DNA of 55,985 bases from Gemmatimonadales bacterium (GCA_007695195.1 REEG01000243.1:1-55985), one strand, 5' to 3'. Numbered from the stretch's first letter, positions 1 to 55,985 are shown. Program-made: numbers and translations. The notes: generated from the letters alone by a model not told the origin.

Positions 1-2
1 TG

Positions 3-620
3 TTCTTCGTCTGGGACGAGATGGGCTTCATGCGCTGGCCGCTCGGAGCCTGCCTTCTTCTCGGCATCCTGGTCATCATCTGGAAGTTCTTCGACCTTCT
101 GGCCAAGAGCGGGAAGACGAAGAAGATCCTCGGAGAGGTCAACCAGCTCCTCAGCGAGTACAAGGTGGACGAGGCCATGGAAGTCTGCCGCGAGTCCGAC
201 TCGCCGGCCGGCAACATCCTCTTCGCCGGACTCGAGCGGCGGGGCGAGGGAACGGATCGCGTCATGAAGGCCATTGAGAACCAGGGTCTCCTCGAGCTGT
301 CGAAGCTGGAGAAGGGGCTGGTGGTGCTGGCGACCCTCATGAACGTGGCCCCGCTCCTGGGCTTCCTCGGGACGGTGATCGGGATGATCATCGCCTTCCA
401 GGCCATTGAGGTGGCCGGAGAGGTGGAGGCGACCCTGGTGGCCGGCGGGATCAAGGTGGCGCTCCTCACCACGGCGGCCGGTCTGGCCATCGCCATTCCG
501 GTGAGTATCGCCCACAACTACTTCGTGTCCCGCATCGACTCCCTGGTCATTGACATGGAAGAGTCGGCCCAGAAGATGATCGATACCCTCCACGCCATGG
601 AGGGCGGTCCAGCCGCCTGA
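3..620 (+). CDS. MotA/TolQ/ExbB proton channel family protein (5' end probably outside window)
   Basis: Inner-membrane subunit of a proton-driven energiser (ExbB/TolQ class), which passes proton-motive force to envelope partners. Three hydrophobic stretches are visible: one near the N-terminus (WPLGACLLLGILVIIW), one around NVAPLLGFLGTVIGMI, and one around LLTTAAGLAIAIPVSIAH. The PLLGFLGTV block is the family hallmark. The frame is open to the left edge, and the residues before the first ATG at 21 (FFVWDE) read as plausible protein, so the true start is probably upstream. A strong terminator follows immediately, so no ExbD/TolR partner lies downstream; it may lie upstream. The exact subfamily (TolQ or ExbB) cannot be decided. 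Confidence 0.88.
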   Translation, partial: FFVWDEMGFMRWPLGACLLLGILVIIWKFFDLLAKSGKTKKILGEVNQLLSEYKVDEAMEVCRESDSPAGNILFAGLERRGEGTDRVMKAIENQGLLELSKLEKGLVVLATLMNVAPLLGFLGTVIGMIIAFQAIEVAGEVEATLVAGGIKVALLTTAAGLAIAIPVSIAHNYFVSRIDSLVIDMEESAQKMIDTLHAMEGGPAA

Positions 621-652
621 TTCGGTTTCGGCCGCCTGGCCTTCGGGTCCGG

Positions 653-690
653 ACGGGGGCTGCTCCTTCACAGGGGCGGCCCCCGTTTTC
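653..690 (+). terminator. Rho-independent terminator after the ExbB/TolQ gene
   Basis: The arm at 653-666 (ACGGGGGC then TGCTCC) pairs with 673-686 (GGGGCG then GCCCCCGT). The 14-bp stem has two G-T wobbles and a 6-base loop TTCACA. It is followed by TTTTCTATT. It sits 33 bases after the stop codon and separates this transcript from polA. Confidence 0.88.
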
Positions 691-785
691 TATTGTAGAT
701 ATCTGGCCGGCGTCCGCCGGCGTTGGAGCCGTGCCCCTACCGTTCCTTCCCATCCCCATCCCCATGGCCCCCGGGTCCTTGCATC

Positions 786-3554
786 ATGCAGATCCCCCCC
801 AAGACCGCGCCCCGACTCTTCCTCATCGACGGGTACGCCCTCATCTACCGCTCCTTCTTTGCCTTCATCAACCGTCCGCTCATCAATTCAAGGGGTGAGA
901 ACACCTCGGCCCCGTGGGGCTTTGTGAACTTTCTCCTGCGGATCCGTGACCAGTACGAGCCCGACTATCTGGCGGTGGTCTTTGACTCGGGGATGAGCCA
1001 GCGCGAGGAGCTCTACCCGGAGTACAAGGCCACTCGGGAGAAGATGCCGGACGAGCTGGCAGCCTCGCTCCCCAGGATCCGGGAGCTGGTGGAGGCGTTC
1101 CGGGATCCGGTGGTGGAGCTGGAGGGGTACGAGGCCGACGACGTCATCGGGACGCTGGCACGGAAGGCCCGGGAGGCGGGTGTGGAGGCGGTGGTGGTCT
1201 CAGGCGACAAGGATTTCCACCAGTTGGTGGGGGAGGGTGTCCACCTTCTGAACCCTGGACGGGGCGGGGCCAACGGCGTAGCGGCTGAGTGGGTGGACGA
1301 GCGGAATGCTGCAGAGCGACTCGGCGTGGCGCCGAGCCAGGTGGTGGACTATCTGGCCCTTATCGGCGACTCGTCGGACAACGTCCCGGGAGCTCCGGGG
1401 ATCGGGCCCAAGACGGCGGTGAAGCTCCTTGACCAGTATGGGTCCCTGGACGCCATTCTCGAGCGCCGCGACGAGATCCGCGGGAAGAGGGCCCGCACCG
1501 CTCTGCAGGAGCATGACGAGCAGATTCTCCTGTCGCGCCGGCTGGTCACCATCATGGACGACCTGCCGGTGGAGCTGGACCTGGAGTCCTGGCGGGTCCA
1601 GGAGCCGGATGTGGAGCGACTCAGGGACCTCCTGGTGAAGCTGGAGTTCCGCACCCTCCTGGAACGGTTTGCAGGGGATGGGGAGGCGCCGGAGGCTCCA
1701 GGTGGTGGGCAGGCCGAGTATCGGGCCGTCACCGACCCCGGCGAGGTCGCGGATCTGGTGGCTCGGATCCGGGAAGCGGGGATGGTGGCCGTGGACACCG
1801 AGACCACCTCCCTGGAACCGGTGCGGGCCGATCTGGTGGGCATCTCCCTCTCGTGGGCGCCGGGGCAGGGTGTGTACCTGCCCCTGGGTCATGTGTCGCC
1901 GGCGCCCAGCCTTCTCCAGGAGTCCGAGGCCGGGCCACCTCCGAATCTGCCGGGGCTGGACGATCCGGTCATGGCCCCCCTGGTCGAGCTCCTCCAGGAT
2001 CCCGCGTTCCCAAAGGTGGGCCAGAACCTCAAATACGACCTCCTGGTGTTCCGCAGAGCAGGGGTGGAGCTGGCTGGAGTCGACTTCGACACCATGGTGG
2101 CCTCGTACGTCCTGGATCCGGGACGACGGCAGCACTCCCTGGACGCCCTTGCCCTGGATCTTCTGGGCCACGCCACCATCTCGTATGAGGACGTGGCCGG
2201 GAAGGGACGCAAGCAGGTGCCCTTCGCCCAGGTCCCTCTGGCCCGTGCTGTGGAGTATGCCTGCGAGGACGCCGACCTGACACTCCGACTGCGGGACCGC
2301 TTCCTTCCCGACCTGCGTGAGCAGGGGCTCGAAGAGCTGTTCCGCTCGCTGGAGATGCCCCTGGTCCCGGTGCTGGCGGACATGGAGTGGGCCGGGATCC
2401 GCATCGACCCCGCCTTCTTCCACGAGATGAGCGCCCGTCTGGGGCGGGAGCTGGAGCTTCTCCAGGAGGAGATCTGGAAGGAGGCGAGGGAGGAGTTCAA
2501 CATCAACTCCCACCCCCAACTCCGGGAGATCCTCTTCGAGAAATTGGGGCTTCCGGTGCTGAAGCGAACCAAGACCGGCCCCTCCACCGATGCGTCGGTG
2601 CTGGAGGAGTTGGCTGCCGAGGGGCATACCCTTCCCCGACATCTACTGGAATACCGGCAGTTGGAGAAGCTCCGCTCCACCTATGTGGATGCCCTTCCCA
2701 GGCTGGTGAACCCCGGGACGGGACGGATCCACGCGTCCTTCAACCAGACGGTGGCGGCAACGGGCCGACTCTCGTCGTCGGACCCCAACCTCCAGAACAT
2801 TCCCATCCGGACGCCGCTGGGGCGGGAGGTCCGAAAGGGTTTCGTGGCGGAGGACGGGTCGGTCTTCCTGGCGGCGGACTATTCCCAGATCGAGCTCCGG
2901 ATCCTGGCGCACTATTCCGGAGACGAGGCCTTCGTATCGGCCTTTCGGGAGGGACTGGACGTTCATCGTCAGACGGCGGCGGTGATCTTCGAGGTTCCGG
3001 TGGACAAGGTGACCGGCGAGCAGCGTGCCCGGGCCAAGACCATCAATTTCGCCACCCTCTATGGGCAGGGGGATTTCTCGTTGGGCCGACAGCTGGGAAT
3101 CAGCCGGGAAGAGGCGCGCGCCTTCATCGACGCCTACTTCGAGCGCTTTCAGGGCGTCCGGCGGTTTCTGGACGAGCAGGTCGAGGCGGCCCGGGAGCGG
3201 GGCTACGTGGAAACGCTGGGGGGGCGTCGGCGCTACATCCCCGAGCTGGAGTCCCGAAACTGGAACGTTCGCCAGTTCGGCGAGCGCATCGCTCAGAACA
3301 CCCCCATCCAGGGTACGGCGGCGGACCTCATCAAGGAGGCCATGCTGGAGATCCACCGGGGTCTTCCGGAGGCAGGGTTCAGCGCCCGGCTCCTCCTGCA
3401 GGTCCACGACGAACTGGTCTTCGAGGTCCCGGAAGGCGAGGTGGAGGGGGTACAGGCCTTCGTGGTGGAGCGGATGGAGTCGGCCATGGAGCTGGCCGTG
3501 CCGCTCCGGGTGGATGTGGGGATCGGACGGCGCTGGTACGACTGCAAGGGGTAG
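786..3554 (+). CDS. polA: DNA polymerase I
   Basis: 922-residue DNA polymerase I for gap filling and Okazaki-fragment processing. Three domains are present. The 5'-3' exonuclease is residues about 1-300 (LFLIDGYALIYRSFFAF at the N-terminus, GDSSDNVPG later). The 3'-5' proofreading domain is about 325-520 and keeps its acids (DTET near 336, NLKYD, YACEDAD). The polymerase domain has motif A DYSQIELR near 698, motif B KTINFATLYGQG near 750 and motif C HDE near 873. The O-helix residue is Phe, as in enzymes that discriminate against dideoxynucleotides. The frame is open from 723, but ATG 786 is chosen because homology starts a few codons later and 723-785 reads as low-complexity proline/serine. 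A terminator upstream makes this a new transcript. Confidence 0.97.
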   Translation: MQIPPKTAPRLFLIDGYALIYRSFFAFINRPLINSRGENTSAPWGFVNFLLRIRDQYEPDYLAVVFDSGMSQREELYPEYKATREKMPDELAASLPRIRELVEAFRDPVVELEGYEADDVIGTLARKAREAGVEAVVVSGDKDFHQLVGEGVHLLNPGRGGANGVAAEWVDERNAAERLGVAPSQVVDYLALIGDSSDNVPGAPGIGPKTAVKLLDQYGSLDAILERRDEIRGKRARTALQEHDEQILLSRRLVTIMDDLPVELDLESWRVQEPDVERLRDLLVKLEFRTLLERFAGDGEAPEAPGGGQAEYRAVTDPGEVADLVARIREAGMVAVDTETTSLEPVRADLVGISLSWAPGQGVYLPLGHVSPAPSLLQESEAGPPPNLPGLDDPVMAPLVELLQDPAFPKVGQNLKYDLLVFRRAGVELAGVDFDTMVASYVLDPGRRQHSLDALALDLLGHATISYEDVAGKGRKQVPFAQVPLARAVEYACEDADLTLRLRDRFLPDLREQGLEELFRSLEMPLVPVLADMEWAGIRIDPAFFHEMSARLGRELELLQEEIWKEAREEFNINSHPQLREILFEKLGLPVLKRTKTGPSTDASVLEELAAEGHTLPRHLLEYRQLEKLRSTYVDALPRLVNPGTGRIHASFNQTVAATGRLSSSDPNLQNIPIRTPLGREVRKGFVAEDGSVFLAADYSQIELRILAHYSGDEAFVSAFREGLDVHRQTAAVIFEVPVDKVTGEQRARAKTINFATLYGQGDFSLGRQLGISREEARAFIDAYFERFQGVRRFLDEQVEAARERGYVETLGGRRRYIPELESRNWNVRQFGERIAQNTPIQGTAADLIKEAMLEIHRGLPEAGFSARLLLQVHDELVFEVPEGEVEGVQAFVVERMESAMELAVPLRVDVGIGRRWYDCKG

Positions 3555-3652
3555 ATGGGGCCCCTTCAGCCATGGGAACGCCCCCGGTAGGCGATCAGCT
3601 TGTTCTTCGTCGACGGACCCGGTCTAGCCGGGTTCGGCACCTCACCCCAGCG

Positions 3653-3658
3653 AGGAGG
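3653..3658 (+). promoter_or_regulatory. Ribosome binding site that decides the ssb start
   Basis: AGGAGG lies 8 bases before ATG 3667 but only 2 bases before ATG 3661. This favours the downstream ATG. Confidence 0.7.
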
Positions 3659-3666
3659 GAATGGAG

Positions 3667-4032
3667 ATGAGCCGGTCGGTGAACAAGATCATTCTTGTGG
3701 GACACATGGGTCGGGACCCGGAGGTTCGGGACACCGGGACCGGAAAGAAGGTGGCCAACGTGTCGCTGGCCACCAATTATCGGGTGGGCAACGGGAGTGA
3801 GCAGGAAGAGCGCACGGCCTGGCACAGGCTGACGCTCTGGAACCAGTTGGCCCAGTTTGCCGAGGACTACGTCCGAAAGGGAGACCGGGTCTACGTGGAG
3901 GGGCGGTTGGACTACGACTCGTACGAGCGGGATGGGGTGACCATTCCCACCGCCGAGATCACGGTTCGGGAGTTGGTGCTTCTGGGCGCCAGACGGGACC
4001 GGGAAGAAAACGAGGCGACGGCGGAGGTCTGA
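3667..4032 (+). CDS. ssb: Single-stranded DNA-binding protein
   Basis: 121-residue SSB with an OB fold that coats single-stranded DNA in replication and repair. The N-terminus VNKIILVGHMGRDPEVRDT and the AWHRLTLWNQLA block are diagnostic. The acidic tail with the usual C-terminal phenylalanine (DDDIPF type), which recruits partner proteins, is not present: the protein ends in NEATAEV after an acidic stretch. At about 120 residues it is shorter than E. coli SSB (about 178), so it lacks most of the flexible linker. This could be a second, SsbB-like paralogue rather than the main SSB. It lies just downstream of polA with a 112-base gap. Confidence 0.93.
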   Translation: MSRSVNKIILVGHMGRDPEVRDTGTGKKVANVSLATNYRVGNGSEQEERTAWHRLTLWNQLAQFAEDYVRKGDRVYVEGRLDYDSYERDGVTIPTAEITVRELVLLGARRDREENEATAEV

Positions 4033-4046
4033 ATCCCGAAATGGCA

Positions 4047-4082
4047 GACGCCCTCCCGGCCACTGTGGACCGGGAGGGCGTC
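4047..4082. terminator. Hairpin between ssb and the convergent sigma gene
   Basis: A perfect 13-bp stem, GACGCCCTCCCGG at 4047-4059 with its complement at 4070-4082, surrounds a 10-base loop. It lies between two convergent stops and can work for both strands. No clear U-tract follows on either strand, so efficiency is uncertain. Confidence 0.7.
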
Positions 4083-4117
4083 GTGACAACCGGAGGCGGC
4101 TCAAGTGGCGCTGAAGG

Positions 4118-4978
4118 TCAGGTGACCGTCCAGAAGCCCGAAAGGGAATCGCCGTGGGGGCTCTCCCGGAGCTTTTCGAAGGCACGGTTCCGGATCTGGC
4201 GGATGCGCTCCCGGGTCACTCCCAGCAGGGAACCGATCTCTTCCAGGGTGCGTTCCTCGCCGTCGTCCAGCCCGTAGTAGAGGTAGAGGATCTTCCGCTC
4301 CCGTTCGGTAAGGTACTCCTGGAACATGGCCTCCAGGAAATCCCGCCGCGCCGCCGCTTCCACATCGTCCTCGATGTCGTCGGAGTTGAGACCGGCAAAG
4401 CGCTCACCGAAGGAGGCGCTGTCCCGATCTCCCCGATCGATGGGGGCATCCAGGGAGAGCTCACTGGCCGCTACACGACGGAGAGCCCGGATCGTATCCA
4501 CGGGCTCCTCCATCTGCTCGGCGATCTCCTGATCGGTGGGCGACCTCCCCAATTGCTGGGTCAGGAGGGTGTCGGTGCGGGCCAGGCGTGCCAGGTTCGA
4601 GTTCTGATTCAGGGGGATCCGGACCGAACGGGTCTGTTCCGCCAGCGCCTGGAGTACCGTCTGGCGGATCCACCAGACGGCGTAGGAGATGAACTTGACC
4701 CCCTTGTCCGGGTCGAACTTCTTCACCGCCTTGAGGAGGCCCTCGTTGCCGATGCAGACGAGCTCGGCCAGCCCGAGCCCCCGTCCCTGGTACTTCTTCA
4801 CGTACGAGATGACGAAACGGAGGTTTGCCGTCACAAGGCGCTCGGCCGCCTCCTTGTCCCCGGCCCGGGCAGCCCGAGCCAGCGCCCGCTCCTCCTCGGG
4901 ATCCTGGATGAGCGGGTACTTCTCGACGTCCTGCAGGTACTGGTCGAAAGAATCCAGACCGCGAGAGGATGAAAACAT
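4118..4978 (-). CDS. RNA polymerase sigma factor, sigma-70 family (short RpoD-like)
   Basis: 286-residue sigma-70 factor that directs RNA polymerase to promoters. Regions follow the standard order: 1.2 (LDSFDQYLQDVEKYPL), 2 (ERLVTANLRFVISYVKKY, and FISYAVWWIRQTVLQAL for -10 recognition and melting), 3 (GRSPTDQEIAEQM), and 4 with the helix-turn-helix (TLEEIGSLLGVTRERIRQIR). There is no long region 1.1 or non-conserved insert, so it resembles the short primary sigma factors of Bacteroidetes and group-2 factors. The window holds a second factor of the same class at 14057. Which of them is the housekeeping factor cannot be decided here. The stop faces ssb across a hairpin. The 226 bases upstream hold its promoter, which I could not assign. 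Confidence 0.93.
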   Translation of the reverse strand: MFSSSRGLDSFDQYLQDVEKYPLIQDPEEERALARAARAGDKEAAERLVTANLRFVISYVKKYQGRGLGLAELVCIGNEGLLKAVKKFDPDKGVKFISYAVWWIRQTVLQALAEQTRSVRIPLNQNSNLARLARTDTLLTQQLGRSPTDQEIAEQMEEPVDTIRALRRVAASELSLDAPIDRGDRDSASFGERFAGLNSDDIEDDVEAAARRDFLEAMFQEYLTERERKILYLYYGLDDGEERTLEEIGSLLGVTRERIRQIRNRAFEKLRESPHGDSLSGFWTVT

Positions 4979-5204
4979 ACGTCCGAAGTTACGCGGGGAA
5001 CGGGTGACGTTGACGGGTCATGGCTGACCGATCAGGCGGAAAATCTATGGAAGAACGGGGTCCTTTCAGGGGAACCGCCGCAACTCACTTCGTGGAGGGG
5101 GGAATCCGGAACTGGTTCCACCGGAATCTTTCGACAGGCTGACCCGAAAACATAATCCCTGGCCTGCTCGGGTGAAAGGATACCGCCGGGGGTGTGGTCG
5201 GGTT

Positions 5205-6539
5205 TCATGAGAGATGTCCGGAGTCCCCATGGGCTGCGGCGTCCGCAGGGCTCGTCCGCTTCCTCGGGTTCGTCAGTGGGAGCGTCGGTGAGGGAACCGT
5301 CAGCAGGGTCCGTGGCCGGTCTCCGGTGAGGCGAATGAGAGCCGACGCCACCCCAGGCAGGGTTCGAAGCGCCGAGAGCGAGACCCGCCGAGCCGGTTCC
5401 AGCGCCAGCGTCCAGTCGATGGTCTTCTGTAGACGCCGGCTCCACCGGAGACCATGGTCGAGGGTGGAGGCGTACTGTTCCAGGCGGCTCATGTCCCCGG
5501 GATGGAGGCGAATGCTCCGATCCGCCGAGTCGACATGGTCGGGAAGCCGGTGCGAGTCCCCGTGCGTCAGGGAATCGGCAGCCAGGCAGGCACTTCGCAG
5601 CGCTCGGAAGATTCCCTGGCCTGTTAGGGGGTCGAAGTAGCCGGCGGCGTCGCCCACCAGGAGGGTCCTCCCTCGAACCACCCCCCGAACAGGCCGGTGG
5701 AACGATCCGGAACCCCAGGGACCATCGACGATTTCCGGTGGCTCCGACCAGACGATTCCGCCGTCGCCCAGGCTCTCTATCGCCCGTGCCCAACCACTTC
5801 CCTTCAGTTCCCCGGTGCGATCGCTACCGGTGAGGACCAGGGTGAGGTTCCAGAGTGTCCCCTGGGGATCGCCCACCGGCGCGAACCCCACCGTGCACCC
5901 CCGACCCAGGAGGAGGCGTCCCCGACGACGCGACGGCCCACGGGCCGCCACACGCCAGGTCAATGAAGCCCGGGTCGGTCCCCGGGGAGGGAGGGCCAGC
6001 CCGATGGCTCTGGCCACCCGGGACCGGAGGCCGTCCGCACCGATCAGAATTCGGCTGCGACGCCTCTCCTGTTGTCCGGCAGGTCCCCGAAGGAGCACCC
6101 GGGCCGGTTCCCCGCGGCCTCCGGGATCGGCTTCCACCAGGGTTGTCCCGGTCCGAACCCGGACCCCCGCCGTCCTCGCCGCCTCGAGGAGGGCATGGTC
6201 GAAGGTCCGTCGCTGTATCCCCAGGGCGCGGTCCGGACCGGAAAACCGTCCGCGGGCTCTGCCCTCGCTGAGGGGAGAGATTTCCCAACCCTCCAGCGGC
6301 GCCGGGTGGGTGGCAAGGACCGGCTCCAGAAGGTCCAGCTCCCTGAGAATCGCTACACCGGCTGGATTGAGGCACTCACCGCAAGCCTTTCCCCGGGGGA
6401 AGTCGGTACGGTCCACCAGCTCCACCTGCCAGCCCGCCCGAGCCAGTAGGAGCGCCGTCACCGAACCCGATGGACCTCCGCCCACCACCAGAGCATCCAG
6501 TTCCACATCGTCGGGTCCCTTTCCACCATGGTGGGTCAC
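5205..6539 (-). CDS. FAD-dependent oxidoreductase, geranylgeranyl-reductase-like
   Basis: 444-residue flavoprotein of the geranylgeranyl reductase / aromatic hydroxylase superfamily. It has the N-terminal FAD dinucleotide motif (ALVVGGGPSGSVTALLLARAG), the CGECLNPAG block usual in this branch, and the second FAD motif LLVGDAAGYFDPLTGQGI near the middle. Such enzymes reduce isoprenoid chains or hydroxylate polyketide or quinone rings; the substrate cannot be read. The chosen start is GTG 6539, giving a 4-base GTGA overlap with the methyltransferase stop. The frame is open further upstream, but that part overlaps the methyltransferase and has no family features. It is the last gene of a three-gene operon with Omp85 and the methyltransferase. 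Confidence 0.85.
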   Translation of the reverse strand: MTHHGGKGPDDVELDALVVGGGPSGSVTALLLARAGWQVELVDRTDFPRGKACGECLNPAGVAILRELDLLEPVLATHPAPLEGWEISPLSEGRARGRFSGPDRALGIQRRTFDHALLEAARTAGVRVRTGTTLVEADPGGRGEPARVLLRGPAGQQERRRSRILIGADGLRSRVARAIGLALPPRGPTRASLTWRVAARGPSRRRGRLLLGRGCTVGFAPVGDPQGTLWNLTLVLTGSDRTGELKGSGWARAIESLGDGGIVWSEPPEIVDGPWGSGSFHRPVRGVVRGRTLLVGDAAGYFDPLTGQGIFRALRSACLAADSLTHGDSHRLPDHVDSADRSIRLHPGDMSRLEQYASTLDHGLRWSRRLQKTIDWTLALEPARRVSLSALRTLPGVASALIRLTGDRPRTLLTVPSPTLPLTNPRKRTSPADAAAHGDSGHLS

Positions 6540-7270
6540 GCCAAGGCTCCCACCAGAACCACGCGAAACGGAAGATGTCGGTGGATCCGGAGTTCCTGGA
6601 AGGGCAATCGGTCGCCGAGACCGCGGAGTTCCCGGCGGGTGAAGGCACGGAGGACGGAGACGGGACCGTCGTATCGTGTCACCGGATCCCGTCGCCAGAC
6701 GGTGATACCCAGACACCTGGCTCCCAGGTAGTGGAGGGGATGCCGCTCCAGATCAGACATGATCACGGCGTGTCGAGCCACGCGAGCCGCCTCGGCCAGT
6801 ACCCGCTCGGCCACACTGTCCGGAAAGTGGTGGAGGAAGAGGGTGGAGGTGACCACATCGAAGGCATCGTCGGAAAAGGGCAGCGACAGCGCGTCCCCCA
6901 CCACCAGCCGCTCTCCCGGTCTCCCGGCCAGTTGGATGACACGCTCATTCCGGTCCAAACCGGACCACATGACCTCCACCCCTCGGGGCCGGAGGCGTTC
7001 CTCCAGCGCCCTGGGAGTCTCTCCACTCCCGGTTCCCAGATCCAGGACCCGGAGTGCCGGGAGATTGCGGATTCGGGCCAGCCGATCGAGGTGGGGAACG
7101 AGGGAGCGAATTCCTCCGAGGCGCTCATTGACCCGAGCCATGGCCCGGAGGCTCCGCCGGAGTTCCCGGTCACCCACGGCACCGGACTCGTCCAGGATTT
7201 CCGCCATATCGGCGCGCTCTGGGAGGCGTCGGAAGGGTGCAGGAAGGGGAGGAAGCCGGCGCTCGCTCAT
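6536..7270 (-). CDS. Class I SAM-dependent methyltransferase
   Basis: 244-residue methyltransferase. The SAM-binding motif I is LRVLDLGTGSGETPRAL near residue 75. Motif post-I is GLDRNER, motif II is VVGDALSLPFSDDAFDVVTS, and LFLHHF follows, in the style of UbiE/Coq5 enzymes. The start ATG overlaps the Omp85 stop by 4 bases (ATGA), and its own stop overlaps the FAD reductase GTG by 4 bases, so all three are translationally coupled. Methyltransferase/FAD-reductase pairs of this kind often accompany type III polyketide synthases; none is present in this window. The substrate is unknown. Confidence 0.87.
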   Translation of the reverse strand: MSERRLPPLPAPFRRLPERADMAEILDESGAVGDRELRRSLRAMARVNERLGGIRSLVPHLDRLARIRNLPALRVLDLGTGSGETPRALEERLRPRGVEVMWSGLDRNERVIQLAGRPGERLVVGDALSLPFSDDAFDVVTSTLFLHHFPDSVAERVLAEAARVARHAVIMSDLERHPLHYLGARCLGITVWRRDPVTRYDGPVSVLRAFTRRELRGLGDRLPFQELRIHRHLPFRVVLVGALA

Positions 7271-9150
7271 CCCGGTGGCCTCCGGTTACGAACCACACTG
7301 CTGAAGTCCGGGGTCATCCCGCTCCTTCGGCTGCGGAGGATCTGATGGTTCCGGGTGTCGTCCAGGACCCCCAGCCACTCCCGAGCCGAGATCCGGATGG
7401 TGGGCGATCCCCCCGCCGTGGGGAGCGCCACATCGAAGCGGATGACGGATGAGGTTCCGGCGGGGAAGCCTACACGGAGCCCGGCGCCCACGGTGCCCTT
7501 CCACCCGGTATCCAGGCCCAGTGGAGCATCTCCGGCCCACATGCGGCCGGCATCGCCGAAGACGGTCATCCCCAGATCCGCGAGCTGGGACAGGGGGTTG
7601 GGAAGAGCCCACCGGGCTTCCCCCGACACCACCAGACGGCGCGAACCGGGGAAGGCCCGCTCCGAATAGCCCCGGACCCCACCAGGCCCCCCAAGGGTGA
7701 GTTGGAAGGGAGCATCAGACCGCCATCCGCCCTGGCCCGAGGCCCTCAGGAGGAGGGTTGGTGATCCGGGAACTCCCGGATGCCAGTAGTTCAGGAGTTG
7801 AAGATCGGCGATCCCGTCCCGCCACCCCATCCCCTGCCCGCCCAGCTCCCGTCGGGCCTCGCCGGTGAGGGTGGCGAAGGAGAGGATCGGTCCCACCTGT
7901 CCGCTCCGAAAGAGATTGACCCGCGACCAGAAATCCGGCGGCCGGCCGGGACCTGTGGAACCCACGCTCCGTCCCACCGTGAGGATGGCTTCGCGCCCCA
8001 AGGGCAGGTCCTGGATTCCGGATACGGCGTCGAGTCCCCGCCTCTCGATGAAGTCGATTTGCCGGACGCCTACCATGAGGTTCAGCCGGTAGGCTTGGCG
8101 CGAGCCTCGTTGTCCATCCAGAAGAGCGGCCACATCGGCCTCAACCGGCTCTCGCTGGGAGAAATCGCCCTCCCGTACACCTTCCACCGACGTACGCGGG
8201 TGGGGATCCACAGACTCGAAGGACACCCCTCCACCCAGCATCCCCAAACGTCCCGGCTTCCCCATGCGGTGGTTTACCCCCAGTTGTGCTCGACGCTCCC
8301 GGACGGGGAGGACGAGGTGGCTCCACCCCTTCTCGTTCCACTCTGACCCGGTGGGGGTCGTGTAGCTGAACAGATCGCTCCGGTAGGTGACTTCGTGGCG
8401 GAAGGCTGTCCCGGTCCCCTCTCCGTGAAAGGGGCGGATGAGTGCAAACTCCGCAGACTCTCCCACCCGGGTTGCGGCGACGGAGGTTCGGGTGTCCCAC
8501 TGGCCCCTGCCCAGGCGATGAATCTCCAGCAGCCCCCCCAGGCGACGCTGCTCTTCGCGTTCCAACCAGTAGACCCCCACCCCTGCCCCGCGACCCAGGA
8601 AGTTCTCTTCCATGAGTGAGGCGCCTTCGAAGCGTAGCCCGTCGTCGAAGCGAACGGCGAGGGCGGTCTTGGTGGTCCATTCATCGCGGGTATCCACCAC
8701 CACATGCCGGGTCCCGTCCGGTTGCGGGACGCCGAACACGTCGGCGTCGGCAATGAAGCGGAATTCCCGTAGGATCCGGGCGGATTCCCGCATGGCCAGC
8801 GGGTCGTAGCAATCGCCGACCCGAAAGGTGAGTTCGCGCCTGATCACCGCCGGCCGGGTCCGGATGTGGATGCGATTCGTCACCTCATAGGCCCAACGGA
8901 TGAGCCCCTGGTCGGGGAGGCCGGCCGGGTCGAAGATGGAGTGGTTGTCGATGAAGAGGTGAGAGATCTCTCCCAGGGGACAACCGGGGGTGGGCCAGGC
9001 GTCGACCGTGGGTTCGGCCTGTCCCATGAGCGGCAGCGCCGTGAGGGCCCAGATTGCCATGGTCCACACAGGCGTCATCATGGTCCACACAGGCGTCATG
9101 AAGACCGGGGGGCGAGGGGCGGGTGGCGTTTTGGCATGGTTTCTACACAT
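7267..9150 (-). CDS. BamA/TamA-type (Omp85 superfamily) outer membrane protein
   Basis: About 627-residue outer-membrane barrel. After a signal-like N-terminus come one or two POTRA-like segments (ELTFRVGDCYDPLAMRESAR). A long beta-barrel follows with the C-terminal surface-antigen features GGPGGVRGYSERAFPGS and FGDAGRMW. The family assembles or translocates proteins, or exports lipids, at the outer membrane; with so few POTRA units this is not the housekeeping BamA. The start is uncertain. ATG 9150 gives a positively charged n-region and has GGGGGAG just upstream. Later in-frame ATGs at 9099, 9078 and 9060 are created or flanked by a 21-base duplication. It is the first gene of the operon with the methyltransferase and FAD reductase. 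Confidence 0.83.
   Translation of the reverse strand: MCRNHAKTPPAPRPPVFMTPVWTMMTPVWTMAIWALTALPLMGQAEPTVDAWPTPGCPLGEISHLFIDNHSIFDPAGLPDQGLIRWAYEVTNRIHIRTRPAVIRRELTFRVGDCYDPLAMRESARILREFRFIADADVFGVPQPDGTRHVVVDTRDEWTTKTALAVRFDDGLRFEGASLMEENFLGRGAGVGVYWLEREEQRRLGGLLEIHRLGRGQWDTRTSVAATRVGESAEFALIRPFHGEGTGTAFRHEVTYRSDLFSYTTPTGSEWNEKGWSHLVLPVRERRAQLGVNHRMGKPGRLGMLGGGVSFESVDPHPRTSVEGVREGDFSQREPVEADVAALLDGQRGSRQAYRLNLMVGVRQIDFIERRGLDAVSGIQDLPLGREAILTVGRSVGSTGPGRPPDFWSRVNLFRSGQVGPILSFATLTGEARRELGGQGMGWRDGIADLQLLNYWHPGVPGSPTLLLRASGQGGWRSDAPFQLTLGGPGGVRGYSERAFPGSRRLVVSGEARWALPNPLSQLADLGMTVFGDAGRMWAGDAPLGLDTGWKGTVGAGLRVGFPAGTSSVIRFDVALPTAGGSPTIRISAREWLGVLDDTRNHQILRSRRSGMTPDFSSVVRNRRPPG
9059..9100. repeat. 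21-base tandem duplication in the Omp85 signal region
   Basis: Two copies of a 21-base unit (ATGGTCCACACAGGCGTCAT plus one base) at 9059-9079 and 9080-9100 differ only in the last base. On the minus strand they encode MTPVWTM twice and add extra in-frame ATG codons. Confidence 0.92.
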
Positions 9151-9210
9151 ACTCCCCCAACGGGGATGGTGGTCCTTCCCCCTCGAAGCGGTATTCGAGT
9201 GTCCTAAACC

Positions 9211-9216
9211 AGGAGG
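9211..9216 (+). promoter_or_regulatory. Ribosome binding site that decides a GTG start
   Basis: AGGAGG lies 5 bases before GTG 9222. This supports that start over the open frame beginning at 9123. Confidence 0.75.
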
Positions 9217-9221
9217 ATCCC

Positions 9222-10652
9222 GTGTTCCGGTCCATCGCACCCTTCGCCGCCCTGCTCCTGCTACCTGTTCTGTCTGCATTGAGCGCGGTGGAGGTGTCGC
9301 CCCGTGTCATGGGAACGGGCCTGGCGGCCCAGGAGCCCGTCTTCGTGCCGCCCTCGTCGGAGGCACCGGCACGCTACCACTACCGGGATCTCCCGAACCT
9401 CCGGGAGCAGGCGGTGGAGCAGCAGGCCTGGCTCGAAGCTCGATTGACCCGGGTGCTCCCGGAGCTCATGCGGGAATACGGGATCGAGATGTGGGTGGTG
9501 TCGCAGCGGGAGTATGCCGAGGATCCGGTCTTCTTCTCCATCACCTCGCCCACCACCTTCTCGGCCCGACGCCGCTCCATCTACGTCTTCTACGATCGGG
9601 GTCCGGAGGCCGGAGTGGAGCGCATCGCCCTGGGGGGAACAACGCAAGGCGGGCTCTACACCATGTACCGCTCGTCTCGCCCCGCACCCACCGGAGGCGA
9701 CGCGGAGTTGGTGGGAGATGAGCAGTGGCATCTTTTCCGGGAGTTGGTGGAGGACCGGGACCCGGCCACCATCGCCCTGAACATCGACGAGACCCACGCC
9801 TTCGCCGATGGACTGGGGTCCGGAGAGCGGGAGGCGCTGGAGCGGGCGCTGGGTCCGTTCGCGGAACGGGTGGTGCGGGAGCCCCGGCTGGCCATCGACT
9901 ACATCCAGGTGCGCATTCCCGAGATGATGCCGCGCTACCGGCAGCTCATGGAGACAGCCCACGCCCTCCTGGCCCACGGGCACTCCAACGCCGTCATCGA
10001 GCCCGGTGTCACCACGGTAGAAGATCTACAGTGGTGGTACCGGGAGCGGATCCGGGAGATGGGGATGACCACCTGGTTCCACACCTCGGTGAATGTCCAG
10101 CGGGAAGGAGGCGTCCCCAGCGAAGGGCCCGTGGTGATCCAGCGGGGCGACCTGGTCTGGACCGACGTGGGCCTCACCTTCATGGGGCTCAACACCGACA
10201 CGCAGCACAACGCGTATGTGCTGCGTCAGGGGGAGACGGCGGTGCCCGAGGGCCTTCGCATGTGCCTGGCCACCTCAAACCGGATGCAGGACATCCACCT
10301 GGAGGAGTTGGTGGTGGGCCGGACGGGGAACGAGGTTCTCTTCGCCACCCTGGCCCGCATGGAGGAGGAGGGGATCAACGGCACCGTCTACAGCCACCCC
10401 ATCGGCGACCACGGGCACGGTGCCGGCCCCCTCATCGGGATGTGGGATATGCAGGAGGGGGTCCCGGAGCGGGGTGACCTGGTGATCCGCCCCTCCACCT
10501 GGCACTCCATCGAGCTGCAGGCCACCGTGGAGGTGCCTGAGTGGGGAGGGCAGCCGGTGCGGTGCTCGCAGGAAGAGGAGGTCTATATCGATGAGCAGGG
10601 CGATGTCCGCTGGGTCTTTCGGCGCCAGGATCGGTTCAACCTCATCTGGTAG
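9222..10652 (+). CDS. Exported M24-family metallopeptidase (Xaa-Pro aminopeptidase-like)
   Basis: 476-residue protein with a signal peptide (VFRSIAPFAALLLLPVLSAL) and a C-terminal pita-bread M24 domain. Candidate metal ligands are the aspartates in VWTDVG and TDTQHN, the histidine in PIGDHGHG, and the glutamates in HSIELQA and EEEVYI. M24 enzymes remove N-terminal residues, often before proline; export points to digestion of periplasmic or external peptides. A fairly long N-terminal domain precedes the catalytic one, as in prolidases. The GTG start is set by the AGGAGG five bases before it. It is divergent from the Omp85 operon, with about 70 bases in between. Confidence 0.86.
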   Translation: MFRSIAPFAALLLLPVLSALSAVEVSPRVMGTGLAAQEPVFVPPSSEAPARYHYRDLPNLREQAVEQQAWLEARLTRVLPELMREYGIEMWVVSQREYAEDPVFFSITSPTTFSARRRSIYVFYDRGPEAGVERIALGGTTQGGLYTMYRSSRPAPTGGDAELVGDEQWHLFRELVEDRDPATIALNIDETHAFADGLGSGEREALERALGPFAERVVREPRLAIDYIQVRIPEMMPRYRQLMETAHALLAHGHSNAVIEPGVTTVEDLQWWYRERIREMGMTTWFHTSVNVQREGGVPSEGPVVIQRGDLVWTDVGLTFMGLNTDTQHNAYVLRQGETAVPEGLRMCLATSNRMQDIHLEELVVGRTGNEVLFATLARMEEEGINGTVYSHPIGDHGHGAGPLIGMWDMQEGVPERGDLVIRPSTWHSIELQATVEVPEWGGQPVRCSQEEEVYIDEQGDVRWVFRRQDRFNLIW

Positions 10653-10697
10653 CATCCACGAGATATCAACAAACATCCTGAACCACGGGGAAATGGA

Positions 10698-11162
10698 ATG
10701 GCCGACGTGCGGCACTGGTTGATGAAGAGCGAAGAGGACGAGTACTCTATCGACGATCTGGCCCGGGACGGCAAGGCTCCCTGGACCGGTGTCCGGAACT
10801 ACGAGGCCCGCAACCTCATGCGGGACGAGATGAAGCCGGGAGACCTCATCCTCTACTACCATTCCAACGCCCGGCCGTCCGGTGTGGCCGGTATTGCCCG
10901 GGTGGCTTCGGAGCCCTATCCGGATCACCTGCAGTTCGATCCCGAGAGCCGGTACCACGATGCCAAGGCCACCAAGGAGGAGCCCCGCTGGTTCCTGGTG
11001 GATGTGGAGTTCGTGGAGAAGTTTCCCCGGGTGGTGCCCTTGGCGGAGGTGAAGGACCACCCGGACCTTCAGGAGATGACGCTGGTCCGACGGATGCGCC
11101 TCTCGGTGCAGCCTGTGGAGCCGGAGGAGTTCCGGATCATCCAGGAGATGGCCGGGTCCTGA
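10698..11162 (+). CDS. EVE domain-containing protein
   Basis: 154-residue protein made of a single EVE domain, a PUA/YTH-like fold that binds modified bases in RNA or DNA. It begins HWLMKSEEDEYSIDDL, followed by WTGVRNYEARN and GDLILYYHSN, which form the ligand pocket in this family. Human THYN1 is a well-known relative. The 3' end overlaps the convergent UvrC-like gene by 26 bases. It follows the M24 gene by 45 bases and could share its transcript. The physiological role in bacteria is not established; links to modified-DNA restriction have been proposed for the family. Confidence 0.9.
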   Translation: MADVRHWLMKSEEDEYSIDDLARDGKAPWTGVRNYEARNLMRDEMKPGDLILYYHSNARPSGVAGIARVASEPYPDHLQFDPESRYHDAKATKEEPRWFLVDVEFVEKFPRVVPLAEVKDHPDLQEMTLVRRMRLSVQPVEPEEFRIIQEMAGS

Positions 11163-12261
11163 GCAGGCTCTCCACCGGGCGGGTCCGGGTCAATTCCTCC
11201 GGTCGTCTGCGAAACCAGCGGGCCAGGAGGAAGAGCTCTTCCCAGTCCTGGGCTCCCCGTTGATGGGGCGGAGATGGGGGCTCCAGCAGCAGGTGTCGCA
11301 CGGCCCGTCCGGCTGGCTCGTCCGGGTCCAGCGAGGGCGTGGGGCCCGGGAGGGTGAGGCGGAGTTGGCCACGGAGGATCACGCAGGTGCTGGGGGCTTC
11401 CCCGAGAGGGGCTTCGTCCGGGGTGGACGGATGGTAGACGAAGTGGAGACTTCTCAGGAATCGACCGAACTCCAACACATCGCTTCGCAACCGTTCGAGG
11501 CGGTCCCGACGGTCCCGAAGTCGCGCGGCCCCTTCGAAGTCGCGCCGTGCGGCGGCCTCGCCCATGCGGGCCGCCAGGTCGTCCAGGATGTGGTGGGAAC
11601 GCCCTTCCAGGAAGGCTTGGGCCTCGTCCACCCCCTCCTGGTACGTGCGGTTGTCGCAGAGTCCAGCGCAGGGGCCGGGACAGCTTCCCAGCTCAGCCCG
11701 GAGGCAGCCCGGAGTTCGCCCAGGGGCCAGCAGATCCAATTGGTCCGAGAAGAACATGGGGGTGGCGGCGGGACAGTCGCGGAGACCGACCTCGGCCGCC
11801 AGTTCGGAGAGGAGCCTGGTGAGGCGCCTGGGGGCTGGGAACGGACCGAAGTGGAGGCTTCCGTCGGATCTGGGGCGCCGGGTGGCCACCAGGCGAGGCG
11901 CGGGTTCGCGGGTGATGCGGATCCAGGCGTAGCGTCGATCCCGTCGATGCCGGACATTGAAGCGGGGCCGGAGGGCGCGGATGAGGCGGAGTTCCCGGAC
12001 CAGCGCCTCGAACTCGGTGGGGAGGTATTCCCAGCGAACGGCCCTGGCCACTCGCATGAGTTCCACCTCCTTTCCGCCCTCCACTCCGTGACGGAAGTAC
12101 GAGAGGAGGCGGGTACGCACCCGGACCGACTTCCCCACGTAGAGCACCTCGCCACGAGGTCCCAGGAACCGGTAGACCCCGGGACGGTTCTCGGCCTCCT
12201 CCTTGACCTGTCTCCGGAGGGGGTGAACTGGAAACGGGTTGAGGCGCTTCAACGGATGCAC
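11137..12261 (-). CDS. UvrC-like GIY-YIG nuclease lacking the C-terminal UvrC half
   Basis: About 374 residues matching only the N-terminal half of UvrC. The GIY-YIG nuclease (GVYRFLG, then VLYVGKSVRVRTRLLSYF, with the Glu in EFEALVREL) makes the 3' incision in UvrC. The cysteine-containing block GSCPGPCAGLC and a UVR motif (AARRDFEGAARLRDRRDRL), which contacts UvrB, follow. The RNase H-like endonuclease and HhH domains are absent, and the last 100 residues match nothing I know. This resembles Cho, which acts with UvrAB on bulky lesions. The start is uncertain: the frame is open to 12489, but GTG 12261 (AGGGAG just upstream) lies at the expected distance before the nuclease domain. Confidence 0.8.
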   Translation of the reverse strand: MHPLKRLNPFPVHPLRRQVKEEAENRPGVYRFLGPRGEVLYVGKSVRVRTRLLSYFRHGVEGGKEVELMRVARAVRWEYLPTEFEALVRELRLIRALRPRFNVRHRRDRRYAWIRITREPAPRLVATRRPRSDGSLHFGPFPAPRRLTRLLSELAAEVGLRDCPAATPMFFSDQLDLLAPGRTPGCLRAELGSCPGPCAGLCDNRTYQEGVDEAQAFLEGRSHHILDDLAARMGEAAARRDFEGAARLRDRRDRLERLRSDVLEFGRFLRSLHFVYHPSTPDEAPLGEAPSTCVILRGQLRLTLPGPTPSLDPDEPAGRAVRHLLLEPPSPPHQRGAQDWEELFLLARWFRRRPEELTRTRPVESLLRTRPSPG

Positions 12262-12497
12262 ATCTCCCTGTGCGACTCGTGCGGGGGCGACCGGGGGTGG
12301 TGCGCCCCTTACGTATTCGCATTCTCTTCGGGCCGCGAAGCTAGGCGTGGGTGGATCGTGGGGCAAGAGACGCCTTCCGAGGTCCTCGTGGAGCCCGACG
12401 AACTCACACCGTTCTCCTCCCGCCTCGTCCCCGGCCCACACCGCTTCGTCCCAGGTGGATATCCCATCGCCCCAGCGGGCACCGTACATTCACAGGT

Positions 12498-13820
12498 ATG
12501 ACAAGCTCTTTCATGTTCCAGCCGGTTCCACCGTCCGATCCGAGTGGCCAGGTCCAGATCGTCCGGGATCCCATGTGGAACACAATCCGCCTGGATCCGG
12601 TGGCCATCCGGATCGTGGATACACCGGCCTTCCAGCGTCTCCGGTACATCCGGCAGCTAGGGTTCGCTCACCTCGTCTATCCTGGGGCCACCCACACCCG
12701 TTTCGATCATGCCCTGGGCGTCTATCATCTGGCCCGGACGGCCCTACGGATCCTGGGGGAAACGGACGAACGGGTCCGTGCCCGGGACTGGGAGACGGAC
12801 CTGATCCCGTACGCGGCCCTCCTCCACGATATCGGCCATTACGCCTTCTCCCACGCCCTGGAAGAGCTCGAGTCGGACCGGTTGCCCGGGGATCATGAGG
12901 CGGTGAGTGCCCGCTTCTTCCAGTCGGACGAGCTCCGGGAGGCCATGGGTCCGCTGGGCGACGATGCGGCGGCGCGTATCCACGAGCTGATCCAGGGGCG
13001 TGGGCAGGACCCGCTCCGTGGGTTGGTGAGTGGAAGCCTGGATCTGGACAAGATGGAGTACCTCCGGCGGGACGCCCGATTCTGTGGGGTGCCCTACGGA
13101 GAGGTGGATGTGGACCGACTGCTGCAGGGGCTGGTGGTTCTGGATGCTCCGGAGGGGGGTGGGTTGGAGGTGGGTGTCCACGAGAAGGCGGTAAGTGCCC
13201 TGGAGTCGCTCCTCTTCGCCAAGTACCAGATGTTCCGGAATGTCTACTGGCACCATGCGGTCCGGGCCGCCACGGCCCTCTACAAACGGATCGTGGAGGA
13301 GGCGGTTCGGTGGAAGTTGATGGAGCCGGGTGAACTGGTGGGCCCCACGGACGAGGAACTGCTGGGAGAGATCCGTCGCCGGAGCCAGGCGGCGGGAGGC
13401 GAAGCGGCGCGCATCGGCCTCCGGTGGATCCCCTCACTCCGCAACCGCCGCCTCCCCAAGCGAGCCCTGGAGATCGGGGCGGCCGAAATGGACGGGGTAC
13501 AGTTGCCCGAATGGCTGTCCCGTCAGGGGTTGCGCCGGCGGGAGTTGGAAGACACGCTGGCTGACCGATTGGATCTGCCCCCGGGTGAGGTCATGGTGGA
13601 CTATCCGTCCAAGCAGCGGATGCTGGAGCTGGATCTCCTGGTGTTGAGGCGGAGTGGGCGAGTGGAGCGAATGGGTGAGCACGGACTTCGGGGTCTCATT
13701 GACCTCCCATTGGTGGCCCGGGAGTTGTACCGCACGACTCGGGTGCTTCGGGTGTTCACCCTGGAGCGGCGGACCCTCCCGGTCGAGACCTTCATGGAAC
13801 TCCTGAAAGAGGACGGATAG
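12498..13820 (+). CDS. HD superfamily phosphohydrolase (SAMHD1/dGTPase-like)
   Basis: 440-residue HD-domain protein. The metal-site residues are present: H in HTRFDHALGVYHL, the HD pair in ALLHDIGHYAFSHAL, and a distal D in SGSLDLDKMEYLRRD. The GSLDLDKMEYL block and overall length place it with the SAMHD1/YdhJ-like family, which hydrolyses dNTPs or other nucleotides. The exact substrate cannot be read. The start ATG 12498 precedes MTSSFMFQPV; the frame is open from 12351, but that stretch has no family features. It is divergent from the UvrC-like gene. The following 236 bases up to the sigma gene contain no ORF. Confidence 0.88.
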   Translation: MTSSFMFQPVPPSDPSGQVQIVRDPMWNTIRLDPVAIRIVDTPAFQRLRYIRQLGFAHLVYPGATHTRFDHALGVYHLARTALRILGETDERVRARDWETDLIPYAALLHDIGHYAFSHALEELESDRLPGDHEAVSARFFQSDELREAMGPLGDDAAARIHELIQGRGQDPLRGLVSGSLDLDKMEYLRRDARFCGVPYGEVDVDRLLQGLVVLDAPEGGGLEVGVHEKAVSALESLLFAKYQMFRNVYWHHAVRAATALYKRIVEEAVRWKLMEPGELVGPTDEELLGEIRRRSQAAGGEAARIGLRWIPSLRNRRLPKRALEIGAAEMDGVQLPEWLSRQGLRRRELEDTLADRLDLPPGEVMVDYPSKQRMLELDLLVLRRSGRVERMGEHGLRGLIDLPLVARELYRTTRVLRVFTLERRTLPVETFMELLKEDG

Positions 13821-14056
13821 GGACGGTGCCCTCTGGGACCGGGTGCGGAAGTGCCCTGGGAACATGGCCTCGCCGGACGTTTAGGACCTCCGGGAGTCTG
13901 GACGGGGAGACGTGTCAATCGTACCTTGAAAGGCTGCGGATCCCCGGCGTCCGCACCGGGTAACATTCCGGATCCAGAATGCCGGGCATCCGGCCGCTCC
14001 AACGCGTTCGGTTGTCCCATAGGAAATTCACGGGATGTAAGGAGATAGATCAGCAG

Positions 14057-14962
14057 ATGGCCACCAGCACCAAAACCCGGCGAAAAGGCAAAGGGCGGTC
14101 CCGCTCCGGCCTGAGTGGATTCGACGGCAGCGTCGAGGAGCAAACCGCCCTTGACCAGTACCTGCGGGACGTGAGTCGCCATGAGCTCATCACGCCCGAC
14201 AGGGAGAAGGAGCTTGGGGCGCTGGCTCAGGCGGGAGATGAGGACGCGGTCCAGGAGTTGGCCCGTGCGAACCTCCGCTTCGTCATCAGCGTGGCGAAGA
14301 AGTACCAGAATCGTGGGGTGTCCCTCACCGATCTGATCCAGGAAGGGAATGTGGGGCTGGTGACCGCCGCTCGGAAGTTTGATCCCGAGCAGGGCGTCAA
14401 GTTCATCTCCTACGCCGTCTGGTGGATCCGGCAGGCGATCCTTGCCGCACTGGCCAACCACGGTCGTTCCGTTCGTGTACCGCTCAATCGTGCATCGGAC
14501 CTGGCGCGCATCTTCCGGGAAAAGGAGCGTCTCAAGCAGGAACTGGGGCGGGATCCGAATCCGGAAGAGCTCAGTGCCGCCACGGATCTGACTCCGGAGC
14601 TCATCGAGTCGCTGCAGACGTTGAACGCCGCCGAGATCCGCCTCGACGCTCCCATTGGGGATTCGGAAGATTCGCAGTTGGTGGAGCGCTTCATCAACGA
14701 GGAGGCTGCGGAGCCGGAGCAGGACGTGGAGTCCCGCCTCCTCACCGAGGCGGTGACGTCGGCTCTGGACACCCTGGAGCCCCGGGACGCCAAGGTCCTC
14801 CGTCTCTACTTTGGACTGGACGGTGAGCGGGAGCACACCCTGGAAGAGATCGGAAACATGCTCGGGGTGACCCGCGAGCGGATCCGGCAGCTTCGGGATC
14901 GGGCCCTGCGTCGGCTTCGCGAGGGCGGAAAGGGTGATGCTCTGGAGTCGTTCGCTGCCTGA
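14057..14962 (+). CDS. RNA polymerase sigma factor, sigma-70 family (second copy)
   Basis: 301-residue sigma-70 factor. A basic N-terminal tail (TKTRRKGKGRSRSG) precedes region 1.2 (ALDQYLRDVSRHELI), region 2 (ARANLRFVISVAKKYQNRG and FISYAVWWIRQAILAAL), region 3 and region 4 (HTLEEIGNMLGVTRERIRQL). It has the same architecture as the product at 4118 but is clearly diverged, for instance ALANHGRSVRVPLNR against ALAEQTRSVRIPLNQ. ATG 14057 is chosen because TAAGGAG lies 12 bases upstream and the extra codons from 13979 show no conservation. Two hairpins follow the stop. It is probably a group-2 factor or the primary one; this cannot be decided from the window. Confidence 0.92.
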   Translation: MATSTKTRRKGKGRSRSGLSGFDGSVEEQTALDQYLRDVSRHELITPDREKELGALAQAGDEDAVQELARANLRFVISVAKKYQNRGVSLTDLIQEGNVGLVTAARKFDPEQGVKFISYAVWWIRQAILAALANHGRSVRVPLNRASDLARIFREKERLKQELGRDPNPEELSAATDLTPELIESLQTLNAAEIRLDAPIGDSEDSQLVERFINEEAAEPEQDVESRLLTEAVTSALDTLEPRDAKVLRLYFGLDGEREHTLEEIGNMLGVTRERIRQLRDRALRRLREGGKGDALESFAA

Positions 14963-14986
14963 TGCTTCCATCGCCGCTTCGGTGAA

Positions 14987-15005
14987 CGCCGCGGCTGTCG
15001 CGGCG
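14987..15005 (+). terminator. Short GC hairpin downstream of the second sigma gene
   Basis: A 7-bp stem CGCCGCG / CGCGGCG with a 5-base loop lies 24 bases after the sigma stop. It is GC-only with no U-tract, so it is a weak terminator candidate that works, if at all, together with the next hairpin. Confidence 0.45.
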
Positions 15006-15009
15006 CCCC

Positions 15010-15057
15010 AGGCCCCGTCCCCATCATCGTTGATCCGGCGATGACGGGACGGGGCCT
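15010..15057 (+). terminator. Long hairpin that encloses the predicted rsgA start codon
   Basis: The lower stem of 12 bp pairs 15010-15021 (AGGCCCCGTCCC) with 15046-15057. A small internal loop and a 6-bp upper stem (15024-15029 with 15039-15044) follow, with a 9-base loop. ATG 15041-15043 of rsgA is inside the upper stem. It may be a terminator for the sigma gene, a translational switch for rsgA, or both. Confidence 0.6.
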
Positions 15058-15991
15058 TGTCGTTTCCGGTACCCCGGGTCCCGACCGTGACGAGGGCGTT
15101 GTCCTGGATTCGGTGGGCGGCGTCTACCGGGTGCTTACCGGCTCCGGCGATGTGGTGGATGCCTTCCTGAGGGGGCGCATCAAGCGCGGGGACGCGCCCG
15201 GCGATCGGGTGGTGGCCGGGGACCGGGTCCGGTTGGCTTCAACCGGTTCCGGTGAGCAGGCCCTCACCATCGAGGAGGCATTCCCGCGGACCAGTGCCCT
15301 GGTCCGGGCCGGCTTCCGTGGTCATCGACCCAAGGTCGTTGCCGCCAATGTGGACCAGGTCCTGGTGGTGGTGGCCATGACCCGGCCCGCACCCACCGCC
15401 GAGGTTGTGGATCGGTTCCTGGTCCTGGCCGAGAGCTGCGGGCTTCCGGCCCTCCTGGTGGTGAACAAGGCGGATCTGAGGGACGAGGCTGATCCGGCGT
15501 TCCTGGACCTCCTCCCACTCTATTCGGACATCGGCTATCCGGTCATCCCCTCCTCGGTGGAAACCGGTGAGGGGCTGGAAGAACTCAGGCGGCAGATGGA
15601 GGGGAAGACCAGTACCCTGGTGGGGCCCTCCGGGGTGGGCAAGTCATCGCTTCTCAATGCCCTCATCCCCGGCTTGGAACTGCGAACCGGCGCTGTGAGC
15701 CATCGGGTTGGTCGGGGACGGCACACCACCGTGGGGGCCCGACTTCTTCATCTCGCCGGCGACATCCGGGTCATCGATACCCCCGGCTTTTCCGATGTGC
15801 AGGGATGGGGGGTCAATCCGGACGAGCTGGACGGGTTCTTTCCGGAGATCCGTCGACTCCGGGGCCACTGCCGCTTCCGGGACTGCAGGCACCTCGGTGA
15901 ACCGGGGTGCGGAGTCATCGCCGGACTTGAGGACGGAGAGGTACACCTCTCCCGCTTCGGGACCTACCGGAAGCTGCGTAGCGAAGAGTGA
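15041..15991 (+). CDS. rsgA: Ribosome small subunit-dependent GTPase RsgA
   Basis: 316-residue circularly permuted GTPase that helps mature the 30S subunit. Its order is an N-terminal OB fold (residues about 10-75), then G4 VNKADL, G1 GPSGVGKSSLLN and G3 DTPGF, then a C-terminal zinc region (CRFRDCRHLGEPGC). The permuted G4-G1-G3 order and the zinc cluster make the call firm. ATG 15041 lies inside a hairpin and lacks a good ribosome binding site, so the true start may be different or translation may be regulated. The 3' end faces the ABC ATPase gene with only 7 bases between stops. Confidence 0.95.
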   Translation: MTGRGLVVSGTPGPDRDEGVVLDSVGGVYRVLTGSGDVVDAFLRGRIKRGDAPGDRVVAGDRVRLASTGSGEQALTIEEAFPRTSALVRAGFRGHRPKVVAANVDQVLVVVAMTRPAPTAEVVDRFLVLAESCGLPALLVVNKADLRDEADPAFLDLLPLYSDIGYPVIPSSVETGEGLEELRRQMEGKTSTLVGPSGVGKSSLLNALIPGLELRTGAVSHRVGRGRHTTVGARLLHLAGDIRVIDTPGFSDVQGWGVNPDELDGFFPEIRRLRGHCRFRDCRHLGEPGCGVIAGLEDGEVHLSRFGTYRKLRSEE

Positions 15992-15998
15992 CGCCCTT

Positions 15999-16775
15999 TC
16001 AATCCAGTGGGGTCACCGTGGGCGAGCCGGTAATGGGATCCAGTCCCACCGATAGGGGCCACTGGTAGACCGGTTCCAGCACCTCGGGTTGGAAGACTTC
16101 CCGTACCGGTCCCTGTGCCGCCACCCGCCCACCGTCCAGGAGCAGGGCTCGGTGGGCGAAGCGGGCGGCCAGATTGAGGTGGTGTGTCACCAGGAGGATG
16201 GTGACGCCGTCCCGGGCCGATTCCCGGAGAAGCTGGAGGATCCCCATTTCGTGGCGGATATCCAGTGAGGCGGTGGGCTCGTCCAGGACCAGGGCGCACG
16301 GCTCCTGCGCCAGGGCCCGGGCGATCCGGACGCGCTGGAATTCGCCCCCGGACAGGGTGTCCACGAGACGGTCGGCCAACTCCAGCACCCGACAGCGCCG
16401 GAGGGCCGCGTCCACGGCCCGGTGATCTTCGGGGGTCATGGGGGACAGGGCGCCCAGGTGCGGATAGCGTCCCATCTCCACCAGCTTCCGAACCGAGATG
16501 GGAAATGCGGTGGACTCGGTCTGACTCACCGCCCCAACGCTCCGGGCCAGCTCCCTGCGCCGCCACGCTCCCACGGATCGGCCTCCCACCAGAGCCTCTC
16601 CCCTGGTCACCGGCACGGTACCCAGGAGTGCCTTCATGAGGGTAGACTTTCCGGATCCATTGGGCCCCAGGACCGCGTAGATCTCGCCCGGGGGCACGGC
16701 CATGGACACCTCTTCCAGCGCCCATGGCCCACTCGGACCGTACCGCACCGACAGATCCCGGGTCTCGAAGGTCAT
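15999..16775 (-). CDS. ABC transporter ATP-binding protein, BtuD/FecE type
   Basis: 258-residue ATPase of a type II importer for cobalamin, haem or ferric siderophore. It has Walker A GPNGSGKSTLM, a Q-loop around VSQTESTAFP, signature LSGGEFQRVRIARAL, Walker B ALVLDEPTASLD and the switch histidine in VTHHLNL. The ATG at 16775 overlaps the permease stop by 4 bases (ATGA), so the two are coupled. The frame is open far upstream, but that is antisense-like shadow of the permease gene. It is the third gene of the order binding protein, permease, ATPase. Confidence 0.93.
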   Translation of the reverse strand: MTFETRDLSVRYGPSGPWALEEVSMAVPPGEIYAVLGPNGSGKSTLMKALLGTVPVTRGEALVGGRSVGAWRRRELARSVGAVSQTESTAFPISVRKLVEMGRYPHLGALSPMTPEDHRAVDAALRRCRVLELADRLVDTLSGGEFQRVRIARALAQEPCALVLDEPTASLDIRHEMGILQLLRESARDGVTILLVTHHLNLAARFAHRALLLDGGRVAAQGPVREVFQPEVLEPVYQWPLSVGLDPITGSPTVTPLD

Positions 16776-17761
16776 GCCCGGAGACTCCGGCGCAGGAGGA
16801 GGAGGAAGAAGGGCACGCCCACGAAGGCGGTGATGACGCCGATGGGGATTTCGGTGGGCGCCAGGACGACCCGCGCCAGGAGGTCCGCCAGGGTGAGGAA
16901 GGCCCCGCCTGCCAGGAAGGAGAGGGGGAGCAGCATCCGGTGGTCCGAGCCCATGACCAGGCGAACCCCGTGGGGGATGACCAGACCCACAAACCCGATG
17001 ACTCCGGCGAAGGCCACCCCCGCCGCCGCCACCAGCGAGGCAACCCCGTAGGCGAGACGCTTCACCCCTTCCACCTCGGTGCCGAGATAGCTTGCCGTCT
17101 CCTCTCCGATGGACATGAGGTTGAGGGCGCGGGCCAACGTCAGGAGCAGGAGGCAGGACGGGATGGTGTAGACGGCGACGATGCCCACGGTCTGCCAGGT
17201 GGCGCCGGCCAGACTTCCCATCATCCAGAGCACCGCCGAGCGTACCACCTCCGATTCGGCCAGGGCCAGGATGAGCGCAATGCAGGCTGAGAAGAAGGCG
17301 CCCACCACCACCCCCGACAGGAGGAGCACCCGGACATCCAGGCGCCGATCTGCGGACACCGCCACCCCGAAGACCAGGGCGATGGCCAGGAGCGCTCCGG
17401 CGAAGGCGGCTCCCGGGAGGAACCATGACGCCGCCGAGGCCAGCCCCAGCGAGAGTACCAGTACGGCTCCTGCGGCGGCACCCCCGGAGATCCCCAGGAT
17501 GTAGGGCTCCGCCAGCGGATTGCGCAGGAGCGCCTGGAATACGGCTCCAGCCAGGGCCAGTCCCCCACCCACCAGGATTCCCAGAAGCGCCCGCGGAAGC
17601 CGGAGTTCCAGGACAATGAAGCGATGGGTTTCGGATCCGCCGCCCGTGAGAACGGAGAGCACCTCGGTCGAGGTGAGGGGAACAGCGCCGAAACGGGCCG
17701 AGAGGAGGATGGAAACCCCGGCCAGCACCAGGAGGAGCCCCACGGCCCCCGCTTCCCTCAA
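16772..17761 (-). CDS. ABC transporter permease, FecCD/BtuC family
   Basis: 329-residue inner-membrane permease with about ten hydrophobic segments. Family blocks are visible: LRLPRALLGILVGGGLALAG, RNPLAEPYILGISGGAAAGA, and near the C-terminus GFVGLVIPHGVRLVMGSDHR, which contacts the ATPase. The start is read as TTG 17761 because GGGAGG lies 7 bases upstream, the first membrane helix follows at once and the length then matches the family. The frame runs further upstream but overlaps the binding-protein gene. Together with its neighbours it imports a cobalamin- or siderophore-like compound; the ligand is not defined. Confidence 0.92.
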   Translation of the reverse strand: MREAGAVGLLLVLAGVSILLSARFGAVPLTSTEVLSVLTGGGSETHRFIVLELRLPRALLGILVGGGLALAGAVFQALLRNPLAEPYILGISGGAAAGAVLVLSLGLASAASWFLPGAAFAGALLAIALVFGVAVSADRRLDVRVLLLSGVVVGAFFSACIALILALAESEVVRSAVLWMMGSLAGATWQTVGIVAVYTIPSCLLLLTLARALNLMSIGEETASYLGTEVEGVKRLAYGVASLVAAAGVAFAGVIGFVGLVIPHGVRLVMGSDHRMLLPLSFLAGGAFLTLADLLARVVLAPTEIPIGVITAFVGVPFFLLLLRRSLRA

Positions 17762-17828
17762 CGCCGGGCCTCCCAGGCGGCGGACCGGGCATGCCCGGTC
17801 GGTCCCTCTCCTGTCATCCCATTGGCCA

Positions 17829-18782
17829 TCAGCGCCACGCCTCAGGGTGTAGCACACGGGAAATCTCCCGGGCAGACGCGCCCACCCCGACCCCAGGCGA
17901 CTGGACCTCTCCGGAAAGTCTCGCGAACTCCAGGCGCCGCAGTCCCGTTGGAATCCGGCCGGTCTCCGGAACCAAGAGGAGGGCCACATCCCGTCGGATC
18001 ACTTCTTCAACGGAAAGCGGACCATATAGAGGGACCTCCCCCTCCTCCAGGACATTCAGGCCCCCGGCAATCTCCACGACTTCGTGGAGGAAGGTGCCGG
18101 GACCGGCGACCCAGGGTGGGTCTCCTCCCAGGAGAAAGAGGGTTCGGACCGGCGGGCGTCCGGCGACCCGTTCCCGAACCTCCGCCAGTTCGCCGCGGAG
18201 CTCGGCTTCCAGCGCCGCGGCCCGCTCCGTTAGGTCCAGCATCTCGCCCAGGAGGGTGATCATCCCGAAGACGTCGTCGAGCCGGTCGGGCCGGACCGCC
18301 AGATGGGCGATCCCTGCTCGCTCCAGTGCCGACGGCGTGGCGCGGTCCTGATCCCCCTCGAAGCGAATGACGATGTCGGGCTGGAGGGAGGTGAGGAGTT
18401 CGAGGCTGGGATGGAGGCCGCCTCCCACCGAAGGGAGGTGATCAACCGCCGCGTCCCGGTCGTAGTCGGTGCGCCCCACGAGGCGGTCCCCCTCTCCCAG
18501 CGCCAGAAGGATGCCCGTGGCTGCCGGAACCAGCGAGATGATCCTCCGGGGAGGAGAGGGGAGCCGGATCTCACGGCCCGCCTGATCCCGAACCACCACT
18601 GGAGCCCCATGCCCTTCCTGGCCCATCTGGCCTACGGCCGTCGCCTCCGGGCGCAGGTCCCCTGTGGCGTTGGATCCCCCCTCGGGGCCGGGAGCAGAGT
18701 CTCCGCCGCACCCCGACAGCATGCCCAGGAGCCCGAGGATCAGCATGGGCCCGAGGGGGAAACGGCGCGCAAACCAAGTCAT
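17829..18782 (-). CDS. Periplasmic binding lipoprotein, BtuF/FecB type
   Basis: 317-residue lipoprotein that captures the ligand for the downstream permease and ATPase. The signal peptide ends in a lipobox (LGMLSGC). The mature part begins with an acidic linker, then IRLPSPPRRIISLVPAATGILLALGEGDRLVG, the type III binding-protein signature. SVGGGLHPSLELLTSLQPDIVI follows and is most like BtuF, so cobalamin is my first guess, with siderophore or haem as alternatives. The ATG 18782 has GGAG close upstream. I looked for a cobalamin riboswitch in the 86 bases upstream and saw none. Upstream codons to 19094 are open but overlap the unknown lipoprotein gene. Confidence 0.9.
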   Translation of the reverse strand: MTWFARRFPLGPMLILGLLGMLSGCGGDSAPGPEGGSNATGDLRPEATAVGQMGQEGHGAPVVVRDQAGREIRLPSPPRRIISLVPAATGILLALGEGDRLVGRTDYDRDAAVDHLPSVGGGLHPSLELLTSLQPDIVIRFEGDQDRATPSALERAGIAHLAVRPDRLDDVFGMITLLGEMLDLTERAAALEAELRGELAEVRERVAGRPPVRTLFLLGGDPPWVAGPGTFLHEVVEIAGGLNVLEEGEVPLYGPLSVEEVIRRDVALLLVPETGRIPTGLRRLEFARLSGEVQSPGVGVGASAREISRVLHPEAWR

Positions 18783-18868
18783 CTCTCCGGATCGTCCCGC
18801 TTCCCAGCGTCTCCCCGTGCATCCACTCACCACGCGCCCACGCAACGAAGCCGCGTCCTCTATCCTCA

Positions 18869-19906
18869 TCATCCCTCGTGGTCCTGCATCCCCTGCCCCT
18901 CCAGCGGGATGCCACAGGGATCCTGATAGATGATCCCGGTGGGGTCCGTTCCCTCTCGACCCAGGATGGCCAGCCAGCGGTCCTCTTCGCCGAACAACTC
19001 GATGAGAAGGTCCATCTCCCCTTCCCGCCGGAGGTCGTGGGCGGCGAGGAATCCCGGGAAGGCCTTCGGTCCTGCGTCCGCGCGGCGATACCATGAGAAG
19101 GTGGGGGCGAAGCGACCCTCTTCCTCCCTGGCCACCACAAAGAGCGAGTAGCCCAACGGCTCGGGCCGGCCAATGACAAGATCGTCCCCGAAGACGAAGG
19201 ATGCCGCCAGACCCTGGCGCCCATCGGGGCTTGCGAAGACGTCGATGCGGCGCCGGATTCCAAGTACGGTGGGGGGCCAGGGGATCTCGCGCCGGGGAAT
19301 GAGGGTCCGAGCAGCATCCAGGGATGCGTTCCGGATGGCGTCGGTGACCTCGAACCTGGGGAGGGGGGCCTGGGGCGTCAGGATCCGGTCCACCTCGTCG
19401 GCCCGGAGCGCAAGGAAGCGTTCCCTGGGCATGGCCTCGGGGCGAAGTTGGAGGACCCCGGTGCCCCGGGCGCGAACGAGGCAGAAGCGGTCGTCCGCTT
19501 CACTGGTTCCCCGGGAGATGAAGCGGCCCACGGGAAGGCCCTGGTCGAAGACCACGAACTCGGCCCCCTCGTCCCACCGGCCCAGGGGGAACCGCTCCAC
19601 CAGATCGGGGGTCTCGGCCGGGTCGGGGAGGGGTGCCAGGGCCGGCCCCCGGCGCTCGGCCACCGGCAGGATGACGGCATCCCCGTCGGGGCCGGTCCGT
19701 TCCACGAGATACACGAGGGGCCCGAGTACCACCGGTTCCAGGGTCTCCTCTTCCTCCACCTCCGTGTCCTCGACCTGGGAGCCGGGGGCGGGGGGTGGGG
19801 GTTCGAGGCGAACCTCGGAGCCCTCCCAGGCCACGTTGTCGCAGCCCGCGGTGGCGGTTAACATCACGAACCAGATCAAGAAGGGGAGGAAACCCTTGGA
19901 AAACAT
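18869..19906 (-). CDS. Hypothetical lipoprotein
   Basis: 345-residue protein of unknown function. The N-terminus has a hydrophobic helix (LPFLIWFVMLTATAGC) ending in a lipobox-like cysteine. A proline/glutamate-rich linker (EPPPPAPG, EVEEEETLEP) follows, then a globular region with no motif I recognise. ATG 19906 is used because it starts the signal peptide; there is no clear ribosome binding site before it. It lies 86 bases upstream of the binding-lipoprotein gene on the same strand and could be cotranscribed with the importer. It is divergent from the flavin reductase gene. Confidence 0.75.
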   Translation of the reverse strand: MFSKGFLPFLIWFVMLTATAGCDNVAWEGSEVRLEPPPPAPGSQVEDTEVEEEETLEPVVLGPLVYLVERTGPDGDAVILPVAERRGPALAPLPDPAETPDLVERFPLGRWDEGAEFVVFDQGLPVGRFISRGTSEADDRFCLVRARGTGVLQLRPEAMPRERFLALRADEVDRILTPQAPLPRFEVTDAIRNASLDAARTLIPRREIPWPPTVLGIRRRIDVFASPDGRQGLAASFVFGDDLVIGRPEPLGYSLFVVAREEEGRFAPTFSWYRRADAGPKAFPGFLAAHDLRREGEMDLLIELFGEEDRWLAILGREGTDPTGIIYQDPCGIPLEGQGMQDHEG

Positions 19907-20016
19907 GACGTTTGGGGGAAGGGAAGAGGGGCGGTCGAAGGGCGAATCGACGGGGTATCGGCTCCCCATGGACCACCCCGGAAGGTATCCGTACCCCGAG
20001 GTGAACGCAAAGCATC

Positions 20017-20023
20017 AGGGAGG
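20017..20023 (+). promoter_or_regulatory. Ribosome binding site for the flavin reductase gene
   Basis: AGGGAGG lies 6 bases before GTG 20030 and fixes that start. Confidence 0.72.
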
Positions 20024-20029
20024 CCGGGC

Positions 20030-20518
20030 GTGACGGTTGAACCAGGCGCAGGCGTCTTCCGGGAGGTGATGGGGTGCTTTGCCACCGGGGTGGCGGTGGT
20101 CGCCGGAATGGGAGCCGACGGTGAACCGCGGGGCTTTACGGCCAACGCGGTGACATCGGTTTCCCTGGATCCGCTCCTGATCCTCATCTCCGTCGGACGG
20201 TCCTCCTCATCGCTACCCGCTCTTCTGGATGCGGAAGCGTTCGCCGTGTCCTTTCTGCGGGCCCGGGATCGTGAGGTGGCGACCCGTTTCGCCGTGGGCG
20301 ATCGAAGGAGCCGCTTCTCCCAGCTTCCCTGGCGAAGGGAGGTCACGGGGTCTCCGGTCCTGGAAGATGCCCTCGCCTGGCTGGACTGCTCCCTGTGGAA
20401 GGTGGTGGAAGCCGGCGACCACCAGGTCCTCTTCGGGAAGGTGGAAGCCTGCGGTCTGGGTGAGGCCGGCGAGCCACTTCTCTACTATCGTGGCGGATTC
20501 GGGGTCCTGGGTACATGA
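20030..20518 (+). CDS. Flavin reductase family protein
   Basis: 162-residue FMN-binding split-barrel protein. GCFATGVAVVAGMGADGEPRG, TANAVTSVSLDPLLILISVG and AVSFLRA are the usual blocks of the flavin reductase (HpaC/RutF-like) family, which uses NAD(P)H to supply reduced flavin to a partner oxygenase. No partner oxygenase is adjacent. The GTG start has a good ribosome binding site. Its stop overlaps the next ATG by 4 bases (ATGA), which makes it the first gene of a coupled three-gene operon with the membrane protein and the Mre11/Rad50-like hybrid. Whether they work together is unknown. Confidence 0.9.
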   Translation: MTVEPGAGVFREVMGCFATGVAVVAGMGADGEPRGFTANAVTSVSLDPLLILISVGRSSSSLPALLDAEAFAVSFLRARDREVATRFAVGDRRSRFSQLPWRREVTGSPVLEDALAWLDCSLWKVVEAGDHQVLFGKVEACGLGEAGEPLLYYRGGFGVLGT

Positions 20519-21978
20519 GCCCTGGGTCGTGGGGGCGGTCGCTTCCCGCCTTTGCGGTAGGGGGGTGTCTGGCCGTGACCGCAGTGGTGTCGGCCGGGCT
20601 TCTCCTCTACGGGGGCCCCGGACTGGTGTCGGCCATGACCGTGGTCCTGGCGGCCCAACTCGCCGCACTGGGTGCCGGTGTGTCGTGGGGAGGGGTGATT
20701 CCCGGCCTCCCCTACCCGGAGGTGGTCCGGCGTCGGTGGCTTCTCCTCCTGGTCGCGGTGGGGTCGGCTGCGGTCTTCTCCGGTCTGTGGGAGTTGACGG
20801 GAGGCTTCGGCGCCCGTGGCCCGACCCAGGGGCTGGGCCTCGCCATCCTGGGCGCCTTCCCCCTCTTCGCCGGAGGGGCGCTTCTGGCGACGCTTTCTCG
20901 CTTTCCCGGAGGCACGGCTCCCCGCTCCCCCGCCGCCGCCGCTCTCCTGGGAGCGGCCGTGGGGGTGGTGCTCCTGGGCTGGTTCCTCTTCCCCCTTCTC
21001 CGGTCCACCACGGCGCTCCTCCTGCTGACCCTGGTGACCCTCTCCCTGGCGGCCCTGTCCCAGGGACGCAGCCTGGAGGGCGGGGTGTGGATCGAAGGAG
21101 ATGGCGGGCGTGGCTCAAGCACTGCGGGGCCGCGAGGTGTGACCCTGGAAGTCTGGCGCTCCGGTGCGGAAGAGGTGGCACAGGTGGCGGTGGGTTCATG
21201 GGGAATCGCACTGGTGGCCGATGAGGCCGGAGCGCCGCTCCTGCAGGTGGATCGGGCTCTGGGGGAGGGCCTGTCCCGTTGGGCCGGCAGTGGCGGCCGC
21301 GCCCTCTTCCTGGGCCCTGGACGCCTTCCAGCCGCACGGGCCATGCTGGGAGAGGGCGACGGGTGGAGCATCACGGTGTTGGCGGGGGAGGCGGCCCCGT
21401 ACCTCTCCCAGCTCCTTCCCGACGCCGTGGGCCAGGGCGCCGGGGACGTGACCATTCTGGGAGCCTCGGCCCGTGAGGCGGTGGCCCGCAGCCCCGCCCA
21501 CCTCCCTCCGGCCTCCTTCGATCTGGTGGTGGTGGACACCCTGGCCCTGGCGCCCACGCCCGCCGCGCTGGATCTGCCTCCCGGGGCCCTCCTCCGCCTG
21601 CGCCAGACGCTTCGGCCCGGAGGCACCCTCATCGTGGCACCGCTCCAGGATGGTGGGGGAGCCGGCGACCTCATGGAACGCATCGGTCGACAGGCGGCGA
21701 CCCACTTCGCCCACGCCTCCCTGTACGTGGCCGGTCGTCCCGGCTCGGCGGACCCCGAGCACGGCCATGGCATCCCCGTCCCGGAGGCACGGCGGGCCGA
21801 CTGGGCCCGTATGCACCCCGGGACCCGGGGGAGGAGCGCCATTCTGGTGGCCTCCACGCGCGCGGCCACGTCGTGGCCCGACGAGGTGCTCGGGTACCTG
21901 CGTGTGGTGATGGATGGAGGCGGGGTGCCGCCGGCCCCCTCCAACGTGGCCACACCCATGGCCTCGGAGACCCTGTGA
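20515..21978 (+). CDS. Membrane protein with a degenerate spermidine-synthase-like C-terminal domain
   Basis: 487 residues. About six hydrophobic helices occupy residues 10-190 (for example WLLLLVAVGSAAVFSGLW and LLGAAVGVVLLGWFLF). A soluble Rossmann-like domain at about 205-465 follows. It has RALFLGPGRLPAARAML where SpeE-type enzymes bind nucleotide, ITVLAGE in place of the usual acidic strand end, and FDLVVVDTLAL as motif post-II. This matches membrane-anchored polyamine-synthase-like proteins, but the glycine-rich loop is weak, so activity is doubtful. It is coupled to the genes on both sides: an ATGA overlap upstream, and its TGA overlaps the next GTG. The function is unknown. Confidence 0.7.
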   Translation: MSPGSWGRSLPAFAVGGCLAVTAVVSAGLLLYGGPGLVSAMTVVLAAQLAALGAGVSWGGVIPGLPYPEVVRRRWLLLLVAVGSAAVFSGLWELTGGFGARGPTQGLGLAILGAFPLFAGGALLATLSRFPGGTAPRSPAAAALLGAAVGVVLLGWFLFPLLRSTTALLLLTLVTLSLAALSQGRSLEGGVWIEGDGGRGSSTAGPRGVTLEVWRSGAEEVAQVAVGSWGIALVADEAGAPLLQVDRALGEGLSRWAGSGGRALFLGPGRLPAARAMLGEGDGWSITVLAGEAAPYLSQLLPDAVGQGAGDVTILGASAREAVARSPAHLPPASFDLVVVDTLALAPTPAALDLPPGALLRLRQTLRPGGTLIVAPLQDGGGAGDLMERIGRQAATHFAHASLYVAGRPGSADPEHGHGIPVPEARRADWARMHPGTRGRSAILVASTRAATSWPDEVLGYLRVVMDGGGVPPAPSNVATPMASETL

Positions 21979-24257
21979 ATCGCGTTCTGGCCCACCTCTC
22001 CGACCTCCACCTGGGATTTCGGGCCTTTCCGGCTCGCGACCGCGGCTGGAATCTGCGAGAACGCGATGTGGCCGCCGTCTTTCAGAGGGCCCTGGACGAC
22101 GTGGTTCGCCTGAATCCCAGGCTCCTCCTCCTGACCGGCGATCTCTTCCATCGACCGGATCCCCCGGCGACGGCGTTTCTGACCCTCACCCGGGGACTCC
22201 GTACCCTGCAGTCCAGGGTTCCGGGCGTGACGATCCTGGCCATCGCAGGGGAGCGGGACACCCCGCTGGCCCTGGGCGATCCGGGACCCGTTGCCGTCCT
22301 CGACGTCATGCCCGGCGTCCACGCCGCCTCGGGCGCGCCCCGGGCCGTGCGCCTCGACGACGGGCGCATCCACGCCCTGCTCGTGCCCTTCGCCGGTGTC
22401 CGGGGGGGAGCCCTTCCCGAGCTGCGCCCGGATCCGGAGGCCGAGTTGAACCTCCTCCTCATTCGTGCCCGGAACGTCCCATCTCCCACACCCCTCGAAC
22501 TGGATCCGACGGAGTGGGACTATGTGGCGGTGGGGGGCGACCACCTGTCGTGGAGTCGGGACGATCACATCCGATGTCCCGGCTCGCTGGAGAGAGTCGG
22601 CTGGGATCCATGGTCCGAGGCCACGGAAGAGAAAGGGTTTCTGACCTGGGATCTGGATCGCCGCCACGCCGACTTCGTTCCCGTGCCCACCCGGGCGCTG
22701 GTGGATCTGGCTCCGGTGCGGGTCGCCCCGGGCACATCCCGGGACGGGACCCGGCGACTTCGCCATCTGGTGGAAGGGATACCCGGGGGGGTGGACGGGA
22801 AGCTGGTGCGGATCCGGCTCCGGGGAGACATCCCCCTGCCGGAAGATGGCGTCGAAGGTGCCTTCCTGGAGGGCCTTCGTCGGAAAGCCGCTCATCTGGA
22901 GGTGGAGTGGGGCCCCGATCTGGGAGACCGTCCTCCGCCCGGTCCCATCCACGGCCATGAACTTCTCCTTCCCACCGGAACGGGAGGCCCGCGTCCCGTG
23001 GGGCCGGGGATCCACCTGGTTGCGCTTCCCGAGGGAGCGCCGGACCGCGAGCTCCCCGATGGGCTTCGGCGTATCCTGGACGATCAGGCCACGGCCCACA
23101 CCGGAGAGGCATCCGAGTTGAAACTCCTGCGGCTCCTCCTCCAGGGCGGCACACCGCAGATCCTTCTGGAAGAGGGTGTCGCGTGCCTGGATGACCTGGG
23201 GCGCCTCGAGGTGGACGACGCAGAACACTCGGTGCCGGAGTTGGTGTCTCCCGAACCGGCACCGGATGGCGCTCGGCCGTCCATGGATGGGGACGCCCCG
23301 ATTCTCCAGGAGCTCCGGGGCCGACGGGAAGACATGGTTGAGGCGGAGGGGGAGGTGGAGGCCCGGACCCTGGAGTGGGCCCGGGATCGACAGGAGGCCG
23401 AGAGCCGGCTCCAGGCCTACCGCGACCAGGCCATGGAACTCCGGCGTCGACTCCGGGAGTTGAGGAACGACGATGCGGTATGCCCCACCTGCGACAAGAC
23501 ATTGGGAGCGTCACGCCCGGCTCTGGTCGAGAAGCTTCGGGACGAATGGGAGATGGTGGTGCAGGACGGGAAGTGGTGGAAGCGTCGGCGGGAGCAGCTG
23601 GAGGATCGCCCCGAGGAGCTCAGGGCGCTGGAGGCCGAGGCCCTCCGACTCCGGGTCGAACTCACGGAGCTGGAATCGCGGGGGCCGGGAACGGGCGGCG
23701 GTCCGCCCGGCGATGAACTTCGGTCCGAGCCGGGAGAAGATGACGCATGGCTTCACCATCGTGAAGCGGGCCAGGTATGCCGCGTCGTGCTGCAGGCGGC
23801 CTCCAGCGGTCTTCGGCGCTGGTCCGAAGGGCGCCTTCTGGGACTCTCGCTCCTGGCGGACGGCGAGGTGGGTGTCATGGACCGGGGCGGCGCACGCATC
23901 CCCTTCGCCGGCGAGATCCCCGGCATCTCCCTGTGCCTGCAGCTGGCTCTGGCCCGGTTGGCGGTGGGGCACACCACCCTGGCTCCCCGGGTCCTCGTGC
24001 TCAGGGGACTGGATTCCCGAGGGGTCGATCCACTCCTGCCGCTCCTGACGGAACTGGGTCGGCAGGTGCCCCACATCCTGATCCTGGTTCCGGGCGACGC
24101 CGCCCTTCCGGGGGATGGTCGAGTGGCCGGCATCTTCCTTCTCCGGACGGGACCGCTCGGATCCGAGTCCGATGCCTCGCCTCTCCTGACCCCCATTCGG
24201 AAGGCGTGTCCGCCGCTGGGTACGCGGCTCGAGGCCGTGGACCCCGAACGACACTGA
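21975..24257 (+). CDS. Mre11/SbcD-like domain fused to a zinc-hook coiled coil and a degenerate Rad50/SbcC C-lobe
   Basis: 760 residues in three parts. Residues 1-240 follow Mre11/SbcD: SDLHLG (D10, H12), TGDLFHRPDPP (D56), and a YVAVGGDH region that leads into PGSLERVGW and EKGFLTWDLD. Residues about 441-570 are charged coiled coil around a canonical zinc hook, CPTC at 503-506. Residues 600-705 resemble the C-terminal ATPase lobe of Rad50/SbcC: AGEIPGISLCLQLALARL in place of the signature motif, then RVLVLRGLDSRGVDPLLPLL in place of Walker B and D-loop. No Walker A is present. Several metal ligands and the Walker B acids are missing, so the protein may be non-catalytic. GTG 21975 overlaps the previous stop (GTGA). 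Confidence 0.78.
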   Translation: MNRVLAHLSDLHLGFRAFPARDRGWNLRERDVAAVFQRALDDVVRLNPRLLLLTGDLFHRPDPPATAFLTLTRGLRTLQSRVPGVTILAIAGERDTPLALGDPGPVAVLDVMPGVHAASGAPRAVRLDDGRIHALLVPFAGVRGGALPELRPDPEAELNLLLIRARNVPSPTPLELDPTEWDYVAVGGDHLSWSRDDHIRCPGSLERVGWDPWSEATEEKGFLTWDLDRRHADFVPVPTRALVDLAPVRVAPGTSRDGTRRLRHLVEGIPGGVDGKLVRIRLRGDIPLPEDGVEGAFLEGLRRKAAHLEVEWGPDLGDRPPPGPIHGHELLLPTGTGGPRPVGPGIHLVALPEGAPDRELPDGLRRILDDQATAHTGEASELKLLRLLLQGGTPQILLEEGVACLDDLGRLEVDDAEHSVPELVSPEPAPDGARPSMDGDAPILQELRGRREDMVEAEGEVEARTLEWARDRQEAESRLQAYRDQAMELRRRLRELRNDDAVCPTCDKTLGASRPALVEKLRDEWEMVVQDGKWWKRRREQLEDRPEELRALEAEALRLRVELTELESRGPGTGGGPPGDELRSEPGEDDAWLHHREAGQVCRVVLQAASSGLRRWSEGRLLGLSLLADGEVGVMDRGGARIPFAGEIPGISLCLQLALARLAVGHTTLAPRVLVLRGLDSRGVDPLLPLLTELGRQVPHILILVPGDAALPGDGRVAGIFLLRTGPLGSESDASPLLTPIRKACPPLGTRLEAVDPERH

Positions 24258-24269
24258 TCGCGCCGCGCA

Positions 24270-24298
24270 TTGACTTGGTCCGGGGCCCACGGGACATT
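24270..24298 (+). promoter_or_regulatory. Candidate sigma-70 promoter for trpE
   Basis: The -35 TTGACT at 24270-24275 and the -10 GACATT at 24293-24298 have 17 bases between them. It lies in the 133-base gap before trpE. The leader contains no obvious Trp-codon run or attenuator. Confidence 0.5.
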
Positions 24299-24390
24299 CC
24301 GGCGGTTCCCTGACCGGCTGCGCCGGCACCCGCCTTGTCGGGGCCCATCCCCTCCACCGTCACCCTCACCTTTCCCGGTCAGATTCCACC

Positions 24391-25917
24391 ATGGACCTCG
24401 TCCCCGATTTTCCCGAGTTCTGTGAACTCGCCGCCGACGCCGGAGTGGTCCCCGTCCGGGCCGAGTTCCTGTTCGACACCGAGACGGCGGTCACGGCCTA
24501 CCACAAGTTGGCCCGGCCTCCCTTCGGGTTTCTCCTGGAGTCGTTTCTGGGAGGGGAGAAGTGGGCACGGTACACCTTTGTGGGCACAGAGCCGGCCCAC
24601 GCCTGGCGTCTTCGCCATGGTCGGGCCCAGTGGTGGAGTCGGGGGGAGGGCTGGACCGAGTTGGAGGTGGAGGATCCCCTGACCGATCTGGACGAGCGGC
24701 TTCAGGCCCGCCGGCCCGCCGAGGTGGCGGGGCTCCCCCGCTTCTGGGGCGGAGCGGTGGGGTACTTCGGCTATGACGTGATCCGGGTCATCGAGCGCCT
24801 TCCCGACCTGGCCCGTCGTGACCTGGACCTCCCGGATGCCCAGGTGGTGTTCACCGACGTCGTCCTGGCCATCGACAACCTCCTGGGGCGCGCCATGGCC
24901 ATCCGGGCCGTGGAGGTGGAGCCGGGTCTTTCCACGGAGGAGTTGCGGCGCCGGTACGACGAGACCCGTCGGCGTCTGGCCGGCGTGGTTGAGACCTTGC
25001 ACACGTCTCCGCCACCGGCGGCCCTGTCCCTGCGCCGGGAACCGGGAGAGGACCCGCCCATTACCAGCTCCATGGAGCGGGAGGCCTTCGAGGCGGCGGT
25101 GGAGCGGATCCGTGAGTACATCCTGGCCGGCGACGCCTTCCAGGTGGTGCTTAGCCAGCGGCTGGGCATCGAATTGGCCTCGAGTCCCTTCGAACTCTAC
25201 CGCGCCCTCCGCTCGCTGAACCCGTCGCCGTACCTCTTCTTCCTGGAGATGGACGGGGTGACGCTGGTGGGAGCTTCACCGGAGGTCCTGACCCGGGTGG
25301 AAGGGGGGACCATCACCGTCCGTCCCATCGCCGGCACCCGCCGACGCGGGGCCACAGCGGACGAGGACATGGCGCTAGCGCGGGAGCTGGCCGCCGACGA
25401 GAAGGAGTTGGCGGAGCATCGCATGCTGGTGGACCTGGGACGCAACGATGTGGGACGGGTGGCCCGATATGGATCGGTGCGGGTGCCGGAGCTCATGGCG
25501 GTGGAGCGGTATTCCCACGTCATGCACCTCTGCTCGCAGGTGGAAGGGGATCTCCGCCCAGGACTCTCCGCCATGGACGTACTCCGTGCCTGCTTCCCAG
25601 CGGGCACTGTGTCCGGGGCTCCGAAGATCCGTGCCATGGAGATCATCGAGGAGTTGGAGCCGGTGCGTCGAGGGCCCTACGCCGGGGCCGTGGGCTACCT
25701 GGGGTACGGCGGCCTCAACATGGATACGGCCATTGCCATCCGGACGGTGCTGGTGCACCAGGGCCGGGCGTTCGTCCAGGCCGGGGCGGGCGTGGTGGCA
25801 GACTCCGACCCGGGGCGGGAGTACGAAGAGACCCTCAACAAGGCCCGGGCGCTCCTGAGAGCCGCCGCCATGGCCGCACCGGCGGACACCCCGCCGGAAG
25901 ACACCCCGCCGGAGTAG
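24391..25917 (+). CDS. trpE: Anthranilate synthase component I
   Basis: 508-residue chorismate-utilising enzyme that makes anthranilate, the first step of tryptophan synthesis. The N-terminal regulatory part has the tryptophan-sensing FLLES motif. The catalytic part has GDAFQVVLSQR, PIAGTRRRG, DEKELAEHRMLVDLGRNDVGRV and FPAGTVSGAPKIRAMEII. PIAGTRRRG rather than PIKGTRPRG points to TrpE, not PabB. The glutamine amidotransferase TrpG is not adjacent; the next gene is a peptidase on the other strand, so TrpG must lie elsewhere or be shared with PabA. The last ten residues contain a repeated DTPPE encoded by a 15-base duplication. No good ribosome binding site is seen before the ATG. Confidence 0.95.
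   Translation: MDLVPDFPEFCELAADAGVVPVRAEFLFDTETAVTAYHKLARPPFGFLLESFLGGEKWARYTFVGTEPAHAWRLRHGRAQWWSRGEGWTELEVEDPLTDLDERLQARRPAEVAGLPRFWGGAVGYFGYDVIRVIERLPDLARRDLDLPDAQVVFTDVVLAIDNLLGRAMAIRAVEVEPGLSTEELRRRYDETRRRLAGVVETLHTSPPPAALSLRREPGEDPPITSSMEREAFEAAVERIREYILAGDAFQVVLSQRLGIELASSPFELYRALRSLNPSPYLFFLEMDGVTLVGASPEVLTRVEGGTITVRPIAGTRRRGATADEDMALARELAADEKELAEHRMLVDLGRNDVGRVARYGSVRVPELMAVERYSHVMHLCSQVEGDLRPGLSAMDVLRACFPAGTVSGAPKIRAMEIIEELEPVRRGPYAGAVGYLGYGGLNMDTAIAIRTVLVHQGRAFVQAGAGVVADSDPGREYEETLNKARALLRAAAMAAPADTPPEDTPPE
25885..25914 (+). repeat. 15-base tandem duplication at the 3' end of trpE
   Basis: GACACCCCGCCGGAA at 25885-25899 is repeated at 25900-25914 with one change in the last base. 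It is in frame and adds five residues just before the stop. Confidence 0.9.
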
Positions 25918-26011
25918 CTGCGGAGCGTTGAAGCGGTGGCGGAGCGCCGAGGCGGGTGTGGAATACGGTTGCCCGACCTCGGGTGCCGGGCTCTGGGGTG
26001 TCCAGCCGACC

Positions 26012-27376
26012 TCAGCCGTCCAATTCCCCATAGAGGTGGAGAAGGGTCTCGATGCCCTTCTCCAGGTGTGCGTCCGGGAACCACTCGTCGGGGGCGTGGA
26101 GGTTGGAGCCCGGGAGCCCGAATCCCAGGAGGAGCACCGGTGCCCCCAGAACCTCCTCGAAGTCGGACACGATGGGGATGGAGCCGCCCTCGCCGGTGAG
26201 GACCGGTTCCTGCCCGAAGCTTCGGGCCAGGGCCCGGCGGGCTGCTTCGAAGAACGGTCCCTGCGGGGAACCGCGCCAGGGTCGGCCGTGGTGCAGCTCG
26301 CGCACCTCCACCTTCACCTCCGGCGGCGCCACCGCCTGCAGGTGACTGCGAAGAAGGGCCGAGATCCGGTCGGGGTCCTGATCCGGCACGAGACGGAAGC
26401 TCACCTTGGCCATGGCCCGGGCCGGGAGGACGGTCTTGGCTCCCTCGCCGGTGTATCCCGAGAGCAGTCCATTCACCTCACAGGTGGGGCGGATCCAGAG
26501 TCGCTCCAGCGTCCGGTACCCGGCTTCGCCTTGAAGCCCCGGAGCGCCGGTCTCATGCCGGAACCCCTCCTCGTCGAAGGGCAGCCCGTCGATGGCGGCA
26601 CGGGCCTCGGAGTCCCACTCCACCACCCGGTCGTAGAACCCGGGGATGGCCACGCGGCCATCTGCGTCGTGGAGTGATGCCAGAAGGCGGGCCAGGACGG
26701 TAGCGGCGTTGGGCACCGCACCCCCATAGGCCCCGGAGTGGAGATCGGACCGGGCACCCTGTACATGGATCTCCACGTACGCCAGCCCCCTCAGAGACGA
26801 GAGCAGGGAGGGCACCCCGGGGGCGAACATCTGGGAGTCGGAGATGATGACGGCGTCGCAGGCCAGGCGGTCCTGGTGGTCCCGGAGGAAGGGCAGAAGG
26901 TTCGGCGAGCCGACCTCCTCTTCTCCCTCGGCCACCACCACCACATTCACCGGCAGCCCACCCCGGGATCCCATGAGGATCTCCAGCGCCTTCAGGTGCA
27001 GATAGAGCTGACCCTTGTCGTCGGTGGCACCCCGGGCGTAGAGGCGGCCGTCCCGGATCTCGGGCTCAAAAGGCGGAGAGGTCCAGAGTTCGAGAGGCTC
27101 GGCCGGCTGCACGTCGTAGTGACCGTAGATGAGTAGGGTGGGCGCCTCCGGCCCCGCTTCCCTCCATTCGCCGAGAACAATGGGATGCCCGGGCGTTTCC
27201 ACCATCTGCGTACTGAATCCGGTATTCCGGAGGTGGTCCGAAACCCAGGCCGCCGCTCGTCGGACGTCGCTGCGGTGCTCGGAGCGGGCGCTCACCGACG
27301 GAATGCGCAGGAAGTGGAAGAGTTCCTCGCGGAGGGGGCCCCCGATTCGGGCCAGGGTATCAGCCGGCGTGGTCAT
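26012..27376 (-). CDS. M20-family dipeptidase
   Basis: 454-residue zinc dipeptidase of the M20 (ArgE/DapE/CPG2/CNDP-like) family, which degrades short peptides in the cytoplasm. Metal ligands and catalytic residues are visible in the usual order: GHYDVQP (H and D), RGATDDKGQ (D), AEGEEEVGSP (catalytic Glu and metal Glu), IISDSQMF (D) and the C-terminal SNLHAPDEWF (H). A lid/dimerisation domain starts at RGLAYVEIHVQGARSDLHSG. No signal peptide is present. It is convergent with trpE and monocistronic: the gene upstream on this strand ends in a strong terminator just before its start. Confidence 0.93.
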   Translation of the reverse strand: MTTPADTLARIGGPLREELFHFLRIPSVSARSEHRSDVRRAAAWVSDHLRNTGFSTQMVETPGHPIVLGEWREAGPEAPTLLIYGHYDVQPAEPLELWTSPPFEPEIRDGRLYARGATDDKGQLYLHLKALEILMGSRGGLPVNVVVVAEGEEEVGSPNLLPFLRDHQDRLACDAVIISDSQMFAPGVPSLLSSLRGLAYVEIHVQGARSDLHSGAYGGAVPNAATVLARLLASLHDADGRVAIPGFYDRVVEWDSEARAAIDGLPFDEEGFRHETGAPGLQGEAGYRTLERLWIRPTCEVNGLLSGYTGEGAKTVLPARAMAKVSFRLVPDQDPDRISALLRSHLQAVAPPEVKVEVRELHHGRPWRGSPQGPFFEAARRALARSFGQEPVLTGEGGSIPIVSDFEEVLGAPVLLLGFGLPGSNLHAPDEWFPDAHLEKGIETLLHLYGELDG

Positions 27377-27389
27377 GGGGATCTCACAT

Positions 27390-27432
27390 GGGGGAAAAGG
27401 AAAGGTCCCGCCCCTCGAAAAGAGGCGGGACC
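27390..27432 (-). terminator. Rho-independent terminator after the YeaQ-like gene
   Basis: On the minus strand GGTCCCGCC (27432-27424) pairs with GGCGGGACC (27412-27404) around a loop containing CTTTTCG. TTTCCTTTTCCCC follows. It lies 47 bases past the YeaQ-like stop and just before the M20 gene. Confidence 0.85.
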
Positions 27433-27478
27433 AGAATCCGTCATGAGGGGCGTTCCGGATCGTGGTGGTCGACCCACC

Positions 27479-27757
27479 TCAGACCATGGTCCGGATTCCC
27501 CAACGGTAGATCCAGGCCATGACGCCGGCCAGGACCGCCGCGCTTGCCATACCCCCCACCGAGAGGGCCGAGGGATGGTAGAAGTGGAAGAGCCCCACGC
27601 CCAGCATGCCTCCGATCACCGCACCGAAGGAACCGAGGATGGCCAGGATGAGGGTGTGCCCGGGCTGCTCCTCGGGGCGCTTCACCACCGCCTTCATGGA
27701 CAGCCCGATGACGGCGCCGAGTACGATCCAGATTCCAATCCCGATCCAGTTCTCCAT
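27479..27757 (-). CDS. GlsB/YeaQ/YmgE-family small membrane protein
   Basis: 92-residue protein with three hydrophobic helices (WIGIGIWIVLGAVIGLSM, LILAILGSFGAVIGGMLGV, SAAVLAGVMAWIYRW). The G-x-x-G-rich helices and the loop after helix 1 match the transglycosylase-associated/YeaQ family, found in envelope or general stress responses but with no known activity. GGAG lies 8 bases before the ATG. It follows pspA by 122 bases on the same strand and precedes a terminator, so it may be the last gene of the ECF sigma-pspA transcript. Confidence 0.82.
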   Translation of the reverse strand: MENWIGIGIWIVLGAVIGLSMKAVVKRPEEQPGHTLILAILGSFGAVIGGMLGVGLFHFYHPSALSVGGMASAAVLAGVMAWIYRWGIRTMV

Positions 27758-27879
27758 CGATGCGTCTCCATATACGCGTTGTACCGGGGTGGGTCACACA
27801 CACCCCATACCGAAAAGTCCCGACGAATCTACCCCGACGAGCCGGTTCGGGCCACCCCGGATCGCTGCCGCCTTGCCTG

Positions 27880-28536
27880 CTACCGGGCCATCCGACGTTT
27901 CAACTCGGCCAGCCGAGCGTCAACCTCCGCCTCCGGCGTGTGCGTCGAACCTTCTGCGGACGAGGCCGGCGCCTCGGCGTCCATCTCCGCCACTTCCCGG
28001 AACGCCTGATTGCGCCTGTCCAACTCCTCGATCCTTTCCGACATCCGGTCCATCTCGGAAAAGAGTCCATCGGCGTCCTGCAGGGACTCGCGGGCCTCTC
28101 GACGGCTGGATGAGGCGAGGAGCGATTCCCGTTGGAGCTTGGCCTGCTTCAGCGACCGCGTCATCTCTTCCACCTCTGCGGATCGCACCTGGATCTCCCG
28201 CTCCAGGACCTCACCCTTCTCCGAGAGTACCTCCTGCATCCGCAGATGCCGGCGGGCGTAGCTACGGGCCACCTCCACCGTCTCGTCATCCCCGATCTTC
28301 CGGGCCAACTCTTCCCGGCGGAGACACTTGCGCACCTCTTCCTCCTCCCGGGCGGCGCGGGACCTCACCTCGGTCAACTGACCATCCAGAGCCTTCACCT
28401 CGGTCCGAACCCGGACCAACTCCTCTTCCATGGCACGGAGGAGTCGGTGGGCCGCCTCGGGAACCTGATCCCGATTGAGCTCCGTCCGGAAGTTCTGCAC
28501 AGCCTCCCGAAAGGCATCCCTAAGGTTCTGGAACAT
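27880..28536 (-). CDS. pspA: PspA/IM30 family protein
   Basis: 218 residues, almost all charged heptad coiled coil, as in PspA/Vipp1 proteins that polymerise on and stabilise the inner membrane under stress. The N-terminal amphipathic helix (MFQNLRDAFREAVQNFRTEL) is shorter and less hydrophobic than in E. coli PspA. The C-terminal tail has an alanine/serine linker, then EVDARLAELKRRMA. GAGAGGG lies 3 bases before the ATG. It starts 43 bases after the ECF sigma stop on the same strand, so the two are probably one transcript. A generic coiled-coil protein is the alternative. Confidence 0.78.
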   Translation of the reverse strand: MFQNLRDAFREAVQNFRTELNRDQVPEAAHRLLRAMEEELVRVRTEVKALDGQLTEVRSRAAREEEEVRKCLRREELARKIGDDETVEVARSYARRHLRMQEVLSEKGEVLEREIQVRSAEVEEMTRSLKQAKLQRESLLASSSRREARESLQDADGLFSEMDRMSERIEELDRRNQAFREVAEMDAEAPASSAEGSTHTPEAEVDARLAELKRRMAR

Positions 28537-28579
28537 AGGCCCTCTCTGGGGGCGTTCGCTCGGTTCAGGGAGCGTTCGA

Positions 28580-29242
28580 TCAGTTCAGGGAGTGCTCGAT
28601 CCGCTGCGCGAAGGAGTTCCGGGCCCGATGCAGTCGGCTCTTCACCGTACCCAGGTTCACTCCGGTGATCTCGGCGATCTCCTCGTAGCTCTTCCCCTCC
28701 AGTTCCCGGAGTCGGAACACGAGCTGGTGGTGCTCCGGCAGCTCCTGAACCGTGTCTTCCACCAGCTTCTCGAGGAAGCGCTTCCGGTAGAGATCATCGG
28801 GCTGCATGGTCACATCTTCGAACTGCAGCGGGCGATGATCGTCGTCCCAGTTGCTGGTGAGCTTCTGGAAGAGAACGAGGGGGCTCCGGGAACGGTTGCG
28901 GAGCTCGTTCTTGGACAGATTCGACGCGATGGTGTAGACCCAGGTCGAGAACTTCTTGCTGGTGTCGAAGCGATGCAGGTGCCGCGTCACCCGGATGAAG
29001 GCTTCCTGCACCAGATCCTGGGCCCGATCCGGATCCCCGGTCTTCCGGGTGATGAAATGGACCAGGCGGTCCCGGTATCGGTTGAAGAGTTCCTGGAACG
29101 CACCGGGCCGCCCATCCAGATGGGACGTGACGAGATCTTCATCGGAGAGTTCCGAGAGGGCGATAAGGCCCTCCGCCCGGTGGGAACGGATCTCCTCCTG
29201 CCCTGCGTCCTGTCGATTGTCTCTGGACATATGCCTGCTCAT
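28580..29242 (-). CDS. ECF-type RNA polymerase sigma factor
   Basis: 220-residue sigma factor with only regions 2 and 4. Region 2 is AFQELFNRYRDRLVHFITRKTGDPDRAQDLVQEAF in shortened form, followed by KFSTWVYTIASNLSKNELR. Region 4 is LVFRLRELEGKSYEEIAEI and GTVKSRLHRARNSFAQ. The frame is open from 29578; ATG 29242 is used because homology starts shortly after and upstream codons look non-coding. ATG 29230 is equally possible. No anti-sigma factor gene is adjacent. The downstream gene is a PspA homologue 43 bases away. An envelope-stress role is likely but inferred. Confidence 0.9.
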   Translation of the reverse strand: MSRHMSRDNRQDAGQEEIRSHRAEGLIALSELSDEDLVTSHLDGRPGAFQELFNRYRDRLVHFITRKTGDPDRAQDLVQEAFIRVTRHLHRFDTSKKFSTWVYTIASNLSKNELRNRSRSPLVLFQKLTSNWDDDHRPLQFEDVTMQPDDLYRKRFLEKLVEDTVQELPEHHQLVFRLRELEGKSYEEIAEITGVNLGTVKSRLHRARNSFAQRIEHSLN

Positions 29243-29452
29243 CCCTGGGTTTCGAGTTGAGTTACAGGCAACGGGAAGAGGACAGGAGACACGGCGGATC
29301 AAAAAACCCGCAATGCCTCCTTGGCCGTCAAGGACTCTTCCCGAGAGGGGAGATCTCGAGTACCACGATCCTGACGCCGGGAATATGTGATAGTCTTCCC
29401 CATGCGACAAGGGGACGGCTGAAGCCGGCCGATTGCCACACACCCGTCGGAG

Positions 29453-30226
29453 GTGGAGATTACCCTCCCCGGGTCGACCACCAACGGATCGACCCCGGTG
29501 ATCCTCCACCCCCTGGTGCACGTGACCCCAGAATCGTCTGAAACGTCGGAACCGTTGGATTCCCGGCGCCGGATCCATTCCCGGCTTGCGGTGGCACTCC
29601 TGGAGACGCTCAAGCAGCAGGATCTACCCCCGGAGATCCTGGATGACGAGAACGTCAGCGTCACCCTGCCGCGACGTCTCGGACTCTCCCATGTGGTTGA
29701 AACACAGATCCATCGCTACCGGGAAGAGGCTCGACGGCGGAGGCGGGTTCCCGACCGGGAGGTGGCCGACCTCTTCCAACTGGTCAGCCGCCGTCCCGAC
29801 GCCGAGCAGGTCTTTCTTCGTGTGGGCGAGCGTCTGTCCGGAGGTGGGGTGGATCGGCGTGGAGCGGGGATCTTTCCTGCGCGCCTGTCCCGGTACCTGG
29901 CCCGGCGGCGGATCCAGCGACGCCTGCGCCGGCTCTTCGGTCGGCGGATGGTTCGAACCTCTCGGCGGCCGTTCCGGGTGGATCTGGTGGATGACTTCCT
30001 GGTCCGGGCCGATGGGCTGGGGCATGCCCACAACATCATCCTCGGATTCGCCCGGGGGGAACTGGCACGTGCCGGAGTCGAAGCGAGCGGTCTGGTGGAG
30101 TCGGCGTCGACGGAATCGACGGATAACGACCCGCCGGAAGTCGACGACGCCCGAAGCCGCCGTTTACAGATCGGTTGGGTTCTCAGGGAGCCGGAGGAAC
30201 TGAACCCGGACCGGGGCGGCGGGTAG
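29453..30226 (+). CDS. Hypothetical basic protein
   Basis: 257 residues with no motif I recognise. The middle is extremely basic (RYREEARRRRRVP, RYLARRRIQRRLRRLFGRRM), then a more ordinary segment (VDLVDDFLVRADGLGHAHNIILGFARGEL) and a polar, acidic tail. There is no signal peptide or membrane helix. The GTG at 29453 sits directly on a GGAGG, so a later start such as GTG 29498 is possible. It is divergent from the ECF sigma gene across a 210-base gap and may be linked to it. An RNA- or DNA-binding role is suggested only by charge. Confidence 0.65.
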   Translation: MEITLPGSTTNGSTPVILHPLVHVTPESSETSEPLDSRRRIHSRLAVALLETLKQQDLPPEILDDENVSVTLPRRLGLSHVVETQIHRYREEARRRRRVPDREVADLFQLVSRRPDAEQVFLRVGERLSGGGVDRRGAGIFPARLSRYLARRRIQRRLRRLFGRRMVRTSRRPFRVDLVDDFLVRADGLGHAHNIILGFARGELARAGVEASGLVESASTESTDNDPPEVDDARSRRLQIGWVLREPEELNPDRGGG

Positions 30227-30336
30227 ACGATCCCTTCTGAGAGCGTCTGAACGGCCATTGCCAGGCCCGATGGGAAGAAGGCAGCGGACGCCGCCCTTCC
30301 TGGACGCCACAACCCCAGCCCAGAGGTCAATCGGCC

Positions 30337-30789
30337 ATGATCAACGAAGGTGACGCCGCTCCGGATTTCACACTCCCCGCCGACGACGGATCCACCGTGT
30401 CCCTGTCCGGACTCCGGGGAAAGAAGGTAGTCCTCTACTTCTATCCCAAGGACGACACGTCCGGGTGCACCACCGAGGCGTGCGAGTTCCGCGACGCCCT
30501 CCCCCGGTTCGACCAGGATGGAGCCGTCATTCTCGGCGTTTCGCCCGACTCGGTGGAGTCCCATCGGAAGTTCAAGGACAAGTATGACCTGAACTTCCCG
30601 CTACTGGCCGACGAGGAGCACGAGGTGGCCGAGGCCTACGGGGTGTGGAAGGAGAAGTCCATGTTCGGAAACAAGTACTGGGGCGTGGAGCGGAGCACCT
30701 TCCTCATCGGAGAGGACGGGGCAATCCGCCAAGCTTGGCGCCGGGTACGTCCAAAAGGGCACGCGGAGAAGGTGGCCGAAGCGCTCTGA
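30337..30789 (+). CDS. bcp: Thioredoxin-dependent thiol peroxidase (BCP-type peroxiredoxin)
   Basis: 150-residue atypical 2-Cys peroxiredoxin that reduces hydrogen peroxide and organic peroxides with thioredoxin. The peroxidatic cysteine is C44 in YPKDDTSGCTTEACEFRD and the resolving cysteine is C49, five residues later, as in PrxQ/BCP. The rest (GVSPDSVESHRKFKDKYDLNFPLLAD, cut here) is typical. It starts 110 bases after the basic protein gene. It is convergent with the CoA-binding gene; a long hairpin lies between them. Confidence 0.95.
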   Translation: MINEGDAAPDFTLPADDGSTVSLSGLRGKKVVLYFYPKDDTSGCTTEACEFRDALPRFDQDGAVILGVSPDSVESHRKFKDKYDLNFPLLADEEHEVAEAYGVWKEKSMFGNKYWGVERSTFLIGEDGAIRQAWRRVRPKGHAEKVAEAL

Positions 30790-30850
30790 CCGTTCGGCTC
30801 GGGAACGAAGGTGGGGCGGTTCCGCCCGGGGGAAGGTGGCTCTCCTTCCG

Positions 30851-30904
30851 GGGCGCCTCTGCCTGAGGGAGGGGATGGCCCCTCAGGACGGAGGCAGGGC
30901 GCCC
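30851..30904. terminator. Compound hairpin between bcp and the CoA-binding gene
   Basis: Stem segments: GGGCGCC (30851-30857) with GGCGCCC (30898-30904), CTGCC with GGCAG, and TGAGGG (30864-30869) with CCCTCA (30880-30885). There is a 7-base bulge on one side and a 10-base loop. It lies between the two convergent genes and reaches into the last codons of the minus-strand gene. There is no U-tract. Confidence 0.6.
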
Positions 30905-31365
30905 TGGGGAAGGGAACGATGAACCTGGAAGATACAGAGGTCCTGGATCACCGTTCGTCCCGCTTCCCGGGCCCGCGCAACCGCCTCCGGCGCCTGGATT
31001 CCCTGCTGGAGCCAGATGCCCGGCTCATCGTCCCGGTGGCGGGCCTCATCCACAAAGGGGCCCGCCACCGCGGATGGCCGAAAGATCAGCACCAGATCCA
31101 CCCTGGCCTCCACCTCTGACAGGGTGGCTCGCGCCCGCTTCCCCAGGATGCGCTCGGCGTGGGGATTGACCGGGATGACGTCCATTCCCTTGGCCGCCAG
31201 GTACGAGGGAACCCGCCGCGCCGCTTTCGCCGGATCCCTTGAGAGCCCCACCACGGCGATCACCCGAGCGGATTCCAGGAGCTCCTGCAACGTTTCGGCG
31301 TCCGGATTTCCGGGATCTCCACTCTCAGCCAGGAGGGCGGAGATGGGGGCGAGAGGGTCCGACAT
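30883..31365 (-). CDS. CoA-binding domain protein (YccU-like)
   Basis: 160-residue protein with a single Rossmann CoA-binding domain (ARVIAVVGLSRDPAKAARRVPSYL, then VIPVNPHAERILGKRA and VDLVLIFRPS). It is related to the N-terminal domain of ADP-forming acyl-CoA synthetases but is free-standing, as in E. coli YccU. Its role is unknown. ATG 31365 is preferred; the open frame extends upstream without features. It lies downstream of the DMT transporter gene on the same strand with a 121-base gap. Confidence 0.88.
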   Translation of the reverse strand: MSDPLAPISALLAESGDPGNPDAETLQELLESARVIAVVGLSRDPAKAARRVPSYLAAKGMDVIPVNPHAERILGKRARATLSEVEARVDLVLIFRPSAVAGPFVDEARHRDDEPGIWLQQGIQAPEAVARAREAGRTVIQDLCIFQVHRSLPQGALPPS

Positions 31366-31486
31366 TGGAAGAGGGCCGCTTGTTTTGGAAAGCGCTGACC
31401 CGGCGGACCGTCCTCCGCGTCGACGCATCGTTCGCGTTTGCTTGCAGGATACGGGCGGGGCGTGGGGTCGGCAAGTCGATGGCGGT

Positions 31487-32476
31487 TCAGCGCTCATCCG
31501 CCGTGGCCGGAGTCCGCACGGCGTACGCGCCGGCAACACCCACCACCAGAACCACGAGCCCCACCACGCCCCAGGGGGTCAGCACCTGGTCCAGGAAGAG
31601 CCAGGCCAGGATCGCCGCCATCATGGGCTCCACCGTTGTGCCGATGGAGGCCCGGCCAGCCTCCAGGGTCCGCATGGCGTTGAAGAGGAGGAGGGCCGCC
31701 AGGGCGATGGTGAGGAGTCCCAGGAGGAGAACCAGGGCCAATTCCGTGGGCGTCCCCGGAAGGACGACCTCCTCACCTCGGGCCATCCAGACGAGCCCCA
31801 GTAGGACCGTACCTGCCGCAGTGCTCCAGAACAGGGGGATCAGGGGCCCGTAGTGGCGACCGTACCACTTCCCGAACAGGGTGTATGCGGCGTACGCTAT
31901 TCCGCACAGGCATCCCCAGAGAACTCCTCCCAGGGTCAATTCCAGATCCACGCCCCGGGTCCCGAGGACCGTGAGCCAGACCCCGGCGATGGAGATGGCA
32001 GCCAGCAACGCCTTCGCCGGTGTGATCCGCTCTCCGAAGAGGACGGCCGAGGCGGCGATGACCAGGGCCGGCGCCAGATAGAGGAGCGCCACGGTGGCCG
32101 GTACCCCCACCGAATCGGTGGACATCTGGTATGCCACCTGGAAGATGCCTACGATGATCCCGCCCAGCAGGATCATGCCGGCCAGGTCGGCACGGCGCTG
32201 CGCCTGGCCGGTCCGGTCCGTATCGTTCCCCTCGGGCCGCGGGTTGGGCAGGGCGGCACCTGGGGGGCGTGTGGACCGGCTAGCCCACCGCACGGCGACG
32301 ATGGCCAGGAGAAACAAGACTCCTGCCGCCGGCCGGAGGATGGCAACGCTGGTGGGGGGGATCCCCAGACGAAAGAGGGCCACCGAGATGGGGCCGGAGG
32401 TGGCCCAGAGGGATCCGGCCAGGATGACCTGGGAGTACGCCAGGGCGATCCGTGCCGGAGGGTTGAGTGTGCGCAT
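31487..32476 (-). CDS. EamA/DMT-family transporter
   Basis: 329-residue inner-membrane protein with ten predicted helices in two EamA repeats. The first starts at VILAGSLWATSGPISVALF and the second at LTLGGVLWGCLCGIAYAAYTLFGKW. The typical end of each half is present (LLYLAPALVIAASAVLFGERITPAKAL and TTVEPMMAAILAWLFLDQ). DMT proteins export amino acids, nucleotides or other metabolites; the substrate cannot be read. The loop of residues 68-95 is long and polar. It starts within 60 bases of the divergent ABC exporter gene, so their promoters must overlap each other's coding region. Confidence 0.9.
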   Translation of the reverse strand: MRTLNPPARIALAYSQVILAGSLWATSGPISVALFRLGIPPTSVAILRPAAGVLFLLAIVAVRWASRSTRPPGAALPNPRPEGNDTDRTGQAQRRADLAGMILLGGIIVGIFQVAYQMSTDSVGVPATVALLYLAPALVIAASAVLFGERITPAKALLAAISIAGVWLTVLGTRGVDLELTLGGVLWGCLCGIAYAAYTLFGKWYGRHYGPLIPLFWSTAAGTVLLGLVWMARGEEVVLPGTPTELALVLLLGLLTIALAALLLFNAMRTLEAGRASIGTTVEPMMAAILAWLFLDQVLTPWGVVGLVVLVVGVAGAYAVRTPATADER

Positions 32477-32532
32477 CCGGAGAAGCTATGCCGAAGCCCG
32501 GTTCGGGCGAAGGGGCCAATTGGAACAGTCAA

Positions 32533-34344
32533 ATGAGTGAACGAAAGCCGTATGCGTTCCTGAGGCGCCTGGCGCCCAGGGTCGCACCATACCGGGTCGC
32601 CCTTTTCTGGGCCGCGGTCCTGATCCTTCTGGGGTCCGCCATCGGGCTGGCCTTCCCGTTGGTGGTGCGGGAGTTACTGGACGCCGCCTTCCTGGCCGAC
32701 GATCGGGGGCTCCTGAATCGGGTGGCCATCTTCCTCATCGTCCTCTTCTTCTTCCAGGCGGTGGTGAACTTCGCCCAGAGCTACCTCACCGCCTCGGTGT
32801 CGGAGCGAGTGGTGGCGGATCTGAGGATTGACCTCTTCCGGCGGCTCATCCGTCAGCCACCCGGCTTCTTCTCCCGGCGCAGGGTCGGCGAGTTGTCGTC
32901 GCGGCTGGCCTCGGATGCCGGTCTCATCCAGGGGATCCTCCGTTTCGGGATTCCGGAGCTCGTGCGCCAGATCACCTTTCTGGGCGGGGCCGTGATCCTG
33001 GTCACCATCACCCATCCGCGCCTCACCCTGGTCACCTTCGTGGCCATTCCCCCCACGGTCCTGGCGGGATGGCTCCTGGGGCGGCGCGTCCGGAGGATCT
33101 CCACCGGGATCCAGGACCGACTGGCCGACGCCGTGTCCCGTGCCGAACAGGTCTTCTCCCAGGTTCGAACGGTCCAGAGCTTCACCCGCGAGGCCTGGGA
33201 GGAGGCGCTCTTCGACGAGGCCGTGGAGGACACCCGGTCCCGGGGGCTCAAGCGAGCGGTGGCTCGGGCGTCTCTCACCGGCGTGGTCACCTTCACCGCC
33301 TTCGGGGCCATCGTCCTGGTGCTCTGGGAGGGGGGCCGGCTCGTCCTGGACGGTGCGCTGACGCCCGGGACCCTGGTGGCCTTCCTCCTCTACGCCGTGA
33401 CCATCGCCGGCGCCGTGAGCTCGTTGGCCGGATTCTGGAGCAACCTGCAGGAGGCGTCCGGCGCCGCCCGGCGCATCTTCGAACTCCTGGACCACCCCAG
33501 GGAGCTGGCCGAGCCGGAGCGGCCCAGGTCCCTCCCGCATCCTGTTGAAGGCCGCGTCCACTACCAGGGCGTCCGCTTCCGGTACGGTCCGCACCTGCCC
33601 GAGGTGCTCCACGGCATCGACCTGGAGCTGGAGCCGGGCGAGACGGTGGCGCTGGTGGGGGCCTCCGGGGCCGGAAAGAGCACCATTGCGTCCCTCCTCC
33701 CCCGCTTCTACGACGTCACCGCCGGCTCCGTCCGCATCGACGGCGTGGATGTACGGGAGGTGCCCCTGGAAGAGCTCCGGTCCACCATCGGGCTGGTGCC
33801 CCAGGAGCCCCTCCTCTTCGCCGGGACCATCCGCGACAACCTCCGCTATGGCAACCCCGATGCCACCGATCCGGAGATCGAGGCGGCGGCTCGAGAGGCC
33901 CGGGCCCACCAGTTCATCGCCGAGCTTCCGGACGGGTACGACGCTCTGGTGGGAGAGCGCGGGGTCACCCTCAGCGCCGGGCAGCGCCAGCGTATGGCCA
34001 TTGCCCGGGTTCTCCTGAAGGCGCCCGCCCTTCTCATCCTGGACGAGGCGTCCAGCGCCCTGGATGCCGAGAGCGAGTCCCTGGTGCAGGATGCTTTGGA
34101 TCGTCTCATGGTCGGGCGGACCACCCTGGTCATCGCCCACCGACTCTCCACCATCCTCCGAGCCGACCGGATCCTGGTGCTGCAGGAGGGTCGGATCGTG
34201 GACCAGGGGACCCATCGGGAGCTCCTGGCCCGGAACCCGTTGTACGGCCGACTCTACCGTGCCCAGTTCGAAATGGCGGTGGATGCGGTTGGCACACCGG
34301 CAGGAACGAGCGCCGGGTCCGATCTCGGTCCACCCCTCTCGTAA
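32533..34344 (+). CDS. ABC exporter, fused permease and ATPase (MsbA-like)
   Basis: 603-residue half-transporter. Six membrane helices fill residues about 20-310 (for example LFWAAVLILLGSAIGLAFPLVV). The ATPase follows with Walker A GASGAGKSTIASLL, signature LSAGQRQRMAIARVLL (LSAGQ in place of LSGGQ), Walker B ALLILDEASSALD and the switch His in VIAHRLS. It works as a homodimer or heterodimer exporting lipid, lipid A or drug-like compounds. ATG 32533 is used; ATG 32488 has a better ribosome binding site (GGAG, 5 bases) but gives an AT-richer leader that looks non-coding. Its TAA overlaps the ribosome binding site of the ChaN-like gene. Confidence 0.93.
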   Translation: MSERKPYAFLRRLAPRVAPYRVALFWAAVLILLGSAIGLAFPLVVRELLDAAFLADDRGLLNRVAIFLIVLFFFQAVVNFAQSYLTASVSERVVADLRIDLFRRLIRQPPGFFSRRRVGELSSRLASDAGLIQGILRFGIPELVRQITFLGGAVILVTITHPRLTLVTFVAIPPTVLAGWLLGRRVRRISTGIQDRLADAVSRAEQVFSQVRTVQSFTREAWEEALFDEAVEDTRSRGLKRAVARASLTGVVTFTAFGAIVLVLWEGGRLVLDGALTPGTLVAFLLYAVTIAGAVSSLAGFWSNLQEASGAARRIFELLDHPRELAEPERPRSLPHPVEGRVHYQGVRFRYGPHLPEVLHGIDLELEPGETVALVGASGAGKSTIASLLPRFYDVTAGSVRIDGVDVREVPLEELRSTIGLVPQEPLLFAGTIRDNLRYGNPDATDPEIEAAAREARAHQFIAELPDGYDALVGERGVTLSAGQRQRMAIARVLLKAPALLILDEASSALDAESESLVQDALDRLMVGRTTLVIAHRLSTILRADRILVLQEGRIVDQGTHRELLARNPLYGRLYRAQFEMAVDAVGTPAGTSAGSDLGPPLS

Positions 34345-34355
34345 GGAGTTCACGT

Positions 34356-35432
34356 ATGGCAGTCCCGTCTCGTGGGGCCATGCTGGAGGTTGGCGCGGTG
34401 TCGTCCAGGCGCACCGTTTCCGAAGGGCGTGCCACTGCCGCATTTCGAGCCACCCGGAAGCTCCTGGCCCTGCCTGTGGTGGCCGTTGCGGCCGGATGTG
34501 GTGCCGCCACCGGGAACGGGGCTCCGGCTCCTCCCGTCTCTCCCTCCCCTGCGGTCGCCCCGGAGGCGGGTGAGCCGATCCATGAGGCGGCCTGGACACT
34601 CTACGACCATGAAGGCAGGAACGCGGCCCTGGAAGCTCTGGTGGAGGCCGCCGCCTCCGTCGATGTGCTCTTCGTGGGGGAGCGCCACGGCGATCCAGGG
34701 GGGCACCGCTTTCAGGCCGAGCTCCTCCAGGCTCTCCTGGACCATCATGGCCAGCGGGTCATCCTTTCCCTGGAGATGTTCGAACGGGACGTTCAGCCGG
34801 TGGTGGACGAGTATCTGGCAGGCCTGATCACGGAAGATCACTTCCTGGGAGCCGCTCGTCCCTGGCCCAGCTACCGGCGGGACTACCGGCCCATGGTGGA
34901 GATGGCTCGGGAGCGGGAGATTCCGGTGGTGGCGGCCAATGCGCCCCGTCGCTACGTGAACCGGGTTTCCCGCCTGGGGCCCTCAGCGCTGTCCGACCTG
35001 CCTTCGTCGGCGCTGGAGCACCTTCCTCCCCTCCCCTACCCCGGTCCCTCCGACGCCTACCGTGCCGAGTGGAACGCCCTCATGGCCGAGATGGCGGGAG
35101 CCCACGGTGGGCACCCTTCGGCCCGGGCCATGGGTGATGCGGCGCTGCAGGCGCAGGCGCTCTGGGATGCCTCCATGGCTCACAGCATCGCCGGAGCACT
35201 GGCGGGGGCCTCGCAGGGCTCCCTGGTGCTTCACGTCACCGGTGGCTTCCACGTGGACAACGGGACGGGAACCCCGGAAGCCCTGGAGCATTACAGGCCC
35301 GGGACCCAGCGCCTCATCGTCATGATCCGTCCCGTCCAGGACCCCGAGACCCCACCGTCCGCCGACCTTCGGGGGGGAGCGGACTTCGTAGTCCTCACCG
35401 AGGCCCCGGCTCCCACTCCTCGTCCGCAGTGA
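34356..35432 (+). CDS. ChaN-family lipoprotein
   Basis: 358-residue lipoprotein of the ChaN/Tiki (haem-binding uptake, EreA/ChaN-like) superfamily. An N-terminal signal ends in VAAGCG (lipobox). Family blocks follow: VDVLFVGERHGDPGGHRFQAELL (cut here), LSLEMFERDVQPVVDEYL and LHVTGGFHVDNG. ChaN in Campylobacter binds haem pairs, and Tiki relatives are proteases; which applies is unknown. TAAGGAG, which includes the stop of the ABC exporter, lies 8 bases before the ATG, so the two are cotranscribed. The sequence ends in a proline-rich tail. Confidence 0.86.
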   Translation: MAVPSRGAMLEVGAVSSRRTVSEGRATAAFRATRKLLALPVVAVAAGCGAATGNGAPAPPVSPSPAVAPEAGEPIHEAAWTLYDHEGRNAALEALVEAAASVDVLFVGERHGDPGGHRFQAELLQALLDHHGQRVILSLEMFERDVQPVVDEYLAGLITEDHFLGAARPWPSYRRDYRPMVEMAREREIPVVAANAPRRYVNRVSRLGPSALSDLPSSALEHLPPLPYPGPSDAYRAEWNALMAEMAGAHGGHPSARAMGDAALQAQALWDASMAHSIAGALAGASQGSLVLHVTGGFHVDNGTGTPEALEHYRPGTQRLIVMIRPVQDPETPPSADLRGGADFVVLTEAPAPTPRPQ

Positions 35433-35499
35433 GCGGTCCGGTGGAGGGCCCCTCTGGAGAGTCAGCCGTCGGGTCGAGGGCTCCTCTGGGGATGGAACA

Positions 35500-35907
35500 C
35501 TAGAGAAAGAACGAAGTGAAGAGCCCCCGGTTGATGGCCTGCATCCCGAACCAGAGGAGGAGGAAGGCCAGCGCCGTAAAGAAGGCATGGGGGAGGAAGC
35601 TGCGGTCTTCCGGCCTCCGTCGCCGCATCATACTCAAGGGGATCTGCGCCGCCACCGCCGCACCCAGGGTAAGGAAGATGTGCCCGATGAGCCCGGTGAG
35701 GGTGAGGCGCATGGAGACCAGGATGAAGAATCCCAGTACAACCTGAAGGTGGAGCAGGCCCGCGAACATCGATGCGGAGCTGCGCATGATCCGGTCATAG
35801 GGCCGTTTGGTGGCCCACCCATAGATGGCGTAGCCCAGCGCCACCAGGCCGGCGATGAGGAGGATCCAGCGGAGAAGGGAGTGGATCTGCAGGAGACCGG
35901 AGGCCAT
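35500..35907 (-). CDS. Four-helix membrane protein with conserved histidines (cytochrome b-like)
   Basis: 135 residues with four hydrophobic helices. The first is preceded by HSLLRW, a motif seen in small proteins often annotated cytochrome b in the Bacteroidetes. Further histidines sit in or next to helices (GLLHLQVVLGF, LIGHIFLTLG) and could bind haem. There is no signal peptide. Its activity is unknown. It is convergent with the ChaN-like gene and lies 63 bases after the znuB stop on the same strand, so it could be read through from the zinc operon. Confidence 0.65.
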   Translation of the reverse strand: MASGLLQIHSLLRWILLIAGLVALGYAIYGWATKRPYDRIMRSSASMFAGLLHLQVVLGFFILVSMRLTLTGLIGHIFLTLGAAVAAQIPLSMMRRRRPEDRSFLPHAFFTALAFLLLWFGMQAINRGLFTSFFL

Positions 35908-35970
35908 GGAGTCGACGCTGGAAGAAGGTTCGGGGGCGGAGGCGAAGGGGTTCGGGAAAGGCTAGGGGAT

Positions 35971-36831
35971 CTACCGCCGAAGCGCGTTCCAGATCCGGGC
36001 GAGTCCGAAGAGGGCCACGTAGGCCAGCGCGATGTTGGGCCCCGGCTGCCAATCGGTCTCAAAGCTCATGACGAGCCCCACCACCACTCCGGCCACACCG
36101 AACGCCAGCGACGCCAGGAGCACGGTGGAGGTGCGGCGGGCGACCTGTAGCGCTGCGGCACCGGGCAGGACGATCATGGCGGTGGCAAGAATAACCCCGG
36201 CCAGTTGCATGGTCACCACCACGGTGACGGCCAGGATCACCATGAGGGCGGCACGGATCCTTCCCCCCTGGATGCCCAGGGACTCGGCCATGGGTTCATC
36301 GAAGGCCCAGAAGAGAAGGGGCCTGCGAATCCACCACAGCGCCGCCAGAGCCACAGCCAGCACCACCCAGGCCAGCCACGCCTCCAGCGGGCCGATGGTG
36401 GCCACCTGCCCGAACAGGAACCCCTCCACACTCACCGAGGTGGATCCGGCCCTTCCGCGCTGCATCTGCAAGAGGAGGAAGCCCAACGCCATGGAGGCCA
36501 CCAGGAGCACACCGATGGCCGTGTCTTCGGGGATCCCCTGCCGCCGGCTCAACATGCCGATGGAGAGGCCGGCGGCGATACAGAAGACGGCCACCACACC
36601 CCAGGCTCCCAGGAGGGCGCCGGTGCCGGCGCCGGCGGCAAAGAGACCCAGCACCGCCGCCACGCCCACACCACCGAAGGCGGCGTGGGAGATCCCCTGC
36701 CCAACGAAGGCCATGCGGCGCAGCACCACCAGGGGACTCAGGATTCCGCACAGCAGGGCCACGGCCAGCGCGGCGGCGGCGGCGGGCTGCATGGTGGCGT
36801 AGGGTCCGAAGAGATAGTCCAGCGTCTGCAC
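35971..36831 (-). CDS. znuB: Zinc/manganese ABC transporter permease
   Basis: 286-residue ABC-3 family permease with about eight or nine helices. Marker blocks: SPLVVLRRMAFVGQGISHAAFGGVG near the N-terminus and VILATAMIVLPGAAALQVARR near the C-terminus. It forms the channel of the ZnuABC system. GTG 36831 is chosen because the family starts here and GGGAG lies 10 bases upstream, in the end of the znuC gene. The znuC stop is 7 bases before it. The open frame further upstream is out of register with the family. Manganese or iron rather than zinc is possible. Confidence 0.92.
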   Translation of the reverse strand: MQTLDYLFGPYATMQPAAAAALAVALLCGILSPLVVLRRMAFVGQGISHAAFGGVGVAAVLGLFAAGAGTGALLGAWGVVAVFCIAAGLSIGMLSRRQGIPEDTAIGVLLVASMALGFLLLQMQRGRAGSTSVSVEGFLFGQVATIGPLEAWLAWVVLAVALAALWWIRRPLLFWAFDEPMAESLGIQGGRIRAALMVILAVTVVVTMQLAGVILATAMIVLPGAAALQVARRTSTVLLASLAFGVAGVVVGLVMSFETDWQPGPNIALAYVALFGLARIWNALRR

Positions 36832-36838
36832 GGCAAGC

Positions 36839-37666
36839 TCACTCCCGGTGGTGCGTGGGGCGGGCCAGGACGCGAACATCGCCGAACACCTGGGACAGGT
36901 CGTGCTCGAAGACGTGAGCCAGCACCTGGGGGGTGATTCCCTCCGGTGCATCGTGGAAGTGGAGAGTTCGGCGCAGGCAGGCCACCCGGTCACAGAGGGC
37001 TCGTCCCGCCTCGGATCCGGAGCGCGGGGCCGCCATGGCCCGGATGTCGTGACTCACGATCACCAGGGTCAGCCCGTCCAAGGATTGGAGTCGGGCCAGG
37101 ACCTCTCCCAACTGTTCCTGGGCACCCGGATCCAGGGCCGATGTGGGTTCATCCAGGATCAGGATGGGAGGGTCCACCGCCAGGGCGCGGGCCAGAAGGG
37201 TGCGCTGGAACTGTCCGCCTGAGAGTTCGGCAACCGAACGGTCGGCCAGATCCTCCAGGTTCACCCGAGCCAGCGCCAGATCGACCCGGGTCCGGATCGC
37301 CGCCGAGGGACGCCGCCAGGGCGGCTCTCCCACCAGCGCCGCCATCTCCACGGTCTGACGGACCGTGACGGGAAAGGTCCGGTCCGCCGCACTGCGCTGG
37401 GGAAGGTACCCGATGCGCCGTGCCCGGCGTGCCTCGGAGGGCGACATCCCCAATACCTCTACGGAACCGCTGTCCGGCGTGAGTTCACCCAGGATGAGGC
37501 GGAGGAGGGTGGACTTTCCGCCCCCGTTGGGACCGATGATGGCCAGGCTCTCTCCCTGTCGTACCTCCAGGGTCACGTCCTCCACCGCCGGTGGGTGTCC
37601 AGGCCACCGGAAGCTCACCCCCTTCAGCCGGATGGCGGGGACCGAATCCGGCAGTGGAGGACTCAC
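36839..37666 (-). CDS. znuC: Zinc/manganese ABC transporter ATP-binding protein
   Basis: 275-residue ATPase with Walker A GPNGGGKSTLL, signature LSGGQFQRTLLARAL, Walker B ILILDEPTSALD and switch His in VIVSHDIRAM. It powers import by the ZnuB permease. The start is GTG 37666, which overlaps the znuA stop by 4 bases (GTGA). The C-terminal tail includes CDRVACLRRTLHFHDAPEGI, a cysteine/histidine-containing extension common in metal-transporter ATPases. The gene order is znuA-znuC-znuB. Confidence 0.93.
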   Translation of the reverse strand: MSPPLPDSVPAIRLKGVSFRWPGHPPAVEDVTLEVRQGESLAIIGPNGGGKSTLLRLILGELTPDSGSVEVLGMSPSEARRARRIGYLPQRSAADRTFPVTVRQTVEMAALVGEPPWRRPSAAIRTRVDLALARVNLEDLADRSVAELSGGQFQRTLLARALAVDPPILILDEPTSALDPGAQEQLGEVLARLQSLDGLTLVIVSHDIRAMAAPRSGSEAGRALCDRVACLRRTLHFHDAPEGITPQVLAHVFEHDLSQVFGDVRVLARPTHHRE

Positions 37667-38772
37667 GGCGATCCGCCCAACCCGGCTGCGCTGGTCTGAG
37701 GTGGTGCTGCCTCGCGGTTCAGACCGTCCACAAGTTGGATCAGGTTGGCCCGCATGGTGGCAGGCCAGTCGCCGCTCCCAAGTGGATCGAGCACGAAGAG
37801 CTCGACACCTGCAAGGTCCCGGATCCGCAGCGCCGCCCGGTCCCCGAACTGCGGCTCCACGAAGATCCCTCCCAGCTCATACCGTCGGACCACGTCCATG
37901 ACCCTTGCCATGTCGGACGGACGAGTCTCAACCAGACCCTCGGGCCGGATCACCGCGCCCACCTCGAGTCCGTATCGCCGGACGAGCCACCCGAACCCGT
38001 CGTGGTGCGTCACCAGAACGCGCCGCCTCACATCGGCCAGCGCATCCCGATACTCCCGGTCCACCGCCGCCACCTCAGTCAGGGCGCGATCCACCGCCTC
38101 GGCGTCGCTCTCCAGAACCTCGGCTACGGCCCGGATCCACGGCTCCATGGCTGCGGGATCCAGCCAGGCGTGGGGATCCTCAGGACCGTGATGGTGATGG
38201 CCATGGTCTGCGTGGGAGTCGTGGTCCGACTCGGGGTGGTCGTCCTGCCCGTGTGGTGAGTGGGCGTGGTCGTGGGCCTCTTCCACCAGCCCCGCCTCGT
38301 ACGAGAAGAGGGGCGGTGGAACGATCCCGGCATCTTCCAGCACCTCCGACATACGAAGCACCCGCGGGGAGTTCCGACTGGTGGCCAGGGTTCGTTCAAT
38401 GGAGGGCTCCAGGTTCCACCCTACCAGAAGGACCACGTCGGCGCCGGCCAGGTCCCGAGCCTGACTCGGAGACAGTGCGGCTCCGTGGGGTGAAACCCCG
38501 GGATCCACCAACGGTACGACCCTTGCTCCTTCCGGCGCCAGCGATTGCGCCACCCACTGCAGCGGGGGGATGGACACGGCGATGCGCAGGGTCTCCGAAT
38601 CGGAGTGGGCCGAGCCCGGCGGGTCTGCGGAGCAGCCACCGGACACCATGGCCACCTGCATCATCGCCAGCGCTGCCAACGGGGCAAACCGTGGGGCGCG
38701 CCGGCCGGGCCGACTTCCGTTGTGCCGCCGACTGGAACGGGACTTGGATTCCCTCATGACGGTTTCATTCAC
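37663..38772 (-). CDS. znuA: Zinc ABC transporter substrate-binding lipoprotein
   Basis: 369-residue metal-binding lipoprotein. A basic N-terminal stretch and lipobox (VAMVSGGC) lead into LRIAVSIPPLQWVAQSLAPE. A histidine/aspartate-rich loop (HDHAHSPHGQDDHPESDHD, then HADHGHHHH) is the mark of zinc rather than manganese binding proteins. Ligand-like histidines are in GVSPHGAALSP, EDPHAWLDP and VTHHDGFGW. It delivers zinc to ZnuBC. The start may be ATG 38772 or ATG 38757. An AT-rich island about 130 bases upstream is a candidate promoter or metalloregulator site. Confidence 0.94.
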   Translation of the reverse strand: MNETVMRESKSRSSRRHNGSRPGRRAPRFAPLAALAMMQVAMVSGGCSADPPGSAHSDSETLRIAVSIPPLQWVAQSLAPEGARVVPLVDPGVSPHGAALSPSQARDLAGADVVLLVGWNLEPSIERTLATSRNSPRVLRMSEVLEDAGIVPPPLFSYEAGLVEEAHDHAHSPHGQDDHPESDHDSHADHGHHHHGPEDPHAWLDPAAMEPWIRAVAEVLESDAEAVDRALTEVAAVDREYRDALADVRRRVLVTHHDGFGWLVRRYGLEVGAVIRPEGLVETRPSDMARVMDVVRRYELGGIFVEPQFGDRAALRIRDLAGVELFVLDPLGSGDWPATMRANLIQLVDGLNREAAPPQTSAAGLGGSP

Positions 38773-38899
38773 CCGGGACGTCGGGCGCCTCCTCTGTTTC
38801 GCGCGGATGTTGAATGCGTCGCGCGGGATGATGAAGCATCCCGTATAGTCCGGATCCTGGTCGCGTCGGCCCAGGTAGGTCTGGTGCGCGGGGGGATCC

Positions 38900-38925
38900 T
38901 AATGATAGTACAATATCGGTAATCT
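38900..38925 (-). promoter_or_regulatory. AT-rich island upstream of znuA, possible promoter/Zur-type operator
   Basis: TAATGATAGTACAATATCGG stands out in GC-rich surroundings. It contains the inverted repeat GATA-6-TATC at 38904-38917 and -10-like hexamers on the minus strand (TACTAT, TATTGT). It lies between the exonuclease stop and znuA, where a zinc-responsive operator is expected. The match to any known Zur box is weak. Confidence 0.4.
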
Positions 38926-38959
38926 CGGGAGGTCCGTGCTTCCGGAATATCTGGACCGG

Positions 38960-39745
38960 CTATTGGCGTACCAGTGCGGTCCGGACCACCTCCTTCACTT
39001 CCTCGTCCAGATCTCCCAGCCCCAACATCCATTCGAGGTAGTCCGGCGCGGAGGTGGCCACCCCGGTGAGGGGCTCGCCACGGTACTTGCCTCTCCGGAA
39101 GACGAGGCCCTCCTGGTCGTCGGAGGAGAACCATCGATCCAGCGCCGTTTCGAAGGGCTGGATCTCGTCGCAGTAGGCGTTCAGCCCATCCAGATCCCGG
39201 GGCAGGTGGGGGTACCGTTGAAGCTGAGCACCCAGAACCGCCGCGGTGGCCCGGATGTCCGCCAGCGCCGAGTGGGCGTCTTCCAACTCCCGGCCCAGAT
39301 AGAACCTCACCGCCGCCGAAAGATCCCGGGGTTCTTCCCGATGGAAGATCATCTGAGCATCGATGATCCTCCGGCTCCGGGGGTCGAAGGGGACCCCGGC
39401 ACGCTGAAACTCGGCCGTCAGCATGGGCAGGTCGAAGCGCCGCAGGTTGAACCCCCCCAGGTCGCACGGTTCCAGAAGTCGCGCCAGACTCCGGGCCCGA
39501 GCCGAAAAGGGGGGGTGGTCCGCCACATCCTCATCGGTGATGCCGTGGATGGCCGACGCCTCCGGCGGGATGGGAACCCCAGGATTGAATCGCCTCACCC
39601 GCTCCATTACGTCGCCGTTGGGCGCGATGCGGATCAGGGCCAGTTCAATGATCCGATCCGTTCCGACCCGAAGTCCGGTGGTTTCCAGATCGAAGAAGAC
39701 CAGGGGACGGTCCAGGGGGACTGGAAAGGAGAGTGATTCCGTCAT
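38960..39745 (-). CDS. 3'-5' exonuclease, DnaQ/ExoX-like
   Basis: 261-residue DEDDh exonuclease. ExoI motif: FFDLETTGLRVGTD. ExoII region: LGGFNLRRFDLPML. ExoIII: HSALADIRAT, with the histidine typical of DEDDh. All acids are present, so it should be active on DNA ends. A C-terminal segment (GLVFRRGKYRGEPLTGV, then PDYLEWML) matches the ExoX-type C-terminal domain. It could be a repair exonuclease or a polymerase proofreading subunit paralogue. ATG 39745 is used; the open frame upstream is shadow. It lies 185 bases after the sucA stop on the same strand. Confidence 0.92.
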   Translation of the reverse strand: MTESLSFPVPLDRPLVFFDLETTGLRVGTDRIIELALIRIAPNGDVMERVRRFNPGVPIPPEASAIHGITDEDVADHPPFSARARSLARLLEPCDLGGFNLRRFDLPMLTAEFQRAGVPFDPRSRRIIDAQMIFHREEPRDLSAAVRFYLGRELEDAHSALADIRATAAVLGAQLQRYPHLPRDLDGLNAYCDEIQPFETALDRWFSSDDQEGLVFRRGKYRGEPLTGVATSAPDYLEWMLGLGDLDEEVKEVVRTALVRQ

Positions 39746-39930
39746 GCCGCAAAGATAGGGGGATCCCACCGGCCCTGTCGATGTCGAAATGGGCCTCTCT
39801 CTGTCCTCGAACAGGCTCCCCTTCCGGATCGAGCGCCCCCCTGCGGGTCGGTTCGGGTCCAGATGGCCGACTCCGGCGTGAATCGCAACGACTTCCGGCA
39901 GCGGCGGGGAGGTTACCCACCCCCCCGGCG

Positions 39931-42783
39931 CTACTCGCCATCGCCGAAAACGTCCCGGACGAGCTTGCGCTGACCGGCGTCGTGGGCTGCCGGTCGTCCC
40001 TCGGCCGGGGAGGCCCGCTCCTGACGAGCCACGTGGCGCAGGGGGACGTGCCGAGGGACCACGGCGCGCAGCCGGGGCCCAACGAAGGTGAGCGCACCCA
40101 TGTTCCGGGGCTCTTCCTGGGCCCAGACCACCTCCTCCAGATTCGGGTAGCGGGCCACCAGGGCCTCCAGGTCGCCGGTAGGGAAGGGGTAGAGCTCTTC
40201 CACCCGTGCCACGGAAAGATCGATGCGTTCCTCTCGACCCTCTGCCGTGAGCAGGTCGTAGTAGAACTTCCCTGCGCACAGGACCAGGCGGGTCACCTCG
40301 TCATCACGGCCCTCGGTGACGGGATCGGGCACCACCGGTTGGAAGTGGCCTTCCACCAATCCCCGAACCGTCGACGTGGCCCGGGGGTGTCGGAGAAGAC
40401 TCTTGGGGGTCATGACCACCAATGGGCGGCGCGGCATGGCCAGCGCCTGCCGCCGAAGCAGGTGGAAGTACTGCCCAGGGGTAGTGGGGTACGCCACCCG
40501 CATGTTGTCCTCGGCACAGAGCTGGAGAAAGCGCTCCAGCCGGGCCGAGGAGTGCTCCGGCCCCTGCCCCTCGTACCCGTGGGGGAGAAGCAGGGTGAGG
40601 CTGGAGAGCTGACCCCACTTGGTGCGCCCCGAGGCGATGAACTGGTCGATGGTCACCTGGGCGGCATTCACGAAGTCCCCGAACTGCGCCTCCCAGAGTA
40701 CGAAGTCCGACTCGCTGGCCACCGAGTAGCCGTACTCGAACCCCAGGACCGCAGCCTCGGAGAGGGGAGAGTTGTGGATCTCGAAGCGAGCCTTCCCCAC
40801 GCTCCCCAGCGGTGTCGTTCGTCTCCCCGTCCGGGCGTCGTGGAGGACCAGGTGTCGCTGGGAGAAGGTTCCCCGTTCCGAGTCCTGACCGGTGATGCGG
40901 ACCGGAACCCCCTGCTTGAGCAGGGACCCGAAGGCCAGCGCTTCGGCCCACGCCCAGTCCAGTGAGGTGTTCATCCCGAACTCTTTCCGACGCCGATCGA
41001 GCTGTCGCTTGAGCTTGGGGTGTACCGTGAAGCCCTCGGGCACGGCCAGGGCGCCCATGTTCACCTTCTCCAGAGTGGCCAGATCCGTGGCGGTCTCGGT
41101 CTCAAGGCGCTCCGGTTCGTCGGGGGGCGGTGGGAAGGGGTCGTGTTCCCGGCCGTCCTTCTCGGCCATTACGGTAGCCTGCGCTCCCCGAAGGATCTCG
41201 ATGACATGATCCTGGGCCGCATCCACCTCCCGCTCTTCCACCGTCCCGTCTTCGATGAGCTTCTGGGCCCAGATCTGGCGGACGGTGGGGTGGTCGGAGA
41301 TCTTCTCGTATTGCGTCGGCTGGGTGTAGGCGGGCTCATCCCCTTCGTTGTGCCCATGCCGCCGATAGCCCACCAGGTCGATGACGATGTCGTCCCGATA
41401 GGTCGTACGGTAGGCCATGGCGAGTCGCATGGCGGAGAGACAGGCCTCGGGGTCATCGCCATTCACGTGGATGACGGGAATATCGTATCCCTTGGCTACA
41501 TCCGACGCGTACCGAGTGGACCGGCCATCATCGGGATTCGTCGTGAACCCCACCTGATTGTTCACGATGATGTGCACCGTTCCGCCGACCCGGTACCCGT
41601 CCAGCCGGGCCAGGTTGAGGGATTCGGCCACAACACCTTCACCCCCGAAGGCGGCGTCACCGTGGATGAGGACGGGCACCACCGAGGCTTCATCCCGCTC
41701 CTCGTTCACCTGCTGCAGCGCCCTCGCCATCCCTCCCACCACCGGGTTCACGAACTCCAGGTGGCTGGGGTTGGGCGCCAGATTCACTTCCACATCGGCG
41801 CCGCTCCCCACCGAATAGGTGCCCTTTGCTCCGTGGTGGTACTTGACGTCTCCCATCCCCGCCTCCAACAGCCACGGCGGCGCTTCCTCCTCCTGCGGCG
41901 CGCCCTCGAACTCCCGGATCAGATAGCGGTAGGAGATCCCCACGATGTGGGCCAGGACGTTGAGTCGGCCTCGATGGGCCATGCCCAGAACCACCTGCCG
42001 ACCCCCGGTGCGGGCCGTCTCGGTAATGGCCAGATCCAGCATGGGGACCAGCATATCGTTCCCTTCCAGCGAGAACCGCTTCTGTCCCAGGTAGGTCCGG
42101 TGGAGGAACTGCTCCAACCCCTCCACTTCGGATAACCGCTGGAGTACAGCGGCCTTCTCCTCGCGGCTCATGGGCGCCGAGTGCTTCCCCGACTCCACCT
42201 CGTTCCAGAGCCAGCGAACCTTCTCCGGATCTTCCAGGTGCTCGAACTGGAACCCGGTGGAGCCACAGTAGCTGTCCCGTAGCCGCTGGAGGGTGCGGGA
42301 GAGGGGCACATCTCCACCGTCTTCCAGGATCAGGGAGGTGGGGATGTCGTCCAGCATGTCCAGGGGGATCCCGAAGAAGCCGGGGTCGAGCTGGGGGTGG
42401 CCGGGCGGCTCACTTCCCAGTGGATCGATGTTGGCCAACTGGTGTCCATGGTCCCGGAACGCCTGGATGAGCGCCGCCGCTCGGGCGATCTGTGGGAGGA
42501 GGCGATCCTTCGCCACCTCGGCCAGCATTGTCTGGTCCAGCCCCGGGACTGTATCCGCCCCAGCTTCATGCACTGGAGCCACCGGTGTGAGGGGGAGCGC
42601 CGGGCGACCGTTGCGGCGGCGATCCTCGGCAATGACGAGACCCTGCGCTACCAGATCATCCAGGTTTTCGGAGAAGAGGCGGCGCCACTCGTCCGAAACG
42701 GAGGCCGGATTCAGGGTGTAGCGCTCGTAGATCTCCTGGACGTACCCGGCGTTGTACCCATCGGAGAGGATCGACATCGACAT
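39931..42783 (-). CDS. sucA: 2-oxoglutarate dehydrogenase E1 component
   Basis: 950-residue thiamine-diphosphate enzyme that decarboxylates 2-oxoglutarate in the TCA cycle. The N-terminal E1-type motif (GYVQEIYERYTLNPASVSDEW) is present. VVLGMAHRGRLNVLAHI, GDAAFGGEGVVAESLNLARL and VNNQVGFTTNPDDGRSTRYA define the cofactor site. The C-terminal half has the transketolase-like domain ending FYYDLLTAEGREERIDLS. There is no E2 (succinyltransferase) domain, so E2 and E3 are separate. They are not next to it in this window. Start ATG 42783 has GAGG 9 bases upstream; ATG 42777 is an alternative. Confidence 0.96.
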   Translation of the reverse strand: MSMSILSDGYNAGYVQEIYERYTLNPASVSDEWRRLFSENLDDLVAQGLVIAEDRRRNGRPALPLTPVAPVHEAGADTVPGLDQTMLAEVAKDRLLPQIARAAALIQAFRDHGHQLANIDPLGSEPPGHPQLDPGFFGIPLDMLDDIPTSLILEDGGDVPLSRTLQRLRDSYCGSTGFQFEHLEDPEKVRWLWNEVESGKHSAPMSREEKAAVLQRLSEVEGLEQFLHRTYLGQKRFSLEGNDMLVPMLDLAITETARTGGRQVVLGMAHRGRLNVLAHIVGISYRYLIREFEGAPQEEEAPPWLLEAGMGDVKYHHGAKGTYSVGSGADVEVNLAPNPSHLEFVNPVVGGMARALQQVNEERDEASVVPVLIHGDAAFGGEGVVAESLNLARLDGYRVGGTVHIIVNNQVGFTTNPDDGRSTRYASDVAKGYDIPVIHVNGDDPEACLSAMRLAMAYRTTYRDDIVIDLVGYRRHGHNEGDEPAYTQPTQYEKISDHPTVRQIWAQKLIEDGTVEEREVDAAQDHVIEILRGAQATVMAEKDGREHDPFPPPPDEPERLETETATDLATLEKVNMGALAVPEGFTVHPKLKRQLDRRRKEFGMNTSLDWAWAEALAFGSLLKQGVPVRITGQDSERGTFSQRHLVLHDARTGRRTTPLGSVGKARFEIHNSPLSEAAVLGFEYGYSVASESDFVLWEAQFGDFVNAAQVTIDQFIASGRTKWGQLSSLTLLLPHGYEGQGPEHSSARLERFLQLCAEDNMRVAYPTTPGQYFHLLRRQALAMPRRPLVVMTPKSLLRHPRATSTVRGLVEGHFQPVVPDPVTEGRDDEVTRLVLCAGKFYYDLLTAEGREERIDLSVARVEELYPFPTGDLEALVARYPNLEEVVWAQEEPRNMGALTFVGPRLRAVVPRHVPLRHVARQERASPAEGRPAAHDAGQRKLVRDVFGDGE

Positions 42784-42999
42784 TTCGTGGAACCTCGGGG
42801 TCGGCGATGCAGTGTTCGGAGGTCGGCGGGGCCATCTCTTCCACGGAGGGGAGTGGCGTCTGCCGGGGTTTCAGGGAACCTTGTGTGTAAAGGTAGGGAT
42901 TTTTCCGCCGGACGCGACCCATGTCCGCCACCGCCCCATGCCCGCAAGCCGGGCCCACCCCCTCGCCCAGACCATGACCCCTGACTCAGCCTCGTGCCC

Positions 43000-43890
43000 A
43001 TGACGTCTTCCGGCCACGCCTCCGTCGCCATGACCGGGGCACTTTCCCATCCTGGAGGAGCCGCGGAAGGCTCCCGGGACGGCTTCGTCTTGCAGCCACG
43101 TCGCATCCGGGAGGAGCCGGCCCCTCAGGCTGACCACCAGACCAACCACCAGGCCGACCTCCCCATCCTCGCTCACCCCGAGTGGTGCCGGGATCATCCC
43201 TGGCTGGTGCAGGGGATCACCCAGCGCCACGACCCCAGGGGTGGGGAATTCGATCTGGGGATCGGGGGAAGCGGGGCGGTGGGCGAGGTTTTAGGGCGCT
43301 GGGAGCGGCTTCGGTCGGGGCTGGGCGTCCGGGGAGTGGTGGTTTCGACGCAGGTCCATGGTGCCACGGTCCGGTTGGCTCGTGGCCCCGTGTCCGGGTT
43401 GCACATCGCCCTCCCCGGCGATGGCCACCTCACCTCCGAGCCGGATCTTATCCTGGCCGTATCGGTGGCCGACTGCGTCCCCGTGTTCCTGGTGGATCCC
43501 ACATCCCGCACCCTGGCCCTTCTCCACGCCGGCTGGAGAGGGGTCGTGGCTGGAGTCGTGGAGGCCGGCGTCCGGTCGCTCCGGGAGCGTTTCGGCGTGG
43601 ACGCCGCGGCTCTTCAGGTGCACCTGGGTCCGGCTATCTCCGGTACCCGGTACCCGGTGGGGCGTGAGGTGCCTGTGGCGTTGGGGCTGCCGGACCCCGG
43701 CGGAGCGTCCCAACTCGATCTCATTCCGCACATTGCCTGGCGCCTGGCGCGGATGGGGGTGGCCCGGGAAGCCATCACCGCATCGTCCATTTGCGTGCAC
43801 GATGATCCCCGCTTCTTCTCCCACCGGGGCGGCGATGAGGGGCGACAGATGGCCCTCCTGGGGTTCCGGGGCCGGCCGGGGGTCCGCTAG
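43000..43890 (+). CDS. pgeF: PgeF/YfiH family protein (peptidoglycan editing factor, laccase-like)
   Basis: About 296 residues. The C-terminal 220 match the YfiH/LACC1 family: STQVHGATVRLA, VSVADCVPVFLVDP, LLHAGWRGVVAGVVEAG and ISGTRYPVGREV, with the conserved Cys and His that bind zinc. Family members act as purine nucleoside phosphorylases/adenosine deaminases or remove mis-inserted amino acids from peptidoglycan precursors. The N-terminal 60 residues (TNHQADLPIL and before) are non-conserved, so the start is uncertain: GTG 42994, ATG 43000 or ATG 43030. The small cysteine protein starts 2 bases after its stop. Confidence 0.88.
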   Translation: MTSSGHASVAMTGALSHPGGAAEGSRDGFVLQPRRIREEPAPQADHQTNHQADLPILAHPEWCRDHPWLVQGITQRHDPRGGEFDLGIGGSGAVGEVLGRWERLRSGLGVRGVVVSTQVHGATVRLARGPVSGLHIALPGDGHLTSEPDLILAVSVADCVPVFLVDPTSRTLALLHAGWRGVVAGVVEAGVRSLRERFGVDAAALQVHLGPAISGTRYPVGREVPVALGLPDPGGASQLDLIPHIAWRLARMGVAREAITASSICVHDDPRFFSHRGGDEGRQMALLGFRGRPGVR

Positions 43891-43892
43891 AG

Positions 43893-44111
43893 ATGTCCCG
43901 ATCCTACTCTCCTGGTCCCGGTCTCTGCGCAGTCTGCACCAACGTTCGTATCGTGGGCAATCGGCGCGGGTCCACCTTCTATATGTGTGGGCTTGCCGAG
44001 ACGGACCGCCGTTTCCCCAAGTATCCTCCCATCCCCGTGCTCCGCTGTCCGGGATTTGAAGCGGGGGCGCCACCGGCCTCGGACGAGGGCGTGGGAGGGG
44101 CCACCGGTTGA
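43893..44111 (+). CDS. Small cysteine protein, possible zinc ribbon
   Basis: 72 residues with a CxxC pair (LCAVCTNV) and two further cysteines (YMCGLAETD, LRCPGFE). Spacing fits a small zinc-binding fold. The motif FPKYPPIPVLRCPGFE is distinctive. It has the same position in a tight operon as small proteins of unknown role between metabolic genes: it starts 2 bases after pgeF and its TGA overlaps the glycosyltransferase ATG by one base (TGATG). The function is unknown. Confidence 0.82.
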   Translation: MSRSYSPGPGLCAVCTNVRIVGNRRGSTFYMCGLAETDRRFPKYPPIPVLRCPGFEAGAPPASDEGVGGATG

Positions 44112-45634
44112 TGGATCCCGGGGTCCTCATGCTGAGTGCGGCTCCGCCCAACCTTCCTTCGGCGGTGGCGTGGCTCATCCTGGCACTGACCGGCTTCTGT
44201 CTGGCCGTGCTGGTGGTGCTGGGTCTCCACCGGACCCGACTCGTCCTGCTGAGTCGCAGGAGCGGGCCGGACGAGCCCACGGCGTGGGAGGGGGCTCTTC
44301 CCAGGGTGACGGTGCAGCTCCCCATCTACAATGAGGCGGAGGTGGTGGAGCGCCTCCTCCGCGCGGTGGGGGAGCTGGAGTATCCCCGAGCCCTCCTGGA
44401 CATCCAGGTCCTGGACGATTCCACCGACGAGACCCGTGAGCGGGCGGCGCAGGAGGTTCGGCGATTGCGGGAACTGGGGGTCCGTGCCGAACACCTGATC
44501 CGGTCGGAGCGCGTGGGCTTCAAGGCTGGTGCCCTGCAGAAGGGGATGGCTCGCGCCCGGGGCGAGTTCATCCTGATCCTGGACGCCGACTTCGTGCCGG
44601 GCCCCGGACTTATCCGGGATCTCCTTCCGCCCTTCCAGGATCCCGAGGTGGGGATGGTGCAGGCGCGCTGGGACCACCTCAACGAAGAGGCCGGGCTCCT
44701 GACCCGGTGTCAGGCCCTTCTTCTGGACGCCCACTTCTTCTTCGAGCAGGGAGGACGCTACTCAGGCGGCCTCTTCATGAGCTTCAACGGGACGGCTGGG
44801 ATGTGGCGTCGCCGGGCCCTGGAAGAGGCCGGCGGGTGGTCGTGGGATACCCTCACCGAGGACCTGGATGTCAGCTACCGTAGTCAGATGCAGGGATGGA
44901 GGTTCGTGTTTCGTCCGGGTGTGGGGGTGCCTGCCGAACTCCCGGGAGGGGTGCGGGCCCTGGAGGTACAGCAGAAACGCTGGGCTCAAGGAGGAATCCA
45001 GGCCGGCCGCAAGGTGCTCCCGGCGCTTCTCCGTGGACCCTGGCCCCTCCGGATCCGGGCCGAGGGCGTTGCTCACCTCATGGGCCATGTGGCCTACCCC
45101 CTCACCCTCCTTCTGGGAATTCTCCTCCTTCCTGCCGCCGTGGCTCGGAGTTCCCTGGGACTCGAGCGCTTCCTGATCCTGGATCTGGTGGCCTTCACCG
45201 GCGCGAGTGTTTCCTTTCTGCTCATCTACGTAGCGGCGGGGCGGACCCGGAAGCGGCCGTTCCGGCTCCTCATCCCCCGGGCTGCGGCCACCATGGCGCT
45301 GGGAGTGGGCCTCACCGCCTCCGTCTCCCGGGCCGTCTGGCGGGGGTTCCGCGGCGGCGGGGGGGATGCCTTTGTACGCACCCCCAAAAAGGGGCAGGGG
45401 CCTGGGCGATACCGGTCCCAGTCCAGTGGCCTGGATCTGTCGGTGAAGGCGGCCCTGGCCGGCTGGATGGCACTTTCGTTGGCCTTGGCCGTCCTGTGGG
45501 GGTACTGGGGCTCTCTCCCCTTCCTCTTCCTCTTTGCGTCAGGGTACCTGTGGGCGCTCGTGGCCCATGGCTCCGGCCCTCTTCCCCTCGGCGGCGCCCC
45601 CGTTTCCATGCGGCAAGCGGAGTCGACACCATGA
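44111..45634 (+). CDS. Family 2 glycosyltransferase, membrane-bound (cellulose-synthase/ceramide-glucosyltransferase-like)
   Basis: 507-residue processive-type glycosyltransferase at the inner membrane. An N-terminal helix precedes the catalytic domain. Motifs: VTVQLPIYNEAEVVERLL, VLDDSTDE, DADFVPGPGL, TLTEDLDVSYRSQ, and QQKRWAQGG (QxxRW). Four or five C-terminal helices follow. The nucleotide-sugar donor and lipid acceptor are unknown. GGGAGGGG lies 9 bases before ATG 44111; the TTG at 44108 is also in frame. Its TGA overlaps the next glycosyltransferase ATG (ATGA). It is the third gene of a pgeF-small protein-GT-GT operon that probably makes an envelope glycolipid or polysaccharide. Confidence 0.9.
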   Translation: MDPGVLMLSAAPPNLPSAVAWLILALTGFCLAVLVVLGLHRTRLVLLSRRSGPDEPTAWEGALPRVTVQLPIYNEAEVVERLLRAVGELEYPRALLDIQVLDDSTDETRERAAQEVRRLRELGVRAEHLIRSERVGFKAGALQKGMARARGEFILILDADFVPGPGLIRDLLPPFQDPEVGMVQARWDHLNEEAGLLTRCQALLLDAHFFFEQGGRYSGGLFMSFNGTAGMWRRRALEEAGGWSWDTLTEDLDVSYRSQMQGWRFVFRPGVGVPAELPGGVRALEVQQKRWAQGGIQAGRKVLPALLRGPWPLRIRAEGVAHLMGHVAYPLTLLLGILLLPAAVARSSLGLERFLILDLVAFTGASVSFLLIYVAAGRTRKRPFRLLIPRAAATMALGVGLTASVSRAVWRGFRGGGGDAFVRTPKKGQGPGRYRSQSSGLDLSVKAALAGWMALSLALAVLWGYWGSLPFLFLFASGYLWALVAHGSGPLPLGGAPVSMRQAESTP

Positions 45635-46419
45635 CCGGGAGGGATGGCCCCGGGAGGGATCAGTCCGGGAGGGATCAGTCCGGCAGGGATGGCCCCGGCA
45701 CGGATGGGCCCGGCCGGTGGTGGGACAGGGTGGCGCTCATCATTCCGGCCCTGGATGAGGAAGAAGCCCTCCCCCGGGTTCTGACCGAACTCCGGGAACT
45801 GGGACTGGAGCCGGGCCGGGTGGTGGTGGTGGACAATGGGTCGAAGGACGGGACGGCCCGTGTGGCGGCGAGGTCCGGCGCACGGGTGGTCCAGGAACCC
45901 CGCAAGGGCTACGGGGCCGCCTGCCTGGCCGGTCTTGGGGCGTTGACGTCGGATCCGGATCCACCGGCGGTGGTGGCCTTCATGGACGGCGACGGGAGCG
46001 ACGATCCCCGGGCCCTTCGCAGCCTGGTGGACCCCATCCTGGAGGGTTGCGCCGACTTTGTGGTCGGGGTCCGGCAGAAGGAGGTGAGTGGCGGCGTACC
46101 CATTCATGCCCGGCTGGGAGATGCCCTGGTCCGAAAGATGGCCTGGATACTCCACGGGGTGCGTCTTGGTGACCTGGGCCCCTTCCGGGCCATCCGCTGG
46201 ACCTCGCTCGAGGCTCTGGACATGGATGACAGGGATTGGGGGTGGACGCTCCAGATGCAGCTCCGAGCCCACGCCCGCGGGCTCCGGTACCTGGAGGTCT
46301 CCGTCCCGCACCGAGCCCGCCTGGCCGGACGTTCCAAGGTGTCCGGGGCCCTGGTCCCCTCCCTCCGCGCCGGCCTCAAGATGTTTCGGGTCCTGGTGGC
46401 CGAGCGGGGGTCCCGCTAG
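45631..46419 (+). CDS. Family 2 glycosyltransferase, soluble
   Basis: 262 residues. A repetitive N-terminal tail of GRDGP/GRDQS units (residues 3-27) precedes a DPM1-like GT2 domain: VALIIPALDEEEALPRVL, VVVVDNGSKDGTARVA, KGYGAACLAGL, FMDGDGSDDP. Such enzymes transfer a sugar from UDP- or dolichol/undecaprenyl-type donors. The repeat tail comes from a 15-base minisatellite. No membrane helix is evident. ATG 45631 overlaps the previous stop by 4 bases. Its TAG is shared with the convergent hydrolase through the palindrome CTAG. Confidence 0.9.
   Translation: MTGRDGPGRDQSGRDQSGRDGPGTDGPGRWWDRVALIIPALDEEEALPRVLTELRELGLEPGRVVVVDNGSKDGTARVAARSGARVVQEPRKGYGAACLAGLGALTSDPDPPAVVAFMDGDGSDDPRALRSLVDPILEGCADFVVGVRQKEVSGGVPIHARLGDALVRKMAWILHGVRLGDLGPFRAIRWTSLEALDMDDRDWGWTLQMQLRAHARGLRYLEVSVPHRARLAGRSKVSGALVPSLRAGLKMFRVLVAERGSR
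45637..45711 (+). repeat. 15-base minisatellite inside the second glycosyltransferase gene
   Basis: Five 15-base units start at 45637, 45652, 45667, 45682 and 45697. Units 2 and 3 are identical (GGGAGGGATCAGTCC); the others differ by a few bases. The repeat is in frame and encodes GRDGP, GRDQS, GRDQS, GRDGP and GTDGP, so copy-number changes would not shift the frame. Confidence 0.93.
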
Positions 46420-47249
46420 GAGCCCACCCGCTCATCCAGGAACCGGAGCACCGGGGCCAGCGACTCCTCAGGGGCTTCTTCCGGCGGCAGGTGCCCGACC
46501 CGTGGCATTTCCACCAGGCAGGCATCAGGGAGATCCTCGCTCATGCGCCGACCCAGTTCAGGAGGGACAACCCCATCGTCCTTTCCCCACAGGAGCAGGG
46601 TGGGGACCTGGATCTCAGCCAGGCGAGAAGCGACGGGGCCCGCATCGGCGGCGGCGACCTGACGGGCCGCCCGGAGGATGGCTCGGCGGCGCCGGAAGCT
46701 GGTGAGGGGTTCTCGGTAGACCTCCACCTGCTCCGGCGTCACCGATCTGGAGCGGTGGATGATGCCCTGGATCCCCAGTCGCAGCGCCGGCCGAGGCGGT
46801 GTGGCCACCAGGAACAGGTCCCCGATTCCCGGGAGCTGCGCCATGCGCAGAAAAGGGGGCAGGCGTTGCGGATAGACGGCGCCGGACACCAGGACCAGGG
46901 CACAGGGGAGATGCGCCCCCCCTTCGTCCAGGAGGCGGAGGGTGGCGGCGACCACGACCCCTGCGCCCAGGGAGTGACCGAACAGCACCGGCGGAGAGCC
47001 GTCAAGACCTCGGATATACTCGGCCAGATGGCGGGCCTGGGAGAGGGGCGAGTAGTCGGCACCGGGAGGTGTCGGTGCGCGACCGAATCCCTTGAGATCC
47101 ACGGCATGGACCTCTCCACGCCGGCCCAGCTCGGGCACCCAGTGTCTCCAGAATCGTCCGCTGGCCCCGAAGCCGTGCACCAGCACCAGTGGCGGCTCTC
47201 CCGAGCCCGAGCGATGGATGTGGAACGGGTGTGTGAGCGGAGCGCTCAT
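46416..47249 (-). CDS. Alpha/beta hydrolase
   Basis: 277-residue alpha/beta hydrolase. The nucleophile is S93 in FGHSLGAG, the acid is D224 or D225 in WGKDDGVVP, and the base is H253 in VGHLPPEEAP. The oxyanion region is LVHGFGASGRFW. The acyl substrate cannot be read. ATG 47249 starts MSAPLTHPFH; the frame extends upstream without features. It is convergent with the second glycosyltransferase and shares the stop palindrome CTAG (46416-46419). It is divergent from the glutamate dehydrogenase gene across 301 bases. Confidence 0.9.
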   Translation of the reverse strand: MSAPLTHPFHIHRSGSGEPPLVLVHGFGASGRFWRHWVPELGRRGEVHAVDLKGFGRAPTPPGADYSPLSQARHLAEYIRGLDGSPPVLFGHSLGAGVVVAATLRLLDEGGAHLPCALVLVSGAVYPQRLPPFLRMAQLPGIGDLFLVATPPRPALRLGIQGIIHRSRSVTPEQVEVYREPLTSFRRRRAILRAARQVAAADAGPVASRLAEIQVPTLLLWGKDDGVVPPELGRRMSEDLPDACLVEMPRVGHLPPEEAPEESLAPVLRFLDERVGS

Positions 47250-47550
47250 GAGCGCCTTGGGGTGGGGCGGTAGGGCATGGTTCCACTCGCAGTGCCGGGA
47301 AGGGCGAGGCCGGGATCCCTGCAAGCTGATGGGTCCGGGCCATCCGCTCAAGGCTGAGACCCCGGCGGCGTCGGACTTTACGGCTCATGGGCGCTGGTGT
47401 ACGATTCCTTGCCATGACGCAACGCTCCCTTCGCCTTCGCGTGAGCCTCCCGGGAGGACGTTCGGCTCCCTCCCGTCCGCCTCGGCCGCCGCATCCCCCT
47501 CTCTCCGGATCCGGCGGTCCGACCTTCTCGTGTCCTCCCCCTCCGAGACC
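47250..47550. other. Divergent intergenic region between hydrolase and glutamate dehydrogenase
   Basis: 301 bases. The frame of the dehydrogenase stays open throughout, but it reads as low-complexity Pro/Ser/Arg and lacks family homology. The region probably holds both promoters; I could not assign -35/-10 pairs. No RNA gene is seen. Confidence 0.5.
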
Positions 47551-50500
47551 ATGAGCGACACTTCCGACGTGGCCCTCAGCCGCCTCCACACCAGCCATTC
47601 CCCCTTCGAGGCCATTCAGCGGGAGCTGGAGCGAATGGTGGAGGCCGAGGAGGCGGACCTTGTCGTCCGCTTCGCCGAGCTCTTCTTCTCCAAGGCGCCG
47701 CCCGGTTTCATGGAAGAGAGGAGTTCCCAGTCCCTGGCCCGCATGGCGCTGGGCGCATACCGTTTTCTCCGCCGCAGTCGCCACGAGCAGGTGGATGTGG
47801 AGGTGGTGAATCCCGATGTGGACTCGGAAGGCTGGTTCGCGCCGGTCACGGTGATCCGGACCAACGTGTCCGAGCGCCCCTTCATCGTGGACACGATTCG
47901 CGAATACCTGCACTCCCGTGATCTGGCCATTGAGGTCTACATCTACCCGGTCCTGCACGTGGAGCGGGACGGGAGTGGCCAGGTCGCCGGGGTGGGGCCT
48001 TCGCGGGGCCAGCAGGAGCGAGAGTCGGTCGTCCACTGCGAGGTGACGCGCATCAACGACGAGACTCGACTGGAGCTCATTCGTCAGGATCTCCAGGATC
48101 GTCTGAACGATGTGGTGTCGGCCACCAACGATTTCGAGCGCATGCTCGAGGCGCTGGAGCGAACAGTGGAGCGCCTCGGCGAGACGGCGAAGGCACAACC
48201 CCAGTACGCCGAGGAGGTGGAAGAGGTGCAGGCCTTCCTCCGCTGGCTCCGGGACGGGGGCTTCGTCTTTCTGGGGTACCGCGCCTACGACATCGCGGAC
48301 CTCCGGGGCCGACCTTCGGTTCGAGTGGAGCGTGGGTCGGGTCTGGGGATCCTCCGAAGGGAACAGGAGTCGTCCTTCGCCACCCCTGTGCCCCTGGACG
48401 AGCTGGACGAGAACTTCCGGGAGATGGCCGAGAGCGGGCCACTCCTCATCATCTCCAAGACCAACGCCACCTCCACCGTCCACCGCCGCGCCCGAATGGA
48501 CTACATCGGGGTGAAGAAGTTGAACGAGAAGGGCGAGGTGGTGGGGGAGCATCGGTTCATCGGCCTCTTCACCTCCCAGGCCTATTCCGAGAAGGCGGAG
48601 CGGATCCCCATCCTCCGCCAGAAGCTGGAGCGGATCCTGGAGGATTCGGGAGCCCATGCGGGTTCCCACGACTACAAGGAGATCCACACGATCTTCAACA
48701 GTCTCCCCAAGGAGGAGTTGTTCCTCACCTCCACCGAGGAGATCAGCAGTGACGTCCGTACCGTTCTCACCACCTTCGACTCCGACGACGTCCGGATCAC
48801 CCTCCGCAGGGACCCGCTCCTCCGGGGGGTGTCCATCATGGTCATCCTGGCGAAGGAGCGGTTCTCCGGCGATGTGCGGAAGCGGATTGAAGAAGCTTTC
48901 GTGGAGATCCTGGACGCCGAGGTTCTGAACTACCATCTGGCGCTGGGCGGCGGAGATCAGGCTCGTCTTCACTTCTTCCTGGCAGTGAGCCCTGAAAAGC
49001 TGGACCAGATCACCATCCACGAGCTGGAAGATGTGGTCCGGGAGCTGATCCGGAGCTGGGCCGACCGTCTGCGGGAGGGACTTGAGCGCGTCCGACCGTC
49101 GGAGGAAGCCCGCCGCCTGGCCCGGGTCTACGGGCAGGAGATGAGCCCCGAGTACCAGGCAGCCACCGATCCCGATACGGCGGTTCTGGACATCCTGGAG
49201 ATGGAGGCCATGGAGGCCGAGGGCCGGGACGTGGCGATCCAGCTCAACAATCCGGTGGCCCGTCCTCTGGTGGCCGGTGGAGATCGGGTGACGGAGTTGA
49301 AGCTCTATCTCAAGGGGGCTCGGCTCATCCTCTCCGACTTCATGCCCATCCTGGAGAATTGCGGCCTGCGGGTGGTGGCCGTCACCCCCTTCGAGATCCG
49401 TACCCAGCGGGCGGCGGGGGCCATCGTCTATTCGTTCGTGGTGCAGGGACCGGACCAGGAGCCCCTCGACATCGAGGAGGTGGGGTCCCGGCTGTCGGAA
49501 ATGATCCTTGCGGTTCGGCGGGGTGACGCGTCCAACGACCTGTTGAATGCCCTGGTCGTTACGTCGGGCCTGGCCTGGCGTGAGGTTGAGGTGCTCCGGG
49601 CCTACGCCTCCTTCGGCTTCCAGGTGGGCGCGGTTCCCAGCCGGGGCTCCCTGCCGGTGGCTCTGGTCAAGTATCCGGACCTGGCGCGCCTCCTCTTCCG
49701 CCTGTTCGAATTGCGGTTCAAGCCCGACGGACCCAACTCGCCGGATGAGCGGCAGGCTCTGGTGGACGGGGTGGATGACGAGATCCAGGAGGCGCTTTCC
49801 CGGGTGGCGAGCCTCAGCGACGACCGGGCCCTCCGCCGCCTCCTCAACATGATCCACAGCACCCTCCGCACCAATTACTATCGCGGGGGAGGGGTGGCGC
49901 CCACCCGCCGGAGTGGGGGCGTACCCTACATCTCCTTCAAGTTCGATTGCCGCCGACTGGAGGGGCCGGCCCGCAGTCGTCTCCGGTACGAGGTGTGGGT
50001 ACGTTCGTCCCGGATGGAGGGGGTTCACCACCGCGGTGCCCGGGTCGCTCGAGGGGGAATCCGGTATTCAGATCGTCCCGACGATTTCCGCACCGAGGTC
50101 CTGGGGCTCGTGTCGACCCAGATGGTGAAGAACGCGGTGATCGTACCGGCCGGATCAAAGGGCGGCTTCGTGACCCTGAGACAACTGCCTCCGCAGGAGA
50201 TGGCCGACGAGGCCCGGGAGCAGTACAAGACCCTGATCCGGGGACTCCTGGACGTTACCGACAATCTCCAGGCCGGCGAGAACGTCCCGCCCGAGAACGT
50301 GGTCTGCTACGACGAACCGGACCCCTACCTGGTGGTAGCCGCGGACAAGGGAACCGCCACCTACTCCGATATGGCCAACGATGTAGCGGCGGAGTACGAC
50401 TTCTGGCTGGGCGACGCGTTCGCCTCCGGTGGCTCCAACGGCTATGACCACAAGGAACTGGGGATCACGGCCCGGGGCGCCTGGGAGTGTGTGAAGCGGC

Positions 50501-52479
50501 ACTTCCTGGAGTTGGGGAAGGACATCCAGACGGAGCCGTTCACGGTGGTGGGGATCGGGGACATGTCCGGTGACGTCTTCGGCAACGGCATGCTCCTCTC
50601 TCCGGCGATCCGGCTGATCGCCGCCTTCGACCATCGGGACATCTTCATAGATCCGGACCCGGATCCCGCCGTCTCCTTCGCTGAACGGAAGCGTCTCTTC
50701 GAACTGGAGCGGTCCACCTGGCAGGCCTACGACCACTCCCTCCTTTCCGAGGGCGGGATGATCGTCCCGAGGGGATCCAAGGCGGTCCATCTCACCGCCC
50801 AGGCGCGGGCGGCACTGGGGATTCCGGATGACGAGGGGCCACTGGACGGCGAGTCCCTCATCCGGCGAATCCTGATGGCGCCGGTGGAGCTCCTCTGGAA
50901 TGGGGGGATCGGAACCTACGTGAAGGCCAGTTCCCAGTCCCAGGCCGACGCCGGCGACCCGTCCAACGATGCGGTGCGGGTGAACGCATCCGAACTCCGT
51001 TGCCAGGTGGTGGGTGAGGGCGGAAACCTGGGAATGACGCAGCGGGCCCGAATCGAATACGCGCTGGCTGGAGGCCGACTCAACACCGACGCCATCGACA
51101 ACTCCGGAGGCGTGGACCTCTCGGATCGGGAGGTGAACCTCAAGATCCTCCTGGCCGGTGCGGTGGAGACGGGCCGATTGACGTCGGGTCGTCGAAATGA
51201 GCTTCTTCGCGAGTTGGCCGGTCCCGTCTCGGAACTCGTCCTCAAGGACAATGAGTCCCAGAGCCTGGCCATCTCCCTCGAGCAACTTCGGGCCCAGGAG
51301 GGGATCGACGATCTGCGTGACCTCATGTCGGGGCTGGAACGTAGAGGCCTTCTGGACCGAGCTGCGGAAACCCTGCCAACCTGGGAAGCACTCCTGGAGC
51401 GGCAGGAGAATGGCCTGGATGCGTTCACCCGGCCGGAGCTTTCCGTGCTCCTGGCCTACGCCAAGCTCCATCTCACGAGCCAGATCCTCGGCAGTGACCT
51501 CCCCGACGATCCGGCTGCGGCTCAGTATCTCCGGGACTACTTTCCGCCGGCCGCCCTCTCCGCCGCCGGAAGCCAGGCCCTCCAGGGGCATCGGCTCCAT
51601 AGGGAGATCATTGCCGGGCAGATCACCAATGACCTGGTGGACATCATGGGCGCCGGGTTCATCTACCGGACGAGTCGGGGGACGGGCAGGGAACCGGCCG
51701 ACGTGGCCCGGGCCTGGCTGGTGGCGGCTCGCCTCATCGGTCACCGGGAGTTGAGGGGTCGGCTTGGACTGTCCGAGTCCATCATGCCGCTGGCCTCGGG
51801 GTACCGTTGGATGCTGGGGCTCAGTCGGGTGCTGGAGCGAACCTGTCGTTGGGTACTCTCCAACTATCCGGAGATGTCTGGCACCGCTGAGGTTGTGGAA
51901 GAGAACCTGGGGGGGCTGGCCAGACTGCGGGGAACGTTCTCCGACATCGTGTCGGGCCAGGACCGGACGATTCATGATCGACTGGTGGAGGAGATTCGTA
52001 AGGACGGTGCCGACAATAACCTGTCCGGAACTCTCATCACCCTGCGATTCGTGGATCAACTGCTGGAAGTCCTTCGGGTTCAGAGGCGAACCGGCGTTGA
52101 CGCCCTGGATGTGGGCAAGACCTTCTACCGTATCTCCGAGCTGCTGTGGATTCCGTGGCTCAGAGAGGCCATCTTCGCGGCCGCAGGCGATGATCGGTGG
52201 GAGCAGCGGGCGGCGCAGGCCCTCAGCGACGACCTGACCTGGGCCCACCAGAAAATGGTGGCCACGGCGGTGCGCATGCGGGCCGGGTCGGCGTCGGTGG
52301 AAGCGGCGGTGGATGAACTGTCGGAACTACACGCCGCCCCACTGAAGCGCTACCAGGATCTGGTGGGTGAGATTGAAGCGGAGGGACGGAGCGGGCTGCC
52401 CGCTCTCACGGTCGCGGTCCGGGAATTGATGGCCCTGGCGGATCGCTTGCCCGATGGTGAGGAAGGAAGGGTAGGCTAG
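47551..52479 (+). CDS. NAD-dependent glutamate dehydrogenase, large (180-kDa) type
   Basis: 1642-residue enzyme converting glutamate to 2-oxoglutarate with NAD, of the class known from Streptomyces and Pseudomonas. A long N-terminal regulatory half (ACT-like segments such as RPFIVDTIREYLHSRDLAIEV, in part) precedes the catalytic core around residues 830-1180. Catalytic and cofactor motifs: VIVPAGSKGGFV with the lysine, GIGDMSGDVFGNGML for NAD, and LLWNGGIGTYVKA. A helical C-terminal domain follows. It is a single-gene transcript ending in a strong terminator. ATG 47551 begins MSDTSDVALS; it has only a weak GAG upstream. It can feed 2-oxoglutarate to SucA. Confidence 0.95.
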   Translation: MSDTSDVALSRLHTSHSPFEAIQRELERMVEAEEADLVVRFAELFFSKAPPGFMEERSSQSLARMALGAYRFLRRSRHEQVDVEVVNPDVDSEGWFAPVTVIRTNVSERPFIVDTIREYLHSRDLAIEVYIYPVLHVERDGSGQVAGVGPSRGQQERESVVHCEVTRINDETRLELIRQDLQDRLNDVVSATNDFERMLEALERTVERLGETAKAQPQYAEEVEEVQAFLRWLRDGGFVFLGYRAYDIADLRGRPSVRVERGSGLGILRREQESSFATPVPLDELDENFREMAESGPLLIISKTNATSTVHRRARMDYIGVKKLNEKGEVVGEHRFIGLFTSQAYSEKAERIPILRQKLERILEDSGAHAGSHDYKEIHTIFNSLPKEELFLTSTEEISSDVRTVLTTFDSDDVRITLRRDPLLRGVSIMVILAKERFSGDVRKRIEEAFVEILDAEVLNYHLALGGGDQARLHFFLAVSPEKLDQITIHELEDVVRELIRSWADRLREGLERVRPSEEARRLARVYGQEMSPEYQAATDPDTAVLDILEMEAMEAEGRDVAIQLNNPVARPLVAGGDRVTELKLYLKGARLILSDFMPILENCGLRVVAVTPFEIRTQRAAGAIVYSFVVQGPDQEPLDIEEVGSRLSEMILAVRRGDASNDLLNALVVTSGLAWREVEVLRAYASFGFQVGAVPSRGSLPVALVKYPDLARLLFRLFELRFKPDGPNSPDERQALVDGVDDEIQEALSRVASLSDDRALRRLLNMIHSTLRTNYYRGGGVAPTRRSGGVPYISFKFDCRRLEGPARSRLRYEVWVRSSRMEGVHHRGARVARGGIRYSDRPDDFRTEVLGLVSTQMVKNAVIVPAGSKGGFVTLRQLPPQEMADEAREQYKTLIRGLLDVTDNLQAGENVPPENVVCYDEPDPYLVVAADKGTATYSDMANDVAAEYDFWLGDAFASGGSNGYDHKELGITARGAWECVKRHFLELGKDIQTEPFTVVGIGDMSGDVFGNGMLLSPAIRLIAAFDHRDIFIDPDPDPAVSFAERKRLFELERSTWQAYDHSLLSEGGMIVPRGSKAVHLTAQARAALGIPDDEGPLDGESLIRRILMAPVELLWNGGIGTYVKASSQSQADAGDPSNDAVRVNASELRCQVVGEGGNLGMTQRARIEYALAGGRLNTDAIDNSGGVDLSDREVNLKILLAGAVETGRLTSGRRNELLRELAGPVSELVLKDNESQSLAISLEQLRAQEGIDDLRDLMSGLERRGLLDRAAETLPTWEALLERQENGLDAFTRPELSVLLAYAKLHLTSQILGSDLPDDPAAAQYLRDYFPPAALSAAGSQALQGHRLHREIIAGQITNDLVDIMGAGFIYRTSRGTGREPADVARAWLVAARLIGHRELRGRLGLSESIMPLASGYRWMLGLSRVLERTCRWVLSNYPEMSGTAEVVEENLGGLARLRGTFSDIVSGQDRTIHDRLVEEIRKDGADNNLSGTLITLRFVDQLLEVLRVQRRTGVDALDVGKTFYRISELLWIPWLREAIFAAAGDDRWEQRAAQALSDDLTWAHQKMVATAVRMRAGSASVEAAVDELSELHAAPLKRYQDLVGEIEAEGRSGLPALTVAVRELMALADRLPDGEEGRVG

Positions 52480-52540
52480 AGACCTCACGGGAAGAGGGCC
52501 GGTCCCTCAGGCCTGAAGGTTGCCATGGTATGATCCCGAA

Positions 52541-52589
52541 GCCCCGCCCACCGGGACCCCACAGAGGGAGGACCGGTGGGTGGGGCTTT
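52541..52589 (+). terminator. Rho-independent terminator after glutamate dehydrogenase
   Basis: GCCCCGCCCACCGG at 52541-52554 pairs with CCGGTGGGTGGGGC at 52573-52586 (14 bp, one G-T wobble). The loop is 18 bases and TTT follows. It lies 62 bases past the stop and faces the convergent small protein gene. Confidence 0.82.
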
Positions 52590-52598
52590 CGTGGGATT

Positions 52599-52982
52599 TC
52601 AGCCCTTCAGGACCTGCATTGCCTCGTCCACGTAGCTGTCGACCCTGGCAATGACGCCCACCAACTCCTTCCGCTCCTCCGCCGCACTGAGGTCGGAGGC
52701 AAAGCGGAGGAACACCTGGCGCACGGCCTCGCGGCCTTCGGCCGTTGCCGCCTGTGAGCGCCGCCGCCGCCGGCGGGGACGCTGCCGGCGGCTCGGGTCG
52801 GCCATGCTCTTGCGCCGCTTGATCTGGAGGGGGTAACGGGCGTTGAACTGCCGGAGGGAGAGGTTCTCCACGCTCGCGTCTACCTTCTTGGCCTGCGCAA
52901 AAAGTTCGGAAGTCTCGATCTGAGGGTCTTTCTCAAGCGTCTTCTCCACGAAGCGCATTACCTTTTCTTCGCTTTCGGCCAT
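52599..52982 (-). CDS. Small basic hypothetical protein
   Basis: 127 residues. Residues 1-60 are helical and could form a small helix-turn-helix-like domain (SELFAQAKKVDASVENLSLRQ, cut here). A run of arginines (RRQRPRRRRRRSQ) follows, then a helical C-terminus (VFLRFASDLSAAEERKEL). The arginine block suggests nucleic-acid binding, as in small nucleoid proteins. I do not recognise the family. GGGGAG lies 5 bases before ATG 52982, and a near-consensus promoter lies about 70 bases upstream, so expression is probably high. A terminator for the convergent gene lies just past its stop. Confidence 0.78.
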   Translation of the reverse strand: MAESEEKVMRFVEKTLEKDPQIETSELFAQAKKVDASVENLSLRQFNARYPLQIKRRKSMADPSRRQRPRRRRRRSQAATAEGREAVRQVFLRFASDLSAAEERKELVGVIARVDSYVDEAMQVLKG

Positions 52983-53053
52983 TATGGCTCCCCTCGGGGT
53001 CAAGGACGCGAGTCCACCCCGGGCTGATGTGGAATATTCTAGGGATATTGTCG

Positions 53054-53082
53054 AATAAACCCGCACTCCCGCCGTTTGTCAA
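53054..53082 (-). promoter_or_regulatory. Near-consensus sigma-70 promoter of the small basic protein gene
   Basis: On the minus strand the -35 TTGACA (53082-53077), a 17-base spacer, and the -10 TTTATT (53059-53054) lie in an AT-rich patch. The predicted transcript starts near 53047 and has a leader of about 65 bases to ATG 52982. Confidence 0.6.
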
Positions 53083-53188
53083 TAGTCCGCAGTTCGTCAG
53101 GTCGACTGTTCCGTCTCCGGTTTTCTCGTTGTTTATTAAAATGACGGAAATGGATCCCTCCGGTCGGGCTATACAGCGGGCACGCCGG

Positions 53189-54745
53189 CTATTCGGTGGG
53201 CGTCATCTCCCGAATGGAGATCCGATATCCGAACGTTTCCTCGAAGAGCCCCTTCTTCTTCGCCACGGCCCAACGCTCAAGCATGAAGTCCCCCTCCACG
53301 ACGAGGCCCAGGTCCAGATCCAGCCCCCGCGCTTCCAGGTGAATTTCCTTGACCACCTGCCGGTGCTGACTGTCCAGCGCATCCGCCAGGCGGAGGATTC
53401 CCGAGAGCTGGTCGACCCGGACCCGGTCTTCCGGCGACAATTTCATATAGTCGTCATGATGGGGTTGGGGGTGATTCTTCCGGTGGTACCGAGCCACGTT
53501 CCCTACTATGAGATTCTCCGTCGGCGTCAGGCCGGGCAGCTCCGAGCGATGGATAAGATACAGGGAGTGTTTGTGGTGGCGCTTGAAGGAGATGAACAGT
53601 CCGATGTCGTGGAGAATTGCCGCCGCCATAAGGAGCTGGCGGTCGCGCCGTCCCAGCCCATGGAGTTCCTGGAGCAGATCGAAGAGGCGAAGGGACAGGT
53701 CGGCTACGTGCAGGCCGTGGGTTTCGTCGAACATGAAGCGTCGGCCCAGCAACACGGCGCTCTGACGAAGCTGGGTGAGCGCAATTTGTTCACCTCCATC
53801 CTCCGCCGTAAGGGTATCCATGAGGTCCAGGATCAGGCCTTCCTTCACGCCCACCTGAGGGACCAGGATGGTTTCGGCCCCGGTCTCCCTGGCGAGCCTC
53901 AGGTATACCGTCGCGGCCGGCAGGATGACGTCGGCGCGGTCTTCCCGGAGCTTCAACCGATCGATTCTTTCCTGATAGGAGAGTCGGGTGAGGAGGTGGA
54001 TCAGTCGATCCAGGTCCGCTACCGGGAGGTGGCGAACACCCCCTTCATCCTCCGGAGCAGCGGCCAGATTCGATAGCTCATCGATGTTCCCGCCGGTGGC
54101 GATGAAGCCCGAGGGGGTCCAGTACTTGGCCGGTGCTGGGATTCGCAGCACCGAGACGTACTCGTCCAGGAGTTGACGAAAGCGGCCAGGTTCGTGCTCG
54201 GCCTGTGAGAGCTCTTCCAGAAGGCGAACGGACCCCATGGTGTGGGACTCGCTCCAGAGCATCCCGGCGTCATCGAGGAGGGAAACCTCCACGCTTCCGC
54301 CACCCAGATCGGCTAGCACCCACTTCCCTCCGGAGAGGTCGATACGGGACGCCACGGCCCGATGCACCAGCCTGGCCTCCTCGGCACCGGTGATGACCTC
54401 CAGGCGGATTCCGCTCTCGCGGAAGATGCGTTCCACCAGCTGAGCGCCATTCCGTGCCTCGCGGACGGCGCTGGTGGCGGCGGCCCGGAAGCGGGTGATC
54501 CCGAGGGAATCAAAGCGCTCCTTGAACGAGCGGAACGCCTGGGTTGTGGCATCCATGGTTCGTGGATCCAGGCGTCCGCGTAGAAACACCTGGTGACCCA
54601 GCCGGATCGGGACCCGCTCATAGTCGAGGACGGTGTGGCGGCCGGGCGCCGTGAACTCCACTGCGAGAAACCGGATGGCGTTGGAGCCTGTATCGACGCA
54701 CCCAAGTCGAAGAGGGAAGGGGAGCGTGGAAGAGGGTCTGGTCAT
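53189..54745 (-). CDS. ppx: Ppx/GppA phosphatase family protein with HD domain
   Basis: 518-residue exopolyphosphatase/pppGpp phosphatase. N-terminal ASKHA domain: CVDTGSNAIRFLAVE, GAEEARLVHRAV, LADLGGGSVEVSL and FIATGGNIDEL. A C-terminal HD-type domain (MAAAILHDIGLFIS, then RYHRKNHP) is present, as in the long E. coli forms. It hydrolyses polyphosphate or pppGpp in the cytoplasm. ATG 54745 overlaps the stop of the upstream barrel-protein gene by 4 bases, so they are coupled. The start is preceded by non-conserved sequence in the other gene. Confidence 0.94.
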   Translation of the reverse strand: MTRPSSTLPFPLRLGCVDTGSNAIRFLAVEFTAPGRHTVLDYERVPIRLGHQVFLRGRLDPRTMDATTQAFRSFKERFDSLGITRFRAAATSAVREARNGAQLVERIFRESGIRLEVITGAEEARLVHRAVASRIDLSGGKWVLADLGGGSVEVSLLDDAGMLWSESHTMGSVRLLEELSQAEHEPGRFRQLLDEYVSVLRIPAPAKYWTPSGFIATGGNIDELSNLAAAPEDEGGVRHLPVADLDRLIHLLTRLSYQERIDRLKLREDRADVILPAATVYLRLARETGAETILVPQVGVKEGLILDLMDTLTAEDGGEQIALTQLRQSAVLLGRRFMFDETHGLHVADLSLRLFDLLQELHGLGRRDRQLLMAAAILHDIGLFISFKRHHKHSLYLIHRSELPGLTPTENLIVGNVARYHRKNHPQPHHDDYMKLSPEDRVRVDQLSGILRLADALDSQHRQVVKEIHLEARGLDLDLGLVVEGDFMLERWAVAKKKGLFEETFGYRISIREMTPTE

Positions 54746-55350
54746 GGTGCCCGCAGCATGAGAAGGGACAGGGAAACAAAAGGCCCCTTCATGGGGCCGG
54801 ACCGAACGGTGGGGAGCTCTGTGGTGGCCGATGAGAACCGATACCCTCCCCCCACGGCAAGGGCGGGGACGGCGCCAAGCGAGAATCGGTAATCCATCCC
54901 TGCTTCAAGAAGATAGAAGTTGTCCGCATTCAACTCCGCATCCACCAGAGGAGATCGGAGCCGGCTGGTTCCCGCGCCCGCTAGGAGGTGGGCGTGGACG
55001 CCGGAATGCCCGCCGTCTCCCCGACCTCCGTAGCGAACCACAACTCCTCCATACCCCAGAGTCAATTCGGAGCGGTCGGACGGGGCCCGGGGCGAGATGG
55101 GTACGGCGCGAAGGGCGAAGGACCCCTCGCCGGCCAGCTCCATGGCGGGCGAAATCCGGATACCGAATCCCAGACCCGCCATTGGCACCACATGGCCGGC
55201 GACCTCAAGGGCGGTGCCTCGGAGGGAAAAGACACCCCCGACCTCTCTCTCCGTGCCCAGCCCCGCAGACACGGCCTGCTGGGCGTGCGTCGTCCCGGGC
55301 AGGAGCATAATTGCCAGGACAAGGAGGGCGGTACGGAGGGGAGAGGGCAT
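54742..55350 (-). CDS. Outer-membrane beta-barrel-like hypothetical protein
   Basis: 202 residues. A signal peptide (LRTALLVLAIMLLPGTTHAQ) with AQ cleavage is followed by short alternating hydrophobic strands (VAGHVVPMAGLGFGIRI, LTLGYGGVVVRYGG, YLLEAGMDYRFSLG), consistent with a small 8-strand barrel. No named family is recognised. It is translationally coupled to ppx downstream (ATGA). The link between the two is unknown. There is no clear ribosome binding site before ATG 55350. Confidence 0.72.
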   Translation of the reverse strand: MPSPLRTALLVLAIMLLPGTTHAQQAVSAGLGTEREVGGVFSLRGTALEVAGHVVPMAGLGFGIRISPAMELAGEGSFALRAVPISPRAPSDRSELTLGYGGVVVRYGGRGDGGHSGVHAHLLAGAGTSRLRSPLVDAELNADNFYLLEAGMDYRFSLGAVPALAVGGGYRFSSATTELPTVRSGPMKGPFVSLSLLMLRAP

Positions 55351-55682
55351 GGACTGAATTCGCGGGCACGGCTCGAAGGAGGCGCCCCGCGGAGTTCATG
55401 GAAACAGTCCCGGAGGCGCGGGGGGAAGGGCTCGGTTCCTTCACAAGATAGGTATTTGCACCCCGTCCATGCGAGAGATGGGCGCCGGGGTGGGCACATA
55501 GGTGGGCCAGAGATTGACAGGAATGCCCCCCCAAAAAGGATGACACCGGAAATGAGGCTCCGCTCTGGTTCGAAGGGGTTTAATGTCGAGACCCCGTCCC
55601 CTTCTTCGTTCCACCGCCTCCACCTGCGGGGAAATTGGCGACGAACCCGAACCCTTACGGATGCGCGTAGTCCCTTCAGGGG

Positions 55683-55727
55683 ACGCACGGAGGGGACACG
55701 CACGGAGGGGACACGCACGGAGGGGAC
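55683..55727. repeat. 15-base minisatellite, three perfect copies
   Basis: ACGCACGGAGGGGAC occurs at 55683-55697, 55698-55712 and 55713-55727 in direct tandem. Confidence 0.93.
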
Positions 55728-55764
55728 AAACGGCGGGGTGGGACCTGGACGGAACCTGCTCCCC

Positions 55765-55796
55765 CGTGAGCGGATCCCGGCGTGAGCGGATCCCGG
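55765..55796. repeat. 16-base tandem duplication
   Basis: CGTGAGCGGATCCCGG occurs at 55765-55780 and 55781-55796, 37 bases after the previous minisatellite. Confidence 0.92.
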
Positions 55797-55892
55797 AATG
55801 GACGGCCCTCGACCCGGGCCTGGCGCCACCCTCCCCTGGGGCAGCCTTCGCATTCCCCCGTGCAGGACGTCTAGGACCCTGAAAGGACGCAC

Positions 55893-55939
55893 AAAAAAAC
55901 GGCCGGATGAGGCTCGCTTTCGCTCGCCAGATCCGGCCG
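55893..55939 (-). terminator. Rho-independent terminator for a minus-strand gene beyond the right edge
   Basis: On the minus strand CGGCCGGAT (55939-55931) and ATCCGGCCG (55908-55900) form a 9-bp stem with a 22-base loop. Seven T residues (55899-55893) follow. No gene inside the window ends here, so it belongs to a transcript entering from the right. Confidence 0.78.
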
Positions 55940-55985
55940 ATAGACCCCTTGAACCTAAACTAACCAGAACGGACGGCCGGATTGA

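Follow-up and report, generated by a model that had tools for sequence, protein, structure and literature searches.

An Mre11–Rad50 fusion protein that keeps its zinc hook and appears to have lost both active sites

Mre11–Rad50, which repairs DNA breaks, has been studied as a machine defined by its nuclease and its ATPase. In a 55,985-nucleotide stretch of DNA from a Gemmatimonadales bacterium (GCA_007695195.1 REEG01000243.1:1-55985; the window), one gene encodes an Mre11-like domain together with parts of Rad50. A preliminary description of the locus, made from its sequence, offered two meanings: a scaffold that dimerizes through the hook, or half of a split Rad50. The hook-dimerized scaffold is the better supported of the two.

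Architecture of the fusion protein

The frame runs for 760 codons without interruption. Its start codon, GTG, shares the sequence GTGA (21975-21978) with the stop of the gene before it, and a GGAGA lies shortly ahead; a Pfam search with the upstream gene gave no match. The product consists, in this order, of an Mre11 fold with capping domain (residues 1–313), a coiled-coil hairpin with a CPTC motif (503–506) and a Rad50 C-lobe (about 590–720). The expected folds are present both in an AlphaFold2 monomer model, calculated from the window protein and 44 orthologues, and in a second model of residues 318–735 (pLDDT 82.7). This three-domain architecture is real. The survey of related genomes proposed in the preliminary description finds matches in 43 of 57 relatives and in 98 of the 121 genomes of the family, and orthologues throughout the family mean that the architecture is neither a chance nor an assembly artefact. 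An assembly chimera was rejected, as the arrangement recurs in dozens of separately assembled genomes, among them G026 and G030, which are near-closed. The best 80 named loci belong to Gemmatimonadota, many of them titled Gemmatimonadales or Longimicrobiales, apart from one titled Gammaproteobacteria. The family with the converted protein, which in most cases is a single chain, is one of soil and sediment bacteria.

Table 1 Features of the fusion gene and its upstream neighbour, in window coordinates.
Feature	Coordinates	Strand	Evidence
Upstream membrane and spermidine-synthase-like gene (context)	20515..21978	+	4-bp overlap with fusion gene; named by eye
Whole gene, fused Mre11–Rad50 (760 aa), predicted catalytically dead	21975..24257	+	Open frame; orthologues in 98/121 family genomes; AlphaFold2 mean pLDDT 84.9
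Mre11-like phosphoesterase and capping domain, residues 1-313	21975..22913	+	Foldseek to Mre11 structures, E 3.2e-16; NCBIfam Mre11/SbcD
Motif I HLSDLHLG (D10, H12), metal-site 1 ligands kept	21993..22016	+	D 78/79, H 77/79 in family
Motif II GDLFH (D56), kept	22137..22151	+	D 76/79 in family
Motif III, GNHD to GERD (E93, R94)	22245..22265	+	Asn in 0/79; Arg for the catalytic His in 77/79
Motif V, GHxH to GGDH (G188, H190)	22524..22547	+	First His 5/79, second His 74/79
Collapsed Rad50 N-lobe stub, residues ~330-407	22962..23195	+	Lies between Mre11 and hook; relatives show intermediates; hhalign of stub against intact N-lobe, P 7e-4
Walker A strand and loop remnant (GIHLVALPEGAPDREL), no GK[ST]	23007..23054	+	Alignment to GLTGIIGPNGAGKST in intact relatives
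Coiled-coil helix 1, residues 437-495	23283..23459	+	AlphaFold2, pLDDT mostly >85
Zinc hook CPTC, residues 503-506	23481..23492	+	Cys pair in 79/79 relatives; 49/49 in unconditioned fused alignment
Coiled-coil helix 2, residues 511-569, with conserved VVQDGxWWKRRREQLE block (23556-23612)	23505..23681	+	AlphaFold2
Degenerate Rad50 C-lobe, residues 590-722	23742..24140	+	hhalign 8.7e-13 against intact C-lobe; Foldseek to Rad50 heads
Former ABC signature (ISGGEED to PFAGEIPG)	23901..23951	+	Alignment with intact relatives
Former Walker B and D-loop (LLILDEVFGSLD to VLVLRGLDSRG)	23988..24023	+	Alignment with intact relatives

An Mre11-like N-terminus had been proposed for residues 1-240. NCBIfam profiles detect it (Mre11 8.5e-11, SbcD 4e-6), both far under their curated cut-offs and covering just the first ~130 residues, and archaeal Mre11 chains match it at 1.6e-7 in a PDB sequence search. 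The Foldseek match to Mre11 crystal structures takes in the capping domain. The assignment stands, with a wider extent: the Mre11 part runs to residue ~313. The short coiled coil with CPTC at 503-506 is present as described and is formed by two helices, although the Pfam zinc hook profile scores just E 0.05, under its cut-off. The conserved block in helix 2 is common to the fusion proteins and their intact relatives.

The Rad50 C-lobe, placed at residues 600-705, was likewise borne out. The structure-prediction check proposed for residues 590–710 finds a Rad50-like fold: Foldseek matched the model of residues 318–735 to LmuB, Rad50 and SMC heads (2e-5 to 1e-3). It also hit two isolated chains of the Rad50 C-lobe, 1us8_B and 1f2t_B, at E 0.004 and a target TM of about 0.5. 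The N-lobe had been described as missing with its Walker A. Walker A is indeed absent, but the lobe is not wholly gone: residues ~330-407 are its collapsed stub and no unrelated linker. Aligned with hhalign, the profile of the stub falls exactly on the Walker A of the intact N-lobe. Several family members have a second gene with an open frame of just ~370–580 codons and a decayed N-lobe at its start, such as VRITRLTGLRVAGLPPLEGELGEGLVALVGSPDEASEVRRAL in locus L063 against MRLISLRLRNFRQHADTRIEFRPGLTGIIGPNGAGKSTILEAI in L082.

Active sites, hook and constraint

Of the elements of the two-metal nuclease site (DxH, GD, GNHD, H, GHxH), the fusion protein has DxH, GD and the last His; GNHD and the first His of GHxH are missing. 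The catalytic GNHD is G-x-R-D in 77/79 family sequences, and 13 of 14 sequences from the sister families still have Asn-His. The usual metal-2 positions are gone or variable (Asn in 0/79, first GHxH His in 5/79, third His in 47/79). The metal-1 ligands D, H, D and H are present in 78, 77, 76 and 74 of the 79, a retained set equivalent to D8, H10, D49 and H208, the metal 1 ligands of Pyrococcus Mre11. In E. coli SbcD, exchange of the residue equivalent to the catalytic His (H84Q) gives a nuclease-deficient protein that has been used in DNA-binding and ATPase assays (PMC6265447). These substitutions suggest that the fusion protein has lost nuclease activity. Loss of the Mre11 active site had no place in the preliminary description.

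The main rival to a scaffold is a changed enzyme, in which the metal-1 site (D10, H12, D56, H190) and the Arg that replaces the catalytic His constitute a different single-metal phosphoesterase and the hook merely dimerizes. The near-complete retention of the four ligands fits such an enzyme, and so does the uniformity of the His-to-Arg exchange, which looks selected and not random. However, enzymes of the Mre11 phosphoesterase fold normally need two metals, the metal-2 positions have not been kept, and a single retained metal site can be structural. We consider a changed enzyme unlikely; the retained site may serve the structure of the protein, or else a different reaction with a single metal.

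In the Rad50 part, Walker A, signature and Walker B were found in 0/79 family sequences examined, the LLILDE of intact relatives having become VLVLRG in the C-lobe. Judged from these motifs, its ATPase has probably been lost too. In the split-Rad50 reading, the C-lobe would form a working ATPase in trans with an N-lobe encoded elsewhere. This agrees with the kept fold of the C-lobe but not with the absence of signature and Walker B from that lobe in 79/79 sequences, nor with the decay of the N-lobe in cis, between Mre11 and hook, among relatives. No lone N-lobe was recognized among the AAA_23 matches over cut-off in the window's own genome, hits that were not annotated one by one. Because the C-lobe motifs are lost and the N-lobe is decaying in cis, a split Rad50 is unsupported and, in our estimation, extremely improbable.

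The hook has fared differently. Its Cys pair is found in all 79 relatives and in all sequences of a 49-sequence fused alignment that was built without conditioning on the hook cysteines. The residues between the cysteines vary (CPTC, CGGC, CRSC, CSVC, CANC), and any other cysteine is shared by at most 18 of the 49. According to published work, the Rad50 hook dimerizes constitutively, as a module for which an SMC hinge can be substituted (PMC6969161). The fusion protein is predicted to bind zinc and dimerize through its hook.

In intact relatives the C-lobe has the highest median pairwise identity (76%), followed by the N-lobe (72%), Mre11 (64%) and the hook region (54%); in the putatively dead clade the order changes to hook (51%), Mre11 (46%), C-lobe (26%) and stub (20%). 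The constraint is inverted: the hook is the most conserved part in the latter and the least conserved in the former. Among unsaturated close pairs, distant pairs having been set aside as saturated, dN/dS is 0.04 to 0.20 in most and 0.35 in one; of the parts, Mre11 usually has the lowest value and the stub the highest.

These values bear on the idea of a functionless, decaying pseudogene, surplus to canonical SbcCD elsewhere. The loss of both active sites could be read that way, as could the lack of the gene in some genera and the canonical SbcCD that the window's genome encodes on contig C262 (hook CAVC). Against this, open frames of 700-900 codons persist in dozens of genera, dN/dS is low in most close pairs, the hook cysteines are invariant, and most carrier genomes in the family are without canonical SbcD, so that the gene is not simply surplus. 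Purifying selection and the conserved hook therefore argue against a pseudogene, a reading we find scarcely tenable.

Canonical SbcD occurs in 7 of 57 genomes, and two of these, the family genomes G012 and G015, are without the fusion protein. Two candidate generalizations were rejected on this basis: loss of activity is not simply explained by a canonical SbcCD backup that releases constraint, and a hook that pairs with canonical SbcC is ruled out as a general mechanism. A YhaO/YhaN-like pair is also encoded in the window's genome, on contig C152, and the fusion protein could be a regulatory subunit that acts on this pair and not directly on DNA. Many family genomes without canonical SbcCD do have another SbcD-like match, in some cases, as on C152, near a ~1000-aa SbcC/SMC-like frame. 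However, genetic linkage is absent, and the YhaN-like frame of the window's genome is without CxxC; hook-to-hook pairing with it is therefore impossible. We regard such a regulatory role as improbable.

Descent and relation to known systems

The two sister families in Longimicrobiales (Gemmatimonadota) have two adjacent genes at the same syntenic spot. The first encodes an SbcD-like protein of ~385 aa in which GNHD and GHYH are intact, the second a compact ~815-aa Rad50 whose Walker A (GPNGAGKST), hook (CPTC), signature (ISGGEED) and Walker B (LLILDE) are all present. Fused gene and intact pair share the order rpoD-rsgA-flavin reductase-MR-trpE, and the common neighbourhood (rpoD, rsgA, flavin reductase, trpE) therefore makes them positional orthologues. 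In a FastTree phylogeny the putatively dead sequences fall into a single group, with the intact ones on the opposite side (SH-like support 0.926). The fused or split state changes at least seven times on the tree as scored, or about six times without L166, which is interrupted by a run of N; the Mre11–Rad50 fusion arose several times in the family. Genome G052 of a sister family (locus L085) encodes a nuclease-dead Mre11 (GDRD, GHHP) next to an intact Rad50, which suggests that the nuclease may have been the first to be lost. Vertical descent from an intact two-gene pair, followed by loss of both active sites, is very probable. A viral or plasmid origin, which has been put forward for fusions described in 2011, was rejected on the conserved synteny and the lack of viral relatives; a search of viral contigs found no related locus.

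The fusion protein resembles SbcCD/Mre11–Rad50 (SbcD PF00149/TIGR00619, SbcC/Rad50) in its Mre11 fold, hook and C-lobe. It differs in being one chain with a collapsed N-lobe, in having no Walker A, signature or Walker B, and in the loss of GNHD and the first GHxH His. The domain order had been thought to belong to no described family. As to the order itself this does not hold, since fusions with Mre11 first were reported in 2011 in Mimivirus (R555), some eukaryotes, bacteria and plasmids, those of Deferribacter and Clostridium kluyveri among them (PMC3175470). Like the window protein, these have Mre11 followed by Rad50 in a single polypeptide. R555 retains the ATPase motifs, and the fusions of Anaerostipes and Bacillus phage 0305phi8-36 were reported to be without one P-loop segment (PMC3175470). 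In contrast to R555, the window protein has no SbcC-type ATPase motifs, and where the 2011 fusions are sporadic and linked to viruses or plasmids, those of this family are chromosomal, vertically inherited and arose in place, with both active sites apparently lost family-wide.

Lamassu LmuB, the top Foldseek match of the Rad50 part, is likewise compact and hook-bearing. An LmuB model matches an intact relative at 3e-32, and LmuB matches to the fusion are weak and lie in the hook region. Unlike LmuB, the window protein has no working ATPase motifs and sits in a housekeeping neighbourhood (rpoD, rsgA, flavin reductase, trpE), in which neither LmuA nor LmuC was seen beside the fusion gene. Membership of a defence island was rejected on the conserved neighbours and the weak LmuB matches. 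YhaO/YhaN-type nuclease–SMC pairs also combine an SbcD-like with an SMC-like protein, but these are separate genes with intact motifs, and the copy in the window's genome has no CxxC hook.

In the literature covered, which is incomplete, we found no description of a pseudo-nuclease Mre11 or a hook-only Rad50, nor of an intact chromosomal pair turned, across a whole family and with vertical inheritance, into a fusion that has lost both active sites and keeps its hook. The Mre11–Rad50 fusion itself was already known, and the new part is the lineage-wide double loss with hook retention.

Proposed working and significance

We think it probable, though by no means assured, that the protein is what remains of an Mre11–Rad50, catalytically dead and independent of ATP, and that it is kept as a zinc-hook-dimerized bridging scaffold; the bridging function is the uncertain part of this best explanation. 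The ancestor would have been a complete two-gene pair at the chromosomal spot it occupies in the sister families today. In the window's family the nuclease site and the ATPase would both have been lost, the Rad50 N-lobe would have shrunk in place to a stub, and the two genes would have been joined in many genera. Selection keeps the zinc hook and the ~120-residue coiled-coil hairpin that bears it, along with the Mre11 core and capping domain. Two chains would meet hook to hook through one zinc ion, each contributing a CxxC, to give a short rod, constitutive and independent of ATP, that bears an Mre11-like head at both ends, and these heads may hold DNA or a partner without cutting. As N-lobe, signature and Walker B are gone, ATP-driven head closure is not to be expected.

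Two observations run against the scaffold reading. The metal-1 ligands are kept at 94-99%, which a pure scaffold does not strictly need. Whole genera of the family (g12, g15) are without the gene, which is hence dispensable somewhere.

The wider proposal, that a bacterial family has made an ATP-free, nuclease-free zinc-hook tether with a housekeeping role from its Mre11–Rad50 pair, is one we put forward tentatively. The family seems to have carried out a natural experiment in which both active sites were removed and the hook was kept. Its intermediates can be found in sequenced genomes: the intact pair, the dead nuclease with intact ATPase, the dead two-gene form and the dead fusion. The ~760-residue protein offers a natural minimal construct for the study of ATP-independent tethering. 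An 'SbcD' or 'Mre11' profile match in these genomes does not equal a working nuclease. That the clasp is kept while the cutting and ATP-burning parts seem lost suggests that the clasp has a job of its own. If the tether proposal is true, a hook with an Mre11 head would be selectable without either enzymatic activity.

A sister-family Mre11-Rad50 pair and the canonical SbcCD

The Mre11 encoded at L085, a relative's locus in genome G052, has lost its catalytic residues, and the adjoining Rad50 retains its ATPase motifs. Judged from these motifs, the pair is nuclease-dead and ATPase-intact, the sole such combination found among the sister families. The canonical SbcCD pair of the window's own genome (G000) was not found in four searched genus mates, and reflects either a horizontal gain or a mis-binned contig.

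Features discussed in this section
Feature	Location	Strand	Remarks
Mre11 gene	L085, 5915-7075	(-)	GDRD, GHHP
Rad50 gene	L085, 3502-5907	(-)	Walker A, signature, Walker B
Canonical SbcCD pair	G000 contig C262 (L091)		13-kb contig
TMEM260-like (O-mannosyltransferase-like) gene	L117, 7355-9691	(-)	
TMEM260-like (O-mannosyltransferase-like) gene	L155, 8487-10880	(-)	
Membrane + spermidine-synthase-like protein gene	window 20515-21978	(+)	no Pfam match
Hook-proximal block VVQDGKWWKRRREQLEDRP	window 23556-23612		

Neighbours of the fused gene and its relatives

Many relatives carry a TMEM260-like gene between the Mre11-Rad50 locus and trpE; the window has none there. The membrane and spermidine-synthase-like gene recurs immediately upstream of the fused gene, frequently overlapping it, and the role of its product may be relevant to the fusion protein. 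An orthologue of Gemmatimonadota type also occurs at L101, in a record titled Gammaproteobacteria isolate Ww582, whose title or binning is probably erroneous.

The hook-proximal block

Strong conservation extends past the zinc hook to this block in dead and intact relatives alike, which is atypical of a Rad50 coiled coil. The block is perhaps a second interaction site.
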